Assembly: GCA_028284195.1 (NCBI GenBank)
Contig: JANQSE010000002.1
Coordinates: 620,001-684,000 of the forward strand
Direction of reading: 5' to 3'
Length of the DNA stretch: 64,000 nucleotides
Origin: Balneola sp.
GTDB lineage: Bacteria > Bacteroidota > Rhodothermia > Balneolales > Balneolaceae
A model generated the notes under the pieces. The model did not search any database and had not been told where the DNA came from. It worked only from the letters and a program-made list of their open reading frames with translations. A program made the translations under genes and the position numbers. Numbering within the stretch: position 1 is the stretch's first letter; every line of letters starts with the position of its first letter. Below are positions 1-64,000 of this stretch, in pieces.

Positions 1-2336
1 CAGCATCAACTATTACCGAGTCATATTATGCAGGGGAAGGAGTATTTGGAGATACCAATATAGGAGGCCTGGCAGGAGAGAATACGTCTTCTTCAGCTAT
101 AAGCAACAGTTACAGTATCGGGGAAGTAGAGGGAACTTCCCATGTTGGGGGCTTTGTGGGGCTGAACAGTTCTTCGAACCTAACCGATAATTATAGTGCA
201 GGGTTGGTTACAGGTATCGACAATGTAGGTGGTTTTCTGGGAGAGATATCAGGAATTGCTTCGGAAAGTGTATTTTGGAACACTCAAACCTCAGGGCAGG
301 GAGCCAGCCCCGGTACAGCTTCGGTAGGTTTAACCAATACGCAGGCAAAACAGCAAGCATCTTATACAGGTTTCGATTTTGCGGCTACTTGGGGAATTGA
401 TGAAGGTTCAGGTTACCCGTTCTTGTTAAATGTAGTACAAAACCCGGGCCCGGTACTGGATATTCCTGAATTTTTTGCCGGAGGTTCGGGTACAGAATCA
501 GACCCATACTTAGTAAGCACCCCCGGGCATTTAAACAATGTGAAAAGGTATCTGGCCAGTTCATACCGTCAGGTTTCGGATATAGATATGAATGTTCAAC
601 CTTATAATATTAATGAAGGATGGTACCCCATTGGCAGCGGAGATTCCTTCGGGAATTCGTTTGTCAGGTTTGAAGGCGAATTTGACGGAGACGGTTATTC
701 CATCAAATATCTGTTTATTAACCGCCCAACTGCCAACAATGCAGGTTTATTTGGTTGGACTGAAGCCGCTTCTATCACGAATGTGCATCTTCAGGAAGCA
801 AATGTAACAGGCAAAGTATATACCGGTGCACTTGTTGGGAGGTTTTCAAACTCCATGATCGATTCCAGTTCATCGTCGGGCGATATAAACGGAACCGTAC
901 GTGTAGGCGGATTGATAGGAAGTAACGAAACATCAGATATATCCAGAAGTTCATCAAAAGCAGATGTGCGTGCGTCCGGTAGCTACGCCGGTGGATTAGT
1001 CGGCCGCCATGATGATGGAATGATTTCCGAGTCCTACTCAACAGGAGAGGTTAATGGCAATGATTGGGTTGGAGGATTAATAGGTTTTATGGCTGGCGGG
1101 TCTGTCTCCAACAGCTACAGCACTTCTTCTGTAACCGGTGATGCGACAGTTGGCGGCTTTATTGGAAACAATTCCACAAATGGCACCATCGAAAATGTAT
1201 ATAGTTCAGGATTAGTAACGGGGAATACATCTGTGGGAGGGTTAACAGGCCTTGATACAGGAACATTAACCGGAGGCTGGTGGAATACCGAAAGTTCCGG
1301 ACAGGCAGCTTCTGCAAGCGGAACCGGACTCACCGATGCAATGACAAAAATGCAAGCTTCATTCACTGGCTTCGACTTTACCAATACATGGGCTATTACC
1401 GAAACGGAGACCTTTCCGTTTTTACAGCAAAATATCCAAAGTCCGGGGCCGGGTATTCCAGTTGTGCTTCCGGATACGGTGCTGCTTTCATCTCCTTCAG
1501 ATGATTCTTTACGCACTCCCATCAATTTAACGTTGGCATGGGGAAGCACCCCTGATGCAATCAGCTATCATATCCAGGTTTCGTCGAATATGGAATTCAC
1601 TTCCATTATCGCACAAAATGAAGATGCTGCAGGGTTAACCTTTGAGCTGAGCAATCTTGAAAATCTGGCGACGTACTACTGGAGAGTGAGAGCTGAAAAC
1701 GAGTTTGGGTTTGGGGAATGGTCTGCTGTATGGTCGTTTACAACCACCGGACTTCCTCCGGCACGAGTTGTTCTGAATTCCCCCACCGACAGCCTTGAAG
1801 GAGTAGCAGGCGAACCTACATTAGCCTGGAACAGTGCGGAAACAGCCATAAGTTACTCTTTACAGGTATCTGCTTCGGAGGAATTCACTGCCCCGGTAAT
1901 TGATGAAGAAAACCTGGCCGACACGAGTCTTATGGTGGTTGGCCTTGAGGGTTTAACAACGTATTACTGGAGAGTAAGGGCGGGTAATGAGTTTGGCAAT
2001 GGAGATTGGTCAGAAATCTGGCAATTCACAACCATGACTTTGGTATCTAATGAAGATGAATCGGGGATCCCGGAAAAATTTAGTCTTTCTCAAAACTATC
2101 CTAACCCGTTTAATCCATCAACAAACATCAGATTTGAGCTGCCAAAAGCCGGGCTGGTAACTCTTGAAGTCTTTAACATGCTGGGGCAAAAAGTTGCCAC
2201 AATAGTGAATGAGCAGTTTGTGGCAGGTACACATACGGTTCGTTTTGATGGGAGTAACTTATCCAGCGGCGTTTACATTTACCGCGTACATACAAGTGGT
2301 AAAAGTATCGCTAAAAAACTGACGTTGATTAAATAA
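1..2336 (+). CDS. GLUG-repeat surface protein with Fn3-like domains and C-terminal sorting domain (5' truncated)
   Basis: The reading frame is open from base 3 to the stop, so the gene starts outside the window; the internal ATG at 156 is not the true start. About 775 residues are visible. They contain tandem GLUG-type repeats (VGGFVG, VGGLIG, AGGLVG, each followed by a serine-rich turn). The repeats form two blocks, each closed by a similar tail (WNT..SGQ.AS, then QAS(Y/F)TGFDF). Two roughly 90-residue Fn3-like domains follow, each with a TYYWRVRA core. The last ~80 residues are a sorting-type domain (NYPNPFNPST, then SSGVYIYRV and KKLTLIK) as in type IX-secreted proteins of Bacteroidota and Balneolota. 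Likely an exported adhesin or surface protein; the ligand is unknown. Confidence 0.85.
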   Translation, partial: ASTITESYYAGEGVFGDTNIGGLAGENTSSSAISNSYSIGEVEGTSHVGGFVGLNSSSNLTDNYSAGLVTGIDNVGGFLGEISGIASESVFWNTQTSGQGASPGTASVGLTNTQAKQQASYTGFDFAATWGIDEGSGYPFLLNVVQNPGPVLDIPEFFAGGSGTESDPYLVSTPGHLNNVKRYLASSYRQVSDIDMNVQPYNINEGWYPIGSGDSFGNSFVRFEGEFDGDGYSIKYLFINRPTANNAGLFGWTEAASITNVHLQEANVTGKVYTGALVGRFSNSMIDSSSSSGDINGTVRVGGLIGSNETSDISRSSSKADVRASGSYAGGLVGRHDDGMISESYSTGEVNGNDWVGGLIGFMAGGSVSNSYSTSSVTGDATVGGFIGNNSTNGTIENVYSSGLVTGNTSVGGLTGLDTGTLTGGWWNTESSGQAASASGTGLTDAMTKMQASFTGFDFTNTWAITETETFPFLQQNIQSPGPGIPVVLPDTVLLSSPSDDSLRTPINLTLAWGSTPDAISYHIQVSSNMEFTSIIAQNEDAAGLTFELSNLENLATYYWRVRAENEFGFGEWSAVWSFTTTGLPPARVVLNSPTDSLEGVAGEPTLAWNSAETAISYSLQVSASEEFTAPVIDEENLADTSLMVVGLEGLTTYYWRVRAGNEFGNGDWSEIWQFTTMTLVSNEDESGIPEKFSLSQNYPNPFNPSTNIRFELPKAGLVTLEVFNMLGQKVATIVNEQFVAGTHTVRFDGSNLSSGVYIYRVHTSGKSIAKKLTLIK

Positions 2337-2372
2337 ACCGGATTCAATGTCAGAAAGTATCCAAGAAGATAT

Positions 2373-2407
2373 AAACCCTCGTTCATTTAGTTGAGCGAGG
2401 GTTTTTT
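2373..2407 (+). terminator. Rho-independent terminator after the GLUG-repeat gene
   Basis: AAACCCTCG (2373-2381) pairs with CGAGGGTTT (2396-2404). The stem can extend inward through TTCA/TGAG with one G-U pair. A T run follows. It sits 36 bases after the stop codon. Confidence 0.85.
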
Positions 2408-2483
2408 GTAAAAGAAATTTTCATCATTGCTTTCAATTGGGAGAAAGCTAATCTTCTGAATCTAATATCCACGAACTACCACA

Positions 2484-3368
2484 ATGAAAAAACTCTTTCT
2501 ACTTTTACTTATCCCATTTTTAGCTTGTGTTCGGCCTCAGCAAAAAACCACGTTGGATACAAATCAGCTAATTGCAGATCTAAAGGTAATCTCCTCAGAC
2601 GAAATGGGTGGCCGCAGAACCGGGACAGAAGGGAATGCAAAAGCTCGCGCTTATCTTGTAGAACGATTTGAAGAGGAAGGAGCAAAGCCATTTCAAAACT
2701 CTTTTACGCATGAGTTCAGTTTTACAAGTCGAAGAACTCAGGAGGAGATGCAAGGAGTTAATGTGGTTGCCCAGATTGACGGTAAATCAGATTCTGTGAT
2801 TGTAATCACAGCTCACTACGATCACTTAGGTATTCGCGATTCTTTGATATTTAACGGGGCAGATGATGATGCTTCCGGAACGGCAGCACTATTAGCATTA
2901 GCAGATTATTTTGTGAAAGAACAACCCAATCATACGTTACTTTTTGCTGCTTTTGATGCAGAAGAAATGGGCTTGCAAGGAGCAAGAGCATTTGTTGAAG
3001 ATTCTGTATTAATGGAAAAAGTAGTGCTTAATATTAATATGGACATGATTAGCAATAACGACAAGAATGAGCTATATGCGGCGGGGACCTATCATTATCC
3101 GAATACCAAACCTGTGCTCGAGTCTATAGAAACCGGAGAGATCAATTTACTATTTGGGCATGATACTCCTGATCTGGGTTATAACGACTGGACGAACGCT
3201 TCAGATCACGGTGCTTTCCATGCTAAGGGAATCCCGTTCGTTTATTTCGGAGTAGAAGACCATGAACATTATCATAAACACACAGACGATTTTGAAACAA
3301 TTCCACAAGAGTTCTACAAAGCCAGTGTGCAAACCATATTAAATGCCATTCTGGCTTTTGATAGGTAA
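2484..3368 (+). CDS. M28 family zinc aminopeptidase, lipoprotein
   Basis: 294 residues. The N-terminus is a short lysine-led hydrophobic stretch ending in the lipobox FLAC (Cys15), so the mature protein should be a membrane lipoprotein facing the periplasm. The M28 metal site is complete by motif: TAHYDHLG (His111), GADDDASGT (Asp near 127), FDAEEMG (Glu160/161), NMDMIS (Asp187) and a C-terminal ASDHGAFHAKGIPFVYFG with the last histidine. Members of this family remove N-terminal residues from peptides using two zinc ions; the substrate here is unknown. It is flanked by a terminator upstream and an operator downstream, so it is probably transcribed alone. A second, longer M28 lipoprotein lies at 38026-39321. 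Confidence 0.9.
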   Translation: MKKLFLLLLIPFLACVRPQQKTTLDTNQLIADLKVISSDEMGGRRTGTEGNAKARAYLVERFEEEGAKPFQNSFTHEFSFTSRRTQEEMQGVNVVAQIDGKSDSVIVITAHYDHLGIRDSLIFNGADDDASGTAALLALADYFVKEQPNHTLLFAAFDAEEMGLQGARAFVEDSVLMEKVVLNINMDMISNNDKNELYAAGTYHYPNTKPVLESIETGEINLLFGHDTPDLGYNDWTNASDHGAFHAKGIPFVYFGVEDHEHYHKHTDDFETIPQEFYKASVQTILNAILAFDR

Positions 3369-3453
3369 AAAGCCCTTTTCTTTTATAAAAGATTCTGTCG
3401 GCCTGTTAAATTAGAAGGTTAAATTTTTTAGTAGAAATTTGTAACTATAATAG

Positions 3454-3473
3454 TGTATTATTATACTAATACA
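3454..3473. promoter_or_regulatory. Palindromic operator candidate for the GntR (YtrA-type) regulator
   Basis: TGTATTA (3454-3460) and TAATACA (3467-3473) form a perfect 7-base inverted repeat with a 6-base centre. It lies 23 bases before the ATPase ATG in an AT-rich stretch that could hold the promoter. The operon's last gene encodes a YtrA-type GntR protein, whose relatives bind palindromes of this general form at their own operon. Autoregulation is an inference. Confidence 0.5.
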
Positions 3474-3496
3474 GTAATTATAACTAACACTTGATA

Positions 3497-4336
3497 ATGA
3501 TTTCTATTCAAAACCTTTCATTTCAGTATAAAAAAGGAAAACCACTTTTATCTGAAGTGGATCTTGATCTGCAAAAGGGCAAAATATATGGGCTGTTTGG
3601 GCTTAATGGAGTAGGAAAAACAACGTTACTAAATAACATAGCAGGAACTCTTTTCCCAAAATCAGGGACTTGTTTTTTAGACGGTGAAAATACCCGGTTC
3701 CGAAATCCTGAAGTAATGAACAGGCTGTTTATTGTTCCTGAGCAATTCGATCTTCCCAAACTAACGGGGGAGAAGTACATAGAACTATATCAACTGTTTT
3801 ATCCCAATTTTGATATGGAGGTAATGAGCCAGGTTCTTGATGGGTTCGACATTGATGCATCAAAAAAGCTTCCTGAATTATCTTATGGCCAAAGAAAAAA
3901 GTTTTTGATTGCTTTTGCCATCTCTACTCAGGCCGAGCTTTTGATTTTTGATGAGCCTACTAACGGGCTCGATATTCCTTCAAAAAGCCAATTCAGGAAA
4001 ATTGTGTCTTCATTAGATGTAGAAGCAAGATGTATTCTCATATCCACTCATCAGGTGCGCGATTTGGGTGCTATGATTGATCATGTAATTGTTCTGAAAA
4101 ATGAGCGCATCGTATTTAACCAAAACCTGGATAACATTTCACAGCATTTATCAATAAAAAAGATAGAGCAGGGTTCTTCGGTTAGCTATATCTACGGAGA
4201 AGAAATGCTGGGCGGGATACACGCTATTATACCATCAGCCCAAAATGAAGGTTCAAAGATGGACCTGGAGCTTCTTTTTAACGGAATAATTCAAAAAACA
4301 GAAGAAATTAATAAACAATTTGAGGTGAAATCATGA
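3497..4336 (+). CDS. ABC transporter ATP-binding protein (YtrB-like)
   Basis: 279 residues from the ATG at 3497; a TTG six bases upstream is a weaker option. Walker A is GLNGVGKTT (about residues 35-43), the signature region is LSYGQRKK (a variant of LSGGQ), Walker B is LLIFDEPTNGLD and the switch histidine is ISTHQ. The C-terminal ~70 residues are family-specific. It powers the membrane protein encoded next, with which it shares an ATGA overlap, and a GntR regulator ends the operon. This ATPase/permease/GntR layout matches ytr-like operons of Bacillota that respond to cell-wall stress. Whether the pump exports a drug, a peptide or something else cannot be told from sequence. Confidence 0.9.
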   Translation: MISIQNLSFQYKKGKPLLSEVDLDLQKGKIYGLFGLNGVGKTTLLNNIAGTLFPKSGTCFLDGENTRFRNPEVMNRLFIVPEQFDLPKLTGEKYIELYQLFYPNFDMEVMSQVLDGFDIDASKKLPELSYGQRKKFLIAFAISTQAELLIFDEPTNGLDIPSKSQFRKIVSSLDVEARCILISTHQVRDLGAMIDHVIVLKNERIVFNQNLDNISQHLSIKKIEQGSSVSYIYGEEMLGGIHAIIPSAQNEGSKMDLELLFNGIIQKTEEINKQFEVKS

Positions 4337-5064
4337 ATGAGAGTATATCTGCCGGCTTTTCTATGAACCGGTTAATACAACTATGTAGCCGGTATTTTGC
4401 AATAAAAAAGAATATGATCTTGCTTGGCGGCTTGGCGGTTTTTGGCCTTATAGCAATACTATATTTCCTGCTGGTGATTTTCGGACTTCTTCCATTAAGG
4501 CAAAGCGGTGTATTTGGTATGATGGATCTGGTTTTTACTGTTCTTAGCTATGCCGGTTATGCTTTTACCAGTACGATGTTTAATGAAGTTAATACAAATA
4601 GTACAGCAACTCACTTTTTAACCTTACCGGCCAGCTCTATCGAGAAGCTACTCTCGGCCTGGGTTGTGTCTTATGTTTGTTATACCATAGTGTTCATCTT
4701 TTCTTTGTATATAATAAGCTTGATTTTGGGGGTGGGTAACAATTTCATTTTTTCAGAAGAGATTATAAACAGATTATTAGCCTACACAATATTGCAATCC
4801 ATTTTTTTATTTGGTGCTGTGTACTTTAAGGCAAATAATTTCTTAAGTACTATAGTAGCACTTCTGGCTTTTGCAGTTATGGCTAGCCTTATTGTGCTTG
4901 CACTGGACTATGTGGGTTTCAGTAAAAACGGGTGGGTGCTTTCTAAGTTTGTAAAGGGAGATTCAACAGCAGCCTTATTTAAGAGTGTAATTCTCACTAC
5001 AACAGTCTCGGCATTTTTTATTTGGCTGTCATTATCAAGATTAAAAAAACGACAATTGGCCTGA
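4333..5064 (+). CDS. ABC transporter permease, ABC-2 type
   Basis: 243 residues with about six hydrophobic helices (near residues 30-52, 65-85, 110-135, 150-165, 170-190 and 218-236). There is no signal peptide or large soluble domain. The start ATG overlaps the ATPase stop as ATGA, which implies translational coupling, and its own TGA overlaps the ATG of the GntR gene. It is most likely the membrane half of the exporter energised by the preceding ATPase. No residue identifies the substrate. Sequence is weakly conserved in such permeases, so the call rests on topology and operon position. Confidence 0.8.
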   Translation: MNESISAGFSMNRLIQLCSRYFAIKKNMILLGGLAVFGLIAILYFLLVIFGLLPLRQSGVFGMMDLVFTVLSYAGYAFTSTMFNEVNTNSTATHFLTLPASSIEKLLSAWVVSYVCYTIVFIFSLYIISLILGVGNNFIFSEEIINRLLAYTILQSIFLFGAVYFKANNFLSTIVALLAFAVMASLIVLALDYVGFSKNGWVLSKFVKGDSTAALFKSVILTTTVSAFFIWLSLSRLKKRQLA

Positions 5065-5411
5065 TGGAGTTTTCAGAAAATAAGCCCATTTATAAACAAA
5101 TTGTTGAGCACTTTTTTAGCCGGATTCTTAGCAAAACCTGGACAGATGGGGAGCGTGTGCCTTCGGTTAGGGAAATAGCTGTATTGCTTGAAGTAAACCC
5201 CAATACAGCGATGAGGGCTTTTCATGAATTGCAAGAACTGGATATTCTTTATAATAAAAGAGGAGTAGGCTACTTTGTTTCTGAAAAAGCTCACAAAAAA
5301 GTGAAGGAGATCAAGCGTAAAGAATTTATCGAAGTTAAACTCCCGTCTTTATTTAAAGACATGGATCAGTTAGATATTTCTTTTGATGAGTTAAAAGAGC
5401 TGCGCAAATGA
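5064..5411 (+). CDS. GntR family transcriptional regulator, YtrA subfamily
   Basis: 115 residues from the ATG that overlaps the permease stop (TGATG). An in-frame start further upstream would run deep into the permease and is unlikely. The N-terminal ~75 residues form the GntR winged helix (PIYKQIVEHF, then GERVPSVREIA and NPNTAMRAFHELQELDIL). Only a short helical tail follows, with no ligand-binding domain, as in YtrA proteins. Such proteins usually repress their own ABC operon until an antibiotic or envelope signal is present. The palindrome at 3454-3473 is the obvious candidate site. Confidence 0.9.
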   Translation: MEFSENKPIYKQIVEHFFSRILSKTWTDGERVPSVREIAVLLEVNPNTAMRAFHELQELDILYNKRGVGYFVSEKAHKKVKEIKRKEFIEVKLPSLFKDMDQLDISFDELKELRK

Positions 5412-5415
5412 TTTG

Positions 5416-5835
5416 CTAATCAATAATGGAATAACCGTAGCTGATCTCAGAGCCTTTTTCCAGTGCTTTAGAAACAGAGCAGTACTTGGTGATAGATAAC
5501 TCCAGGGCCCGTTCTACTTTTTTAGGGTTTAAATCACCAGAGAACTTGAAATGAAGATGGATAGTTCTGAATTCTGAATAACCCGCATCCAGCTTTTGTT
5601 TATCACCATCCACTTCTACCGTAAGTGTTTTTAAATTCTGTTTTTGTTTTTCCAGTATAGAGATCACATCGATTGCACTGCATCCACCTATACCGGCAAG
5701 CAGCAACTGCATCGGGCTCATTCCACCTTCCAGTCCTCCAATTTCGGTTTTTCCATCCATGCGGATTTTTCCGCCTTCTTCATTTCCCGCCTCCATATGG
5801 AAACCTTTTTGCAGCCAGTTTACGGTAATGTTCAT
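5416..5835 (-). CDS. OsmC/Ohr family protein
   Basis: 139 residues, typical OsmC size. The two cysteines expected of a thiol peroxidase of this fold are present: Cys52 in IGGCSAIDV at the start of the central helix and Cys119 in TKYCSV. OsmC/Ohr proteins reduce organic hydroperoxides in the cytosol; the YhfA-like branch, which this most resembles, is less well characterised. Its stop lies 4 bases from the GntR stop on the other strand, with no recognisable terminator between. A second, divergent OsmC protein is encoded at 48923-49372. Confidence 0.85.
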   Translation of the reverse strand: MNITVNWLQKGFHMEAGNEEGGKIRMDGKTEIGGLEGGMSPMQLLLAGIGGCSAIDVISILEKQKQNLKTLTVEVDGDKQKLDAGYSEFRTIHLHFKFSGDLNPKKVERALELSITKYCSVSKALEKGSEISYGYSIID

Positions 5836-5908
5836 TAGTAACGTACTTTATGTTTATTTCGATTTGAGCCTAAAAGTAACGAACCTCTACTCTAATTTCC
5901 TTGCTTAA

Positions 5909-6403
5909 TTATTTAACCCGGTGCATCGTAAATACTTCGGTTTTTACCTCATTTCCCTGCCTTAGTCGAAGTCGGATTTCCATTAAATCATCCGATTTTT
6001 TCTCGAAGATTAATCCCTTCATTTCAATTTTAACAGGCGAGAAATTGATCATCTCAAAAGAAGTCATATCATTTTTTTCTTCCCAACCTTTTAAATCAGG
6101 ATGAAAATGTTTGAGTTTAATCCCGGTTTCATCCAGCAGTAAGAATTCATAGAAAACAACTTTCCCGTCTTTAATATGTCGATACATGCCCATCATGGTT
6201 CCATTAGCAGGTACCGACCATGTTTCTTCCGAAGTACCTCCAAACCCATCGCCCTTCCATGAACCAACAAGCCATTTGTAATCTTCGATGTTAAAAACCT
6301 TTCCATTTTTGCTAATGAAGCCAGAATTATTAATATGGGTAGGAACTGAATAGAAGAGCGAGCTGCTCCAAAAAAGACTTAGAATGATAAAAAATACTTT
6401 CAT
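5909..6403 (-). CDS. DUF6265 family exported protein
   Basis: 164 residues when started at the ATG at 6403, which begins a clear signal peptide (MKVFFIILSLFWSSSLFYSV). The frame stays open further upstream, but those residues look like read-through rather than protein. The mature part carries the DUF6265 pattern: WLVGSWKGDG, then ETWSVPANGTMMGMYR and a lipocalin-like run of beta strands (FYEFLLLDE, LKHFHPDLKGWE). The family has no assigned biochemical role; the fold suggests binding of a small hydrophobic molecule, which is speculative. It stands alone between OsmC and a divergent SDR gene. Confidence 0.75.
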   Translation of the reverse strand: MKVFFIILSLFWSSSLFYSVPTHINNSGFISKNGKVFNIEDYKWLVGSWKGDGFGGTSEETWSVPANGTMMGMYRHIKDGKVVFYEFLLLDETGIKLKHFHPDLKGWEEKNDMTSFEMINFSPVKIEMKGLIFEKKSDDLMEIRLRLRQGNEVKTEVFTMHRVK

Positions 6404-6537
6404 GATCTGATTTTGATTAATGTTCATAAATATGACAACTGATAGAATAAAAGCGAGACATTTTGATATTTCAGGAATGATTTGTGATGTTCGATCATTA
6501 ATGTATTTAATTACTAACACAAAAGAATATTGAATTC

Positions 6538-7311
6538 ATGAACCATACAGCTTTAATCACCGGGGCATCCAGCGGGATTGGAAAAGACCTGGCAAACATT
6601 CACGCCGAGAAAGGGAACGACGTAGTTATTGTAGCAAGACGCGAAGACCAGCTTATACAGCTTAAAGAAGAGCTTGAGCAAAAACATAAAGTTCAGGTAA
6701 AAATTATCGTAAAAGATTTAATTGCCGAAAATGCATGCAAAGAAATTTATGATGAGCTTAATGCTGAAGGAGTTGAAATCGAATTCCTGATAAATAATGC
6801 CGGATTTGGAGGACATGGATATTTTCATGAACAAGATTGGACTTTCCAAAACAATATGATGGAGTTGAACATGACAGCACTCACAGAATTATGCCGTTTA
6901 TTCTTGCCTGGAATGGTAGAACGGAATAATGGAAAGATCTTGAATGTGGCCAGTACAGCGGGATTTGTACCCGGGCCCTTACAGGCAGTGTATTATGCTA
7001 CCAAAGCGTATGTGGTTTCATTAAGCCAGGGAATAGCCGGCGAGTTAATGGATACCAATGTAACAGTAACAGCACTTTGCCCGGGAGCAGTACGCACTGA
7101 GTTTGCAGAGCAGGCCGATCTGGAAGACACAGATTTATTCGAAAAAGCTGCCACTTCAAGGTCGGTAGCAGAAGTAGGCTACAAAGCCATGATGAAAGGA
7201 AAGCTGATTGCTATTAATGAACTGGGATTAAGCATCCAGTTGCAGTATCTGATTCCATTCCTTCCAAGAAAAATAGTACTAGGTATGATTAAGAAGATGC
7301 AGAGTAAGTAA
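6538..7311 (+). CDS. Short-chain dehydrogenase/reductase (SDR)
   Basis: 257 residues, a classical SDR. The NAD(P)-binding motif TGASSGIG is at residues 8-15 and NNAG at 86-89. The catalytic serine is Ser139 (NVAST) and the Tyr-x-x-x-Lys pair is Tyr152/Lys156 (YYATK). The arginine pair at residues 34-35 (VARRED) after the second strand favours NADPH. It belongs to the broad YqjQ/DltE-like oxidoreductases acting on unknown alcohols or ketones. The C-terminal PFLPRKIVLG is hydrophobic and may associate with membrane. There is no operon partner. Confidence 0.88.
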   Translation: MNHTALITGASSGIGKDLANIHAEKGNDVVIVARREDQLIQLKEELEQKHKVQVKIIVKDLIAENACKEIYDELNAEGVEIEFLINNAGFGGHGYFHEQDWTFQNNMMELNMTALTELCRLFLPGMVERNNGKILNVASTAGFVPGPLQAVYYATKAYVVSLSQGIAGELMDTNVTVTALCPGAVRTEFAEQADLEDTDLFEKAATSRSVAEVGYKAMMKGKLIAINELGLSIQLQYLIPFLPRKIVLGMIKKMQSK

Positions 7312-7388
7312 TTAAAAGAGATTCACTCTGCATGTAGGCCAAACTGTTAAATGGCTCCGGATTATACTTTGTAAAGAGGTGAAAAGCT

Positions 7389-8744
7389 CTATTTAACTAA
7401 CATTGTTTCAGGAAAAGCAGCAACCCACCCAAACCAAAAAGCCCGGTGGTAAGGAAGGCGTTTTAGGGTTTCTCCGGATGTTGAGGCCAAAGCGCTTTCA
7501 GTAAGTGTCCATTTTTTTCCGGATTGGTCAGTTACTGTGTTATTTCCATCAAAAGATTTGAACGAATGATTTCCTCGTTCATATACCCGGTTGCCGCCTG
7601 TCTCATCAGTAAACACAACAAATTTGGTATCGCCCAATTTATTTTCATATACAGGTTTTTTTTTCAGGAATTTAGCAGCGATAGCTAACTGTTTATCCGG
7701 CTCGTTTTTAAACCGAAGGGCTAATACCTCATCTTTGTTGTTCAATCGCTGGTCGTTAAAAGGGGTGTTAAACATCAAACGATCGGTAGCGAAGTAACTG
7801 CGATATGCAGCACCCTCGCTATAATCTCGTACGTGCCCGGTATCTAAAGAAAGTACTTTAGTTTTTGGGTGACGTTTTTTCCATTCGCCCCATGTGGTGG
7901 TAACTACACTTAGATGTTCTAGCTGAATACCTTTGCCAACCAGCGGCCCAATTACCGGTGTACCCTGCATGGTATTCCACAATGATTGAGTGGCCTTGTC
8001 GTACATGAGTTTGTTAGAGCGATACAGGAATCCGCTTGTTCCAATTTCATGGTTGGTTCCATTATACTCTGTTTTAAACAAAATCACTGTTCCGCAAAGT
8101 GTGCAATATACTCCCGCCAGTTGTTCACCACCTACTTCATCCACAAACATTTCATGCCAGGCAAGTATGCGTTTTGGGTAAGCACGTACATCACCGTTTA
8201 CTTCAATACCGAATACTACGTGGTTGTTTTCCAGATAATCGGCGGCTTTGGCAGGTATCATTTTGGGGTTTCGGAGAGGGGGAATTCCATCTTGTTTCAC
8301 GCCTCCCCAACGAACCTCATCCAGGCGAATGGTGCGTTGCTCCTGGTGTCCTTCAAAGTAATGGAAGAATTTATCATCAATTAGTTTGTATAGGCTAGCT
8401 TTGAATGTATGGTAATCGGGAGTTAGTTTTTCTTCTGATTTCCAAAGCCATCCAAACAGATCATTCAGATTATTGAAATCATCAACATTGGTGTGTGTTT
8501 TTAGCAACCGAATTAGTTCAGGAGCAACATTTCGATTTCGGATGAGGGCAAGGGTCTCAATCGCCATAATTGCATAGCCATCTTGCCACTTTTTGTCGAT
8601 GGTTTTCAGAGCATTTTCAGTAACTGCTGCATCGTTTGATGTTAAAAGAGAAAGAAAAAGATCGGAAGCCACTTGTTCCTGTGCTGATATAGTAGTATTA
8701 AACACAGCCATCAGTAGTAACAGTAAAAAAATTCGGGATTTCAT
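7389..8744 (-). CDS. DUF3179 domain-containing exported protein
   Basis: 451 residues with a signal peptide (MKSRIFLLLLLMAVFNTTISA, cleavage near residue 21). Residues ~20-130 are helical and HEAT-like. From ~150 on comes the DUF3179 domain: GIPPLRNPKMI, DYLENNHVVFGIEVNGDVRA split around residue 180, AYPKRILAWHEM, VYCTLCGT with two cysteines, and LYRSNKLMYD. The conserved CxxC and histidines suggest a metal or redox site, but no reaction is known for the family. It is divergent from the M1 peptidase, with a 194-base shared upstream region. Confidence 0.85.
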   Translation of the reverse strand: MKSRIFLLLLLMAVFNTTISAQEQVASDLFLSLLTSNDAAVTENALKTIDKKWQDGYAIMAIETLALIRNRNVAPELIRLLKTHTNVDDFNNLNDLFGWLWKSEEKLTPDYHTFKASLYKLIDDKFFHYFEGHQEQRTIRLDEVRWGGVKQDGIPPLRNPKMIPAKAADYLENNHVVFGIEVNGDVRAYPKRILAWHEMFVDEVGGEQLAGVYCTLCGTVILFKTEYNGTNHEIGTSGFLYRSNKLMYDKATQSLWNTMQGTPVIGPLVGKGIQLEHLSVVTTTWGEWKKRHPKTKVLSLDTGHVRDYSEGAAYRSYFATDRLMFNTPFNDQRLNNKDEVLALRFKNEPDKQLAIAAKFLKKKPVYENKLGDTKFVVFTDETGGNRVYERGNHSFKSFDGNNTVTDQSGKKWTLTESALASTSGETLKRLPYHRAFWFGWVAAFPETMLVK

Positions 8745-8938
8745 AGGTTTGGAATTTAAAGCTTTATCTAAAATGTGGAGTCTGGTTTATACCCGCATCA
8801 CAATTTTGTAACATTTAAATAGGTTTTTCTTGTGTCCTTTTGGTCACTCAAAAAGACAATAAAAAACCGGTTCTGTACTTTTATAAGCCCAATCTGATAA
8901 AAATACACCTAATGATTATATTCTAATCCGAAATCAAA

Positions 8939-10594
8939 ATGACCTTAATGAAGCACGCAATTTTTTTCATACTATTTATCCTCCTGGTTCCTGAATTAGC
9001 AATGGCTCAGTTTTTTGGGCGGTCTCCTGAATTCACCCGGCAAGATACACTTCGCGGAACAATAACCCCGGAACGCTCTTGGTGGGATGTAACCTACTAT
9101 CATTTGGAAATGGAGGTGAATTTTGAGGACAGTACTTTTGTAGGAACCAACACGATTCAGTACCGGGTTGATTCGCTTACAACCAATATTATGCAGATTG
9201 ATCTGCAGGAACCAATGGCCATTACTAAAGCGGAACAGAATGGAAGAGCATTGGAAGTAGAAAGAGAAGGAAATGTATTTTTCATTGAGACGGTGGCTGG
9301 ACAGCAAATAGGGGATATCAACGAAGTGAAGGTTCATTTTTCCGGGAGACCTAAAGAAGCGGTTCGTGCTCCCTGGGATGGAGGTATTACCTGGGCCAGA
9401 GATGAAAACGGAAATCCGTTTGTGGCTTCTGCCAATCAGGGAATAGGAGCAAGTATTTGGTGGCCGAATAAAGATCATGCATACGATGAACCCGACAGTA
9501 TGCTCATGAGTATCACCGTTCCGGATGATTTAATGAATGTCTCGAACGGGCGGTTGAGAGAAGAAGCTAATAATAGAGATGGAACCAAAACCTGGCATTG
9601 GTTTGTAAGCAATCCCATCAACAACTACGGGGTAAATATTAATATTGGGGATTACACGCATTTCGAAGAAGAGTATAAAGGTGAAAACGGTACGCTCGAT
9701 ATGGATTACTACGTGCTCAGCTATAATCTGGAAAAAGCAATGGATCAATTTAAGGATGCCCCGCGAACTATCGAAGCATTTGAGCATTGGTTTGGCCCTT
9801 ATCCGTTTTATGAAGACAGCTATAAACTGGTGGAAGCTCCGTATCTGGGAATGGAGCACCAAAGCTCGGTAACCTACGGAAACAAATACCTGAATGGCTA
9901 TTTGGGAAGAGATTTGAGTAGTACAGGCTGGGGGCTGAATTTCGATTTTATTATCGTTCACGAAACCGGCCATGAATGGTTTGCTAACAACATAACCTAT
10001 AAAGATGCAGCCGATATGTGGATTCACGAAAGTTTTACAAACTACTCAGAGAGCCTGTTTCTTGAATACCATTTCGGGAAAAAAGCCGGATATGAATATG
10101 TGATTGGGACGCGCTTAGCCATTCAAAACGATCGGCCTGTTATTGGCATTTATAATGTGAATTATGAGGGTTCTTCCGATATGTACTACAAAGGGGGAAA
10201 CATGCTTCACACCATCCGTCAGATTATAGATAGCGATGAAAAGTGGAGAGAGATTTTGCGGGGTTTGAACAAGGAGTTCTATCATCAAACTGTAACCACT
10301 GGGCAGGTTGAATCTTATATGATTGAGAAATCCGGTAAGGATCTTTCTAAAGTGTTCGATCAGTATTTGCGTGACTATCGTATTCCGGTTTTGGAATATT
10401 ATTTCAGAGAAAATAAACTTGTGTATCGTTGGAATAATGCGGTGAATGGATTCAATATGCCGGTTAAAGTATATCTGGATGGAGAAGTGGTGGAAATACA
10501 ACCACTCACACGTTGGCAGGCAATGGATAGTTCAGCCAAAACTATGGAAACGGATATCAACTACTATGTTGGCTCAATGAAAGTACAACAATAG
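8939..10594 (+). CDS. M1 family zinc metallopeptidase, exported
   Basis: 551 residues. The start at 8939 gives a signal peptide ending near AMAQ (residue 24); an in-frame ATG at 8948 would also work. The aminopeptidase N fold is complete: exopeptidase loop GMEHQ (304-308), zinc motif HETGH (341-345) and the third ligand Glu364 in WIHESFTNY, 18 residues on as usual. A YYKGG tyrosine follows near residue 418. The protein is shorter than classical APN (~850 residues) and lacks the long helical C-terminal domain. It probably trims peptides in the periplasm or outside the cell. No neighbour suggests a substrate. Confidence 0.92.
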   Translation: MTLMKHAIFFILFILLVPELAMAQFFGRSPEFTRQDTLRGTITPERSWWDVTYYHLEMEVNFEDSTFVGTNTIQYRVDSLTTNIMQIDLQEPMAITKAEQNGRALEVEREGNVFFIETVAGQQIGDINEVKVHFSGRPKEAVRAPWDGGITWARDENGNPFVASANQGIGASIWWPNKDHAYDEPDSMLMSITVPDDLMNVSNGRLREEANNRDGTKTWHWFVSNPINNYGVNINIGDYTHFEEEYKGENGTLDMDYYVLSYNLEKAMDQFKDAPRTIEAFEHWFGPYPFYEDSYKLVEAPYLGMEHQSSVTYGNKYLNGYLGRDLSSTGWGLNFDFIIVHETGHEWFANNITYKDAADMWIHESFTNYSESLFLEYHFGKKAGYEYVIGTRLAIQNDRPVIGIYNVNYEGSSDMYYKGGNMLHTIRQIIDSDEKWREILRGLNKEFYHQTVTTGQVESYMIEKSGKDLSKVFDQYLRDYRIPVLEYYFRENKLVYRWNNAVNGFNMPVKVYLDGEVVEIQPLTRWQAMDSSAKTMETDINYYVGSMKVQQ

Positions 10595-10682
10595 CAGTTT
10601 TAGGAAGGATTAATACAACTACGATGGATCTGCACAATAATAAATAATGTTCTTGCTTGAACTACTTTACTTCATCAGGTCT

Positions 10683-13091
10683 TTATAAATTAGCTCTTAC
10701 TGCAAGAAAGAGATTTCTGCCCGGGGCAGCAATGCCCGAGGAATACATTCTGTACCTTAAATCAGTAATGTTATCAATTCCGGCACTGATCATAAATATC
10801 GGAGTGATTTGATACGCTGAATTCAGATTGATTGTAACCCAGGATGGAGAGTAGGGATCACCATTTTCATCAATAGCATACAAATGATCTTTGCTACGCT
10901 CTGATGGAGCCAATTCAGAATTGGAAAGCCTTGCGTTGTATTCTGCATACAAGTCAATTTCAAAGCCTGTGGCCGAATAAGTAAGATGAGTTTCCCCAAA
11001 AGTTGGTGCTGCATGCCGAAGTGGAACTGTAGTTCCATCTTGCAGTTCTTCTTCTCCTTTTTGGATATTGATCCGGGTAGTTAGCTGGAAACCTGAAGGC
11101 AGTTCCAATCTTGCCCCGGCTTGTATTCCATACACACGCGCATGTGCTGAATTTTGGATGGCTTGTACCTGGCTTAATTGTCCATCGTACATAATGCTGT
11201 CTTGCCCGTTGATGGTGAAATCTCTGCGAATGAGTGCATCAGTCAAAATTGTGTAGTATCCTGTGAAATCCACTTTCAGGGCTTCTCCGAATAATTTCCT
11301 GATTCCCACATCAATATTATAGGCATACTCAGGTTTAAGGTCGGGGTTGGGAACAATCACAGAGCCCGGTTCGGAGTCAAATACTTTGGCAGCGTCATCT
11401 ATATTGGGTGCACGGTATCCACTTGAAATGTTAGTATTAAACTGAAGTGTTTGATCTAAGTTATAAACCAATCCAATACTACCTGTAACAGCACCCTCAT
11501 TAATGTTTATACTGTTAAAAGCTACAGGGTAGTATGTGGGGTCAAATTCAGCATCCAAAAAGAAATGACTGTACCGTAAACCACTTTGAAGATTGAGATG
11601 GCTACTAATTTTAAATTGATGACTTAAATAAGCAGAATAAGAATTCCAATCTGAACCATCAGGATAGCGGGTAGAAGCCGGGTTTGTATTGTCGGTGATG
11701 ATATTTCTGGTAAAGCCAAAAGATGAAATGTGATTTAACACGATTTCACCTCCATAAAAAAAATTATGTTTTGCCCCGGATTCTTTTTCCAAATCAAGAT
11801 TAAAAGTAAGTACATCTACATTTTCTTGTCTTGATATGAGATTGCTGTTTTGAAATCTCCGTGTATTTCGGCTTTCTCTGAAGTATTGATTTGAAAAAGT
11901 GAAATTGGCCTGATCGAAAAATTTATTTTCCGCTTTCTTTAATACCTGAAGGTTTGCCATTCTCCAAACTTGAGGCCCATAGTACCAGGCTGCATATCTG
12001 GGTTCATTATTTGATGAAAGAATTAAGCGATCGTACCGATCTAAATCCGATGATTCTGAATAGTGAAACCCAAAGTTAATGTCCCAGTCTTTGGTGGGTT
12101 GATAACGAAACTTTTGCATCAGATTTAACTGGTTAAAGCTTGTTGGGCTTAAAATTCTTGGATCTTTAGCACGATATGCGCTGTCTGCTGCATTCACCTG
12201 GGCAACATTGAAAGTATCTAAGTATTCATCGGGTCCGTTTGATCCGATCCTTAAATCGCCAAAATCGGCATACGTTATGCTTGAAACAGAAGCGAAGTTT
12301 TTCCATCCGAGATTGAAATCAACATGGGCAGTTCGTTCGTTATTTGCAGATGAAGTTCTAAGCGTGGAATTGCCGCGTATAAAAATTTTATTGCTGGTAG
12401 AAAAAACCGGGCTCAGTGTATAAAAACTCATAACACCGCCAATTGCATCGCTGCCATAAATAACTGATCCCGGACCAAAAATAATTTCGGTATTTTGGGT
12501 AGCAAAAGGATCGAGTGAAATTACATTGTGTACGTTCCCACTTCTGAATATGGCAGTATTCATTCGTACCCCATCAACGGCTATTAAAACCCGGTTGGTT
12601 GCAAAACCCCGGATCATTGGGCTACCACCACCAAGCTGGCTTTTCTGGATAAAAACTTCGCCCGAAACGGTTAACAAATCGGCGGCTGTTTGCGGGTTCT
12701 GCAGCCGTACGCTATTTGGTTTAACGGAAGTAACTTTAAGTGGAACTTCTCTGGTTTCTTGCTGCCATCGGGTGGCAGAAACTACTACTTCGTTTAAAGC
12801 AAGTTGGGAAGGGATAAGTCGTACAATGAATCCCTTTCTTTTTATTGCTTCAAAACTCATGGTTCTGGTTCTGTAACCCACTGTTCTAATTTCGATACTT
12901 TTGGAATTTTCGAATATCGAAATATCAGTTTCTCCTACCGTATTGGTAATGGAGTAACGATTTATTTTCGCATCATAAAAGCTTACATAAGCAATTGGGG
13001 CACTGGTAACGTCATCGACCACCGTTACAATTTGAGCTTGTGCGAAAAAACTAATCCCTGTAAATAAACTAAATAGTAGCAGTTCTCTCAT
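10683..13091 (-). CDS. TonB-dependent outer-membrane receptor, haem/haemoglobin-receptor-like
   Basis: 802 residues. A signal peptide (to ~20) is followed by a carboxypeptidase-regulatory-like domain (~20-100). The plug (~105-225) includes the motifs GGGSPMIRGFATNRVL, VDGVRMN, FGPGSVIYGSDAIGG, and the rest is a long beta barrel ending in LFLAVRANL. The SPMIRGFATNRVL plug signature is typical of receptors annotated for haem, haemoglobin or related iron sources. No haemophore, HmuY-like or Fur-type sequence was seen nearby, so the cargo is unproven. The gene is isolated, convergent with the M1 peptidase. Confidence 0.88.
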   Translation of the reverse strand: MRELLLFSLFTGISFFAQAQIVTVVDDVTSAPIAYVSFYDAKINRYSITNTVGETDISIFENSKSIEIRTVGYRTRTMSFEAIKRKGFIVRLIPSQLALNEVVVSATRWQQETREVPLKVTSVKPNSVRLQNPQTAADLLTVSGEVFIQKSQLGGGSPMIRGFATNRVLIAVDGVRMNTAIFRSGNVHNVISLDPFATQNTEIIFGPGSVIYGSDAIGGVMSFYTLSPVFSTSNKIFIRGNSTLRTSSANNERTAHVDFNLGWKNFASVSSITYADFGDLRIGSNGPDEYLDTFNVAQVNAADSAYRAKDPRILSPTSFNQLNLMQKFRYQPTKDWDINFGFHYSESSDLDRYDRLILSSNNEPRYAAWYYGPQVWRMANLQVLKKAENKFFDQANFTFSNQYFRESRNTRRFQNSNLISRQENVDVLTFNLDLEKESGAKHNFFYGGEIVLNHISSFGFTRNIITDNTNPASTRYPDGSDWNSYSAYLSHQFKISSHLNLQSGLRYSHFFLDAEFDPTYYPVAFNSININEGAVTGSIGLVYNLDQTLQFNTNISSGYRAPNIDDAAKVFDSEPGSVIVPNPDLKPEYAYNIDVGIRKLFGEALKVDFTGYYTILTDALIRRDFTINGQDSIMYDGQLSQVQAIQNSAHARVYGIQAGARLELPSGFQLTTRINIQKGEEELQDGTTVPLRHAAPTFGETHLTYSATGFEIDLYAEYNARLSNSELAPSERSKDHLYAIDENGDPYSPSWVTINLNSAYQITPIFMISAGIDNITDLRYRMYSSGIAAPGRNLFLAVRANL

Positions 13092-13217
13092 TAAGGTATC
13101 TGCAAATGAAATAATAAAGTTATGGCGTATATAATCGATTCAACTCAAAAAAATTGTGCGAAAATACATCTTTTTGGAATAAGACGGGTGGCTTTGCTAC
13201 TGGTTTTGTAAAAAGGT

Positions 13218-13469
13218 TTAATTATTGTGGAAAAGAGATTTATGAGTTCCGTCACAAAATTGAGGGCGATTGGAATGCTTGCAGTTACACATAGCATATG
13301 TTTTCGATTCATCAACCCGGAAAACAACAGGAACAATGCCTGTTCCTTTGTGGGAACCATCGCACCATGGTTGGTTTTCTGATCTTCCACAGGCACACCA
13401 GGCATAGTTTTTATCTGTTTCTAATTCTATAAGTACAGGTTTACTATCATAAATTTTCGGGTCAGCCAT
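13218..13469 (-). CDS. CDGSH iron-sulfur domain protein (two domains)
   Basis: 83 residues holding two CDGSH motifs in tandem. Each would bind a [2Fe-2S] cluster with three cysteines and one histidine. Motif 1 is Cys25, Cys27, Cys36 and His40 (WCDGSH); motif 2 is Cys61, Cys63, Cys72 and His76 (FCDGTH). There is no signal peptide or membrane anchor, so it is cytosolic. Tandem small CDGSH proteins are common in bacteria, with proposed roles in redox or Fe-S handling. It lies 39 bases downstream of the alcohol dehydrogenase on the same strand and may be cotranscribed. Confidence 0.92.
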   Translation of the reverse strand: MADPKIYDSKPVLIELETDKNYAWCACGRSENQPWCDGSHKGTGIVPVVFRVDESKTYAMCNCKHSNRPQFCDGTHKSLFHNN

Positions 13470-13508
13470 TAGTTTGTCTCTAATTCAAGAAAGGTTAAAT
13501 GTGGTTTA

Positions 13509-14669
13509 TTAATAACTCATTTCAACAATTTTTTCAACTACTTCAGGAGTAATGGATTGGCGTTCGCCCAATTCTTGCCATCCACGCTCTTCGAAACGTT
13601 GTTTTATAATTTTAGCAGTTCCCTCATAATCATTTGTATAATCAGAAAGCCTGGTATCGATTTCTAATGAATGAAAATATTCTTCTGTTTTTTCGATAGC
13701 TTTTTTTGCTTTTTCTTCGATCGAACCCTCAATAATCCCCCACACACGTTCACCATACTGAGCTAATTTTTCCATTTTATCTTCCAAATTAAATCGTAAA
13801 TGACTGGGATGGATGATTGCCAGGGTTCTGGCATGGTCAATTCCGTATAAAGCTGTTAATTCATGAGCTATCATATGTGTTGACCAATCATTTGGGGTGC
13901 CAACACGAAGCAGCCCATTTAATGCCATAGTGCAACTCCACATAAAATCAGATGCCGCTTCATAATTGCCCGGATCTTTCATGATTTTAGGAGCTGTTTC
14001 TATCAGGGTTTGCATTACACTTTCTGCTATTCTGTCTTGCAGGCGGGCAGCTACCGGATAGGTCATATACTGTTCAATAACGTGAGAAAAAGAGTCAACC
14101 AATCCATTGGCAATTTGCCGTTTCGGGATTGATTGTATTACCTGAGGATCAAGCATGGAAAATTGCGGAAATAACCCAGGGCCTCCCATTACTCTTTTTT
14201 CTTTAGTTTCTGCTCTTGTTATAACGGCTCCGGAATTCATTTCAGATCCGGTAGCAGGAAGAGTAAGCACTGTTCCGAAAGGCAGCCCTTTGTACGTTCT
14301 AATTCCTTTTGCAAGTAAATCCCATGGTTCATCTCCTGCATAAGTAGCAGCTCCCGAAAGGAACTTTACACCATCAATCACAGATCCGCCCCCAACGGCT
14401 AGAATGAAATCTACTTCGTCATCTTTGATAATTTTCAATGCTTTTAACAATACTTCATATTCAGGATTTGCAGACACTCCGCCAAATTCCGTTACTTTGT
14501 ATTCTTTCAAAGCGGCCATAACCTGCTCATATATCCCGTTTCTCTTGATGCTTCCCCCGCCATATACCATTAAAACTTTAGCTCCGTCGGGAATTTCGGA
14601 TGAGAGTTTAGAAATTTGATTTTTACCAAAAATGATCTTTGTTGGGTTCTGAAATTCAAAATTTAACAT
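13509..14669 (-). CDS. Iron-containing alcohol dehydrogenase (YqhD/BDH-like)
   Basis: 386 residues, family length. The nucleotide-binding region has GGGS (38-40) and GGGSVIDG (93-100), then TLPATGSEMN. Metal ligands fit YqhD almost position for position: Asp192, His196 (VDSFSHVIEQ), His265 and His279 (YGIDHART). YqhD-like enzymes are NADPH-dependent aldehyde reductases that clear short-chain and lipid-derived aldehydes; the butanol dehydrogenases of clostridia share the fold. The cytosolic enzyme is followed by a small CDGSH protein in the same direction. Direction of catalysis and substrate are inferred. Confidence 0.92.
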   Translation of the reverse strand: MLNFEFQNPTKIIFGKNQISKLSSEIPDGAKVLMVYGGGSIKRNGIYEQVMAALKEYKVTEFGGVSANPEYEVLLKALKIIKDDEVDFILAVGGGSVIDGVKFLSGAATYAGDEPWDLLAKGIRTYKGLPFGTVLTLPATGSEMNSGAVITRAETKEKRVMGGPGLFPQFSMLDPQVIQSIPKRQIANGLVDSFSHVIEQYMTYPVAARLQDRIAESVMQTLIETAPKIMKDPGNYEAASDFMWSCTMALNGLLRVGTPNDWSTHMIAHELTALYGIDHARTLAIIHPSHLRFNLEDKMEKLAQYGERVWGIIEGSIEEKAKKAIEKTEEYFHSLEIDTRLSDYTNDYEGTAKIIKQRFEERGWQELGERQSITPEVVEKIVEMSY

Positions 14670-14707
14670 GTAAAAAAAGTGTTAATTTATTTTTGTTGAT
14701 GATATTA

Positions 14708-14748
14708 CTGAATGTTAAATGAATATTCGCAGTAAAAAATTCATTCAG
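14708..14748. promoter_or_regulatory. Inverted-repeat region between divergent genes
   Basis: CTGAATG (14708-14714) is inverted as CATTCAG (14742-14748). A second, offset pair AATGAAT/ATTCATT lies at 14718-14724 and 14739-14745. It lies between the alcohol dehydrogenase (minus) and the DUF305 gene (plus), so it could bind a regulator of either. No family can be assigned. Confidence 0.3.
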
Positions 14749-14788
14749 CATCAATTTTGTCTTTTATTACACTAATCATTAACGTTGA

Positions 14789-15538
14789 ATGCATATATTA
14801 AAGCGTACTCAACTAAGTCAACCAATGCAGTTTAAAAACAAACTTACTTTTTCTTTTGCTGAAAATGGATTCATTTTTCTGTTACTGATCACATTTATTT
14901 CCTGCAAGGGCTCAGAGCAAATAAGCACTACCAATAAAAACCAACCAGATACTAATCTAAACGAATTGGAAGAGTTGTATTGGGCTAAGATCGATAGCTC
15001 AAAAATGAACTTTACAAAGGCCGATGTTGAATTTATGACTGGTATGATTGGCCATCACGCGCAGGCTCTCATTATGTCTGATCTTGCACCAAAAAATGGA
15101 GCCAGTCCGGCAGTGCAAACACTGGCGGCGCGTATCATTAATGCTCAGAAAGATGAAATTGCAACCATGCAAACCTGGTTAAGGGATCGCGGCCAACCTG
15201 TTCCTGAAGTACATATCGAAGGGTTAAATTTGATGATTCACGGAATGGAAGGCGGTCATGGCGGACATATGGATCATTCAAATATGCCCGGAATGCTCAC
15301 ACAAAACCAGTTGGTAGAACTCAGCGAGGCTAAAGGCAAAGAATTTGATCGATTGTTTTTGACTTATATGATTCAGCATCATCAAGGTGCTATAACAATG
15401 GTTCAGAAACTAATAAATACAGATGGCGCTGTTCAAGATGAACAGGCTTTTCGGTTATCTACAGATATAAACGTAGATCAAATAACAGAAATTGAAAGAA
15501 TGAAACTGATGCTCAGCCAACTGGGTGAGTCTCAGTGA
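14789..15538 (+). CDS. DUF305 family lipoprotein
   Basis: 249 residues from 14789; an in-frame ATG at 14825 gives a shorter signal region and is plausible. The hydrophobic segment ends in TFISC, a lipobox. Two DUF305 half-motifs follow, FMTGMIGHHAQAL and FLTYMIQHHQGAI. They are separated by a Gly/His/Met-rich linker (MEGGHGGHMDHSNMPGM) that resembles copper-binding segments. DUF305 proteins are ferritin-like four-helix proteins often found near copper-resistance or redox genes. The linker suggests metal binding in the periplasm, which is an inference. The next gene, 58 bases on, is another lipoprotein. Confidence 0.85.
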   Translation: MHILKRTQLSQPMQFKNKLTFSFAENGFIFLLLITFISCKGSEQISTTNKNQPDTNLNELEELYWAKIDSSKMNFTKADVEFMTGMIGHHAQALIMSDLAPKNGASPAVQTLAARIINAQKDEIATMQTWLRDRGQPVPEVHIEGLNLMIHGMEGGHGGHMDHSNMPGMLTQNQLVELSEAKGKEFDRLFLTYMIQHHQGAITMVQKLINTDGAVQDEQAFRLSTDINVDQITEIERMKLMLSQLGESQ

Positions 15539-15596
15539 ACTTAAAAAGCTTCAATAATTAACTTCGATTAAAATTAACCCAGTAAAAACTTACACT

Positions 15597-17609
15597 ATGA
15601 AAAAAAATCACATTGCACAAAAAGGAAAGGCAGGAAGCGTTTGGACGCTTTTAGCCGTAGCAGTTTTATTTGTTACCTATTCCTGTTCTTCCTCAGAGCC
15701 TATGGTGGATGCATCGTATGACGCGCCTATGGTAAAATCATTGGATAATGTTTCTGCTCCAAGCCCGGATCCGAGAGTAGGCTTAGGTTCAGGTTTATTC
15801 GATGCCGAAGAAGCGATATGGAACCTTGAAAAACTTTCAAGTACTCCACCACCTAAAGACTTTTTAGGAGTAACAAATTCTGATCTTGCTTTCAAAGGCA
15901 AGTACGCGATACAGGGTAATTACAATGGGGTGTTGGTTTGGGATATTTCTGATCCTGTAAATCCTGTTTTGGTTAAAGAGTATCTATGCCCTGCTTCGCA
16001 GAGTGATGTTTCGGTATATGGCAACCTTCTTTTTGTTTCCGGTGAAGGTTTTAGCGGCCGTTTGGATTGCGGCACCGAAGGAGTTCAAACAGCAGTTAGT
16101 GAGGATCGGCTAAGAGGTATCCGTATTTTCGATATCACTGATATTGAAAACCCTGAATACATTTCCAATGTTCAGACTTGTCGGGGATCGCACACACATT
16201 CTGTATTAAAAGATCCTGAAGATGATGAAAATGTATATGTATATGTTTCAGGTTCTGCCCCTGTACGCCCAAATGAAGAACTACCCGGATGTTCAAACGC
16301 ATCTCCCGATGATGATCCGAATTCTGCATTATTTAGAATAGAAGTAATTAAGGTACCACTTGCTAATCCGCAAGCTGCGGCTATAGTAAGTTCTCCAAGA
16401 ATTTTCGAAGACCTAGAAGAGCCGCCAACTCATGGATTGGCTCCTGCAGAAAAAGAAGCCCTTATGAAAGCTAAAGCAGAAGGTAAGTTTATTTTTGAAT
16501 TTGGTGGTATTGAGCGTGCTATGTCTGATGGGTTTGCACAAAGAATGCTGAACGTAATTATTGAAGAAAGAGGTGGTACAGCAGGCGAGCCAACAGCAGC
16601 AGATACAACTGCATTAAGAGAAAGAGCTACAGCTTTAATAAATCAAATGTTTGGCGGCGGTGGAGATTCCAATCGCAAGGGTCCGAACCAATGTCATGAT
16701 ATTACACTATACCCGGAGATTGGTTTAGCAGGTGGTGCTTGCGAAGGGTATGGCCTGTTGTTAGATATTCGTAATCCGGAAAATCCCGTTAGGATTGATG
16801 CTGTTGCAGACTCTAATTTTTCATACTGGCACTCAGCTACATTCAGTAACGATGGCAGTAAAGTATTGTTTACTGATGAATGGGGCGGCGGTGGCCAGCC
16901 TAAATGTCGTGAAAGTGATCCAATGGAATGGGGAGCAAATGCAATTTTCACAATCGAAGATGGCAAAATGGATTTTAAAGAGTACTACAAACTTCCGGCT
17001 CCGCAAACTACTAGAGAAAACTGTGTAGCCCATAATGGATCTTTGATTCCTGTTCCGGGAAGAGACATAATGATTCAATCATGGTATCAGGGAGGTATCT
17101 CTTTGTTTGACTGGACCAATCCAGGTAATCCGGTTGAGATTGGATTTCATGACCGGGGGCCTGTTGCAGCAGACAGAATGGGCAGCGGTGGAAGCTGGTC
17201 TGTGTATTGGTACAACGGAGTTATTGTAAGCTCTGAAATTTCGAGAGGGCTCGATTTATTTGCGTTGGAAGCAAATCCGTACCTAACTCAAAATGAAATT
17301 GACGCAGCTAATACTGTTATTCTTGACTATCTGAATGCGCAAGGCCAGCCAAAGTTTGTATGGCCAAATTCATTTGCCCTTTCAAAAGCGTATGTAGATC
17401 AGCTGGCCAGAAATAATGAACTAAGCCCTGCCGGAATTGAAATGGCACGTCAAGGCTTGGCAAATGCTGAAGCAGCACCTGCAAAGCAGCGAAAAGATAT
17501 ACTAACTAAGCTTGCAACAGAAGTGGAAAGCCTTGCTTCAGCTTCCCGAAACAGCGATAAAGTTAGAAAGCTTGCAGAAAGTATGAGAGGATTAGCTTCT
17601 AATCCCTGA
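15597..17609 (+). CDS. LVIVD-repeat beta-propeller lipoprotein
   Basis: 670 residues. The signal region ends in the lipobox TYSC, so the protein is anchored on the membrane. The body shows repeating VWDISDPVNPVLV-type blades (also IFDITDIENPEYI, LLDIRNPENPVRI, LFDWTNPGNPVEI), the LVIVD pattern of a propeller. Between blades lies an Ala/Glu-rich insertion (~residues 280-350), and the last ~60 residues are helical and alanine-rich. Conserved His and Cys (CRGSHTHS, YWHSATFS, CVAHNGS) may hold metal or cofactor. No function is established. It follows the DUF305 gene and ends before a strong terminator. Confidence 0.8.
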   Translation: MKKNHIAQKGKAGSVWTLLAVAVLFVTYSCSSSEPMVDASYDAPMVKSLDNVSAPSPDPRVGLGSGLFDAEEAIWNLEKLSSTPPPKDFLGVTNSDLAFKGKYAIQGNYNGVLVWDISDPVNPVLVKEYLCPASQSDVSVYGNLLFVSGEGFSGRLDCGTEGVQTAVSEDRLRGIRIFDITDIENPEYISNVQTCRGSHTHSVLKDPEDDENVYVYVSGSAPVRPNEELPGCSNASPDDDPNSALFRIEVIKVPLANPQAAAIVSSPRIFEDLEEPPTHGLAPAEKEALMKAKAEGKFIFEFGGIERAMSDGFAQRMLNVIIEERGGTAGEPTAADTTALRERATALINQMFGGGGDSNRKGPNQCHDITLYPEIGLAGGACEGYGLLLDIRNPENPVRIDAVADSNFSYWHSATFSNDGSKVLFTDEWGGGGQPKCRESDPMEWGANAIFTIEDGKMDFKEYYKLPAPQTTRENCVAHNGSLIPVPGRDIMIQSWYQGGISLFDWTNPGNPVEIGFHDRGPVAADRMGSGGSWSVYWYNGVIVSSEISRGLDLFALEANPYLTQNEIDAANTVILDYLNAQGQPKFVWPNSFALSKAYVDQLARNNELSPAGIEMARQGLANAEAAPAKQRKDILTKLATEVESLASASRNSDKVRKLAESMRGLASNP

Positions 17610-17636
17610 TAAAGCTTTTTATTAATTCTTATGTTC

Positions 17637-17670
17637 AATCCCACACATAGTTTTATGTGTGGGATTTTTT
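17637..17670 (+). terminator. Strong Rho-independent terminator
   Basis: AATCCCACACAT (17637-17648) pairs perfectly with ATGTGTGGGATT (17655-17666) around a 6-base loop, followed by a T run to 17670. It ends the LVIVD gene, and its right arm contains the ATG at 17657 that would otherwise look like the next gene's start. Confidence 0.92.
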
Positions 17671-17695
17671 ATTCTCGCCAATTTTATTCAAAACC

Positions 17696-19267
17696 TTGCA
17701 GAAAGAACTTCAATTAAGAATATCTCCCGAAACAGCTGCCAAAGATGGCTTGTTAAAAGAATACATTGCCAGGACTTCGGAAATTTCTTTTGACGAAATC
17801 AACCACGTTGAGATTCTTAAACGCTCTATTGATGCAAGGCAGCGTGCTGTAAAGATAAACCTGAAGGTAAAGGTTTATGTCAGGGAAGATTTTGAAGAAA
17901 AGGCCATAACCCTGCCGGAATATACATCTGTGGAAACAAAAGAACCTGTTTTAATCATAGGGGCAGGGCCGGCGGGCTTGTTTGCTGCTTTAAAGTGCAT
18001 TGAGCTGGGGATGAAGCCCGTTGTTTTTGATCGGGGCAAGGATGTTAAGTCGAGAATCAAGGATCTGAAAAATATTAATGTGAATCACATCGTGGATCCG
18101 GATTCCAATTATTGTTTTGGAGAAGGAGGAGCAGGAACGTACTCGGATGGAAAGCTTTATACGCGTTCTAAAAAGCGGGGAGATGTAAATGAGATTCTCG
18201 AACTTTTGGTTGCGTTTGGAGCTAACAAAGAAATTCTGGTGGATGCACATCCTCATATTGGCACGAACAAACTTCCCCGCATCATAGCAAGTATCAGGGA
18301 ATATATTCTGAGACACGGGGGAGAAATTCATTTCGAAACAAAAGTAACTGATTTGTTATTGGATGGAGATCAGATACAAGGTGTAAAAGTAGATGGGGGA
18401 AATGAATTTAAAGCTGAACAGGTAATTTTAGCTACGGGGCATTCTGCCCGGGATATTTTCAAATTACTCCATGAAAAGAAAATTAAAATAGAAGCAAAGC
18501 CCATCGCAATAGGTGTTCGGGTAGAACACCCACAGTCACTCATAGATTCTATTCAATATAACTGTGATGAAAGAGGAGAATATCTGCCACCAGCTCCTTA
18601 CAAAATTGTAAAGCAGATCAACGGCCGGGGAGTGTATTCTTTTTGTATGTGCCCGGGCGGGGTGGTTGCTGCATGCGCCACAAAACCAGGAGAAGTAGTA
18701 ACTAATGGATGGTCGGGTTCGCAGCGTTCACGGCCAACGGCAAATTCAGGGATTGTGGTGGAATTGCAATTCGATGACTTCAAAGAATTTGAACAGTTTG
18801 GCCCTTTAAGAGTGATGAAGTTCCAAAAATCTATTGAAGAAAAGGCGTGGGAGCTGGCAGGTAAAACTCAAAGGGTTCCGGCACAGCGATTAGTGGATTT
18901 TACGAAGGGAATCAAGTCGAAAGATTTACCGAATACATCCTATTCTCCGGGTTTAACCTCGGTAAACCTGCTTGAAGTATTTCCTGAGTTTATAGTAAGA
19001 GCTTTGCAAAAAGGATTTATAGAAATGGGGAAGACGATGAAAGGTTTTTTGACAAACGAAGCAGTAGTGCATGCGCCCGAATCAAGAACATCATCGCCGG
19101 TAAGAATTCCCAGAGATCATAAAACACTGGAACATGTACAGATAAAAGGGTTATTTCCCTGCGGAGAAGGTGCAGGTTATGCCGGTGGAATTGTATCGGC
19201 AGCCATTGATGGAAGAAAGTGCGCGGCTGCTATCGCAGAATTAAGAATGGATTCAATGAAGAATTAA
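17696..19267 (+). CDS. FAD-dependent dehydrogenase, COG2509 family
   Basis: About 523 residues from a TTG at 17696. The only upstream in-frame ATG (17657) lies inside the terminator stem and would add a non-family leader, while the TTG gives the KELQLRISPE opening common in COG2509. The FAD-binding motif is VLIIGAGPAGLFAALK, then CFGEGGAGTYSDGKLYTR and DAHPHIGTNKLPRI, and the C-terminus has PCGEGAGYAGGIVSAAIDG. It is a flavin oxidoreductase of the cytosol with no assigned substrate; members are often called NAD-utilising dehydrogenases. No operon partner is visible. Confidence 0.85.
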   Translation: MQKELQLRISPETAAKDGLLKEYIARTSEISFDEINHVEILKRSIDARQRAVKINLKVKVYVREDFEEKAITLPEYTSVETKEPVLIIGAGPAGLFAALKCIELGMKPVVFDRGKDVKSRIKDLKNINVNHIVDPDSNYCFGEGGAGTYSDGKLYTRSKKRGDVNEILELLVAFGANKEILVDAHPHIGTNKLPRIIASIREYILRHGGEIHFETKVTDLLLDGDQIQGVKVDGGNEFKAEQVILATGHSARDIFKLLHEKKIKIEAKPIAIGVRVEHPQSLIDSIQYNCDERGEYLPPAPYKIVKQINGRGVYSFCMCPGGVVAACATKPGEVVTNGWSGSQRSRPTANSGIVVELQFDDFKEFEQFGPLRVMKFQKSIEEKAWELAGKTQRVPAQRLVDFTKGIKSKDLPNTSYSPGLTSVNLLEVFPEFIVRALQKGFIEMGKTMKGFLTNEAVVHAPESRTSSPVRIPRDHKTLEHVQIKGLFPCGEGAGYAGGIVSAAIDGRKCAAAIAELRMDSMKN

Positions 19268-19337
19268 GAATTATTCAATTAGGAATAAAAGAGTCAGGAA
19301 TTTTACATTGAGTGAAATTAGTATTGATTAAACGAGC

Positions 19338-19353
19338 CAGGACTTTAGTCCGC
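19338..19353. repeat. Short hairpin, possible REP-like remnant
   Basis: GGACTTTAGTCC (19340-19351) is a small hairpin in the gap before the ABM gene, in a sequence context (CCAGGACTTTAGTCCGCAG) that resembles dispersed palindromes in Bacteroidota-like genomes. A single copy here cannot prove a repeat family. Confidence 0.25.
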
Positions 19354-19380
19354 AGCGATAGATAAGTAACATTTAGAGTA

Positions 19381-19689
19381 ATGAAATACGGATTAGTTGG
19401 AAGCTTTACAGCATTAACAGGAAAAGGGAATGAACTTACCTCAATATTGAGTGAGGCTGCAAATTTGATGAAAAAAGCACAGGGTTGTCATCTTTATATA
19501 GTGGGCCAACAGTCGAATAACAAAGATATAATTCACGTTCAGGAGGTTTGGGATTCCAAAAAGGATCACGATGATTCTTTAGGGATTGATGGTGTTCGTG
19601 AACTTATCGGGAAAGCAATGCCATTAATAGATGGTAAACCCGATGGAACAGAAATTGATATTATCGGAGGACACGGAATTGAAGATTGA
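19381..19689 (+). CDS. Antibiotic biosynthesis monooxygenase (ABM) domain protein, YgiN-like
   Basis: 102 residues, the size of YgiN-like ABM proteins. It is a dimeric ferredoxin-like fold: KYGLVGSFTALTGKGNEL, then AQGCHLYIVGQQ, the strand IIHVQEVWDSKKDHDDS and a C-terminal strand. The family includes quinol monooxygenases and haem-degrading enzymes; nothing here fixes the substrate. The gene is followed by a GNAT acetyltransferase that overlaps its end. Confidence 0.8.
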   Translation: MKYGLVGSFTALTGKGNELTSILSEAANLMKKAQGCHLYIVGQQSNNKDIIHVQEVWDSKKDHDDSLGIDGVRELIGKAMPLIDGKPDGTEIDIIGGHGIED

Positions 19690-20125
19690 CACAGCTACTT
19701 TTTCTGATCTGGAAGATCTGAATGAACTTTTTGACGCATACAGAGTTTTTTATGAGAAACAATCAGACAAAGAAACAAGCGAGGCATTTCTCCAAGAACG
19801 GATTGAGAAGGATGAGTCTATAATCTATATCGCAAGAAATGAGAAAGGTACTGCTGTTGGGTTTGTGCAGTTATATCCCATTTTTTCTTCTACAAGAATG
19901 AAAAGGCTTTGGTTATTGAATGATTTGTATGTGGATTCAAAATTCAGAGGACAAGGGTTTTCCAAAGCGTTGATTGAGCGATCAAAAAAGTTATGCAGAG
20001 AATCAGGTGCTTGTGGTATGATGTTAGAAACAGCTAAAGACAATCATATTGGAAACCAACTATACCCTGCAACCGGATGGGCTTTGGATAAAGATCATAA
20101 TTTCTACAGTTGGGATGTAGAATGA
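19679..20125 (+). CDS. GNAT family N-acetyltransferase
   Basis: About 148 residues from a TTG at 19679, which overlaps the ABM stop by 11 bases and gives KIDTATFSDLEDL, the normal beginning of the fold. ATGs at 19631 and 19643 would put up to 17 extra residues in front, encoded in the ABM gene. The acetyl-CoA loop is RGQGFSKALIERS, preceded by LYVDSKF, and the C-terminal GNQLYPATGWALD closes the fold. Acceptor substrate unknown. Overlap with ABM suggests coupled translation. The start is uncertain; the family is not. Confidence 0.88.
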   Translation: MKIDTATFSDLEDLNELFDAYRVFYEKQSDKETSEAFLQERIEKDESIIYIARNEKGTAVGFVQLYPIFSSTRMKRLWLLNDLYVDSKFRGQGFSKALIERSKKLCRESGACGMMLETAKDNHIGNQLYPATGWALDKDHNFYSWDVE

Positions 20126-20134
20126 GATAATAAA

Positions 20135-20166
20135 AAAAGGCTTTAACGATCAAATTAAAGCCTTTT
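20135..20166. terminator. Bidirectional terminator between GNAT and azurin
   Basis: AAAAGGCTTTA (20135-20145) pairs with TAAAGCCTTTT (20156-20166). Runs of A before and T after let it end transcripts from either side, as expected between these convergent genes. Confidence 0.85.
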
Positions 20167-20188
20167 AGATTTAAGGAGTTATTATGCG

Positions 20189-20632
20189 TTATTCAACAAT
20201 GAAGGTTCCCTGCATTACTCCGAAATGGCCAGGGAATGAACATATGAAGGTATAAGTCCCTTTTTCCGGGGCACCAAAAGTAATAGTGTCAGATTCACCT
20301 CCGCCTAAAAGTTTAGTTGCTACGATAACATTTTTGGAGTCTTTAGGAAGGTACTCGTTATCTTTTGCCTGCATGGCTGTCATTGCAAAGTCTTTTACAA
20401 CTACATCTTGCTTTAGTAACACCCAGTTGTGGCCCATAGCCTGTTTTGGCATTTTGCCTACATGTTTAAGAGTAAGGGTAATTTTCTCTCCTGCTTTTAC
20501 TGTGATCTCCTTTGTATCGAACTGCATTCTGTCGTTAGCTTCTACAGTAATTTCAGTAGCAATACTTTTTGTTTCAGGCTTCACAGAAGTGAAAGAGATC
20601 AGAATGGATAAAAAGATAATTAATGTGTTCAT
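20189..20632 (-). CDS. Azurin-type blue copper protein
   Basis: 147 residues with a short signal peptide (~1-17). Type-1 copper ligands are all present: His68 in MGHNW, Cys131 and His136 in ICSFPGH, and Met140 in GVM. The length and GHNWVL motif fit azurin rather than plastocyanin. It is a periplasmic one-electron carrier. The gene follows the cbb3 oxidase operon after a 70-base gap on the same strand, so it is a good candidate electron donor to that oxidase. The gap contains an AT-rich palindrome that may be its own control site. Confidence 0.92.
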   Translation of the reverse strand: MNTLIIFLSILISFTSVKPETKSIATEITVEANDRMQFDTKEITVKAGEKITLTLKHVGKMPKQAMGHNWVLLKQDVVVKDFAMTAMQAKDNEYLPKDSKNVIVATKLLGGGESDTITFGAPEKGTYTFICSFPGHFGVMQGTFIVE

Positions 20633-20650
20633 AATTAAGATTTGTATTTG

Positions 20651-20667
20651 TTTTTAACGGTTAAAAA
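20651..20667. promoter_or_regulatory. AT-rich palindrome upstream of azurin
   Basis: TTTTTAAC and GTTAAAAA-like arms meet at a GG centre, 18 bases before the azurin start. It could be an operator for azurin, or a weak terminator for the upstream operon since a T run appears on the minus strand. The two cannot be told apart by eye. Confidence 0.3.
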
Positions 20668-20702
20668 TTAGGTTAGAATTGTTAAGATTTAATGAAGATT
20701 TA

Positions 20703-21413
20703 TTACATGATAGCCCCTGGAAATACACAAAATGGCTCAATTCCTTCCATTAGTGTAACAGATAATCTCAGGTCTTGAAGAGCGATACCTCTTACAATTA
20801 AAAATACCCCCAGGCTGAATGCTAAATACGGAATATATTTTCTGATGGCAGTTCTCAGATCAACAGAAATGAAGTGTGGAGCAATATAAACAGAAAGCAA
20901 AGCAGGCAAAGTACCAACCCCGAAAAGAGCCATATATGCCATACTGTGTACAGGGGTTTCTGTAAGAACCGAAGCAGCAAGGCCTGAGTAAACAAACGCA
21001 CAAGGCAGCAATCCGTTTAATACGCCCATCCCAAAAAGAGCCGGGGTGTTTTGCTTTCGCAAAAGCTTACCATAAGCTGTGTTAATTTTTGAAGTAATAG
21101 TATTATAAAAAGCAGGTTTCTGACTTTGCTTGATCGCTTTGGATAGTAAAACAGAAAGTACAATGATTACTCCAAGTGTAATTGACAGTACGCTTTGAAA
21201 ACCGGCCAGAGCTATTTTTCTTCCCAGAAATCCAATCATCAAGCCAAAAAAAGAATAGGTGAGAATCCGCCCTGCATTGTAAATAGCTGCATAGACAAGA
21301 ACCGAACCAAAATCAGACCTGGGCCTGGGAAGAGAGAGTGCAATAGGCCCGCACATTCCAATACAATGGAAGCTCCCTAAGAAACCAAAAAGTAATCCGG
21401 TCCAAAGTTCCAT
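20703..21413 (-). CDS. COG2836 membrane protein of cbb3 operon (TauE/SafE- or UreH-like)
   Basis: 236 residues, about six helices. The start is typical of the family found at the end of ccoGHIS operons: LLFGFLGSFHCIGMCGPIA, with the GMCGP motif in the first helix and NGLLPCAFVYSG in the second half, two CP/GMCGP-like elements that suggest a metal or thiol role. It is often labelled a sulfite exporter by fold only. In cbb3 clusters this family is thought to help copper delivery or maturation. It abuts ccoH with no gap and ends the compact operon. Confidence 0.85.
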   Translation of the reverse strand: MELWTGLLFGFLGSFHCIGMCGPIALSLPRPRSDFGSVLVYAAIYNAGRILTYSFFGLMIGFLGRKIALAGFQSVLSITLGVIIVLSVLLSKAIKQSQKPAFYNTITSKINTAYGKLLRKQNTPALFGMGVLNGLLPCAFVYSGLAASVLTETPVHSMAYMALFGVGTLPALLSVYIAPHFISVDLRTAIRKYIPYLAFSLGVFLIVRGIALQDLRLSVTLMEGIEPFCVFPGAIM

Positions 21414-21860
21414 TTAGATAACTACCGTTTTTTCTTCCAGATATTTAGTTTCATCCACTTCCCATTGGATGGATAAGACCCATTTGCCTTTTTCCATAGT
21501 ACTGGTTGAAATAAGTTGTGTACCTGTAGCATTCACCTTTAAGGGAAGTTCAGCGTCAAGCCGGGGGTTATTTGGGCGGTATAGTTTAATATTGCCTTGA
21601 GCCTTACCAACCAACTCATTGGGGAAAACGATTCTCAACGCTTCAATTTTTTCATCAAAAACCACAAGTATCGGGTTTTCCAGTTCAGAAGCTCTCTTCT
21701 TTTGATCTATGGTTTCCTGATACTCTACGCCCTCTTCGTAATGGTTATTAGTTACCAGAAAAAAATCGAGGCTGATCAGGTAACTAACCACACTTAATGT
21801 AGTTATTACAAAGATTGTAATTGCAAGGAAGATTCCTTTTCCCCAATCAAATTTTTTCAT
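21414..21860 (-). CDS. ccoH: Cytochrome cbb3 oxidase assembly protein CcoH (FixH)
   Basis: 148 residues. One N-terminal membrane helix (~12-33) is followed by a periplasmic beta domain beginning with NHYEEGVEYQETIDQK, a FixH hallmark. FixH/CcoH is a membrane assembly factor required to bring the cbb3 subunits together. It sits six bases after ccoG and its stop is directly followed by the next gene's start, so its expression is tied to the operon. Sequence divergence in FixH is high; the call rests on motif, topology and context. Confidence 0.88.
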   Translation of the reverse strand: MKKFDWGKGIFLAITIFVITTLSVVSYLISLDFFLVTNNHYEEGVEYQETIDQKKRASELENPILVVFDEKIEALRIVFPNELVGKAQGNIKLYRPNNPRLDAELPLKVNATGTQLISTSTMEKGKWVLSIQWEVDETKYLEEKTVVI

Positions 21861-21866
21861 GATAGA

Positions 21867-23324
21867 TTAATTTGCCGGACCTAAAAACCCGGACGTTACT
21901 GTTTCAATATGTTCGCCATTCGAGTACACCCCGAATGTTAGTTCTGTTTGCAGTCCATTTAGTTGATTCGCATTCAGTTTTATTAAAAACCTACCTTCTG
22001 CCAGGTTTTGCGGTTCTACAGATTTAACGTTTCCCAGAGATACAAGCTCTCCTCCTTCAGGGGCCAATAATTTTATCTCGTAATCACGCGTATCGAATGT
22101 TTTGTTGATTACTTTAATCTCGTAGATATTGCTGTACATGTTATTAGGAAGTTCCTGATATAACGTGCCGCGCTGGCGAAGAACTGTAGTTTCCAAATCT
22201 GAACGCATACTCATTAATACTACGAATGTGGTCAATAGTATCATTAAAATGCCGCTGTATCCCATAACGCGGGGAGTAAATATTTTTCGGGTTTCTTCGC
22301 GAATGCTGTTTTCTGATGCGTATCGAATTAATCCCCTCGGCTTGTCGATTTTTTCCATTACAGAATCGCAGGCATCAATACAGGCTGTACAATGCACGCA
22401 TTCAAGCTGTGTACCATTTCTGATATCAATACCCATTGGGCATACCTTTACGCATTGATAACAGTCAATACAGTCTCCAAAGGTAGCGTCTTCAGAAAAA
22501 CCAAGATCAGCAAGAGTTGCTTTGCCGGTATCTACTTTATTTCTATTGCCAACGCTTGCACGGTTTTCTCCACGTTTATAATCGTACATTACGTTGATGG
22601 AGTTATTATCCAGCATCACGGATTGCATTCTTCCGTAAGGGCAAACGAAATGGCATACCTGTTCTCTCATGAAAGCGAATACTCCATAGAACACACCGCT
22701 GAAAATAATCATAGCTGTTAGCCCGGCGGCATGCTCAGAGGGCGGGTCTGTAATGATTTCAAACAGTTGGTCTTTGCCTATAATATAAGCCAGGAACAGA
22801 TTGGATATAGTAAAGGAGAGCACATAAAAGATGGCATGTTTTGAACCTTTTTTAAGGATTTTTTCTGTATTCCAGGGTGCTTTTTTTAGCCGTTTTTGAG
22901 CAGAGGCATCTCCCTCGATCCAATACTCTATTTTTCTAAAAACCATTTCCAGAAAAATGGTTTGTGGGCATGCCCATCCACAGAAAAGCCTGCCAAAGAT
23001 GGTAGTAAACAAAACAATGAATACAATAAATGAAAGCATCCCAAATACAAGCAGGTGTAAATCCTGAGGCCAGAATGCTACACCAAAGATCACAAACTTT
23101 CTTTCAAGAATGTTTACGAGGAGTAATGGGTTTCCATTAATTGTGATAAACGGCCCGGAAAAGAAAAATGCGAGCAGAAAAAGAGATAAAATAGTACGGG
23201 CATTATAAAAACGCCCGCCCGGTTTTTTGGCATAGATCCAATTCCGGCCACCGGTTTCGCTGACTGTAGCTAACCGGTCTCGAAATTGATCTTTACCTAT
23301 TTGCCGACCCTGGGTTTGAGCCAT
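21867..23324 (-). CDS. ccoG: Cytochrome cbb3 oxidase accessory protein CcoG (FixG)
   Basis: 485 residues. Membrane helices lie near 45-62, 90-110, 165-183 and 205-220, with the RLFCGWACPQT motif at ~112-121. Two ferredoxin-type [4Fe-4S] motifs follow: Cys285/288/291/295 and Cys309/312/315/319. A last helix (~345-365) precedes the Ig-like FixG C-terminal domain. CcoG reduces Cu(II) to Cu(I) for insertion into CcoN, linked to copper supply by CcoI. It lies between ccoP and ccoH with 11- and 6-base gaps. Confidence 0.94.
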   Translation of the reverse strand: MAQTQGRQIGKDQFRDRLATVSETGGRNWIYAKKPGGRFYNARTILSLFLLAFFFSGPFITINGNPLLLVNILERKFVIFGVAFWPQDLHLLVFGMLSFIVFIVLFTTIFGRLFCGWACPQTIFLEMVFRKIEYWIEGDASAQKRLKKAPWNTEKILKKGSKHAIFYVLSFTISNLFLAYIIGKDQLFEIITDPPSEHAAGLTAMIIFSGVFYGVFAFMREQVCHFVCPYGRMQSVMLDNNSINVMYDYKRGENRASVGNRNKVDTGKATLADLGFSEDATFGDCIDCYQCVKVCPMGIDIRNGTQLECVHCTACIDACDSVMEKIDKPRGLIRYASENSIREETRKIFTPRVMGYSGILMILLTTFVVLMSMRSDLETTVLRQRGTLYQELPNNMYSNIYEIKVINKTFDTRDYEIKLLAPEGGELVSLGNVKSVEPQNLAEGRFLIKLNANQLNGLQTELTFGVYSNGEHIETVTSGFLGPAN

Positions 23325-23335
23325 GATATGACTTT

Positions 23336-23932
23336 TTAGTTAGCACTACATTGAACAGCTCTTGCTTCATCTATTGCTTTTGGGTTTGGAGGGTTAGTAC
23401 CCTGCAAAGAACCAATATAGCTTATAACTGCATTTACGTCTTCGTTAGACATAGGCGCTCCACTTCCATAGGCAACCATGCCTTTATCCGGGAAGCCTTC
23501 TGTAATGCTTTTTGCCAGTTCCTCAGCAGAACAGCCGTGCAGCCAATAATCATCGGTAAGGTTGGGGCCTACCAAACCTTCGCCGGCATTGCCGTGGCAG
23601 GTAAAGCATAGGTTACTCATTCCCATGAAAATCTCTTTACCTTTATCGATTATGGCTGCGTCATCGCTGTATGCCCATTCGAAGGAGGCAGCTGCAGCAG
23701 GCTCTTCATCAGATTTGTATTTTTCGGCAGCGGCGGCCATTTCCAACTCGTACTCTTCATGTTGATCGGGGCCCCATTCGAATACTTCGTAGTAAAATAC
23801 ATAGCCCACACCGAAGGCGATAGTGAAGTAGAATAACCACAGCCACCAAACAGGCATATGGTTATCCAGTTCTCTGATGCCATCGTACTCATGATCCAGT
23901 AATTTGTCTTTTTCGTCGTCTAAAATGTTCAT
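23336..23932 (-). CDS. ccoP: cbb3-type cytochrome c oxidase subunit CcoP, mono-haem
   Basis: 198 residues. A cytosolic N-terminus (LLDHEYDGIRELDNHMPVWW, a CcoP hallmark) leads into one helix (~29-48) and a periplasmic cytochrome c domain with a single CxxCH (Cys109, Cys112, His113) and distal Met at 152 or 161. Proteobacterial CcoP normally has two haems; the single-haem form is common in Bacteroidota-like lineages. It passes electrons from the donor to CcoO/CcoN. Its ATG overlaps the ccoQ stop by four bases. Confidence 0.93.
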   Translation of the reverse strand: MNILDDEKDKLLDHEYDGIRELDNHMPVWWLWLFYFTIAFGVGYVFYYEVFEWGPDQHEEYELEMAAAAEKYKSDEEPAAAASFEWAYSDDAAIIDKGKEIFMGMSNLCFTCHGNAGEGLVGPNLTDDYWLHGCSAEELAKSITEGFPDKGMVAYGSGAPMSNEDVNAVISYIGSLQGTNPPNPKAIDEARAVQCSAN

Positions 23933-24120
23933 TGGTCTGAGGTTTTAAAAGTGGAGGTTTCTTCTGATTCCAGGGGAAGATTTGCAGCATCTTCCCAGTA
24001 GGTTTTTCCGGTTTTTACCAAATACACAATCAGTATTATAAAGAAAGCGAAAAACAGAATTAGTGATATGCTCGGAAAGAGTTCAACTCCTTCCATTGAG
24101 CGTAAAACATCTTTATACAT
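23929..24120 (-). CDS. ccoQ: cbb3 oxidase small subunit CcoQ-like
   Basis: 63 residues with one membrane helix (~17-37) followed by a charged tail (TGKTYWEDAANLPL). Position between ccoNO and ccoP, and the short single-helix form, identify it as CcoQ, which stabilises the complex. It starts immediately after the ccoNO stop and overlaps ccoP by four bases. Confidence 0.8.
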   Translation of the reverse strand: MYKDVLRSMEGVELFPSISLILFFAFFIILIVYLVKTGKTYWEDAANLPLESEETSTFKTSDQ

Positions 24121-26310
24121 CTATTCGTCCTCCACAATTACTGATGATAATTTCTTGCTTGAAGGAAGTTCAGAAAACGGATCGCCATCACCATTGATAT
24201 CGGTACCTAATCTTTGCAGGTAAGCTATCAAAGCTATGATCTGTTTGTCTGAAGTAACTTCGATTCCTTCAATAGTTCCGAATCCATTTTCGCGAAGCCC
24301 TTGTGTAATTCGCTCGGCCTGGGCTTTCATATCCTCAATAGCATATTCAGGATAACGAGGAGAATAAGGAACACCTACGGAGGTTAGTGCACCAATTCGG
24401 GCTGGCATGGTTTCCATATCCATATCTTTTTCAAGTAACCACGGATAGGCAGGCATGATAGAACCCGGAGATGTTGAGTTTGGATCGTACATGTGTCTCA
24501 GGTGCCACGAGTCAGGATATTTCCCGCCAATTCTGTGTAAATCCGGGCCGGTTCGTTTCGATCCCCACAGGAATGGATGATCGTAAACAAATTCGCCGGC
24601 TTTTGAATATTCTCCATATCGTTCAGTCTCTGAACGGAAAGGACGGATCATTTGTGAGTGGCAGTTATTACAACCTTCGGAGATGTAGATATCACGCCCT
24701 TCAACCTCTAGTGCAGTATATGGCTGTACACTTTCAATAGTTGGGATGTTAGATTCGATCAAAGCTGTTGGCATGTATTCTACAATACCGCCAATTAAGA
24801 TAGAAACCACTACAAGGAAAGTGAATTTAAGCGGTTTCCCTTCTAATCGTCGGTGCCACGATTCTTTATGTCCTGCAGCAGGATCGATGATTGCCGGAGC
24901 CTGAGCTTCTTCCGTAGGTTGAAGTGAACCGCTTTTTGCCGTTTTGATGAGGTTATAAACCCCGAACAAAGCACCAACTATAAACAAGGTTCCACCAAAT
25001 GCTCTAAGTGCATACATGGGTACAATCTGTACCACTGTCTCAAGGAAGTTTGGATAAGTAAGTAGCCCCTGGTCAGTGAAATCTTTCCACATCAAACTTT
25101 GAGTGATCCCACCCCAATACATCGGGATTACATAGAAGATTGCTCCAAGAGTTGCGAACCAGAAGTGGATGTTTGCAAGTTTTGTGGAGAATAATTCTGT
25201 CTTGTAGATTTTTGGTGTGATGTAATAAAGCATACCAAATGCAAGGCCGCCATTCCAAAGAAGGGCACCATTGTGTACGTGGCCGATGATATAATCAGAA
25301 TAGTGTGCGATGGCATTTACATTAGCTATTGAAAGCATCGGGCCTTCGAAAGTTACCATACCATAAGCAGTAACACCCACTACGAGGAATTTCAGTACAG
25401 GATCTTCACGAACACGATCCCAAGCTCCCCGAAGCGTTAGTAAGCCGTTTAACATACCACCCCAGGAAGGAGCAATAAGCATTAAGCTAAATACAGTTCC
25501 TAAAGTTTGAGCCCAACCAGGAAGTGCGGTGTATAACAAGTGGTGTGGTCCTGCCCATATATAAATGAAGATTAAAGACCAGAAGTGAACAATCGAAAGC
25601 CGGTACGAAAAAATAGGTCTATTAGCTGCCTTTGGAATGAAGTAGTACATAATTCCGAGGAAAGGAGTGGTAAGGAAGAAAGCTACTGCATTGTGCCCAT
25701 ACCACCATTGAACGAGCGCATCTTGAACGCCTGCATATATCGGATAGCTCTTAAGGAAGGTAGCAGGCATTTCAAATGAATTAACAAGATGCAGAACAGC
25801 TACAGTAACAAAAGTGGCAATATAGAACCAGATGGCTACGTAGATGTGTTTTTCTCTTCGCTTAAGAATGGTCATTATCATATTAACACCAAACACTACC
25901 CAAATAAGTGTGATAGCGATATCAATAGGCCATTCTAATTCAGCATATTCTTTGCTGGTAGTAATACCAAATGGTAACGTAGCTACAGCAGATACAATAA
26001 TTGCCTGCCAGCCCCAGAAGTGAATTTTGCTGAATAAATCACTCCACATGGGAGCTTTACAAAGTCTTGGTAGTGAATAATACACTCCGTAAAAAATGGC
26101 GTTTCCGGCAAAAGCAAAGATTACTGCGTTAGTGTGCAGCGGTCGAAGTCTGCCGAACGATAACTCGGGGATAAATCCGAGAAAGTCGGGCCATATAAAC
26201 TTCAAAGCCACGAGAAGTCCTACGAGGAACCCGATGATTCCCCATATCATTGTAGCAACTCCGAAGTTTCGTACTATTTTATTGTCATAATGAAAGGTCT
26301 CTAACGACAT
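24121..26310 (-). CDS. ccoNO: Fused cbb3 oxidase subunits CcoN-CcoO
   Basis: 729 residues. Residues ~1-455 are CcoN, the 12-helix haem-copper core: His59 in the first helices (low-spin haem), His206 (YGHNAV) with His256/257 (GPHH) as CuB ligands, and His336/344/346 (AHYSDYIIGHVH) for the haems. After a linker (~456-490) and one helix (~495-511) comes the CcoO haem-c domain with CNNCH at 547-551 and downstream Met in GSIMPAYPW. The enzyme reduces O2 to water with high affinity and pumps protons. The fusion ensures equal amounts of both subunits and is seen in Bacteroidota-like organisms. Confidence 0.96.
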   Translation of the reverse strand: MSLETFHYDNKIVRNFGVATMIWGIIGFLVGLLVALKFIWPDFLGFIPELSFGRLRPLHTNAVIFAFAGNAIFYGVYYSLPRLCKAPMWSDLFSKIHFWGWQAIIVSAVATLPFGITTSKEYAELEWPIDIAITLIWVVFGVNMIMTILKRREKHIYVAIWFYIATFVTVAVLHLVNSFEMPATFLKSYPIYAGVQDALVQWWYGHNAVAFFLTTPFLGIMYYFIPKAANRPIFSYRLSIVHFWSLIFIYIWAGPHHLLYTALPGWAQTLGTVFSLMLIAPSWGGMLNGLLTLRGAWDRVREDPVLKFLVVGVTAYGMVTFEGPMLSIANVNAIAHYSDYIIGHVHNGALLWNGGLAFGMLYYITPKIYKTELFSTKLANIHFWFATLGAIFYVIPMYWGGITQSLMWKDFTDQGLLTYPNFLETVVQIVPMYALRAFGGTLFIVGALFGVYNLIKTAKSGSLQPTEEAQAPAIIDPAAGHKESWHRRLEGKPLKFTFLVVVSILIGGIVEYMPTALIESNIPTIESVQPYTALEVEGRDIYISEGCNNCHSQMIRPFRSETERYGEYSKAGEFVYDHPFLWGSKRTGPDLHRIGGKYPDSWHLRHMYDPNSTSPGSIMPAYPWLLEKDMDMETMPARIGALTSVGVPYSPRYPEYAIEDMKAQAERITQGLRENGFGTIEGIEVTSDKQIIALIAYLQRLGTDINGDGDPFSELPSSKKLSSVIVEDE

Positions 26311-26495
26311 TACGAATCCCTGTTAGTTGTTTGTGTTTTATTTTGTTTAGAAGAAATTTTTTCATCGAAAAGAATACGAATCGATGGTGTGTACTGATCA
26401 TCGAATTGCCCTGATTTTACAGCCCAGAAAAAGGCTCCCAGAAAGATCAAAGCAACCGCAATACTGAACAAAACCAAAAAGAAGATTACACCCAT
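26310..26495 (-). CDS. ccoS: cbb3 oxidase maturation protein CcoS
   Basis: 61 residues. One N-terminal helix (~3-25) is followed by the CcoS motif WAVKSGQFDDQYTPSIRILF. It is required for cofactor insertion into the oxidase. Its start overlaps the ccoI end by 10 bases and its TAA shares one base with the ccoNO ATG (TAATG), so translation is coupled on both sides. Confidence 0.93.
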   Translation of the reverse strand: MGVIFFLVLFSIAVALIFLGAFFWAVKSGQFDDQYTPSIRILFDEKISSKQNKTQTTNRDS

Positions 26496-28912
26496 ATTTT
26501 AAACCCCATTTGTTTTGCTTTTATTCGTGTTAAAACTGAAGTAAAAACCATCACACTCACTGAGCTTAATGGCATCAAAATAGCAGCGACAAGAGGAGAT
26601 AGGTAACCTGTAATAGCAAAACCTAATCCTGTGAGGTTATAAATAAGCGATAGCACAAAACTTGCTTTAATAATGTTCATTGATGAGATGGAAAAGCCAA
26701 TATGCCGGTCAAGATCTTGTAAGTGCTCCCCATCAAGTATTGCATCACATGCCGGCGAAAAAGAGCTGGTATCATCAGTGATAGCTATCCCAAAGCTGCT
26801 GGCCTGCAAAGCTCCTGCATCGTTCAAACCATCGCCAAGCATAAGCACGTGGTTTCCTTTTGTTTTTAATGCGTTAATGAATTCTTGTTTTTGATAAGGG
26901 GATTGTCTGAATCGCATATTTTCCCATCCCCCAAAGAGGTTGTGAAGCCTCTCGCCGTCTTTTTCGTTATCGCCGGAAAGCAGATAGATGCGGTAATTTC
27001 TTTGAAGCTTGTTCAGCAAGGTTGAAAGTCCATTCCTTAGCTCGTTTTCAAACTCAAAATACCCTTTATAGCTGCCATTAACAGCAATATGAACCTGAGA
27101 GCTGGTTGAGGTTTTGGTATTAATAGTAAGGCTGGTTTGCTGTTCAACGAATTGTTTATTTCCCATGAATAAACTTGTGTTATCCATTAAAGCATGGATT
27201 CCTTTGCCTGTGATCTCTTCAACCGAATCTGGTTTTAGGCTCCCAACATTTCCTAGATAATTATAAATACGCTTGCTGAAAGGATGTACAGATGTTTGAG
27301 CAGCCGACTTAATAAGTGATAATTCTTCTTTGTTCAAAGAAGAACCATGATATGTAATAGAGGCATTTCGGGCATCAGTAATGGTTCCGGTTTTATCAAA
27401 TACCGTGGTATCTGTTTTGGAAAGGATTTCGATAACTTCTGTGCTTTTAACGAATAATCCATTCAGTGAAAGAATATTGGTAGCAGAGCCCAGGGTAAAG
27501 GGAGTGGATAATGCCAACGCACAAGGGCAGGCAACGATTAAAACTGCAGTAAAAATATTGAAGGCTTTGGCAGGTTCTATCTGAAGCCAGATAATACAAG
27601 AGGCCAAAGCGATGACAAGTACTGCAAATGTGAAATAAGGACTTATCTGATCCGCAAACCCGGTAATCTTACTGTCTTTTAATCCGGAAGGGTTATCCTC
27701 CCATAATCGAACCAGGTAGCTATGTTTAACTTTTTTAGTAACCAACATCTGGGCCTGCATCCCACAGACTTTTCCTCCCGCAAAAACCTGATCGCCTTTT
27801 TTTACGGAAACAGGCTCCGATTCACCAGTTATGAAACTATAATCAATCATTGCCATGTCTGATTCCAGAATTGAATCAGCTGGAATCAGCTCATTATTTC
27901 TGAGAACAATCCGGTCTCCAATCGCAAGTTTTTCTACCGTTACAGATTCTTCCAATCCGTTAACCAGTTTTAAAGCTGAAATTGGAAGATAAGACCGGTA
28001 GTCGCGGTCAAATGAAAGGCGGTCGAAGGTTTTTTTCTGAACCAGTTTCCCGATCAGTAAGAAGAAGATGAATCCGGTAAAAGAATCGAAATACCCTGCC
28101 CCTGTTCCGCTAAGAATTTCGTATAAACTTCTGCCAAAAAGGGCAACAATACCAATGGAGATAGGAACGTCAAGATTAATTCCTTTCTGGCTGACTGCTG
28201 CCCAAGCCGATTTCAGGTAATCGCTGCTGCTGTACAATAAAACCGGAAGGGCAAGAATGATATTTAAAGCTCCAAAGAAAATTCTGAAAGTATTTTCTGA
28301 GCTGGATGTGGAAAGATTTAAATATTCCGGAAAGCTGAACAACATAATATTTCCAAAACAAAAACCTGCTATACCAAGCTTTAACCATAGATTTCTTTGT
28401 ACGGTTGATTTCTTTCTTTCAGAAAGCTGTTCCAGTTTTAAATCCGGTTCGTAACCTATGGATGTAAGTAGCTCTACAATGCTTCGCAGGTCTGTTTTAT
28501 CCGTATCAAAAAGAAGCGTTAGTTGGCGTTTTAGAAAATTAACAGTGCCTTGCAGGATTCCATCATCAAGCTTGTTCAGGTTTTCGAGCAGCCAAACACA
28601 GGAAGTACAGTGGATATTGGGAATAAAGAAAGAAGTAGATGCAGTACTGGCATGTGTAAAGTCGATCAGCTTGTTTTGTACATCCTGATCAATCAGGTAA
28701 TCAAAGCGTTTGCGTTCAATTCCTCCGGAGATCGTATTTCCAGGTTTTTCATCCAGGTTGTAATATGCACACAGGTCGTTATCATGCAATAAATGATATA
28801 CTGTCTTACAGCCTTCGCAGCAAAACAGTAATTCTTCTGTGTGTTGTTCAAATTCTAAAACGGGTTCGCCGCAATGGCTGCAACAAAGTTCTATGGCATT
28901 CACATTACTCAT
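26486..28912 (-). CDS. ccoI: Copper-translocating P1B-type ATPase CcoI (FixI)
   Basis: 808 residues. An N-terminal cysteine-rich metal domain (CCSHCGEP, FCCEGCKTVYH) is followed by an HMA domain with CTSC (102-105). After four helices come TGES (362-365), the transport motif CPC (462-464), DKTGT (506-510, phosphorylated Asp506), HPFS and GDGLND. Domain order and the Cys-rich N-terminus match CcoI/CtpA2-type ATPases that export Cu(I) slowly for cbb3 assembly rather than CopA resistance pumps. The ATG overlaps the regulator stop by four bases, making it the first structural gene. Confidence 0.95.
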   Translation of the reverse strand: MSNVNAIELCCSHCGEPVLEFEQHTEELLFCCEGCKTVYHLLHDNDLCAYYNLDEKPGNTISGGIERKRFDYLIDQDVQNKLIDFTHASTASTSFFIPNIHCTSCVWLLENLNKLDDGILQGTVNFLKRQLTLLFDTDKTDLRSIVELLTSIGYEPDLKLEQLSERKKSTVQRNLWLKLGIAGFCFGNIMLFSFPEYLNLSTSSSENTFRIFFGALNIILALPVLLYSSSDYLKSAWAAVSQKGINLDVPISIGIVALFGRSLYEILSGTGAGYFDSFTGFIFFLLIGKLVQKKTFDRLSFDRDYRSYLPISALKLVNGLEESVTVEKLAIGDRIVLRNNELIPADSILESDMAMIDYSFITGESEPVSVKKGDQVFAGGKVCGMQAQMLVTKKVKHSYLVRLWEDNPSGLKDSKITGFADQISPYFTFAVLVIALASCIIWLQIEPAKAFNIFTAVLIVACPCALALSTPFTLGSATNILSLNGLFVKSTEVIEILSKTDTTVFDKTGTITDARNASITYHGSSLNKEELSLIKSAAQTSVHPFSKRIYNYLGNVGSLKPDSVEEITGKGIHALMDNTSLFMGNKQFVEQQTSLTINTKTSTSSQVHIAVNGSYKGYFEFENELRNGLSTLLNKLQRNYRIYLLSGDNEKDGERLHNLFGGWENMRFRQSPYQKQEFINALKTKGNHVLMLGDGLNDAGALQASSFGIAITDDTSSFSPACDAILDGEHLQDLDRHIGFSISSMNIIKASFVLSLIYNLTGLGFAITGYLSPLVAAILMPLSSVSVMVFTSVLTRIKAKQMGFKIWV

Positions 28913-29370
28913 ATCTGCTGCATTACATTTGTGAATGAAAGGTTGTGATCAAACCATTTTTGAGTGATTTCTGAATCCACATCAGAAAAGGTAGTTTTAG
29001 TTAACCAGTCTTTTATTTTTTCTCTTTCTTTTGACCAGAAACTATGAAAAGGACAGGGTTCGATGTGCCCGCAACCCTCAATACCCATAAAACAGTTGGT
29101 AAAGAACTTATCGCCATCAATGGCAACAATTACCTCATATACAGAAATGTCTTTAACGGGTTTAGCCAGCAGAACTCCTCCGTTTAAACCTCGTTGTGAT
29201 TTTAAGATGCCCGGTTTTTTAAGCTTTGCCAGCAATTGTGAAAGGTAGGCTGCCGGACAGTCTAAACTTCTGGCTAATTCTGAAGCAGAAACAATATCTC
29301 CATTCGATCTTTTAGACAGAGCTATGATAGCTGAAATGGCATATTGAGCTCCCTGAGATACAAATTTCAT
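28909..29370 (-). CDS. Rrf2 family transcriptional regulator, probable Fe-S sensor
   Basis: 153 residues. Winged-helix N-terminus (SQGAQYAISAIIAL, then SASELARSLDCPAAYLSQLL and QRGLNGGVLLAK) and a cysteine triad Cys93-x6-Cys100-x5-Cys106, as in NsrR/IscR-type Rrf2 proteins that bind an iron-sulfur cluster. The signal may be nitric oxide, oxygen or cluster status; sequence cannot decide. It heads the cbb3 operon and is translationally coupled to ccoI (ATGA), so it probably controls oxidase assembly and itself through the operator at 29379-29420. Confidence 0.9.
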   Translation of the reverse strand: MKFVSQGAQYAISAIIALSKRSNGDIVSASELARSLDCPAAYLSQLLAKLKKPGILKSQRGLNGGVLLAKPVKDISVYEVIVAIDGDKFFTNCFMGIEGCGHIEPCPFHSFWSKEREKIKDWLTKTTFSDVDSEITQKWFDHNLSFTNVMQQI

Positions 29371-29378
29371 ACTATCTT

Positions 29379-29420
29379 TAAAATCTAATATTCATATTCT
29401 AATATCAATATTAGATTTTA
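29379..29420. promoter_or_regulatory. Operator with three TCTAATAT half-sites in front of the Rrf2-cco operon
   Basis: TCTAATAT occurs at 29384-29391 and 29398-29405, and inverted as ATATTAGA at 29408-29415. The last two form an 18-base perfect palindrome with a 2-base centre. A larger inverted repeat, TAAAATCTAATATT (29379-29392) against AATATTAGATTTTA (29407-29420), frames the set. It starts 9 bases before the Rrf2 start codon, ideal for autoregulation. Binding by Rrf2 is inferred. Confidence 0.65.
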
Positions 29421-29825
29421 AGCATCATCCAAAAAACATGCAATTATTATTTGAAAATTCTTTGGAAAAGTGAGGCTGTCATTGATGAATTGAGTAAGGG
29501 TTTAATGGTCATTCAGTGTCACGCTTTTCCGGAGGAATGAACAGTCATTCTTCACCTCATCCCGATCTTGGCGGCGGTCGGGACAAAATGGGGTTTTGAA
29601 TGACAAGCGAAGAGTCTGCGCGTTCCCGATGTGTCGGGATACGGCATAGGCAGGCCCGAAAATCAAAACATAATTCTGGTAAAGCGCGAACAGGGAATAG
29701 GTTGTAATTAGGAAGTTTCCCTTCTCTCTCTGCTCTGCAAAGAGAAACAATATCCCTAAACCAGTTTTTAAAATTATTTTCTATTGGCCGCTTTTGATTT
29801 TAAGTTGGATGGAAATGAATACACT
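29421..29825. other. 405-base non-coding region with hairpins before the glycosyltransferase
   Basis: I see no gene here. A possible minus-strand frame of ~80 codons has no recognisable protein character. The segment 29508-29639 is rich in inverted repeats (separate entry). The last ~120 bases are AT-rich and could carry the glycosyltransferase promoter, but no element is clear. Confidence 0.6.
29508..29639. repeat. Cluster of inverted repeats, REP/MITE-like
   Basis: GTCATTCA (29508-29515) is inverted as TGAATGAC (29597-29604), enclosing about 80 bases. Inside are GAATGA/TCATTC (29535-29540, 29545-29550) and TCCCGATC/GGTCGGGA (29560-29567, 29576-29583). Just outside is TCCCGA-tgtg-TCGGGA (29624-29639). 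The nested arms look like a degenerate mobile or REP-type element; no transposase is present. Confidence 0.5.
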
Positions 29826-30932
29826 ATGAATATTTGTTTGGTTGAGCCTTTCTTTTCCGGGTCGCACCGGCAATGGGCAGAGGGATTTAAGAAACACTCA
29901 AAGCATTCCATTGAAATTTTGAAGCTTCCGGGTAGGCACTGGAAATGGAGAATGCATGGCGGGGCTGTAGAATTAGCCAGAAAGTTTAATGAACTGGAAG
30001 CAAAGCCGGATTTGATATTGGTTACTTCTATGCTGGATTTGACTACATTTTTGGCATTAACCAGAGAAAAGTCATCAGGGGTTCCGGCAGCCTGTTACTT
30101 TCATGAAAATCAGTTAACCTACCCCTGGTCGCCGCAAGACCGGGATAAGAAAAGCAAGCGCGATAACCATTACTCATTCATTAATTATACCTCGGCTTTA
30201 GCGGCAAACAAGGTGTTCTTTAATTCGAAATATCATATGGAATCTTTTTTGGGAGCCCTGCCAAAATTCCTGAATCAGTTTCCTGATAAACAGGGAAAAG
30301 ATAATATTGAGCTGATTGAGTTAAAGAGCGAAGTTCTCCATCTTGGGTTAGATCTAACCCGGTTTGAAGAGTGTAGATCTTCTGAAAAAGAAAAACAGCT
30401 GGCAGCGACTATTCTTTGGAATCACCGGTGGGAATATGACAAGAACCCGGAGGAGTTTTTTGGGGTTTTATTCGGCTTAAAGAAGGAGGGCACTCCTTTT
30501 AAGCTAATTGTTCTTGGAGAACAAAATGAAATGAATCCTCCCATTTTTAATGAAGCTAAAGAAAAGCTCAGTGCCGAAATTATACATTGGGGATATGCGG
30601 ATTCTTTTGAAGAATATGCACGATGGTTATGGCGGGCAGATATACTTCCGGTTACATCCAATCAGGATTTTTTTGGCGGAAGTGTGGTAGAGGCCATGTA
30701 TTGTAATTGTTTTCCTTTGCTTCCCGATCGCCTTGCTTATCCCGAACATGTACCTGAAGAAATAAGACAAAATTATGTATATAAAGAGGGTGAGCTTTCT
30801 TCCAGGTTAAAGGCTGCCATAGAAAATGTAATGAACGTCCGGCAGATAGATTTTCAGTTTTTGGTGAAGGCGTATGATTGGCAGCATCTGATAGGAAAGT
30901 ATGATGGGAAAATGGAGGGAGCAGCCAAATAA
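29826..30932 (+). CDS. tRNA-queuosine alpha-mannosyltransferase-like glycosyltransferase (DUF3524 N-terminus)
   Basis: 368 residues from the ATG at 29826; the upstream TTG frame adds 14 residues without character. The N-terminal DUF3524 domain (CLVEPFFSGSHRQWAEGF, then LPGRHWKWRMHGGA and SMLDLTTFLAL) is followed by a GT4-like C-terminal half (LWNHRWEYDKNPEEFF, then SNQDFFGGSVVEAMYCNCFPLLP). In animals this family (GTDC1/QTMAN) mannosylates queuosine in tRNA-Asp; bacterial homologues are predicted to act similarly on queuosine tRNA or another acceptor. It is convergent with a VF530 gene (adjacent stops). Confidence 0.82.
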   Translation: MNICLVEPFFSGSHRQWAEGFKKHSKHSIEILKLPGRHWKWRMHGGAVELARKFNELEAKPDLILVTSMLDLTTFLALTREKSSGVPAACYFHENQLTYPWSPQDRDKKSKRDNHYSFINYTSALAANKVFFNSKYHMESFLGALPKFLNQFPDKQGKDNIELIELKSEVLHLGLDLTRFEECRSSEKEKQLAATILWNHRWEYDKNPEEFFGVLFGLKKEGTPFKLIVLGEQNEMNPPIFNEAKEKLSAEIIHWGYADSFEEYARWLWRADILPVTSNQDFFGGSVVEAMYCNCFPLLPDRLAYPEHVPEEIRQNYVYKEGELSSRLKAAIENVMNVRQIDFQFLVKAYDWQHLIGKYDGKMEGAAK

Positions 30933-31157
30933 TTAATCTTTCGAAATTACATCAATCCAGAGTTTCTCAACCTCATCTCTTGCCCATTGGTGCCTTCTTA
31001 AAAACGTTAAGCTTGATTTTACACTCGGGTCATTTTTGAAGCAATTGATGTTTACGTGATAGCTCAATTGTTCCCATCCGTAATAGTCAACCAGGTTCTC
31101 AACAATCTGTTTAAGCTTTATGCCATGCAAAGGGTTATTAGGCTGCTCTTTGCTCAC
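30933..31157 (-). CDS. VF530 family protein (DUF2132)
   Basis: 74 residues, the family's usual length. It matches the VF530 pattern: [22 protein letters not shown], shortened here to its start, then [19 protein letters not shown] and [13 protein letters not shown]. The fold resembles a small DNA-binding helical protein, but no role is known. Its start overlaps the stop of the SRPBCC gene by one base on the minus strand. Confidence 0.85.
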
Positions 31158-31594
31158 TATTGCTCAGCTACTTCCTTCAGTTTTGGTAGTACAGCTTTCC
31201 ACCCTTTTTGAGTATCGATGTAGCGTTCCTGGCCATTTTCTACGTATTTGTATCCTTTCTGAGTAATGGTTAACTCAGTTTTACCATCGTTATCTTCGAG
31301 CTCGTAAATAATAACGAGATAATTTTCAGGGATATCTTCTATTCCGGAATTAGCAGGAAGTAGGGTATGCTCGAGAAGTTTATGGGGAGTACTTCTGATC
31401 ACTTCCCCCTTAACTACGGTAATTTCTTTCTCATCCTGCATGATGTAATAGTTCGCTTTACTCCCCGGAGTCCAGTTGCTATCGCAGCGCGAGCCAAACA
31501 TGTATTGCTCTATTTTATCGGGATTGGTTAGTGTTTCCCATACCTGCTCTGCCGATGCATCAATTGTAGTTTCAAAAACTATCGTATTTTCCAT
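31157..31594 (-). CDS. SRPBCC/AHSA1-like domain protein
   Basis: 145 residues. A START-like helix-grip fold: [24 protein letters not shown] at the start, then [24 protein letters not shown] and the closing helix [14 protein letters not shown]. Members bind hydrophobic ligands or assist Hsp90-like partners in eukaryotes; bacterial ones are mostly uncharacterised. It lies between the alpha/beta hydrolase (6-base gap) and VF530 (1-base overlap), a likely small operon. Confidence 0.85.
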
Positions 31595-31599
31595 AGTGA

Positions 31600-32529
31600 T
31601 TATTTAACCGTCTTATTTAACCAATTAGTCATTTCAGTAAAGGCTTTTTCACGAACCTCTTTTTTTGATAGAAAAATATCATGGATTGCATTTTCCACAG
31701 GCAAGAAGGTAACTTTTTTTCCTAGTTTGTTTCCAGTTTCTTTTATGTGTTCAATATTCAAAACCATATCCATATAAAGTATTTCGGTTGTCCACTTTTT
31801 GGGGCGACCCGATTTTTGTGCGTGCATTACTAACACCGGCTGAAAAATATCAGACTGGGTCCGGATTTTTTTCTGTGCTTCATCAATAGCAATAGCCCAT
31901 TTAAAGTAAGCGGGAAACCCCCGTTCCGGTTTCCAGGCTTCATTAAACGTCCATTCTCCATAATGGCTTTTTAGCAGGCTTCTGTTATATAACTTTGAAA
32001 GAGGTTTGGTTTTATTAGCATATGGCAACAAGGTTGAAATTACTTTCGCAAAAAATAGATTGATCATCTTTTCAGTTTCAGAAAGGTTGAACTCAAAAAA
32101 AGGAGAGTTTAAGATCAGTGCGGAAACCAGATCGTTACGCTCTCCAAAATTTGCGTACATGGAGGCTGTAAGCCCGCCCGTAGAATGTCCAAGTACAGCA
32201 ATGCCTGTATTATTTTCTTTATGGATGATTTCCAGCGATTTTGTGATCTCTCCATAGTATTCAGAAATATCCCTGCAGTAATTTGGGTGCTGATGCGGAA
32301 GAAGAGAACGCCCATACTTTCTAAGGTCTAATGCAAAGAAGTTATAATTGTTTGAGAGGAACCCTTCGGCTAAATGGGGATGAAAGAAGTAGTCATTAAA
32401 TCCATGAATGTACAATACAGATTTTCGTCCTTTTTCATTTCGAATAGAACGGATCAATGTGGCAGTTACCTTTCCTTCATAGTCGTCAGGAAATTCCAGC
32501 GTTTGTTTGGTAAAATCTTTAAGGGTCAT
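31600..32529 (-). CDS. Alpha/beta hydrolase (serine aminopeptidase/lysophospholipase-like)
   Basis: 309 residues. Nucleophile elbow GHSTGG (Ser of VLGHSTGGLTASMY), oxyanion region YIHGFNDYFF, and a C-terminal histidine in NAIHDIF. The acid is probably the Asp in LYMDMVLN. The layout fits monoacylglycerol lipase/lysophospholipase relatives (Hydrolase_4). No signal peptide, so cytosolic. It is the first gene of the short SRPBCC/VF530 group. Confidence 0.85.
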   Translation of the reverse strand: MTLKDFTKQTLEFPDDYEGKVTATLIRSIRNEKGRKSVLYIHGFNDYFFHPHLAEGFLSNNYNFFALDLRKYGRSLLPHQHPNYCRDISEYYGEITKSLEIIHKENNTGIAVLGHSTGGLTASMYANFGERNDLVSALILNSPFFEFNLSETEKMINLFFAKVISTLLPYANKTKPLSKLYNRSLLKSHYGEWTFNEAWKPERGFPAYFKWAIAIDEAQKKIRTQSDIFQPVLVMHAQKSGRPKKWTTEILYMDMVLNIEHIKETGNKLGKKVTFLPVENAIHDIFLSKKEVREKAFTEMTNWLNKTVK

Positions 32530-32587
32530 TGACTAATCGATTATCTCATACTTTTCTTCAACATGCTTAAAATCTTCTTCAATCATT

Positions 32588-32962
32588 TCAGAGAGTATAT
32601 ATATCAATATCGGATAATCTTTTTATGTACAGACATGATTTTCCTGTTTTGTGCGGGCCCAGCCTTTCAAGTTGTTCGGCTCTTTTTTTTAATCCACCCA
32701 AAATATAAAGTGTTATGGATTGCTTACGGTTCGAAAAGCCCGTCATAAGCATGTCGCCTTCTCTGCCGCTTTCATATTTATAATGGTAGGTGCCGAATCC
32801 TACGATGGTTTTTCCCCACATTTTAGGCTTTCTTCCGGTTATTTCTTTCATCATGTCGTGGATCTTCCGGCAATCTTCCTTTCGTTGTGCGTCTTCAATA
32901 TTGTTGAGGTATTCTTCCACACTTAATTCAGTTGGTACCGTTTTGTTATTTGCTTTTGCCAT
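32588..32962 (-). CDS. DUF1801 domain protein (YdhG-like)
   Basis: 124 residues. Family marks: VEEYLNNIEDAQRKEDCRKI, then MKEITGRKPKMWGKTIVGFG and YHYKYESGREGDM, and a C-terminal KTGKSCLYIKRLSDID. DUF1801 shares the YdhG-like fold (frataxin-like) with unclear function, sometimes linked to iron. It starts 57 bases from the divergent NRAMP gene. Confidence 0.85.
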   Translation of the reverse strand: MAKANNKTVPTELSVEEYLNNIEDAQRKEDCRKIHDMMKEITGRKPKMWGKTIVGFGTYHYKYESGREGDMLMTGFSNRKQSITLYILGGLKKRAEQLERLGPHKTGKSCLYIKRLSDIDIYTL

Positions 32963-33019
32963 CGTATTGTCCAGTTCTGGTTTCAGGATTTTTCATCCCT
33001 GTATTCTATATTCTAAATC

Positions 33020-34249
33020 ATGAATTTTCAAGTAAAAAAATATTTTGGCCCAAGTACCTTAGTTACAGCAGCATTTATTGGCCCGGGAACTGTAACTATT
33101 TGTACATTGGCCGGCGTAACTTCGGGCTATACGCTACTATGGGCACTATTGTTTTCGGTGATAGCCACGATCGTTCTCCAGGAAATGACGGCACGGCTGG
33201 GACTTATTACACAAAAAGGATTTGGTGAAGCAATCCGAAATGAATTGGATCATCCAATCGCTAAAATAGCAGGAATATTTTTAGTGCTCGGTGCCATAGT
33301 TATTGGAAACGCTGCGTATGAAGGTGGTAATATCTCAGGGGCAGTTCTCGGATGGACTGCAGTTCTTCCAGCTGTGGATGTTACAATTCTTGGCATCAAT
33401 TTCAGAATGGTTCCGTTAGTATTAGGCGCAGTTGCTTTTTTGTTATTGTATTCAGGAAACTTTAAACGTATCCAAAACTTTCTGGTTGGCTTGGTAGTGA
33501 TTATGAGCATTATCTTTTTGGCTACTGCTGTTATGATTGCTCCCTGTTTTTCAGAAATAATAAAAGGCTTGTTTGTTCCGGCTGCATCTGCAGATGAAAT
33601 ACTTATGGTTGTTGCATTGATAGGAACAACTGTAGTGCCGTATAACCTGTTTCTGCATGCTTCTGCGGTGCAGCAGAAGTATAGTGGTGCCTCACAACTT
33701 TCCGATCTCAGAAAAGAGAATTTCGTAGCCATTGTGCTCGGCGGTTTAATTTCAATGTGTATTGTTGTAACCAGTGCAGCGTCAGGATCGGGAGCAGAAG
33801 TTAAAAATGCTGCTGATATGGCAATTCAACTGGAACCTCTTTTGGGGCGTTGGGCTAAAGATTTTCTTGGAATTGGCTTGATTGCAGCAGGGATATCCTC
33901 GGCAATAACAGCACCGCTGGCAGCAGCTTATGCAGCAAATGGCATTTTAGGGTGGAGTGCCGGAATGAAAGACGCAAAGTTCAAGGCTGTATGGATGGCT
34001 ATTCTTGGGATAGGGGTGTTATTCTCGATGCTGAGCTTTAGCCCGGTTGCTATTATCCAGTTTGCACAAATTGCGAACGGAATTTTACTACCGTTGGTAG
34101 CTGTTTTTTTAATGTACATCGTAAACAAGAAGGAATTACTCGGCGATTATGTAAACTCAACTATGCAAAATATGTTAGGTGCAATTGTAATATTGATTGC
34201 CATTTTGGTAGGCCTTAGAAGCCTTAACAGTGTATTCCAATTTATATGA
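33020..34249 (+). CDS. NRAMP-fold transporter lacking the canonical metal ligands, pxp-linked
   Basis: 409 residues with eleven or so helices. Family match is clear around TM1 (AAFIGPGTVTICTLAG, then GYTLLWALL) and TM6 (GTTVVPYNLFLHAS). The signature DPGN of TM1 is here GPGT, so Asp is Gly21 and Asn is Thr24. The MPHN of TM6 is VPYN, so Met is Val206 and His is Tyr208. These positions coordinate Mn/Fe in true NRAMPs. It is coupled (ATGA) to pxpA, in an operon for 5-oxoproline use, as is ycsG in Bacillus. It may therefore carry a different substrate; this is inference. Confidence 0.85.
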   Translation: MNFQVKKYFGPSTLVTAAFIGPGTVTICTLAGVTSGYTLLWALLFSVIATIVLQEMTARLGLITQKGFGEAIRNELDHPIAKIAGIFLVLGAIVIGNAAYEGGNISGAVLGWTAVLPAVDVTILGINFRMVPLVLGAVAFLLLYSGNFKRIQNFLVGLVVIMSIIFLATAVMIAPCFSEIIKGLFVPAASADEILMVVALIGTTVVPYNLFLHASAVQQKYSGASQLSDLRKENFVAIVLGGLISMCIVVTSAASGSGAEVKNAADMAIQLEPLLGRWAKDFLGIGLIAAGISSAITAPLAAAYAANGILGWSAGMKDAKFKAVWMAILGIGVLFSMLSFSPVAIIQFAQIANGILLPLVAVFLMYIVNKKELLGDYVNSTMQNMLGAIVILIAILVGLRSLNSVFQFI

Positions 34250-35004
34250 AAAAGAAGATTGATTTAAATTGTGATTTGGGTGAATGGCGTACCGAGCATG
34301 GCCCGGATCTGGATAGGGCTATTATGTCGTATATCTCATCGTGTAATATTGCCTGCGGCGGGCATATCGGTGATGAGATAAGTATGCGCTGGACAGTTAT
34401 TCTGGCTAAAAAAAACAGAGTGAAAGTCGGGGCTCATCCGGGTTATCCTGATCGGGCTGGTTTTGGAAGGCGGCAGTTGGAGATGGATACGGAAAAGCTC
34501 AAGAACAGCATCAAAAATCAGATCCTGAGTTTAAAAGAAGTAGCTGAAGCAGAAGGGGTGCACCTGCATCATATAAAACCTCATGGAGCTTTGTACAATG
34601 CTGCTTCTAAATATCGGGACATCGCTAAATCAGTGGCAGAAGCGATCTATGAATTAGGTTTGGATACTTTGGTGTATGGCCAGGCAGATTCCGAATTTGA
34701 ATTGGTTACCAGGAAGTACGGGCTAAAGTTTTGTGCAGAAGCTTTTGCAGACCGCGTGTATGAAGATGACTTGAAACTAAGATCCAGAGACCTGAAGGGC
34801 TCAGTGCTCCATCAGAAAGAAGAGGTACTTTCTCAGATATTTGAGATGGTGATTGAAGGTAAAGTAACCACATATTCAGGCAAAAAGCTTCCCATCAGGG
34901 CTGAGACAATTTGCCTGCACAGCGATACAAAAGGTTCTGAGGGGCTGGCCAGAAATATTCATCAGTTTTTGAAAAAAAATGGAGTTACCATCACTTCAGT
35001 TTAA
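34246..35004 (+). CDS. pxpA: 5-oxoprolinase subunit A (LamB/YcsF family)
   Basis: 252 residues, family length. Motifs: KIDLNCDLGEW, SYISSCNIACGGHIGDEISM, VKVGAHPGYPDRAGFGRR and HHIKPHGALYN. PxpA works with PxpB and PxpC to cleave 5-oxoproline to glutamate with ATP. The ATG overlaps the transporter stop by four bases and its end overlaps pxpB by 26, implying coupled translation and equal stoichiometry. One variation: the usual ACGFHAGD is ACGGHIGD. Confidence 0.93.
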   Translation: MKKKIDLNCDLGEWRTEHGPDLDRAIMSYISSCNIACGGHIGDEISMRWTVILAKKNRVKVGAHPGYPDRAGFGRRQLEMDTEKLKNSIKNQILSLKEVAEAEGVHLHHIKPHGALYNAASKYRDIAKSVAEAIYELGLDTLVYGQADSEFELVTRKYGLKFCAEAFADRVYEDDLKLRSRDLKGSVLHQKEEVLSQIFEMVIEGKVTTYSGKKLPIRAETICLHSDTKGSEGLARNIHQFLKKNGVTITSV

Positions 35005-35665
35005 TGGTAATTCCTGGTCGGTATTCCGGCTGGGAGAAAAGGCCTGGCTGCTTACACCTCAGGTTGATTCGGGAAGCCTCGCTGTAATTCATCAGGCAGC
35101 AAACAGTTTAGAAAAGGCAAGCATTGCTTCACTGATTGATATTGTTCCAGCATATAATTCCCTCACGCTAATTTTTAGCCGCAAGAATATTGACTTGACT
35201 AAGGAGCTTTCTCATGTAAACTTTGCTTCAGAAATTCAGGATGTTCAAACTCATGTTGTGCAGGTTTGCTATGATCTGGGATTGGATTGGAAAGAGCTTG
35301 AAGCTCATTCCGGGATGTCGAAGGAAGAGATCATCACTATTCATAGTTCGGTTGATTATACTATCGCAATGATGGGCTTTCTTCCTGGATTTGTGTTTTT
35401 AGAAGGATTAGATGAGCGACTCTTTATTCCAAGAAAGGATAATCCACGGACTAAAATTCCGGCAAGCTCTGTTGGTATCGGTGGAAGTCAAACAGGCATT
35501 TACTCACTAGAAAGCCCTGGCGGCTGGCAGGTTATTGGTCGAACCCCTCAATCCTTTTTTGATGTACGAAATGAGCCGCCAGGTAAACTAAAAGCGGGAG
35601 ATAAAGTAGTTTTTGAATCTATTTCAAAAAATGAGTTCATAAAACTGAGTGGTCAAAATGGGTAA
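34979..35665 (+). CDS. pxpB: 5-oxoprolinase subunit B (KipI/DUF213 family)
   Basis: 228 residues. Carries the KipI/PxpB marks: VQVCYDLGLDWKELEAHSGM, HSSVDYTIAMMGFLPGFVFL split around residue 130, RKDNPRTKIPASSVGIGGSQ and YSLESPGGWQVIGRTP. In Bacillus, KipI was first studied as a kinase inhibitor, but the family is the B subunit of prokaryotic 5-oxoprolinase. It overlaps both neighbours. Confidence 0.92.
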   Translation: MELPSLQFNGNSWSVFRLGEKAWLLTPQVDSGSLAVIHQAANSLEKASIASLIDIVPAYNSLTLIFSRKNIDLTKELSHVNFASEIQDVQTHVVQVCYDLGLDWKELEAHSGMSKEEIITIHSSVDYTIAMMGFLPGFVFLEGLDERLFIPRKDNPRTKIPASSVGIGGSQTGIYSLESPGGWQVIGRTPQSFFDVRNEPPGKLKAGDKVVFESISKNEFIKLSGQNG

Positions 35666-36533
35666 ACTCACGGTGTTAAATGGCGGGCTTTTCACAACCA
35701 TTCAGGATGGGGGAAGAGAAGGTTACAGAAAGTTTGGGGTTCCGGTTTCGGGGATAATGGATGAACAAGCATACAAACTTGCTAATGAAATGGTGGGAAA
35801 TGCAACAAATGAACCGGTTTTGGAATGTACACTGAAAGGAGGAGAGTATCGCTTCGATGAAGATGCTATTGCAGTACTTACAGGAGCACCAATGAATCCA
35901 CAACTAAACAATGAACCTGTGAATTTGAATGCCTTTTTTAAGGTGAACCGGGGAGATATTTTGAAACTTGGTTTTGCAGAAAAAGGTTGCCGCACGTATG
36001 TAGCAATTCGCGGCCGCTGGAAAGTTCCAAAAGTTATGGAAAGCTGCTCGGCTTGCACGATGGGTAATTTTGGCGGCTTATTTGGGCGGGCTTTAGAAAA
36101 GGGAGATACCATAAGCTGGGAAAAGCTTGAAGGAGATTTCGATACTCGAGAAATTCTAAGCAATCAGATGCCTTATTACAGCTCAAAGATAACTGTTAAT
36201 TTTATTTCCGGGCCCGAATGGAATTGGTTGGATGAAAAAACTCAAAATTTTTTTTTAAATACTTCATTTAAAGTACACACGCAAAGCAACCGGATGGGAA
36301 TAAGGTTACGAAGTGATGAATCAATCAAAGTACCGGATAAACAAATAACATCATCCGGAGTTATTCCGGGAATCATCCAATTACCACCAAGCGGGCAGCC
36401 CATTATCCTGATGAAAGACGGACAAACGATAGGGGGTTATCTAAGGATCGGCAAAGTATTGGATATACATTTGAACCGATTAGCCCAGATTCCACCAAAT
36501 GGATATGTACGTTTTAAGAAAACGTTCTTTTGA
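35658..36533 (+). CDS. pxpC: 5-oxoprolinase subunit C (KipA/DUF183 family)
   Basis: 291 residues from the ATG at 35658, which overlaps the pxpB stop by 8 bases; a GTG at 35649 is an alternative. Marks: GGLFTTIQDGGREGYRKFGVP, shortened; VLTGAPMNPQLNNEPV; RTYVAIRGRWKVPKVMES; SNRMGIRLRSDE; and a C-terminal GQPIILMKDGQTIGGY. Biotin-dependent carboxyltransferase-like fold (AHS2) shared with urea amidolyase. It closes the operon, and a hairpin with a T run lies ~115 bases downstream. Confidence 0.93.
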   Translation: MGKLTVLNGGLFTTIQDGGREGYRKFGVPVSGIMDEQAYKLANEMVGNATNEPVLECTLKGGEYRFDEDAIAVLTGAPMNPQLNNEPVNLNAFFKVNRGDILKLGFAEKGCRTYVAIRGRWKVPKVMESCSACTMGNFGGLFGRALEKGDTISWEKLEGDFDTREILSNQMPYYSSKITVNFISGPEWNWLDEKTQNFFLNTSFKVHTQSNRMGIRLRSDESIKVPDKQITSSGVIPGIIQLPPSGQPIILMKDGQTIGGYLRIGKVLDIHLNRLAQIPPNGYVRFKKTFF

Positions 36534-36954
36534 GCGTAATGGTGATTATTCAATTTATGTTTTATACCGGGTTTGATTCGTTAAAAAGCCAAGTGTATTA
36601 ATCAGGTAGGCCTGTGCACCGGGTGATGCCTATTGTCTTACCACCCCAGCCATTCCCTTTGTAAAGGGAGGGGCTTTTTGTAATTCAGATCCTGATCGAG
36701 ATCGGGAGACGGCGCAATTTCAGTTCGAAGCAATTTCCGAATGGCGGGGATTCATCTTTTTAACGACCTCCCCTGGTTTCGAGCAGGTTTATGGAGGTTA
36801 ATACAAATAAGGAAGTGGTTCAAAGTTTCCGGAAGGCGAGCTCCGAATAACTTTTTAATGTAGCTCCAGGGTTATTTTAAGAGGCAATTCTCGAATGGTA
36901 CAGACTTATGCGGTGGCCAGCCTTCGGTGATGAATATCTCAACCCTGATAATTA
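36534..36954. other. 421-base non-coding region with structured elements
   Basis: No gene is supported. It holds the terminator-like hairpin at 36648-36679, a GATC-rich palindrome near 36689-36704, and a second hairpin ACCTCC/GGAGGT with inner CCTG/CAGG at 36766-36798. The rest has mixed composition resembling decayed or repeated intergenic sequence. The palindrome's CGATCGGG flavour recalls the hairpins at 29560-29639. Confidence 0.55.
36648..36679 (+). terminator. Terminator-like hairpin downstream of pxpC
   Basis: AGCC...TCCCTTT (36648-36660) pairs with AAAGGGA...GGCT (36663-36675), with a small internal bulge and a 2-base loop, followed by T residues to 36679. Distance from pxpC is ~115 bases, longer than usual. 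Confidence 0.55.
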
Positions 36955-37401
36955 TTAGTTAATCCAGCCTTCTTTGATTGATTTATCAGCGAACCAGACC
37001 AGGCCGATTGCAACTACAATAATCATGACAGTCATAACCATCCCTCCCGGGCCAAATACTTCGAAATTATTACTCATAAAAAATGAATGAACCATTTGAA
37101 CAAGAACCCCGGCCAGAGAAACAATTAATACTATTTTTGCGGCTTTCTTTTTTAACAAAAGCAGAAGGCATCCAATAGCTCCGCCCCAAACGGCAACTGC
37201 AAAAGCCCCGGTTGCCCAAGCGGGAGTATTTTCATACAAAGCTTGTTGATCTGCTGGGAGTTCGGCCATCACTTCGGGATTAGACATCAGCATCATTTGG
37301 CCGATATATGAGAAAACGCCAAGTAAATTCCAGACAAGTGCAATTCCTGCAACCACCCAAAACCAGGTTGGGATTTTTGGTGAAGTAGATTCTTCTGACA
37401 T
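36955..37401 (-). CDS. Small four-helix integral membrane protein
   Basis: 148 residues with helices near 12-34, 62-82, 88-108 and 117-137. After the second helix comes a lysine cluster (KKKAAK). Between helices 1 and 2 lies an acidic stretch (MSNPEVMAELPADQQ). Proteins like this are sometimes labelled sugar transporters in related genomes, but nothing in the sequence supports transport. Function unknown. Confidence 0.7.
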   Translation of the reverse strand: MSEESTSPKIPTWFWVVAGIALVWNLLGVFSYIGQMMLMSNPEVMAELPADQQALYENTPAWATGAFAVAVWGGAIGCLLLLLKKKAAKIVLIVSLAGVLVQMVHSFFMSNNFEVFGPGGMVMTVMIIVVAIGLVWFADKSIKEGWIN

Positions 37402-37490
37402 AGTAAAACGAGTTAGTTAGTATTGAAAAGTATCCTTAATACCTGCTTACCAGGCTGACTGATTGTAATCATAAAAATCTAAAAAAAGAA

Positions 37491-38015
37491 CTAAGTAATG
37501 CTCTTGATACTTTCCAGGTGGTGGTAGTTATGATAAGTTGTAAAATATAACAGTTCACGAACAGTGCATTTTCCAAGAAGCGGATGTGGAGCAACTACGG
37601 TACTTAACTGTTCTTCATTCCATTTTTGTAGCACTTTTATTAGGTTTATTTTTTCTTTTTCGTAGGCGGCTAAAAGAGCTTCTTTTTGATCGATGTTAAT
37701 AGCAGGGGGAATGTAAGGGGCTGAGGCCTGCCCACCTGCTTTCAGTTTTTCTTTGTACTTTACTACCAACTCATTGTAAGTGCGTTCTTTTCGGTTACGC
37801 GTGCCAAAGCGGAATTTTAGCAGAAATTTAGGAAGCCCCATTCCTGTACTTAGCGGTTTTACACTTTTAATGAGATGGTCGAGTTGTTGGCCTGTACTCC
37901 ATTTACCATCTGCTTTTGAACGGTCGAATAAGGAATCATCCTGATTTCTTATAAACCCAATTACCTCATCGAACGCTGCATACAAATCATTTTCTATTTC
38001 ATCCCGTGTTTTCAA
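37491..38015 (-). CDS. DinB/YfiT-like superfamily protein
   Basis: 174 residues, four-helix DinB fold. Conserved histidines expected for metal binding appear at GQQLDHLIKSVKPL and near the end in YFTTYHNYHHLESI (HxxxH-type). DinB-like proteins include bacillithiol transferases and thiol-dependent hydrolases; since a YtxJ protein is encoded at 43248, bacillithiol is a plausible cofactor, though this is inference. Next to an M28 peptidase on the same strand (10-base gap). Confidence 0.85.
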   Translation of the reverse strand: MKTRDEIENDLYAAFDEVIGFIRNQDDSLFDRSKADGKWSTGQQLDHLIKSVKPLSTGMGLPKFLLKFRFGTRNRKERTYNELVVKYKEKLKAGGQASAPYIPPAINIDQKEALLAAYEKEKINLIKVLQKWNEEQLSTVVAPHPLLGKCTVRELLYFTTYHNYHHLESIKSIT

Positions 38016-38025
38016 AATAGATCCT

Positions 38026-39321
38026 TTAATTCAATTCAGAAGTATTAACTCTGGTTGGTGTGTCTTTGCCAGAAACAATGCCTACGGCCGCTTTCGAAAT
38101 AGCTTTTATGGTATTTGTTAAATGGGCTACATCGATCGTTTCAAACTCGTCACTTACCTGGTGATAATCAGGGTCAACATCGATAGGCGTGGTGCTGATA
38201 GTGTGTGCAGGAACACCTAAACGAGCCAAAGTTGCATTGTCGGATCTGTAAAAAAGATTTTGAGTGGGATAAGGATCCGGATAGAATTCATAGATGGTGC
38301 CTTCTGCACTTTTTTGGAGAAGCTCTCCAAAAGTGGATTTATCGAATCCGGTAATCCAGGCTGTGTTAGGCCCTTCAACCGCCGGTTTGCCAATCATTTC
38401 TATGTTAAACATGGCCATGATTTTTTCAGGATCGAATTGCCTGGAAAAGTATTGCGAGCCATACCCGCCGGATTCTTCTGCTGTAAATGCAACGAATACT
38501 AACGTTCTTTCCGGCTTATCAAGGCTTTTAAAGTATCTTGCCAGCTCAATTACTGCGGTTGTTCCCGAGGCATTATCGTTTGCTCCGTTTGCAATGGAAT
38601 CTGTTCCTGCTTCCTGAACCGGCCTTATTCCAATATGATCGTAGTGAGCCGAGAAAAGAACGTATTCATCGGTACGGTTTCCCTTAATCATTCCTGCAAC
38701 ATTTGCCATTTCAATGGTTTCTACGTTTTTGGAAATGGAGATTTTGAAATTTTTATTTGGTGGTTTGTTTGCAAGAACGAACACTTTATTCCCATTTTGC
38801 TCATTCGGAAAAGTTCTGCTTGCCCGCGAAAAAAAGCGTTGATAGCGTATAAATATATCTTTATGCGATGGATCGGCAAATACAAGTACTTCGCCATCCA
38901 TATTTCTGATTTTTCCAAACTCAGCTCTGAAATCAGCATCTTTTCCAAGCTCTATAATAGCAGCATCTTTATCAGATGTCCATTCAATTGAATTGTTATC
39001 TGCCAATACAAAAAATTGATCGGGTTTTACTGTCGCATTTCTAAAATTAAAATTGGCTTCATCAATAGTAATAGAATAGATGTTAAATTTCTGCCGATAG
39101 TCATTTTGATTTGATAAAGCCTGAAGCCCTGCTCTCTTAAATTCCCCGGCTATAAAATCAGCTGCTTTTTCTATATCAGGTGTAAATGCATGGCGGCCTC
39201 TCATCTCGTCAGCACTTAAGGTTTTAAGAATGTGTGCTGTGCTTTTGCCTGAAAACTGATAAGGTGTGGTTTGGCATTGAATAAATAAAACTGCTGATGC
39301 AATAAAAATGGGTAATCTCAT
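38026..39321 (-). CDS. M28 family zinc peptidase, lipoprotein
   Basis: 431 residues; lipobox FIQC (Cys16). A long N-terminal region (~20-220) with a PA-like domain precedes the peptidase core: SAHYDHIG, NGANDNASGT, FTAEESGGYG, NIEMIG, and a late Tyr-His pair PDYHQVSDEFETID. It is the second M28 lipoprotein in the window; the first (2484) is shorter and lacks the insert. Possible roles are peptide scavenging or dipeptidyl activity in the periplasm. It shares a strand with the DinB gene. Confidence 0.88.
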   Translation of the reverse strand: MRLPIFIASAVLFIQCQTTPYQFSGKSTAHILKTLSADEMRGRHAFTPDIEKAADFIAGEFKRAGLQALSNQNDYRQKFNIYSITIDEANFNFRNATVKPDQFFVLADNNSIEWTSDKDAAIIELGKDADFRAEFGKIRNMDGEVLVFADPSHKDIFIRYQRFFSRASRTFPNEQNGNKVFVLANKPPNKNFKISISKNVETIEMANVAGMIKGNRTDEYVLFSAHYDHIGIRPVQEAGTDSIANGANDNASGTTAVIELARYFKSLDKPERTLVFVAFTAEESGGYGSQYFSRQFDPEKIMAMFNIEMIGKPAVEGPNTAWITGFDKSTFGELLQKSAEGTIYEFYPDPYPTQNLFYRSDNATLARLGVPAHTISTTPIDVDPDYHQVSDEFETIDVAHLTNTIKAISKAAVGIVSGKDTPTRVNTSELN

Positions 39322-39384
39322 AATGCTTTTAATTGTTTGAAAATGAGTATAGCAAAGCCTGAACTTGAAAGAAGTAAAATCTTT

Positions 39385-42165
39385 CTAGCTTTCAGGGGCC
39401 CACCTTTCTATGGCCTCTTTTAATAAGTGGATTGTAATGGGCTTTGGCACGAAGTCATTCATTCCGGCATCCATGCATCGTTTTTTGTCCTCAGGCATTG
39501 CGTTGGCAGTCATGGCTATTATCGGGATTGGATTATTCGTTTCCTCCATAATTTTTTTTGTGGCCTCAATACCATCCATAACAGGCATTTCCACATCCAT
39601 AAAAATCAGATCATAACTACCTTTAACGACCATATTAAAAGCTTCTAAGCCGTTTTCTACTATTACAGGGTTGTATCCTAATTTTTCAAGCAAGCGAAAT
39701 GCTACTTTCTGATTAAAAATATTATCCTCAGCTACAAGGATTTTAAGTGGTTTAACTTCTTCCTGTGTTTCAACCGGATCGGAATGAGTAGTGTGTACAT
39801 CACGAACAAAAAGCTTTTCGAGTTCCCGGAAAAGCTGAGATTGTTTAACCGGTTTTGAAAGGTGGAGATTAAACAGATCTTTGTGATGTTTAGAGTTTAA
39901 AGCATATATCGAACTCATTAATACCAGTGGTAATTTATCCTTACTCCATTTGCTTCGGATTTTTTTTGCCAGGTCCACGCCATCTTGTTCAGGCATCTGC
40001 ATATCTAAAATTATAAAATCAAAATTACCCAGCTTTTCCAGGTTATTGATTATGTAATTGGGATCGGTTGATGTTACCAAATCAAGCTTTTGTTGTTTGC
40101 TTTGGTGATGGATGATTTTAAGATTCGTAGTATTGTCGTCTATCACAAGCACTTTTTTACCTTCCAGAGCAGAGGAGTGGTACGCCTTTTTTATGGACGT
40201 ACCTTTTTTAACTTTTATAAAGAATTTAAAAGTAGTTCCTTTTTCGGGTTCGCTATGCACTTCAATGGTGCCACCCAATGCTTCAATCAATCTTTTGCTG
40301 ATGGTTAAGCCCAGGCCGGTACCACCATATTTTCTGGTAGTGCTTGCATCAACCTGGGAAAAGCTTTGGAACAACTTTTGCATGTCCTTCTCAGAAATTC
40401 CTATACCTGTGTCTTTGACCGATACAACTAATTTTGCTGCATTTTCTTTCTCCTGATCATCTTGCATACTAATTTGAAGAAAAATTTCTCCTTTCTCAGT
40501 GAACTTTATGGCGTTGTTAATGAGATTGATCAGTATTTGTTGAAGCTTGACCGAGTCACTGATGATCGAAGAAGATACTGAGTCATCTATATCGTAGATC
40601 AATTCCAGTGCAGAGTTTACATTTAAAGGTGCAACTACCTCTAGCGCATTTTCGATAATTTCCCGTGCTTCGAATTCTGATTCGTCAATTTCAATTTTAC
40701 TGGATTCAATTTTAGAGTAATCCAGAATATTGTTGATGATGGAAAGAAGATTTTCTCCGCTTAGCTTAATAGTGTTGATAAAGTCAGTTTGTTTGGCGTT
40801 AAGCGAGGTGTCTTTAAGTAATTCTGATAAACCAATAACAGCGTTTAAAGGTGTTCGGATTTCATGGCTCATCGTGGAAAGAAACTGTGACTTCGCCTTA
40901 GAAGCGGCTTCTGCTTTACTAGTGGCACGTTTAAGAGAAATTGCAAACCGGTACGAAAGCACCAGCGACTGAAAGAAAAAGAAAAAGATATACCCAAGAG
41001 CATTAAATAAAAGAGAACTTGTGAAGAACCCTAAGTACACCATCATTTCGTACAGAAAGACAAAGAAAACAACCCCTGTACTTGCCAAGGCAAATTGTGC
41101 GCCATCCCGTTTGTTAACTACAGCCCGCACATAAATCCAAAATGCGTATATGATGTATGTAATCAGAATTATAAAATAGGGAAGTACTAATTTTGTAAAC
41201 AAAGCCGGAGGTAATAATATGGCAGCTGTTACAAAAACGATCGAGATCCAGCTTAAAATCTCGATCAATCTTCGGGAGGTTTCTTTTGGATATAAATGCA
41301 ATGTATAAATCCCAAAGAATAACCCGGAAAGAAACAGCGTGATATATTCCAGCCTTAGAGTTAAGACCCATGGAATTTCTGGGAGCAAATAGTGCAACGG
41401 GTAAATCCCAAACCCTATAATTCGGTAGCTGTATACCAGACAGAATATCGCAAAATACAGGATGGCTTTTTCATGTTTGCCGAACAGGTAAAGCCCTAAA
41501 AAGAAAAAACCACCCATTAAAAGTGTACCTGTTAATATATAAGCATAGGCAAGTTTGTTTTCACGGCTTTGAGCCAGTTTTGTGCTTTCTCCCAAAATAA
41601 TGGATTGGGATGCTCCACCTCTTTGGTGATGAAAGTTTGCTATATGGAGAATTAGTTCTACTTCATCACTTTTATTTACATCGAAAAGAATGGTTTGAGG
41701 TATCCACTTTGGGATATAATTCTTTTTTGAAGTTGCAACCCTGCCGTTTTGAGCAATAAGTTTGCCATTACAATAAAGCTTGTACGATGAGTAGAAGTCT
41801 GGTATTTCCAGAGAAAGAGACGGATATGACTTTGGGAGCAAAATAGTAAGGCGATAAGTAGCATATCCGCTTGGTTCTAATCCGCTGTTCCATAGCTGAG
41901 TAAAAGATCTGTAGTTTTTTACTTCTTTGGCTTTAAGCTCATCGGATGTAAGTAATTCCCTCCAATAAAATTCCCAGTTTCCATCCAGCATTACGGGGTC
42001 TTGAGTACGGAAATTATATTCCCTCAAATTTATAATACCTTTTTCTATAATAGGCTGTGCTTTAGCTTGTTGTGCAACACTAAAAAGTACCAATAACGTT
42101 ACAGCCGTAATGGAAATGCAAACCCAGTTACATTTATACTCATTAAAATTGAAAACGCATTTCAT
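39385..42165 (-). CDS. Hybrid sensor histidine kinase with 7TMR-DISM sensor and two receiver domains
   Basis: 926 residues. Signal-like N-terminus, then an extracytoplasmic beta domain (~40-195; LDGNWEFYW), seven helices (~207-410; 7TMR-DISM), HisKA with His434 (MSHEIRTP), HATPase with NLINNAIKF, DTGIGI and GGTGLGL, a first receiver (Asp721 in ILDMQMP), and a second (Asp857 in FMDVEMP). The output partner is missing here: no response regulator or HPt lies nearby. It follows TerC by 42 bases and may be cotranscribed. Confidence 0.92.
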   Translation of the reverse strand: MKCVFNFNEYKCNWVCISITAVTLLVLFSVAQQAKAQPIIEKGIINLREYNFRTQDPVMLDGNWEFYWRELLTSDELKAKEVKNYRSFTQLWNSGLEPSGYATYRLTILLPKSYPSLSLEIPDFYSSYKLYCNGKLIAQNGRVATSKKNYIPKWIPQTILFDVNKSDEVELILHIANFHHQRGGASQSIILGESTKLAQSRENKLAYAYILTGTLLMGGFFFLGLYLFGKHEKAILYFAIFCLVYSYRIIGFGIYPLHYLLPEIPWVLTLRLEYITLFLSGLFFGIYTLHLYPKETSRRLIEILSWISIVFVTAAILLPPALFTKLVLPYFIILITYIIYAFWIYVRAVVNKRDGAQFALASTGVVFFVFLYEMMVYLGFFTSSLLFNALGYIFFFFFQSLVLSYRFAISLKRATSKAEAASKAKSQFLSTMSHEIRTPLNAVIGLSELLKDTSLNAKQTDFINTIKLSGENLLSIINNILDYSKIESSKIEIDESEFEAREIIENALEVVAPLNVNSALELIYDIDDSVSSSIISDSVKLQQILINLINNAIKFTEKGEIFLQISMQDDQEKENAAKLVVSVKDTGIGISEKDMQKLFQSFSQVDASTTRKYGGTGLGLTISKRLIEALGGTIEVHSEPEKGTTFKFFIKVKKGTSIKKAYHSSALEGKKVLVIDDNTTNLKIIHHQSKQQKLDLVTSTDPNYIINNLEKLGNFDFIILDMQMPEQDGVDLAKKIRSKWSKDKLPLVLMSSIYALNSKHHKDLFNLHLSKPVKQSQLFRELEKLFVRDVHTTHSDPVETQEEVKPLKILVAEDNIFNQKVAFRLLEKLGYNPVIVENGLEAFNMVVKGSYDLIFMDVEMPVMDGIEATKKIMEETNNPIPIIAMTANAMPEDKKRCMDAGMNDFVPKPITIHLLKEAIERWAPES

Positions 42166-42207
42166 CCTTAAAATGTAGCAAAAAAAGAATACGAAAATGC
42201 TGAAAAA

Positions 42208-42933
42208 TTATGAGTTTGTTTCAGCAGGCTCTGTTGCTTCTTTTGCTAATGCTTTTTTGTTTTTTGAATAGCGCATTTGCAGCAGTTCAACAAACAAAGC
42301 AAATCCCATAGGTAAATAGATATAAGCTTTAGGTACCTCCTTATGTAACCCTTCCATAAAAATGGTGATCCCAATTGTAATGAGAAAAGAAAGCGCAAGG
42401 ATCTTTAGTGCGGGATTAGCAAGGATAAATTCCCCAATGGGTTTTGCGAAAATCAGGATTATTATAAAAGCAAGAACTACAGCCGTTGCTATTACCCAGG
42501 TAACATTTGTAAGTCCTATTGCAGTAATCACAGAATCAACAGAAAAAACCATATCCAACAATACTATTTGAGTTACTACTGAGCCAAAAGAATCTTTAAC
42601 ATTTGCAGTTGTATCAAGCTCATCTTTTAATTCAATAGTATGATGAATTTCTTTTACTGCTTTATACAGAAGGAATAGCCCACCCGCTAAGAGTATTAGG
42701 TCTCTAATTGAAAACTCCATGAATACAGGTTGGGTAAGCCCGGTAAGCCGAAGGAGTAGAAACAGGATCAATATTCGTGCAATCATAGCCAATGCTAAAC
42801 CGATAACCCGTGCTTTTTGCTGGTGTTTTTTTTCAAGGCGACTGACGAGAATAGTTATTACCAGAATGTTATCTACACCAAGTACTAACTCTAACCCAAT
42901 GAGTAATGCGAAAACACCAATTATATCTGCCAT
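42208..42933 (-). CDS. TerC family integral membrane protein
   Basis: 241 residues, seven to nine helices. Conserved acidic TerC motifs are present in pairs: LVLGVDNILVITILVSR and LDMVFSVDSVITAIG. TerC/Alx-like proteins are linked to tellurite resistance, metal (Mn) export for secreted enzymes, and pH response. No other ter genes are nearby. The cytoplasmic tail is short and charged. Confidence 0.9.
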   Translation of the reverse strand: MADIIGVFALLIGLELVLGVDNILVITILVSRLEKKHQQKARVIGLALAMIARILILFLLLRLTGLTQPVFMEFSIRDLILLAGGLFLLYKAVKEIHHTIELKDELDTTANVKDSFGSVVTQIVLLDMVFSVDSVITAIGLTNVTWVIATAVVLAFIIILIFAKPIGEFILANPALKILALSFLITIGITIFMEGLHKEVPKAYIYLPMGFALFVELLQMRYSKNKKALAKEATEPAETNS

Positions 42934-43247
42934 AAAAACTTTTTACCTGAAGATGGGTAAAGCAATAAGTATTTTCAAGAAGCCAGATTAAAACCCTGCT
43001 CTCTTATTTTTTGGAATATCATTTTGAAATAAACTCTGTGTTGCTACATAGAACTTAAAACTCTTGGATGGAATTAAAATTTAAAAACCAATTACTGCAT
43101 GGCGGATCATAGTTGGTTGAAATCAGCTTAGTTTCCAAAATTAAATGGGTATTAGCCTTTAAATTTTTTCTTTATAATAAAAAGTAAAACACTTCAAGTT
43201 CCGTAAATATCATCCTAGTGCAATATATTCATCAAAAAAAAATGGTT
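42934..43247. other. 314-base intergenic region, AT-rich
   Basis: Divergent space between TerC and ytxJ. I see no RNA gene, strong hairpin or conserved frame. It presumably carries both promoters, but no element is recognisable. Confidence 0.5.
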
Positions 43248-43655
43248 ATGGGAATTTTTGATAAGATAGGAAAAGCTTTTAGTAGCGATTATGATGACTC
43301 AGAGAAAAAGCAATACTGGAAGCCTGTTCGCACTCTCGAAAATATTGAAGAGATGATGCTTACTTCGAATGAAAAAATCCAGATTGTGTTTAAACACAGT
43401 ACAAGTTGCGGAGTAAGCTTTTTTGCCATGAAGGGTTTAAATATTCCTGAAATCCTGGAAAGCGAACAGTTCGATTTGAATATTATTGATGTGATCCGGG
43501 ACCGGCAGGTTTCTTTAAGTTTTGCTGAAAGAGTTAATGTGAAACATGAATCTCCACAGCTTTTTATACTAAAAGATGGCGAAGTAAAATGGCACGGTTC
43601 TCATCATTTGGTTTCTGCAAATAATTTGATGAATGCAGTTGTTACAAATCAATAA
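43248..43655 (+). CDS. ytxJ: Bacillithiol system redox-active protein YtxJ
   Basis: 135 residues from the ATG at 43248 (MGIFDKIGKAF); an ATG 6 bases upstream or a GTG at 43218 would add unlike residues. Motif FKHSTSCGVSFFAMKGL matches the YtxJ (DUF2847) thioredoxin-like motif, with a monothiol cysteine, and the PQLFILKDGEVKWHGSHH end is conserved. YtxJ proteins are predicted monothiol bacilliredoxins, removing bacillithiol from proteins. It suggests this organism makes bacillithiol. Tail-to-tail overlap of 7 bases with the GGT gene. Confidence 0.88.
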   Translation: MGIFDKIGKAFSSDYDDSEKKQYWKPVRTLENIEEMMLTSNEKIQIVFKHSTSCGVSFFAMKGLNIPEILESEQFDLNIIDVIRDRQVSLSFAERVNVKHESPQLFILKDGEVKWHGSHHLVSANNLMNAVVTNQ

Positions 43656-45331
43656 CCCGATGCGTGTCCATCACCTCTGGGATCAACACCGCTGGACTTA
43701 TTTCCTTCGGCATCTATATAAATTATGTGTCCTCTGCCTATAGAAGTTTCTTTAAGTGTATGGCCTTTTGCTTCTAATAACCTGATAGTGTCAGGGCTTA
43801 ATCCGTAGTTTTCATAATAAAGAACATCTGGCAGCCACTGGTGGTGAACCCGGTTTGCAGCAATTGCTTCCTGTGCGTTCATCCCAAAAACAGCCATATT
43901 TAAAAAACTTTGCAATGTGGCAGTTATAATTCTTGGTCCGCCGGCGGCGCCCAGTATCATTTGGGCTTTTCCATTTTTAGTAACAATGGTTGGAGTCATG
44001 CTGCTAAGCATTCGTTTGCCAGGCTCAATGGCATTGGCCTCTCCACCTATTAAGCCATAGGAGTTTGGCACCCCCGGTTGTGCTGAAAAATCATCCATTT
44101 CATTATTTAGTAAAAATCCGGCATCGCTAACAGCAACATGGCTTCCAAAAGAACCATTTAACGTGGTGGTAACAGCTACTGAGTTTCCTTCTTTATCAAT
44201 GACAGAGAAGTGAGTGGTTTCGTGAGATTCGTAATTATTGGAGAATTCTCCATAAGAAAGAGTGGAGGAGCGGGTAACAGTATCCATCGAAAAGTCGATC
44301 ATACGCGCATGATTGTACTTAGGGTCCAGCAGGCCTTGTTTGGGTACATCATAAAAATCCGGATCGCCTAGGTAATAAGATCGATCTGCAAAAGCTCTGC
44401 GCATAGACTCTGACATTAAATGTACATAGTCGGCAGAATTGTGCCCTAGTTCAGAGAGGGCATAATCGTCCATCATATCCAGGATTTGTGTAATAGCGAT
44501 ACTGCCGCTGCTTGGCGGCGGCATCATTATAAGTTCATAATTCTGAAACTGAGCGATAACAGGTGCTCTCCACTTGCTTCTGTAGTTTCTAAGATCAGAG
44601 TGGGTAATCAATCCACCATTTTGTTTCATTTCTTTAACGATGGCATCTGCTACCGGCCCTGCATAAAAACCATCGCGTCCATACCGGGCAATTTGTTCAA
44701 GAGTTTCTCCAAGGTCTTCCTGTACAAATAAATCCCCTTCTTTGAAAGGAATTCCATTCTGTCTGGTGAAATATTTTTTCGAACCCTTGTATTTCTGAAA
44801 AGTTTCTGACCTGTTATTTAAAGCCCTGGCCTGAGAATAGGATAAATAGTACCCGTTCTTTGCGAGGTCAATGGCTGGCTGAAGAACCAGCTCCAAAGGC
44901 ATTCTTCCGTATCTTTCCAAGGCAGTTACCATGCCATCAACAGTTCCGGGAACACCCACAGAAAGAATTCCTTCCCAGCTTAATTCAGGTTTAAATTCAC
45001 CATTTCGGATGTACATATTCCGTGAAGCCTGTTGTGGTGCCTTTTCACGATAATCGAGAGCAGCTTTTGTTCCATCAGTTAAGTGGATTACCATAAATCC
45101 ACCACCACCAATATTCCCAGCTCTTGGCAGTGTTACTGCAAGGGCAAATTGAACCGCAACAGCTGCATCAATTGCATTTCCGCCTTGTTGAAGAATTTGT
45201 TTACCAGCTTCTGAGGCATAAACTTCAGCAGAGACAACTAATCCATTTTCATAGATTTGTGTTGATCGGGATTGGGCATTTGTATCTACAAATACAAATA
45301 AAGCGATGAGTAGTAGTAATATTTTTTTCAT
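43649..45331 (-). CDS. ggt: Gamma-glutamyltransferase, exported
   Basis: 560 residues with a signal peptide (~1-20). The autoprocessing site is at ETTHFSVID; Thr372 becomes the nucleophile of the small subunit. Substrate-binding marks include DYREKAP (Arg95), MPPPSSGSI and the lid-proximal MDDFS. In the periplasm it cleaves gamma-glutamyl thiols or transfers the glutamyl group. With the 5-oxoprolinase operon it suggests active gamma-glutamyl/5-oxoproline metabolism. It shares a strand with the recombinase gene directly upstream (1-base gap). Confidence 0.93.
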   Translation of the reverse strand: MKKILLLLIALFVFVDTNAQSRSTQIYENGLVVSAEVYASEAGKQILQQGGNAIDAAVAVQFALAVTLPRAGNIGGGGFMVIHLTDGTKAALDYREKAPQQASRNMYIRNGEFKPELSWEGILSVGVPGTVDGMVTALERYGRMPLELVLQPAIDLAKNGYYLSYSQARALNNRSETFQKYKGSKKYFTRQNGIPFKEGDLFVQEDLGETLEQIARYGRDGFYAGPVADAIVKEMKQNGGLITHSDLRNYRSKWRAPVIAQFQNYELIMMPPPSSGSIAITQILDMMDDYALSELGHNSADYVHLMSESMRRAFADRSYYLGDPDFYDVPKQGLLDPKYNHARMIDFSMDTVTRSSTLSYGEFSNNYESHETTHFSVIDKEGNSVAVTTTLNGSFGSHVAVSDAGFLLNNEMDDFSAQPGVPNSYGLIGGEANAIEPGKRMLSSMTPTIVTKNGKAQMILGAAGGPRIITATLQSFLNMAVFGMNAQEAIAANRVHHQWLPDVLYYENYGLSPDTIRLLEAKGHTLKETSIGRGHIIYIDAEGNKSSGVDPRGDGHASGY

Positions 45332-45332
45332 G

Positions 45333-46247
45333 TTAGGCTCTTGGATGAAATTCTTTATGTATCTGATGCAGGAATGAACGATCTATGTGGGTATAAATTT
45401 CGGTTGTTAAAATAGAAGCATGGCCCAGCATTTCCTGCACAGCACGGAGGTCGGCACCACCTTCCAATAAATGTGTAGCGAACGAGTGCCGGAAAATGTG
45501 CGGGTATACAGTTTTTTGTATGTTCGTTTGTTTTGCCGCTTTCTGTACAATGTTCCATACGCTCATTCTTGTTAGTGCGCCGCCTCGTTGATTTAGGAAT
45601 ACCCGGTTTTTTGCTTTGTCAGCGTTTTTAGGTTTATAGAATAAAGGGCGAACATACTCCACATAATGTTCTATTGCCTCCTGGGCTACTTCGCCAACAG
45701 GTACCAATCGTTCTTTATTTCCTTTACCAATTACCCGGATAAAGCCAATTTCAAAAAAAAGGCGATCCATTTCTAATCCTGTTAACTCACTAACCCGCAT
45801 ACCTGTTCCGTACAAACATTCTAAAATTGCTTTGTTTCTTATGCCTGCCGGTTTTTTTGTGTTTGGTGAAGCCAGAATTGCTTCAACTTCTGCCACATCC
45901 AGTACTTCAGGAAGCTTTTTAGCTTTTTTAGGAAGCTCTATAAGTTCTGCGGGATTTGCTTTTGAAAATCCTTCAACAGTTGCAAATTCATGGAAACTGC
46001 GGATGCTGGAAATATTTCTTGCCAGGGAACTTGTGGACAGACATTCTGAATCAATAAGAAAATCCAGAAAATCCTCAATATGGCTTAAGGTTACCCCAGC
46101 CAGATCAGTGATTTTTTTGTTAAAGACCAGGAAATCAATATATCTGGAGATGTCGTTTTTATAGGAGTTAATGGAGTTTTCAGAGAGTCCTTTTTCAAGT
46201 TTGATAAACTGAATATACAGATTGACTTCTCTTTTAAATTTCTCCAT
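45333..46247 (-). CDS. XerC/XerD-type tyrosine recombinase
   Basis: 304 residues from the ATG at 46247, which shares a base with the PgpH stop (TGATG). N-terminal SAM-like domain (~1-105), then the catalytic set: Arg151 (GMRVSEL), Lys175 (GKGNKER), His250 and Arg253 (HIFRHSF), His276 (LGHASI) and Tyr285 (YTH). Length, motif spacing and context fit a chromosomal dimer-resolving Xer protein rather than a phage integrase; XerC versus XerD cannot be told. No integron or repeat is near. Confidence 0.9.
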   Translation of the reverse strand: MEKFKREVNLYIQFIKLEKGLSENSINSYKNDISRYIDFLVFNKKITDLAGVTLSHIEDFLDFLIDSECLSTSSLARNISSIRSFHEFATVEGFSKANPAELIELPKKAKKLPEVLDVAEVEAILASPNTKKPAGIRNKAILECLYGTGMRVSELTGLEMDRLFFEIGFIRVIGKGNKERLVPVGEVAQEAIEHYVEYVRPLFYKPKNADKAKNRVFLNQRGGALTRMSVWNIVQKAAKQTNIQKTVYPHIFRHSFATHLLEGGADLRAVQEMLGHASILTTEIYTHIDRSFLHQIHKEFHPRA

Positions 46248-48634
46248 CAATCACCGGGCTTTTCAGTATGTTCTTGTGAAGGGGCTGCTTCTGAATTTAC
46301 TGTTTCGGCTTCAGGGATTATTTCTTGTTCCTTTTTGCCATCCGGGTATTCGATTCGGCCATGATATACACCAACCAGAATATTGATAAAGGTTTTTTTA
46401 ATCACTGTTAGATCCTGGAATGTAAGTGGGCAGTGGCTCAATTGGCCTTCTGCAACCCGATCATCTACCATTTTATTTACTAAACTTTCGAGTTTGCTGT
46501 AATTTGGATTCTTCATTGCTCTGGATGCTGCTTCAATGCCATCGGCCAGCAAAAGAATTCCTGTTTCTTTGGTAGATGGGAGAGGGCCGTCGTACCGGAA
46601 CTGCTCCTCGTTCAGTATCTCTTTGAGGCTATCATCTTCTTTGGCTTTTTTATAAAAGTAACGAATAACCGAAGTTCCGTGGTGAGTTTTGATAAAATGA
46701 ATAATAGCTTTTGGTAGCCCATGTTCCTCTGCCATTTTAACTCCTTCACTTACGTGAGCTTTAATGACCATGGCACTCATTTGTGGCTTCAGTTTGTCAT
46801 GCTCATTTACTCCGCGGGCTTGGTTTTCAACAAAGTAAGACGGTTTAACCATTTTACCGATATCGTGATACAATGCCCCAACACGGCATAGTAAAGAATT
46901 AGCTTTAATTGCCGCTGCCGCTGTTTCGGAAAGATTGGCTACCTGTAAACTATGATGAAAAGTACCCGGGGCCTGATTCATCAAATTTTTAAGCAACGGG
47001 CGGTTGGTATCACTCATTTCCAATAAGGTAAAATCTGTAGTGATCCCAAATAATTTTTCGAATAAGAGAATAATTGGATAAGTAAAAAGAATGAACAGAG
47101 CATTAATGCCAATAAACAATACCTGATTTAAGTATTCCGGCCAGCCGCTAAGTTTAGTAAGCGAAAAAGCACCTATCACAATTACATAAGTAACAAATAC
47201 GATACCCGGAGTAGTAAAGAAAAACTGAGATCGGTCTTTGATGTCTCGTACCGAAAACACTCCCATACTGCAAGCACAAATGGTAGCAATGGTGAATTCA
47301 AAATTATTTCCGTTTACCATTCCTATTAAAGAGGCAACAGTAACTGATGCGATAATTCCTACTCTGGAATCAAAAATGATAGTAAGAATAATGGGTGCAA
47401 TGGCAATGGGTATTACATAAATACTGGAAACCTCAAGTTGGAAAAGTATGGCGCTTGCAAGGCTTATCAACCCCATGGTTAAAAAAACCAGGAAGAAAAG
47501 TCCATTATGTGTGCTGATTTTTGGACGATATAAATACAGGTACATGAAAAACACCAATGAAATGACAATAATGGCGATTACACTCCCTGAAAATCTGGTC
47601 CACTTTTCTACGGTTGTGGCATTTTGAGACCGGGCTTGAGAAAGGCTGGTAAGCAGATTGGCTGTTTGTTCTGTTACAATATCTCCACGGCGTATAATCA
47701 TCTGCCCTTGTGTTATCGCTCCCTTTGTCTTAGAAATAGCATCAATCTCTTGGTCAATTTTAGCTTCCGTATCCTCAGGATTATAAGATAGATTAGGTTG
47801 AATAGACTTATTGTATAACTCCATTCCCAGTTGCGCTACTTGCTGGTCGAACTGCTGGTTAAGTTGAAATTGCGCATACTCATTGGCTTCTCTAAGATCT
47901 CTTACTCTGGCTTTAGTAGAAATTCGTTCGGTGCTGGTTAACGGGTTTCGAATTACGATTTCATTTTGCTCAATACTGGTTTTATTTCTGTTGATGATAC
48001 CATCGCTTTTAAGTGTTTCTATAATAGTTTCGAGCTCTTGCTTAACCCCGACACCTACAAAAGAGCTAACAGCTCTATTGTTAGAAAGAGCGTCAAAATA
48101 ACTTTCAAACAAAATGTTCCAGGATGTTTCGGTAAGTTGGATTTCAGCATTAGAGTATTCCTGGACAAAACTAATGCTGTCATTGAAGGCGGAAGTTAGT
48201 TGGTTAATTTTACTTTCCTGCCAGTTATAATGGCTTTGAATTACAGGCTGGATACTTCTGTATAAAGAATCGATCTTCGTTTGCACTGTAATTTCTGAAT
48301 TTGGATCAACATTAAAGATAGGGGAGATGCTGCTTCTTATTTCAGCTTCTTCTTGATCAGTTTCCTGCGTAGTTTTATTAATAGCGAATGTGTATGGTGC
48401 TACTAAATCTTCTGCCCGCCAGGGTTGACCTATAGTATAAGTAAGGCCTGAATTAATGGTGGCGTTTGGCAGCGATAAAATAGAGATGCCAATAAAGCAT
48501 AAGAAAATAAAAGCCCTTAAAAAGGGATTCCTTTTAAGAGAATACTTCTCTTTCTCTTTTTTTAGCTTTTCTCCAATTAAAGGGGTTAAATCACTTTTCT
48601 TTTGTCCTAAGCCAATTTTGTCGAGTAAACTCAT
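46247..48634 (-). CDS. 7TM-HD family protein, PgpH-like c-di-AMP phosphodiesterase
   Basis: 795 residues. One N-terminal helix (~40-60), a large extracytoplasmic 7TMR-HDED domain (~65-330), seven helices (~345-545), then an HD domain with TFHHSLQVANL, LYHDIGKM and HVSEGVKM motifs. The metal His/Asp set is intact. PgpH-type proteins hydrolyse cyclic di-AMP to pApA and help control osmolytes and wall growth. It is coupled to the Xer gene, an unexpected partner. Confidence 0.88.
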   Translation of the reverse strand: MSLLDKIGLGQKKSDLTPLIGEKLKKEKEKYSLKRNPFLRAFIFLCFIGISILSLPNATINSGLTYTIGQPWRAEDLVAPYTFAINKTTQETDQEEAEIRSSISPIFNVDPNSEITVQTKIDSLYRSIQPVIQSHYNWQESKINQLTSAFNDSISFVQEYSNAEIQLTETSWNILFESYFDALSNNRAVSSFVGVGVKQELETIIETLKSDGIINRNKTSIEQNEIVIRNPLTSTERISTKARVRDLREANEYAQFQLNQQFDQQVAQLGMELYNKSIQPNLSYNPEDTEAKIDQEIDAISKTKGAITQGQMIIRRGDIVTEQTANLLTSLSQARSQNATTVEKWTRFSGSVIAIIVISLVFFMYLYLYRPKISTHNGLFFLVFLTMGLISLASAILFQLEVSSIYVIPIAIAPIILTIIFDSRVGIIASVTVASLIGMVNGNNFEFTIATICACSMGVFSVRDIKDRSQFFFTTPGIVFVTYVIVIGAFSLTKLSGWPEYLNQVLFIGINALFILFTYPIILLFEKLFGITTDFTLLEMSDTNRPLLKNLMNQAPGTFHHSLQVANLSETAAAAIKANSLLCRVGALYHDIGKMVKPSYFVENQARGVNEHDKLKPQMSAMVIKAHVSEGVKMAEEHGLPKAIIHFIKTHHGTSVIRYFYKKAKEDDSLKEILNEEQFRYDGPLPSTKETGILLLADGIEAASRAMKNPNYSKLESLVNKMVDDRVAEGQLSHCPLTFQDLTVIKKTFINILVGVYHGRIEYPDGKKEQEIIPEAETVNSEAAPSQEHTEKPGD

Positions 48635-48922
48635 AGATATTATTTCGCTTTTCGTACAGGTTAAGTACGACGGCTAATTTACAGCAATAGTTTCCGTTTT
48701 AAAACTTCTGTTCGTTTTATTTTGTATTGAGGGATTGATGCTACTCTGAATAAAGTTTTTGAGGATGTACTTTTTGTTCAGAAGATAATTTTTTTGAAAG
48801 CTAAGGTTAAATGGTGGATATATTTTTTAATCACTTGTTATCAGAAGTTTAAAATACCGGCAATTCATGATTGATAATGGATGCCAAATTCCGCTTCTTA
48901 GCTTTTAAATAAACTGAGGATT

Positions 48923-49372
48923 ATGCCTGACTCTGATATCAAAAAAATTGTACATATTCATCTGCCTGTTAATGAACCTTTCAAAACAACACTCACAGCC
49001 GGTAATCATGAGGTTATATCGGATGAGCCGCCGGAAGTGGATGGCGGCACAGATCAGGGGCCCGATCCTTATGATCTGCTCTTAATGAGCCTTGGAACTT
49101 GCACAGCAATGACCATGAAAATGTATGCCCGGCGAAAAAAATGGCCAATTGAGGATATCTATATCGAAATGCGGCACAATAAAAGCCATGCAGAGGATTG
49201 TGCAGATTGCGAAGCTGCTTCTTCCAAAATCGACAAGATCGAAAAAGAAATCATCATCAAAGGAGAGTTAGACCAGCAACAAATGGATAAGCTATTAGAG
49301 ATATCGAAGAAATGCCCTGTTCATAGAACGTTAATTGGAGAGATCAATATTCAAAGTTTTTTGGCTGAATAA
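48923..49372 (+). CDS. OsmC family protein, second paralogue
   Basis: 149 residues. Cys60 (LGTCTAMTM) and Cys131 (KKCPVHRTL) match the OsmC pair. A CADC motif (93-96) sits in a loop absent from the first paralogue at 5416 and may be an extra redox or metal site. This branch (PDPYDLLLMSLG, RKKWPIEDI) resembles hydrolase-associated or YhfA-like OsmC proteins. Isolated gene. Confidence 0.87.
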   Translation: MPDSDIKKIVHIHLPVNEPFKTTLTAGNHEVISDEPPEVDGGTDQGPDPYDLLLMSLGTCTAMTMKMYARRKKWPIEDIYIEMRHNKSHAEDCADCEAASSKIDKIEKEIIIKGELDQQQMDKLLEISKKCPVHRTLIGEINIQSFLAE

Positions 49373-49525
49373 AATGTGGCTATCCAAGAAAAAGTCAAAC
49401 ACATCAGCTTAGGCATAGGAATGATCTTGATGAGATTGACTTTAATTCAGTATTCATATTAGTTGCTTTGCTTGGAAGTTACACTCCAATTAAATACGTT
49501 AAAAAAAGAAGATTGCAGAGGTATT

Positions 49526-50143
49526 ATGTCCGAATTAATAAAACTATACGAAGACCATATTGATGGCAATAAATTAAAGCATATTGTTGAAATTTTAAGG
49601 AATGGAGGGTTGGTTATATATCCAACCGATACCGTATATGGCCTGGGTTGTGATATCACCAATAAATCCGCATTGGAAAAACTGGCAAGAATAAAAGGAG
49701 TGAAATTAGATAAAGCTGATTTTTCGTTTATTTGTGAAGACCTGAGCAATCTTTCTGATCATGTAAGCCAGATTGAAACCCGCACATTCAAAATTTTAAA
49801 ACGGAATCTTCCGGGGCCATACACCTTTATTTTACCGGGCAGCAATACACTTCCGGGTGTTTTCAGAAGAAAAAAGACAGTTGGTATTAGAGTGCCCAAT
49901 AATGAAATAGCGTTGTCCTTGGTAAAAGAATTGGGCAACCCTATTGTTTCTACTTCCATCAAAGATGAAGACGAAGTGATCGAATACACAACCGATCCTA
50001 GTTTGATATTTGATAAGTGGAAGCACCATGTAGATGTAGTTATAGACGGAGGTTACGGAGGGAATGAAGCCTCAACTGTTATTGACCTAACCAGTGGGGA
50101 ACCTGTGCTTGTCCGGGAAGGAAAAGGAGAATTAGTGCTCTAA
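49526..50143 (+). CDS. YciO-type Sua5/YrdC family protein
   Basis: 205 residues from the ATG at 49526; upstream starts give no family sequence. Matches YciO: YPTDTVYGLGCD, DFSFICEDLSNLSDH, PGPYTFILPGS, TVGIRVPNN, and DVVIDGGYGG. YrdC/TsaC normally ends in an SxN motif in SANxSG; here it is STSIKD, as in YciO, so this is likely not the main threonylcarbamoyl-AMP synthase for tRNA t6A. Its precise role is unknown. Confidence 0.87.
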   Translation: MSELIKLYEDHIDGNKLKHIVEILRNGGLVIYPTDTVYGLGCDITNKSALEKLARIKGVKLDKADFSFICEDLSNLSDHVSQIETRTFKILKRNLPGPYTFILPGSNTLPGVFRRKKTVGIRVPNNEIALSLVKELGNPIVSTSIKDEDEVIEYTTDPSLIFDKWKHHVDVVIDGGYGGNEASTVIDLTSGEPVLVREGKGELVL

Positions 50144-50263
50144 TAAGTTTTGGAATTAGCTGCAGAAATTATGGAGTGCTAATCACATCTACAATCCACA
50201 AACCAGGAACTTTAGCCCACATTAAAGGAATTTTTTTTCACACTTCCTCTGTGCTTTTCGCAG

Positions 50264-51568
50264 TTAATTATTATGTAAACGATATAACAGTACCGCAGCC
50301 CGTTGGGTTTGGGTAAGAAGTGCGGGCAAATATCCTGTTTCATTAACGGTATGGTCGTCTGCACCACTCATTCCTAAAGCATCTATAGCCATATCCACAT
50401 AATCTGCGGTAAAAGAAACATCGGCAGCACCTGCTTTTAGCGGGTTAACGGCTTCTACTTTTCCAAGCCCCAGATCTACACTTACTTTAGAGTAAATGTT
50501 AAGTAGTGTCCGGTTTCCATTAGTTGGTGCCATAGGTGGATAACCATCAAAAAAAGTGAGCTTTGCTTTAGTCTGTGGACGATGTTGGGAAACAATACCC
50601 TGCATTTTCTTTTTTACCCGTTCCACCTGTTCCGGAGAAAGCCCTCTCAAATCGCCCGATACGATAACTTCTTTAGAAACTACATTGTCTTTACCGAATG
50701 CATTGCCTGATTTATTTTCTGAGTCGTGTTCAAGGGTAGTTCCACCAATAATCATACCTGGGTTAAAAGTTAAAAACTCTTCGGATCGGAGTTCTTCATA
50801 AAAGGCATTTAGGATCCTGGAAGCTTCAAATATTGCACCTGCTCCAACATCTTCCCGAAAAATTTGTGATGAATGGGCTGGGTTTCCCTTTGTTTTTAGT
50901 TCCCATTTAATAGAACCTCTTCGGGAGATATTTGCTGTTGCAGGGTTACCATCTCCATTCTCAAATCCAATGGCAATATCGGCCCACTTTGCTGCATCAA
51001 TAAGTACTTTTTTGGAGAGATTTAGCGGAGCTCCACTGTACTCTTCATCTCCAGTCATAACCACCCAAATATTCATGTCTTTAAGAAGGTTGTTTTGCTG
51101 TAGTGCTTTCAAAGCCTGAATAATGATTACATCCCCTCCTTTCATATCAGCTATTCCGGGAGCTTTCATAGTGTTCTTGTCTATCATAGTCATATCTTGA
51201 AATGGAGAATCTTTTTCAAAAACAGTGTCCAGGTGACCTATAAGTAATAACTTTGGTGCACTCTCACTCCCTAAATGTTTGGCAACTAAATGCCCTGCTC
51301 TGTTAAATGGCTTACCATCCTCCCAACTGGTTTGGAAACCTAAGTCATCAAATTCTTTTCGCAGTACATCACCAACTTTGCGAACTCCTTCAAAATTCAT
51401 AGTACCGCTGTTGATGGATAAAATCTCTTTTAAAAGATCAAGAGCTTCATCATTATTTTTTTCGGCGGTTTCAGAAAGTTGTTTTTCGGTTTCAGAAAGC
51501 TGGGCTTTTGTGCTGAAAGGAGCAATCAAGAAAACCAGAAGAGTAAGTTTTAGAAAAGAAGATCTCAT
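50264..51568 (-). CDS. M20 family metallopeptidase (glutamate carboxypeptidase-like), exported
   Basis: 434 residues from the ATG at 51568, which opens a signal peptide ending near TKAQ. Upstream in-frame sequence is long but lacks signal character. Metal motifs: IGHLDTVFE, GIADMKGGDV, GDEEYSG and the late histidine near ADDHTVNE. It resembles carboxypeptidase G2-type glutamate carboxypeptidases. Located 14 bases after the DinB gene. Confidence 0.88.
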   Translation of the reverse strand: MRSSFLKLTLLVFLIAPFSTKAQLSETEKQLSETAEKNNDEALDLLKEILSINSGTMNFEGVRKVGDVLRKEFDDLGFQTSWEDGKPFNRAGHLVAKHLGSESAPKLLLIGHLDTVFEKDSPFQDMTMIDKNTMKAPGIADMKGGDVIIIQALKALQQNNLLKDMNIWVVMTGDEEYSGAPLNLSKKVLIDAAKWADIAIGFENGDGNPATANISRRGSIKWELKTKGNPAHSSQIFREDVGAGAIFEASRILNAFYEELRSEEFLTFNPGMIIGGTTLEHDSENKSGNAFGKDNVVSKEVIVSGDLRGLSPEQVERVKKKMQGIVSQHRPQTKAKLTFFDGYPPMAPTNGNRTLLNIYSKVSVDLGLGKVEAVNPLKAGAADVSFTADYVDMAIDALGMSGADDHTVNETGYLPALLTQTQRAAVLLYRLHNN

Positions 51569-51581
51569 AGGGATTGAAGTA

Positions 51582-52121
51582 TTAATCTTTTTCAGTAAGG
51601 TAATTATCGCGAATAATTTTAAGGTGGTGAAGTTCATGCCCGGCGATTATGTAAGCCAAAGCTCGTACACTTACTTCAACGCCACTGGCAATTCCAGATC
51701 TGGCTATCATTTTACCTGTCATATTTTGGAACAAATGAATGGTTGAAGTGCGTATCGCTAAATATTCGTTACACAAATTTGCCACTGATCTTGAGTTGTA
51801 GTTCGATTCTTTCATCCAAAGATCCTGATCCATTCCGGGAAGCTCAACTTTATCTCCCCGGCTTATAGACAATGCACGATAAGCAAACATGCGTTCGGTT
51901 TCGATCAAATGCCCCAGCATCTGTTTTAATGTCCATTTTCCTTCGGTATAGGGCGTTAGTGCACGATCACCCCGGATAGCATTTGCAATGGTATATAGTT
52001 CGTGCATTTGAATATTTAATTGCGCAATAATGTTTTTATTACGCGGTACATTGCTCACATAATCAGAGTAAAAGTGTGCATATTCCGATTTTTCGGGGTA
52101 TTCATTATCCCAAGTGTCCAT
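51582..52121 (-). CDS. DinB/YfiT-like superfamily protein, second paralogue
   Basis: 179 residues. DinB four-helix fold: KWTLKQMLGHLIETERMFAYR and AYIIAGHELHHLKIIRDNYL with the paired metal histidines. It differs from the DinB at 37491 in length and loops. DinB-like thiol transferases use bacillithiol or similar; the YtxJ gene makes that reasonable. Just upstream of the M20 gene on the same strand. Confidence 0.85.
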   Translation of the reverse strand: MDTWDNEYPEKSEYAHFYSDYVSNVPRNKNIIAQLNIQMHELYTIANAIRGDRALTPYTEGKWTLKQMLGHLIETERMFAYRALSISRGDKVELPGMDQDLWMKESNYNSRSVANLCNEYLAIRTSTIHLFQNMTGKMIARSGIASGVEVSVRALAYIIAGHELHHLKIIRDNYLTEKD

Positions 52122-52169
52122 GTTAAAAGAATTAATTTCTCAACAATACTACTTTGAATTAAGAAGCAC

Positions 52170-52198
52170 AAAAAAACCCGGCACTTTTAGGAGCCGGG
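52170..52198 (-). terminator. Rho-independent terminator after the M16 operon
   Basis: On the minus strand GCCGGGT-type arms (52193-52198 with 52177-52182, CCCGGC/GCCGGG) enclose a 10-base loop, then a run of seven T (A on plus, 52170-52176). It ends the M16 pair 30 bases after the stop. Confidence 0.88.
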
Positions 52199-52227
52199 CT
52201 TAAACTATAAACTACAAATAATTTTAT

Positions 52228-54291
52228 TTAGTTGGCTTCGATGGATTCTACTTTTGATTTTTCAATTACCTGGCCATCATTTTTAGTTTCGTATGCGAAA
52301 GCATATGCAACACCGTTGGTAACTTCCCAGTTGCTGTAAGAAGTAACAACTTCAACTTCTTTGCCCATTTGAGGAGCAAACACATTCATTTTTGTGACGG
52401 CAGGAAGTGCTGTAGCCGGGTCAAGATAAAATACAATCTCGGAAGTTCCATCTACTTTTAGTGCAACATATTCTTTGCCATCTACTGTTTCCATACCCAG
52501 ATATTCGGGATTATGGTCATCTGCATTTAGTGCAATATTAATGTAGCTGTTCTTCATCTCATTTATCATTGGCGTAACCATAGCAGGCGGAAGTTGCTGT
52601 TCCCGTCCCATCATAATCATTTTGCCGGAACCATTAGAAACCATCATTTCCATATTGCCTTGCGGGGTTTCCATTTTGGCATCGAGGGTGTAGTTGGCAT
52701 AAGAAATAGTAGAGGTGATTTTTATATCTACATTTCCCATAGGGGTTACCCGTGTAAGGTTGCCTACACTTTTTATGGTGCTAAATGTTGTACCTGGGGC
52801 AATAATAGCTTTTGCCATTTTTCCGAGCCATTCTTTCCCTTTAGCGGCATCACCTGATGCACTTGGCTTATCTGATTTTGGAGTTGGAATGGTGATATCG
52901 ATCTCATTTACTGTTCCATATTTTTGTAATTGATCACCAACTTCTTCTGCATTTCCAACTACCAGGATTTGAACTTTACCGGGCTTCAGATATTCTTTAG
53001 CAACTTGTTGAATATCGGAAATGGTTACTTTTTTCAGGTCTTCCACGTATTTATTAAAAGCATCTTTAGAAAGCCCATTGTATTCATTGCTGATTCTTTC
53101 ATTCAGGATCTTTTGCTTACTATCGTATCTAAAGACCAAAGAATTAAGGAAGCGGTCGCGCGCATCTTCTAGTTCTTCCTGGGCTACCGGGCTTTCCTGC
53201 ATTTTTTCTACTTCCCGGATTAAAGCGTCAATAGCTTCTGCTGTGGTTGAGCTTTTAGTCATTACAAACAAAGAAAACGTACCCGGATAATTGATGCTGC
53301 TGCTATACCCGCCACCTACGGCATAAGCCAGCCCAAGATCGGTTCGTACTGTTTGGAATAACCTTCCGGCAAAACCGCCACCAAGAATCTGGTTCATCAT
53401 TTGCAATTTAGCGTAATCCGGATTTTCCCGTAATCCACCAATGTGGCCAACAAGTACATAACTTTGATTTACATCAGATTTATTAATGAAGTTTACTGTG
53501 GATGGGTAACTGTAATTTATTTCCGGGTAAATGAGATTATTTGCAGTTCCGGCAGGGAAACTACCAAAGGCCTCTTCCAGTTTTTTCTTCATTTTTTTGG
53601 TGTCAAAATCACCTATAACCCCAAGTGTCATATTGTTTCCTACAAAAGTTTCTTTGTGGAATGCTACAAGATCGTTGCGGGTAATGGCATCTAAGGTGGC
53701 GTACTCTATCTGGCGCGTAATTGGAGAATCTTCTCCATAAATCAGTTTTCGGAATTCACGGTTAGCAATACCTGCCTGTTGGTCGTTTCTACGCGAAATA
53801 CCGCTTTTGCGCTGTGTTTTAGATAGTTCAATTTTGTCTTCAGGGAATAGGGGGTTTTGAACCAGATCCACAAAAACAGGAAGTAATTCATCAAAATCTT
53901 CTTTGAGGATGTTCATGGATGCCCCGCCTGAGCCTTGCCCGATAAATGTACTCATGAATGCAGCCTTGTCTTCTAAAAGTACATTTAATTCATCAGCAGG
54001 ATAATTTTCAGAGCCGCCTTCGCGCATAAGTCCTCCGGTCATACTTGCAAGCCCGATTTTATCGTCAGGATCCTGGAGGCTGCCGGCTCTAACAGTAGCA
54101 CTAATTCTGATTAAAGGAAGCTCTTTGTCTTCAACCAAAAAGAAGGTAATGCCATTGTCGAGTTTAAATTCTTCAACATCGGCTTTTTTAAACTCGTTGA
54201 GCTTGGGGTACTTAATTTCGTCATAACGTTTTTGTGCTGCTGCACTAATTGCGAACAGCGTCAACATCGAAAATAAAATGGTACGTTTCAT
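52228..54291 (-). CDS. Non-catalytic M16 family protein with extra C-terminal domain
   Basis: 687 residues with a signal peptide (~1-19). Two M16 halves occupy ~20-450. Where the partner has HIFEH, this has SMTGG (residues 83-87), so the zinc site is lost. A further ~230 residues after a Ser/Lys-rich linker are beta-rich, resembling LolA or outer-membrane lipoprotein-sorting folds (VGNLTRVTPMGNVDIKI). It is paired with the catalytic M16 43 bases upstream, as in heterodimeric M16B peptidases, where this subunit would bind substrate. Confidence 0.88.
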   Translation of the reverse strand: MKRTILFSMLTLFAISAAAQKRYDEIKYPKLNEFKKADVEEFKLDNGITFFLVEDKELPLIRISATVRAGSLQDPDDKIGLASMTGGLMREGGSENYPADELNVLLEDKAAFMSTFIGQGSGGASMNILKEDFDELLPVFVDLVQNPLFPEDKIELSKTQRKSGISRRNDQQAGIANREFRKLIYGEDSPITRQIEYATLDAITRNDLVAFHKETFVGNNMTLGVIGDFDTKKMKKKLEEAFGSFPAGTANNLIYPEINYSYPSTVNFINKSDVNQSYVLVGHIGGLRENPDYAKLQMMNQILGGGFAGRLFQTVRTDLGLAYAVGGGYSSSINYPGTFSLFVMTKSSTTAEAIDALIREVEKMQESPVAQEELEDARDRFLNSLVFRYDSKQKILNERISNEYNGLSKDAFNKYVEDLKKVTISDIQQVAKEYLKPGKVQILVVGNAEEVGDQLQKYGTVNEIDITIPTPKSDKPSASGDAAKGKEWLGKMAKAIIAPGTTFSTIKSVGNLTRVTPMGNVDIKITSTISYANYTLDAKMETPQGNMEMMVSNGSGKMIMMGREQQLPPAMVTPMINEMKNSYINIALNADDHNPEYLGMETVDGKEYVALKVDGTSEIVFYLDPATALPAVTKMNVFAPQMGKEVEVVTSYSNWEVTNGVAYAFAYETKNDGQVIEKSKVESIEAN

Positions 54292-54333
54292 AGTAGTGTT
54301 TATTGAATTAAATCGTTTGATAAATAGATGATT

Positions 54334-55842
54334 TTAGGAATCTGCTTTTACTGTAGCACCTACAGTTCGCGTTTGTTTTATCAGATATTGTTGAGCTACC
54401 CGTTGAAGATCGTCGAGCGTAACTTCGTTATATCTGTCTAACTGCTTGAATACATCACGCCAGTCGCCTTTAGTCATATACGTGGAAGCAAAATTAAGTG
54501 CCAAGCCTGTGTTATTTGCCAATCCACGAATAATTCCTGCACGGATGTTTGTTCGGGCACGATCAAGTTCTTTCTGAGTGATAGAACCTCCTTTTACAAC
54601 TTCAATTTCGTCATAAATACGTTGCTCTAAAGAATCAAGCTCTACCCCTTGGTTTGGTACAGCAAGAGTAAGGAATAAAGATCCGAAGCGGGTCCCGGGA
54701 AACCCATTAAAAGCACCCACCTGTAAGGCCAGTTTTTCTTCTTCTACCAGTTTTTTATATAGAACAGAAGTTCTTCCGCTGGATATAATATTTCCAAGAA
54801 GGTTTAATGCTTCAAAATCTTCATGAGAATCAGAAACACCATGATAGCCAATTAACATAATAGGTTGCGAGTTGCCTTCTATGGTAAATCGCCGTTCTCC
54901 TCGTTGCTTTGGCTCAACAGTAGTTACCGGAGGAGCAATTTTACCTTTGCCTCTGAAGTCAGAGAAATACTCTTCGGCCAATTTCTTCATTCTTTTGGGG
55001 TCAACATCTCCTGCAATGGCAAAAGTAATATTGCTAGGTACATAATATTTATCGTAAAATGCGCGGGCATCTTCAATGGTTGTTGCTGTAATGTCGGAAT
55101 TCCATCCTACAACAGGTCGTCCGTAAGGGTGGGCGGTATAAGCAACGGCTATAAACTCCTCAACCAAACGGCCAATAGGGCTTGATTCTGTTCTCATGCG
55201 TCGTTCTTCCCGAACAACTTCTTTTTCAACATAGAATTCGCGGTAAGTGGGATTTTTGAAACGATCAGCTTCCAGGTTAAACCAAAGTTCTGCTTTGTTT
55301 GAAGGGAGGCTGTAAAAGTAGTTGGTCAGGTCAGCACCTGTTGAAGCATTTAACCCTGTTCCCCCATTATTTTGGATGATCTCAGAAAACTCATTATTCA
55401 CTACAAAAGTTTTAGCCTGTTCTTGTAACTCTTCGAACTTAGCCCGTTTTTGAGCCAGTGCTTCTTCATCGGGATTGGAACTGAATTTTTCATGCAACCA
55501 TGCTTTGTAAGCTTCATCCATTTGATCGATTACTTTCTTTTCTTCTTCCCAGTTATTAGTACCAATATATTTGGTTCCCTTAAAAGCCATGTGTTCAAAA
55601 ATGTGTGCAATACCGGTATTGCCTACAGGTTCATCCACACCGCCAACATTTACATGGGTGTAAAAACTGGCAACAGGTGCTTCGCGTCGTTCAATAATGA
55701 TGAAATGCAGCCCGTTATCAAGGGTGAACTCGGTTACCTTTTTTTCAAATTCTTTCAGGTTTTGTGCAGTTACGTTATCTCCGAAAATTCCAACAAAGAG
55801 AACCAGAAAAAGTAACCCACAAAATGTTTTTAGTACTCTCAT
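54334..55842 (-). CDS. Catalytic M16 family zinc peptidase, exported
   Basis: 502 residues from the ATG at 55842, opening a signal peptide (MRVLKTFCGLLFLVLFVGIF, cleavage near TAQ). Inverted zinc motif HxxEH is intact: His80, Glu83, His84 (IAHIFEHMAF), with the third ligand Glu in VREERRM. The usual C-terminal M16 half follows. It probably degrades peptides in the periplasm with its inactive partner encoded downstream. The longer frame to 55914 lacks signal character. Confidence 0.92.
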   Translation of the reverse strand: MRVLKTFCGLLFLVLFVGIFGDNVTAQNLKEFEKKVTEFTLDNGLHFIIIERREAPVASFYTHVNVGGVDEPVGNTGIAHIFEHMAFKGTKYIGTNNWEEEKKVIDQMDEAYKAWLHEKFSSNPDEEALAQKRAKFEELQEQAKTFVVNNEFSEIIQNNGGTGLNASTGADLTNYFYSLPSNKAELWFNLEADRFKNPTYREFYVEKEVVREERRMRTESSPIGRLVEEFIAVAYTAHPYGRPVVGWNSDITATTIEDARAFYDKYYVPSNITFAIAGDVDPKRMKKLAEEYFSDFRGKGKIAPPVTTVEPKQRGERRFTIEGNSQPIMLIGYHGVSDSHEDFEALNLLGNIISSGRTSVLYKKLVEEEKLALQVGAFNGFPGTRFGSLFLTLAVPNQGVELDSLEQRIYDEIEVVKGGSITQKELDRARTNIRAGIIRGLANNTGLALNFASTYMTKGDWRDVFKQLDRYNEVTLDDLQRVAQQYLIKQTRTVGATVKADS

Positions 55843-55969
55843 TATGATAGGTTTAATAGTTGTTTGATTAATACTCAACAGCTTAAAGATGAGAGTTATT
55901 TTAACCAACTTCAAAGCCTAAATAGTTTTACCCATAGAAAATTTCTTCTTTAATTTGCGTTATTCTTTT

Positions 55970-55977
55970 TATTTTTG
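55970..55977 (+). promoter_or_regulatory. Candidate Bacteroidota-type -7 element before the MBL-rhodanese gene
   Basis: TATTTTTG matches the TAnnTTTG -7 consensus, 26 bases before the start codon. No well-spaced -33 TTG partner is clear, so the promoter is tentative. Confidence 0.35.
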
Positions 55978-56003
55978 CCGTCATTTAAAATTTCAAATCT
56001 TCT

Positions 56004-57419
56004 ATGTTTTTTCAGCAAATATTCGAACCTAAATTAGCTCAATACGCATATCTCATTGGTTGTCAAAAATCAGGAGAGGCAATTATTGTTGACCCGATGC
56101 GGGATGTTGCCCGGTACCAGGTTATCGCAAAAAAGAACGGCCTTAGCATAGTTGGAGCTACCGAAACACATATACATGCCGATTATCTTTCGGGGCTCAG
56201 AGAACTTGCTGAACAAGGTGTAAAAGTACTTGCCTCTGATGAAGGTGATGCGGATTGGAAATACGAATGGATTATTGGAAGTGACTATAATCATCAGTTA
56301 TTGAAAGATGGTGATGAGTTTGCTATCGGTAACATCAAATTTACTGTGGTATATACCCCCGGCCATACGCCGGAACATATTAGTTTTTTGGTTACTGATG
56401 GTGCTGCCGCGAACGAGCCTATGGGCCTGCTTTCAGGGGATTTTATTTTTGTAGGTGATGTGGGCCGGCCGGATCTCTTAGAAACAGCAGCCGGGCAGGT
56501 GGGTGCAATGGATGGATCAGCTAAAACACTGTACAAATCAATCGAGAAGTTTAAAACCATGCCAGAGTACCTTCAGCTTTGGCCGGGGCATGGTGCAGGA
56601 AGTGCCTGTGGCAAAGCATTAGGTGCTGTACCGGAATCAACAGTGGGGTATGAGCAGAGATTTAATGGGTCCATTCGGGCTGCTGTTTCCGAAAAAGATT
56701 TTGTCGATTTTATTTTGGAAGGCCAGCCAGAGCCGCCTCTTTATTTTGCAAGAATGAAGCGCGATAACAAATCAGGACCGAAAGTTCTTGGCAAAATTCC
56801 GGTGCCCGAGAGAAAAAGTGTTCAAAGTATGATTGGTGCCAGCAGAACTTCGCATGCCGTAATTATTGATGCACGTTTAGACAGAGTTGCTTTTATGAAT
56901 GCCCATATTCAGGGATCACTTTATGCTCCTTTCAATAACACTTTTAATACCATTGCGGGATCTTATGTAGAGGAAGATGAGGATATCTACCTCATCATTA
57001 ACGAGGAGCATGTATCTGATGCTGTGCTTGACCTGATCCGAATCGGGCTTGATAATATAAAAGGCTATGCTACTCCTGACGATTTGGATGAATTTGGAGC
57101 GAGTGGTGGTGCTTTATTCAGCACTGAGGTAATAGACTTTAAAAAAGTAGATGAATTGATGGCAACGCAAGAATATAACCTGCTGGATGTAAGAAAGAAG
57201 TCAGAATTTGATGAAGGGCATTACCCGGAGGCCATCAATATTGCACATACCCGGTTGGCAGATCGGGTGGATGAAATACCAATAGATAAGCCGGTTTTAG
57301 TGCACTGCAAATCCGGAGCCAGGGCTGCAGTTGCCTCAGCAATGCTGGCAAGAGAAGGCCTGGTTGTTCATTATATAAATGATGCGGTAGATCCCTGGTT
57401 GGCAGAAAAGGTTGATTAA
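56004..57419 (+). CDS. MBL-fold metallohydrolase with two rhodanese domains (persulfide dioxygenase-like)
   Basis: 471 residues. The MBL domain (~1-245) has THIHADYLSG (His56, His58, Asp60), HTPEHI, GDFIFVGDVGRPD and WPGHGAG, as in ETHE1/BlhA-like persulfide dioxygenases. A first rhodanese domain (~275-365) lacks the active cysteine, while the second (~380-471) has HCKSGARAA with the cysteine in place. Likely converts persulfides to sulfite in the cytosol. The last 4 bases overlap the convergent tag gene. Confidence 0.9.
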   Translation: MFFQQIFEPKLAQYAYLIGCQKSGEAIIVDPMRDVARYQVIAKKNGLSIVGATETHIHADYLSGLRELAEQGVKVLASDEGDADWKYEWIIGSDYNHQLLKDGDEFAIGNIKFTVVYTPGHTPEHISFLVTDGAAANEPMGLLSGDFIFVGDVGRPDLLETAAGQVGAMDGSAKTLYKSIEKFKTMPEYLQLWPGHGAGSACGKALGAVPESTVGYEQRFNGSIRAAVSEKDFVDFILEGQPEPPLYFARMKRDNKSGPKVLGKIPVPERKSVQSMIGASRTSHAVIIDARLDRVAFMNAHIQGSLYAPFNNTFNTIAGSYVEEDEDIYLIINEEHVSDAVLDLIRIGLDNIKGYATPDDLDEFGASGGALFSTEVIDFKKVDELMATQEYNLLDVRKKSEFDEGHYPEAINIAHTRLADRVDEIPIDKPVLVHCKSGARAAVASAMLAREGLVVHYINDAVDPWLAEKVD

Positions 57420-57985
57420 ATTTTTTTGTATCTGAAACAATCAATAGTATGGTCATTCACCAGTCCACAAGCTTGCATATGAGCATACATAATAGTGCTG
57501 CCAACAAATTTGAATCCACGTTTTTTCAGATCTTTACTTAGTGCGTCAGATTCGGGTGAGGTTGCCGGAACTTCTTCCATTGTTTTCCAGCAGTTTATGA
57601 TGGGCTTGTCCCCAACAAAATCCCAAATGTATGTATCAAAGCTTCCAAACTCTTTTTGCACTTCAAGAAATTTTTGAGCGTTTATTACTGCTCCCCGAAC
57701 TTTGAGTTTGTTCCGGATAATCCCTTCGAATTGTAAAAGCTCCCGGATCCTATCCTCATCAAATTTGGCTACGATTTCAGGATCAAAGTTTGCGAAACAT
57801 TTTCTGTATCCTTCTCTCTTTTTTAATACTGTTGCCCAGCTCAATCCGGCTTGGGCTCCTTCAAGGATCAAAAACTCAAAATGAGTGCGATCGTCATGAA
57901 CAGGCACTCCCCATTCCTCATCATGATATTTTATGTATTCTTCGAACTGGCCGTCTGCCCATTCGCACCGTGTTAAGTTACTCAT
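57416..57985 (-). CDS. tag: DNA-3-methyladenine glycosylase I
   Basis: 189 residues from the ATG at 57985. The longer frame to 58033 adds a leader without family match. Zinc ligands typical of Tag are present: Cys7 (TRCEWA), His21 (YHDEEWG), and the C-terminal His and Cys in NDHTIDCF. The AGLSWATVLKKRE motif lines the base pocket. It removes 3-methyladenine from alkylated DNA. Confidence 0.95.
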   Translation of the reverse strand: MSNLTRCEWADGQFEEYIKYHDEEWGVPVHDDRTHFEFLILEGAQAGLSWATVLKKREGYRKCFANFDPEIVAKFDEDRIRELLQFEGIIRNKLKVRGAVINAQKFLEVQKEFGSFDTYIWDFVGDKPIINCWKTMEEVPATSPESDALSKDLKKRGFKFVGSTIMYAHMQACGLVNDHTIDCFRYKKI

Positions 57986-58138
57986 GTCAAAATTCGTTAT
58001 ATTTTCTTTGTGGTTGCAATGAAGAACCTTCAAGAGAGTTTATCATGCTCTTTATCTGTAAAGGAACAAAAGATCAATATAAAAATTTACAGTAATTACA
58101 CTTTACCTTTACAATAAAGCTATTATTTTGTGTGTGCT

Positions 58139-59227
58139 ATGAATGACTTAATGACATTTTCTAAAATCAATATCGAACCTGCCGAACGCAGCAAAATTCA
58201 TGAAATAGATTTCAATAATCTGGTTTTTGGGCGCAAATTTTCTGATCACATGTTTGTAATGGAATACGAACACGGTGAATGGAACGAGCCGGTTATTAAG
58301 CCTTATGGCCCTATTGAGGTAACTCCGGCACTTAATACGTTACATTATGGTCAGGCTATTTTTGAAGGGATGAAAGCGTTTTATGTTGATGAAAACACCA
58401 TCAATATTTTCAGGCCGGATGTTCATCATGAACGGTTAAATAATTCTGCACGAAGAATGGACATTCCTGAAACGGATTATGATATATTTATTACTGCTTT
58501 GGAAGAATTGATGAAGCTGGATCATCAGTTTGTTCCAAAACAGTTTGGAACGTCGCTCTATATTCGTCCATTTATTTTCGCTTCTGATGATTTGTTAGCT
58601 GCCCGTTCTTCCACAAAATTCAGTTATTATATTATTACATCGCCTGTAGGAACGTATTATTCAGAAGGGTTTGCTCCTGTTTCTTTAACAACTACTGATG
58701 AATATGTGCGGGCAGTTTCCGGAGGGACGGGAGAAGCAAAAACCGCGGGAAATTATGCAGCAAGTTTTCTTCCTGCTAAAAAAGCTGTACAGGATGGTTA
58801 TACACAAGTACTTTGGTTGGATGCTACCGAACACAAGTATATCGAAGAAGTGGGAACTATGAATATTCACTTTCTTATTGGCGATACATTGGTTACTCCG
58901 GAATTAACAGGTTCTATTTTGCCCGGAGTTACCCGAAGGTCGGTAACTGCGTTAGCTGTCGAATGGGGATATAATGTGGAAGAAAGAAGAATTTCTATTG
59001 ATGAGGTATTCAAAGCTTCTGAAAATGGCGAGCTGAAAGAAGTGTTTGGATCAGGTACTGCGGCAGTTATTTCTCCGGTAGGGTTAATTCATCATAAAGG
59101 CAGCACCATTAACATCGGAACCGGAAAGATCGGAGATTTTGCAAAAAGGCTGTTTGATGAAATTACGGGAATACAGTACGGTAAGCTCGAAGATCCATAT
59201 GGATGGATCCATTCTGTAGAAATTTAA
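58139..59227 (+). CDS. ilvE: Branched-chain amino acid aminotransferase
   Basis: 362 residues from the ATG at 58139; GTG at 58130 adds three residues and is less likely. BCAT class IV fold with the PLP lysine in EAKTAGNYA, LWLDATEHKYIEEVG and the mitochondrial-type length (~360). Reversibly moves amino groups between Leu, Ile or Val and 2-oxoglutarate. The fluC gene begins right after its stop and is probably cotranscribed. Confidence 0.94.
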   Translation: MNDLMTFSKINIEPAERSKIHEIDFNNLVFGRKFSDHMFVMEYEHGEWNEPVIKPYGPIEVTPALNTLHYGQAIFEGMKAFYVDENTINIFRPDVHHERLNNSARRMDIPETDYDIFITALEELMKLDHQFVPKQFGTSLYIRPFIFASDDLLAARSSTKFSYYIITSPVGTYYSEGFAPVSLTTTDEYVRAVSGGTGEAKTAGNYAASFLPAKKAVQDGYTQVLWLDATEHKYIEEVGTMNIHFLIGDTLVTPELTGSILPGVTRRSVTALAVEWGYNVEERRISIDEVFKASENGELKEVFGSGTAAVISPVGLIHHKGSTINIGTGKIGDFAKRLFDEITGIQYGKLEDPYGWIHSVEI

Positions 59228-59617
59228 GTGCCGGGCCTTATTAAAATATTGGCTGTGGGTGCCGGTGGCTTTTTCGGTGCTGCGAGCAGATATCTGCTTT
59301 CATCCGGAGTACAGTCTTATTTTCCTTCTTCCGGTTTTCCTTATGGTACATATGTAGTAAATATGCTGGGTTGTTTGCTGATTGGCCTATTGCTCGCCCT
59401 TTTTGATTTGAAAGAGTGGGGAAATTCCGAAATAAGGCTGTTTGTGTTTACAGGCGTACTTGGCGGCTTTACTACCTTTTCCACATTTGCTAACGATTCT
59501 TATCTGTTATTTAAAGATGGAGAAATGCTATTTGGCCTGGCAAATGCAGGCGGGCAAGTAATTCTTGGGTTGTTATTCGTTTGGATTGGATATTCGGTGA
59601 TTAAACTACTTGTTTAA
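59228..59617 (+). CDS. crcB: Fluoride channel FluC (CrcB)
   Basis: 129 residues with a GTG start immediately after the ilvE TAA. Four helices and family motifs: GGFFGAASRYLLS, GTYVVNMLGC and GGFTTFSTFANDS, the last containing the pore and Na+ site region. It exports fluoride as a dual-topology dimer. No fluoride riboswitch is visible, as the gene appears to ride on the ilvE transcript. Tail-to-tail with the next gene. Confidence 0.93.
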   Translation: MPGLIKILAVGAGGFFGAASRYLLSSGVQSYFPSSGFPYGTYVVNMLGCLLIGLLLALFDLKEWGNSEIRLFVFTGVLGGFTTFSTFANDSYLLFKDGEMLFGLANAGGQVILGLLFVWIGYSVIKLLV

Positions 59618-60540
59618 TACCCATTCTCTCGACTTACTTCATTAATCAAATCCATCCCCGAAAGCGATCTTTTATAGTTCTCCAGGATTTGTTGTGCGGC
59701 TTCTTTGGAGTCTGTAACTGCAGCAACATGGGGAGTGATCATAATTTTTGGGCGATTCCAGAATAGGTGATTGGCAGGTAGCGGTTCTTCTTCAAATACA
59801 TCCAGCCAGGCACTCGATAAAGCTCCGGTGTCGATTGCATAAATCAAATCTTCTTCAACCAAATGCTGCCCCCTGCCGGCATTGATGAGGCAAGAGGGAG
59901 ATTTTAACTTCTTAAATAACTCAAGGTCTAAAATGCCCTGGGTTTGCCTGGTTAGTGGAAGTAAGCAAACCAGAATATTTGTTTCGGACAAGAAATCGCT
60001 GATCTGGTTCTCAGTAAAAGATGTAATTCCCTTTATACTTTTTTTGGATAGAGACCAACCGTTTACCAGATAATCATTTTTAATTAAAAGTTTGGCAACC
60101 GATTGCCCCATTTCTCCCAATCCCATAATTCCAACTGCACATTGTGCTTTTGGTATAATAGAATGTTTACTCCAGTAAGCCTCTCGTTTTTGATCGGTAT
60201 ATCGGGTAGTGTGATGCCTGTACGCCAATACGGCATTTAAAACATATTCAGCCATCTCGCTTTTGAGAGAAGGAGTAATTAACCGGGCAAGCTTTATGTT
60301 CTTTGAAATGCCTTCATCATTCAAAAGATGATTTACTCCGGCACCTAATGAAGAGATTGCATTCAGATTGGGATAGTTGCTGAATATATCTTTTGGGTGA
60401 TTCCATGCAACGGCAAATGTAATGCGGTCTTTATGTTCTACCTTGGGCCAGATATCCACATCCAGGTTCGAATCCAGTTCCAGCAGCTGCTTTTTAAGAG
60501 AATGTAAGTCCCGGTTTTGGGCAATGAGAAGTAATGACAT
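59614..60540 (-). CDS. D-2-hydroxyacid dehydrogenase (GhrA-like)
   Basis: 308 residues. Rossmann motif GIMGLGEMGQSVAKLL and catalytic trio Arg (INAGRGQHLVEE), Glu (DVFEEEPLP) and His (MITPHVAAVT). Length and the N-terminal FAVAWNHPKDIF favour the glyoxylate/hydroxypyruvate reductase GhrA branch. Uses NAD(P)H on 2-oxoacids. Its stop overlaps the FluC stop (TTAA). Confidence 0.88.
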   Translation of the reverse strand: MSLLLIAQNRDLHSLKKQLLELDSNLDVDIWPKVEHKDRITFAVAWNHPKDIFSNYPNLNAISSLGAGVNHLLNDEGISKNIKLARLITPSLKSEMAEYVLNAVLAYRHHTTRYTDQKREAYWSKHSIIPKAQCAVGIMGLGEMGQSVAKLLIKNDYLVNGWSLSKKSIKGITSFTENQISDFLSETNILVCLLPLTRQTQGILDLELFKKLKSPSCLINAGRGQHLVEEDLIYAIDTGALSSAWLDVFEEEPLPANHLFWNRPKIMITPHVAAVTDSKEAAQQILENYKRSLSGMDLINEVSRENGY

Positions 60541-60647
60541 ATTATTTTGCTTTAGCTATCATAAGTTCATCCCACCGGGTGGTGTATCTTTTGCACTGGT
60601 AAATGCGTTTTTGTAGTAATCAGTGGTGTACATAATCTACCGGGTTA

Positions 60648-61304
60648 TTATTTGTCATCCCATTCTTTCAGAAACCGGGCTATATATTCTTCCATGAAAA
60701 GATGGCGTTCTTTTGCGATTTCTTTAGCCATAGGTGTGTTCATTCGGTCTTTCAACAAAAATAGTTTCTCGTAAAAGTGATTAATGGTATGTCCTTGATC
60801 GTTTTTATATGCTTCGAAAGAAGCATGCATAGTGGGAGGGATGTTGGGATTATAAAGCCCCCGCAATTTATAACCGCCATATGCGAAAGCACGGGCAATG
60901 CCGATGGCTCCTATTGCATCAAGCCGGTCGGCATCCTGTACAATTTTCCCTTCCAAAGTTTTCATAGGGGTTTCCACTTCGGCCCCTTTAAAAGACAGGT
61001 TTTGGATAATATCAGTAACATGCTGAATGATGTGTTCATCAACACCAAGCTGTTCCAGCCATTTTCTGGCTGTTTTTGGCCCGATAGAAACATCTCCGTC
61101 ATGAAGTTTGTGATCAGCGATATCATGTAACAAAGCCGACAGTTCTATAACATGAATGTTATATGCTGCATCGGTTTGTCCGGCCAATCTTTTTGCCATG
61201 TTCCAAACCCGGAGCGTATGCCACCAATCATGCCCTGAGCTTTCCCCTTCTAACTTTTTTTGTACAAACTCTGCTGTTTTAGTTATGTGGTCAGGCAGGT
61301 GCAT
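60648..61304 (-). CDS. HD-domain phosphohydrolase (YedJ/YpgQ-like)
   Basis: 218 residues. HD motifs: SGHDWWHTLRVWNMAKRLA, ALLHDIADHKLHDG, then HVTDIIQN and VQDADRLDAIGAIGIARAF. The set matches YpgQ/YedJ metal-dependent phosphohydrolases of unclear physiological substrate, possibly nucleotides. Its start lies inside the GH3 gene's end, overlapping by 22 bases, so translation is likely coupled. Confidence 0.9.
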   Translation of the reverse strand: MHLPDHITKTAEFVQKKLEGESSGHDWWHTLRVWNMAKRLAGQTDAAYNIHVIELSALLHDIADHKLHDGDVSIGPKTARKWLEQLGVDEHIIQHVTDIIQNLSFKGAEVETPMKTLEGKIVQDADRLDAIGAIGIARAFAYGGYKLRGLYNPNIPPTMHASFEAYKNDQGHTINHFYEKLFLLKDRMNTPMAKEIAKERHLFMEEYIARFLKEWDDK

Positions 61305-62428
61305 AATTCTGCGATTACATCCTGTTTAAGCTTGTTGATGCGTGCGAGTGTAGCTTGTATAGTTTCCGGGTGTATTTCTCCTTCAGCTAATAGTTTCTGG
61401 ATGATACCAATCACTTTTTGAGCTATTTCTTCATCGTACTCAAAGTTGTTTCCGAATACAAGGATATCAACCCCGGCATTAACAGAACGCTTAATGGCTG
61501 TTTCTAAACCATACCTGCTTGTAATGATGGGTTTTTGCAAATCATCTGAAAAGACAACGCCCTCAAAACCAAGAGAATCTCTTAATAATCCATGTATTGT
61601 TTTAGCCGAAAATGTTCCTGGCCAGTCAGCATCAATATTGGTGTTCAGGCTGTGCGAAGTTTGCACAGCTCTAATGGTTCGCTTATCAAAAAGCTGCTTG
61701 TATGGAGTAAGGTTTTCCTCATCCCATGCACCGTCAATTGTGTCTGAAGTATCTGTGGGCAGATATCCGGCACTGTATCCCGGAAAATACTTTGGAACAC
61801 TGAGCAGTTTCTCAGTGTCATATTCTTTTAAAATAAGGCTGGCAATAGCAGTTACCTCTTCGGCATCCGAAGAGATTATGTTCTGAGCTGCCTTGTTATT
61901 GTCTTGTGGTGTTTTAAGATCGAGCCGGGGGTGAAAGTTTGTATTTATTCCGACGACCATGAACTCCTGCGCATACATCATGGCATAGTCTTTTACCTTG
62001 GCAGAATCGGATAAAGATGAGCCGGAGAAAATATTCTCCATTTCCGGATACATATTTGATAAGGCAGAACGGTTGCTTCCATCGTGCTCTACCGAAATAA
62101 TAGGTGGGGTGGAGGAGTACCCGACAAGGGCACTGTTTAACTTTAATAATTGATCCGGGTTATCAATGTTTTTGCCCGGCTCGCCGGTGGTATAGTCATA
62201 ATCATATAAAATTACTCCACCAATATTTCGTTGTTTTATATCCTTAACAACCGGGCTTTCACTGTTTATTTCTGTTCCACGAAATCCCACTACCACCATT
62301 TGCCCGATCTGTTTATCGGTAAAGGTTACAGGTTTTTCCTCAGGAGTTTTTTCTGTACATGATGGCAGAATAGCAAGTGCAAATAAGAATATTGGCGCGA
62401 GTATTTTTTTATTGCGGTATGAGTTCAT
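61283..62428 (-). CDS. GH3-like lipoprotein with degenerate NagZ active-site loop
   Basis: 381 residues; lipobox LPSC (near residue 24). The GH3 N-terminal barrel is recognisable (SVEHDGSNRSA, INTNFHPRLDL, GFEGVVFSDDLQ, where the Asp of SDDL is the nucleophile position). The NagZ KHFPGHG...DSH loop is here KYFPGYSAGYLPTDTSD, lacking both histidines, and the usual EGGRV is altered. It may have lost beta-N-acetylglucosaminidase activity or act differently. Between TlpA-like (20-base overlap) and HD genes. Confidence 0.82.
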   Translation of the reverse strand: MNSYRNKKILAPIFLFALAILPSCTEKTPEEKPVTFTDKQIGQMVVVGFRGTEINSESPVVKDIKQRNIGGVILYDYDYTTGEPGKNIDNPDQLLKLNSALVGYSSTPPIISVEHDGSNRSALSNMYPEMENIFSGSSLSDSAKVKDYAMMYAQEFMVVGINTNFHPRLDLKTPQDNNKAAQNIISSDAEEVTAIASLILKEYDTEKLLSVPKYFPGYSAGYLPTDTSDTIDGAWDEENLTPYKQLFDKRTIRAVQTSHSLNTNIDADWPGTFSAKTIHGLLRDSLGFEGVVFSDDLQKPIITSRYGLETAIKRSVNAGVDILVFGNNFEYDEEIAQKVIGIIQKLLAEGEIHPETIQATLARINKLKQDVIAELCTCLTT

Positions 62429-63863
62429 CTAAGACTTCTTCTAAATTGAAAGTGGCTCTTATGTCGTTATAACGGGCAATTTTCCCGTCCGGATCTACTA
62501 AAATATAAAAAGGAATCCCTCCGCCTTTATACGCCCGGAATGTTTCCTGATCGAACCCTTTGCCCCCGTATAATTGCGGCCATGGGTTTTGGAATTTTTC
62601 TATATCGCTTCTCCATACATCTTTGTCTATTTCTGTTGAGATGCCCAGGATCTCAAAATCGTTTCGGCTGTATTTCGAATAGATTTCTGTCATTTTGGGG
62701 AATTCATCAAGGCAGGGCTGGCACCATCCGGCCCAGAAATCCAATAAAATGTATTTACCTGCATAGTCTTCTAAAGTATGTGTATTGCCGCTGGCATCTG
62801 CCAAAGTAAAAGGAATGGCTGGTTCTCCGGGAGATACGGATTGTATTTCATTATAAAAATAGGTTAGAAAACTGGTGTATTCCGGGAAATCCGAGTATTC
62901 TTTTAAATAGTTTCTGTAACCGGGCTCGGCGGTAGCCAGCTTCAGTTCTCCGATTCGTTCTGCCGCCAAAAAAAGTTCAGCGTATGCAAGTGCCTGTCTG
63001 TCTTCGATATAATCGAGTACTTCTAACCGCTTTTTATTAAGCTCATCATAAGCAATTCTTTTGATATCATATTCTGCGAGTTCTGTACCATACGTTGAAT
63101 TTACACTATCGTATATTCCAAAAGTACGGGCGTAGTAATGGGTTACATCACGAATACCCGCACGTTGTGCCACTAATGATTGCAGCGTAAAAAATCCATC
63201 TTTCTTAGCCTGTGCCATTATTTCCGAACGTTCCTTGTCCGCATTAAAGCCCTCATCATACAACCGGTACTCTACTGATTTAATCTTATTCACGAGCATT
63301 TCTCCCTTGGCTTTAAGTATAAAATGTTTGTATGCTGTATTGGCAAGGTGTTTGGAAGCAAGGTCAATTTTCTTCTGGCTCAACGTAATAGCAGAATGTT
63401 CTTCTCCTGCTTTGTATTTATTCATCTCTTTTTCGATCTGCTTATCAAGTCCATCGGTTTCTGCTAAATAGTTTTGATAGGCTGTATAGTCTTTGTTGTG
63501 GATGGAGTTTATTTCTATTCCATTTGGGAAGTCAGAGCGGGAAATAACCAATGTTAAATCGTCATTTGCATCAGCTATTAAAAGAAATGAATTATCATCA
63601 ATACTCAGCGTTAAAAAATGTTCGTTTTCAATAGGTATGGTAGTTTTAAAAGTACCATCAGCAGAAATTTCCAGAGGATAATTTATTTTAGGAGAGTACT
63701 TGTAGTGTAGCGGAACTTTCGAAACTGTTACAGATGCATCACCCACATAATCGATAGTACCTGAAATAGTCATTGTAGCCGAATTGGGGACAGAGCAGTT
63801 TGTGTAGAAGAAGGCTGTTATTATTAAAACAAAAAATACTCTTGTATAAGAAAACATGAACAT
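62409..63863 (-). CDS. TlpA-like thioredoxin-domain lipoprotein
   Basis: 484 residues; lipobox TNCS (Cys23). Residues ~28-125 look like a DUF4369 beta domain, ~130-330 are helical, and ~340-484 form the thioredoxin fold with the active site WCQPC (LDFWAGWCQPCLDEFP). This three-part plan is common for envelope disulfide/thiol proteins of Bacteroidota-like species. Overlaps the GH3 gene by 20 bases and heads that operon. Confidence 0.9.
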   Translation of the reverse strand: MFMFSYTRVFFVLIITAFFYTNCSVPNSATMTISGTIDYVGDASVTVSKVPLHYKYSPKINYPLEISADGTFKTTIPIENEHFLTLSIDDNSFLLIADANDDLTLVISRSDFPNGIEINSIHNKDYTAYQNYLAETDGLDKQIEKEMNKYKAGEEHSAITLSQKKIDLASKHLANTAYKHFILKAKGEMLVNKIKSVEYRLYDEGFNADKERSEIMAQAKKDGFFTLQSLVAQRAGIRDVTHYYARTFGIYDSVNSTYGTELAEYDIKRIAYDELNKKRLEVLDYIEDRQALAYAELFLAAERIGELKLATAEPGYRNYLKEYSDFPEYTSFLTYFYNEIQSVSPGEPAIPFTLADASGNTHTLEDYAGKYILLDFWAGWCQPCLDEFPKMTEIYSKYSRNDFEILGISTEIDKDVWRSDIEKFQNPWPQLYGGKGFDQETFRAYKGGGIPFYILVDPDGKIARYNDIRATFNLEEVLDELIPQ

Positions 63864-64000
63864 TTTAGGATGGATAAAAATTAATTTTGTGAAGGATAAA
63901 GCTATTATTTGAAAAAGGTTTTAAATAGTGAGCTATTTCTTAAAATTTTCTAACATTTATGATGTAACGTTTAGAGTGGTAAATACTCTTTTACTGTGGA

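Follow-up and report, generated by a model that had tools for sequence, protein, structure and literature searches.

An NRAMP-related transporter clade without canonical metal ligands is paired with either of two unrelated oxoprolinase-type enzymes and may carry 5-oxoproline

Published work places NRAMP-related transporters beside the genes of 5-oxoproline (pyroglutamate) metabolism. Deletion of pxpT abolishes the growth of C. glutamicum on 5-oxoproline, and 5-oxoproline uptake was proposed for the YcsG/PxpT clade from that organism in 2026 (PMC13274462); according to the same paper, B. subtilis ycsG is also required for 5-oxoproline use, and 50% identity is quoted there between C. glutamicum PxpT and YcsG. 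YcsG has, however, also been renamed MntG and reported as a Mn2+ importer that raises cellular Mn, in a paper that cautions about polarity in the previous work on 5-oxoproline (PMC10448178). MumT of A. baumannii, found with a 'urea' operon, was reported as a Mn importer that supports Mn accumulation (PMC5050338). Among the metal carriers themselves, the TM3 Glu of BfraNramp (E116) touches Mn2+ (PMC12873925), and the altered sites of NRMTs can carry Mg2+ (named in PMC12873925). Our search of the literature found no functional study of the clade described here, which we call the VPYN clade.

The window, i.e., the whole stretch of DNA that we analyzed, comprises 64,000 nucleotides of a Balneola sp. 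assembly (GCA_028284195.1, contig JANQSE010000002.1, positions 620,001 to 684,000). Four genes occupy positions 33020-36533 of it:

33020..34249, + strand: NRAMP-related transporter of the VPYN clade, PxpT-like, 409 aa, LeuT fold
34246..35004, + strand: pxpA (LamB/YcsF), 5-oxoprolinase subunit A
34979..35665, + strand: pxpB (carboxyltransferase C/D domain), 5-oxoprolinase subunit B
35658..36533, + strand: pxpC (carboxyltransferase A/B domain), 5-oxoprolinase subunit C, ATG start at 35658

The coordinates bear out the end-to-start overlaps of the original prediction, which measure 4 bases (transporter/pxpA), 26 bases (pxpA/pxpB), and 8 bases (pxpB/pxpC), the last with the pxpC start taken as the ATG at 35658 (the list of open reading frames has a GTG at 35649). 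The products match their Pfam families with 262 bits (Nramp, PF01566), 279 bits (LamB_YcsF), 192 bits (CT_C_D), and 284 bits (CT_A_B). NCBIfam names all three enzymes as 5-oxoprolinase subunits; PxpA passes its subfamily cut-off and PxpB its equivalog cut-off, and PxpC is named at the family level only (TIGR00724), under its own equivalog cut-off. Encoded together, PxpA, PxpB, and PxpC are, as judged by sequence, a PxpABC 5-oxoprolinase. The transporter scores 142 bits against an NCBI MntH cut-off of 430 and passes the looser Nramp_1 model. A promoter and terminator scan returned nothing better than shuffles. We found no DPGN-type NRAMP in the window's assembly; the second Nramp-family match of that genome (L002:1390-2664) has GVSH/IPWH at the ligand places.

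An alignment of the transporter with E. coli MntH, DraNramp, BfraNramp, EleNRMT, and 181 distinct sequences located the following features of its central site:

33080..33091, + strand: TM1 GPGT (residues 21-24; AAFIGPGTV), replacing DPGN
33317..33331, + strand: TM3 Y-E-G-G-N (residues 100-104)
33635..33646, + strand: TM6 VPYN (residues 206-209; GTTVVPYNL), replacing MPHN
34076..34078, + strand: TM10 Asn353, Leu in metal NRAMPs

The original prediction held that the Asp, Asn, and Met metal ligands are replaced (GPGT/VPYN versus DPGN/MPHN), and the alignment confirms it: G21 aligns with D34 of E. coli MntH (D56 of DraNramp), T24 with N37 (N59), and V206 with M209 (M230). Two further losses had been missed, for N104 stands at the place of the TM3 Glu (E112 in E. 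coli, E134 in DraNramp) and Y208 at that of the TM6 His (H211 and H232, respectively). The window transporter thus has neither the TM1 DPGN and TM6 MPH(N) of canonical NRAMPs nor the DAGG-type TM1 and APW-type TM6 site of NRMTs.

Residues G21, T24, N104, T203, V206, Y208, and N353 are invariant in all 118 distinct members of the VPYN clade, as are GPGT and the TM6 Tyr-Asn pair, and at each of these seven positions the clade differs from a near-invariant canonical NRAMP residue. Asn353 is invariant in the MumT clade as well. At E101, which aligns with D131 of DraNramp, 113 of the 118 have Glu and the other 5 have Gln. Conservation at ≥97% extends to a single charged residue (Arg59) in the VPYN clade, versus eight each in canonical NRAMPs and NRMTs. 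Because loci from our genome scan had been seeded by TM1/TM6 motif patterns, the motif counts were repeated without them, and all 43 motif-independent members carry GPGT, the TM6 YN, and N104. Since the site residues are invariant in 118/118, random decay or chance loss in an NRAMP can be ruled out. In the comparison that the original prediction had proposed, of structurally known NRAMPs with pxp-linked homologues, the change is conserved, and none of the pxp- or hyu-linked homologues carries DPGN/MPHN.

The predicted structure is that of an NRAMP. In the AlphaFold2 model (pLDDT 84), TM1 and TM6 are interrupted in a LeuT-like manner, the former at residues 20-21 and the latter at residue 206. 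A structure search ranked NRAMPs first (Z about 35-49), with carriers of amino acids and further proteins of the LeuT fold next (Z about 26-30). The top Z of 49 was to DraNramp (6c3i), and the best Foldseek match was an NRMT of the EleNRMT type. Fold and PF01566 are common to canonical NRAMP/MntH (Slc11) proteins and the window transporter, whereas the metal ligands, the TM3 Glu, and the TM6 His are all replaced in the latter, and NRAMP/MntH proteins show no oxoprolinase linkage. NRMTs such as EleNRMT are likewise NRAMP-related and share the fold, but they form a distinct clade, carry DAGG/APWM, and keep Asp and Glu. The amino-acid carriers AdiC, ApcT, and AgcS of the APC group have the LeuT fold and a Gly-rich unwound TM1 in common with the transporter, yet they are 11-13% identical to it and without detectable sequence relation.

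An unrooted IQ-TREE phylogeny of 70 sequences, in which 33 members represent the VPYN clade, recovered four monophyletic groups, all with support of 100: the VPYN clade, the MumT-type clade, canonical NRAMPs, and NRMTs. Canonical NRAMPs and NRMTs join with support of 100, and the VPYN clade joins them with support of 80, away from the MumT-type and other Nramp-related proteins. The window transporter accordingly groups with neither MntH nor EleNRMT, nor with the MumT-type (GPGF/GGYI) proteins, to whose members it is 23-25% identical. Outside the four main clades lies a Pseudomonadota NRAMP-related protein with GPGS/PPNT/FQAGN (L178:1477-2817). The Slc11 'orphan' outgroup of Cellier (PMC10606218) has, like the VPYN clade, a Val and a Tyr after a Thr in TM6 and a Tyr and an Asn four apart in TM3; in the accessible text of that paper it is described as sequence only, with no substrate proposed. 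From these stated residues (TM6 T..V.Y, TM3 Y...N), the outgroup is plausibly the VPYN clade itself. A search of viral contigs found no relatives.

GPGF/GGYI is carried by A. baumannii MumT (read from a record filed as plasmid), by plasmid proteins of Klebsiella, L. plantarum, and B. badius, and by others. MumT and the YcsG-like protein of B. badius both lack the canonical metal ligands. We assigned the motif of YcsG from this B. badius relative, the gene set of which (pxpA, transporter, a D-glutamate cyclase-type 'putative hydro-lyase', pxpB, pxpC, and an IclR regulator) is similar to the B. subtilis operon; we take the IclR regulator and the hydro-lyase to correspond to KipR and YcsI in that operon. 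From the quoted 50% identity and the B. badius synteny, C. glutamicum PxpT and YcsG probably belong with MumT. Like the window transporter, members of the YcsG/PxpT/MumT clade are NRAMP-related, adjoin pxpA/B/C, and have a ligand-less center with a TM1 Gly, a TM3 Gly-Asn, a TM6 Tyr, and a TM10 Asn; unlike it, they carry GPGF/GGYI, form a separate monophyletic clade, and usually sit in operons that include a D-glutamate cyclase gene and in many cases a biotin carboxylase, both of which are absent from the window operon. The analogy to Bacillus ycsG/ycsF in the original prediction consequently stands as a gene pairing beside pxp and fails as orthology: since the YcsG model 9a52 and the window protein share 21% identity by structural alignment, versus 50% between PxpT and YcsG, and the clades are separate, ycsG is a parallel pairing.

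The A. baumannii mum operon (L166:5707-11911) encodes the GPGF/GGYI transporter, PxpA, a D-glutamate cyclase family protein, a fused PxpB-PxpC, and a biotin carboxylase. Though published as a manganese and urea operon, it looks, from its gene content, like an oxoproline operon, because the second and third genes encode PxpA and a member of the D-glutamate cyclase family, respectively. MumT-type operons also occur on Klebsiella and Lactiplantibacillus plasmids (L168:4745-10915 and L170), and 93 Klebsiella records match MumT.

The VPYN transporter has either of two unrelated oxoprolinase-type enzymes as its partner and has exchanged one for the other, a pattern that is new. Within flanks of 1.5 to 8 kb, pxpA adjoins the transporter gene in 94 and hyuA/hyuB in 13 of the 118 members, versus pxp or hyu genes beside 0/33 canonical NRAMPs and 0/10 NRMTs. 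The remaining 11 have no such enzyme gene in the stretch read (one ends at a contig end), and most of their genomes encode an enzyme elsewhere. By Pfam family, HyuA/HyuB (Hydantoinase A/B families) have no relation to PxpABC; the nearest proteins to these partners are N-methylhydantoinase and a hydantoinase/5-oxoprolinase, and hydantoins and caprolactam are also among the substrates of their relatives. Transporters with hyu partners are found in haloarchaea, where one locus adds an Asp/Glu racemase-family gene, in Bacteroidota (L077, L081), in Pseudomonadota (L175/L209), and in relatives from the class and the family of the window organism (L124-L130). By parsimony the partner changed at least three times on the tree, and two of these changes fall inside groups with support of 98 and 100 (L077/L081 within pxp-linked Bacteroidales; L175 versus L176). 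Across 148 genomes of the phylum, PxpA or HyuB accompanies 35/35 carriers (26 and 9, respectively) versus 21/113 noncarriers (Fisher P = 1e-19), or 19/19 versus 15/63 by genus (P = 9e-10), P values that ignore phylogeny and are inflated by relatedness. None of these genomes holds both enzyme types. Our homologue sampling is heavy on Bacteroidota, and the genome scan gave Bacteroidota and one metagenome-assembled genome (MAG) labelled Pseudomonadales. The transporter of that MAG (L040:3739-5037) is 59% identical, on a contig without pxp genes, and reflects either transfer or mis-binning. A DUF2891 gene lies immediately upstream of the transporter at 54 loci, mostly in Flavobacteriia (L120:6415-7572, L019, L042, L045, L176, and about 50 more); its product is lipoprotein-like in L120, and it is absent from the window genome. 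In L120, where the transporter is not linked to pxpABC, a gamma-glutamyltranspeptidase gene lies directly downstream (L120:8896-10629).

We propose, with a probability of roughly three in four, that the operon is a unit for the uptake and use of 5-oxoproline and that its transporter carries 5-oxoproline or a close cyclic amide, a reading of substrate, direction, and coupling drawn from gene context. The NRAMP-fold protein would import the compound, and PxpABC would open the lactam with ATP to yield glutamate. The unwound TM1/TM6 center would form a neutral pocket of Gly and Thr from TM1, Asn from TM3, Val and Tyr from TM6, and Asn from TM10, in which the TM1 backbone could bind a carboxylate, much as it does in LeuT-fold carriers of amino acids; a candidate site for protons is E101, the counterpart of D131 in DraNramp. 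The idea, first suggested for this locus, of a substrate other than a metal, perhaps 5-oxoproline, gains support from clade-wide conservation, linkage, and the PxpABC/HyuA-HyuB exchange, from which we infer transport itself.

The original prediction also offered an ion needed by the enzyme, and import of a metal ion (Mn2+, Mg2+, or other) through a non-canonical site would suit the NRAMP fold, linked enzymes that may use divalent metals, and the Mg2+ carried by NRMT sites (PMC12873925). In the other clade without ligands, which also adjoins pxp genes, YcsG and MumT were reported to raise the Mn content of cells (PMC10448178, PMC5050338); the lactam reading does not account for these phenotypes, and they count against a 5-oxoproline carrier. 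We nevertheless regard metal import as unlikely. The site has lost every acidic ligand, with Gly, Asn, and Tyr in the places that D34, E112, and H211 occupy in E. coli MntH, whereas NRMTs keep Asp and Glu. The transporter, moreover, follows two unrelated enzymes, which fit a shared substrate better than a metal cofactor, and C. glutamicum and B. subtilis mutants of the other clade fail on 5-oxoproline (PMC13274462).

Another cyclic amide or amino-acid derivative (a hydantoin, an N-carbamoyl or D-form, or a pyroglutamyl peptide) might instead be the main substrate, with 5-oxoproline secondary. The affinity of the HyuA/HyuB partners to hydantoin enzymes and the racemase-family gene of a haloarchaeal locus lend themselves to this, but most partners are PxpABC, the known substrate of which is 5-oxoproline, and we consider it quite improbable. 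That the pairing reflects descent or co-transfer without a functional tie is least probable of all, and very much so: gene order is indeed kept throughout the window's genus, yet the same pairing turns up in Bacteroidota, Pseudomonadota, and haloarchaea even though the enzymes, which are not homologous, have been exchanged, and co-occurrence is 35/35 even where the genes are unlinked.

The reading as a carrier of 5-oxoproline or a close cyclic amide matters for a family whose VPYN members public annotation labels as divalent metal transporters, and the two published Mn-importer claims (MntG/YcsG and MumT) concern a clade that lacks the canonical ligands and lies beside oxoprolinase genes. Partner exchange offers a separate line of evidence that what such transporters track is the lactam rather than the cofactor of one enzyme. 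The VPYN clade, with T24, N104, Y208, and N353 as the residues of note, also bears on the origin of the NRAMP metal site. Tentatively, and with somewhat less than even confidence, we suggest that the closest relatives of the metal NRAMP/NRMT proteins may be carriers of an organic lactam. Should the tree prove to be rooted among the other Nramp-related proteins, the NRAMP metal site would have arisen from a neutral, amino-acid-like one, and two deep NRAMP-related clades with shared neutral residues at that site would both hold 5-oxoproline carriers.
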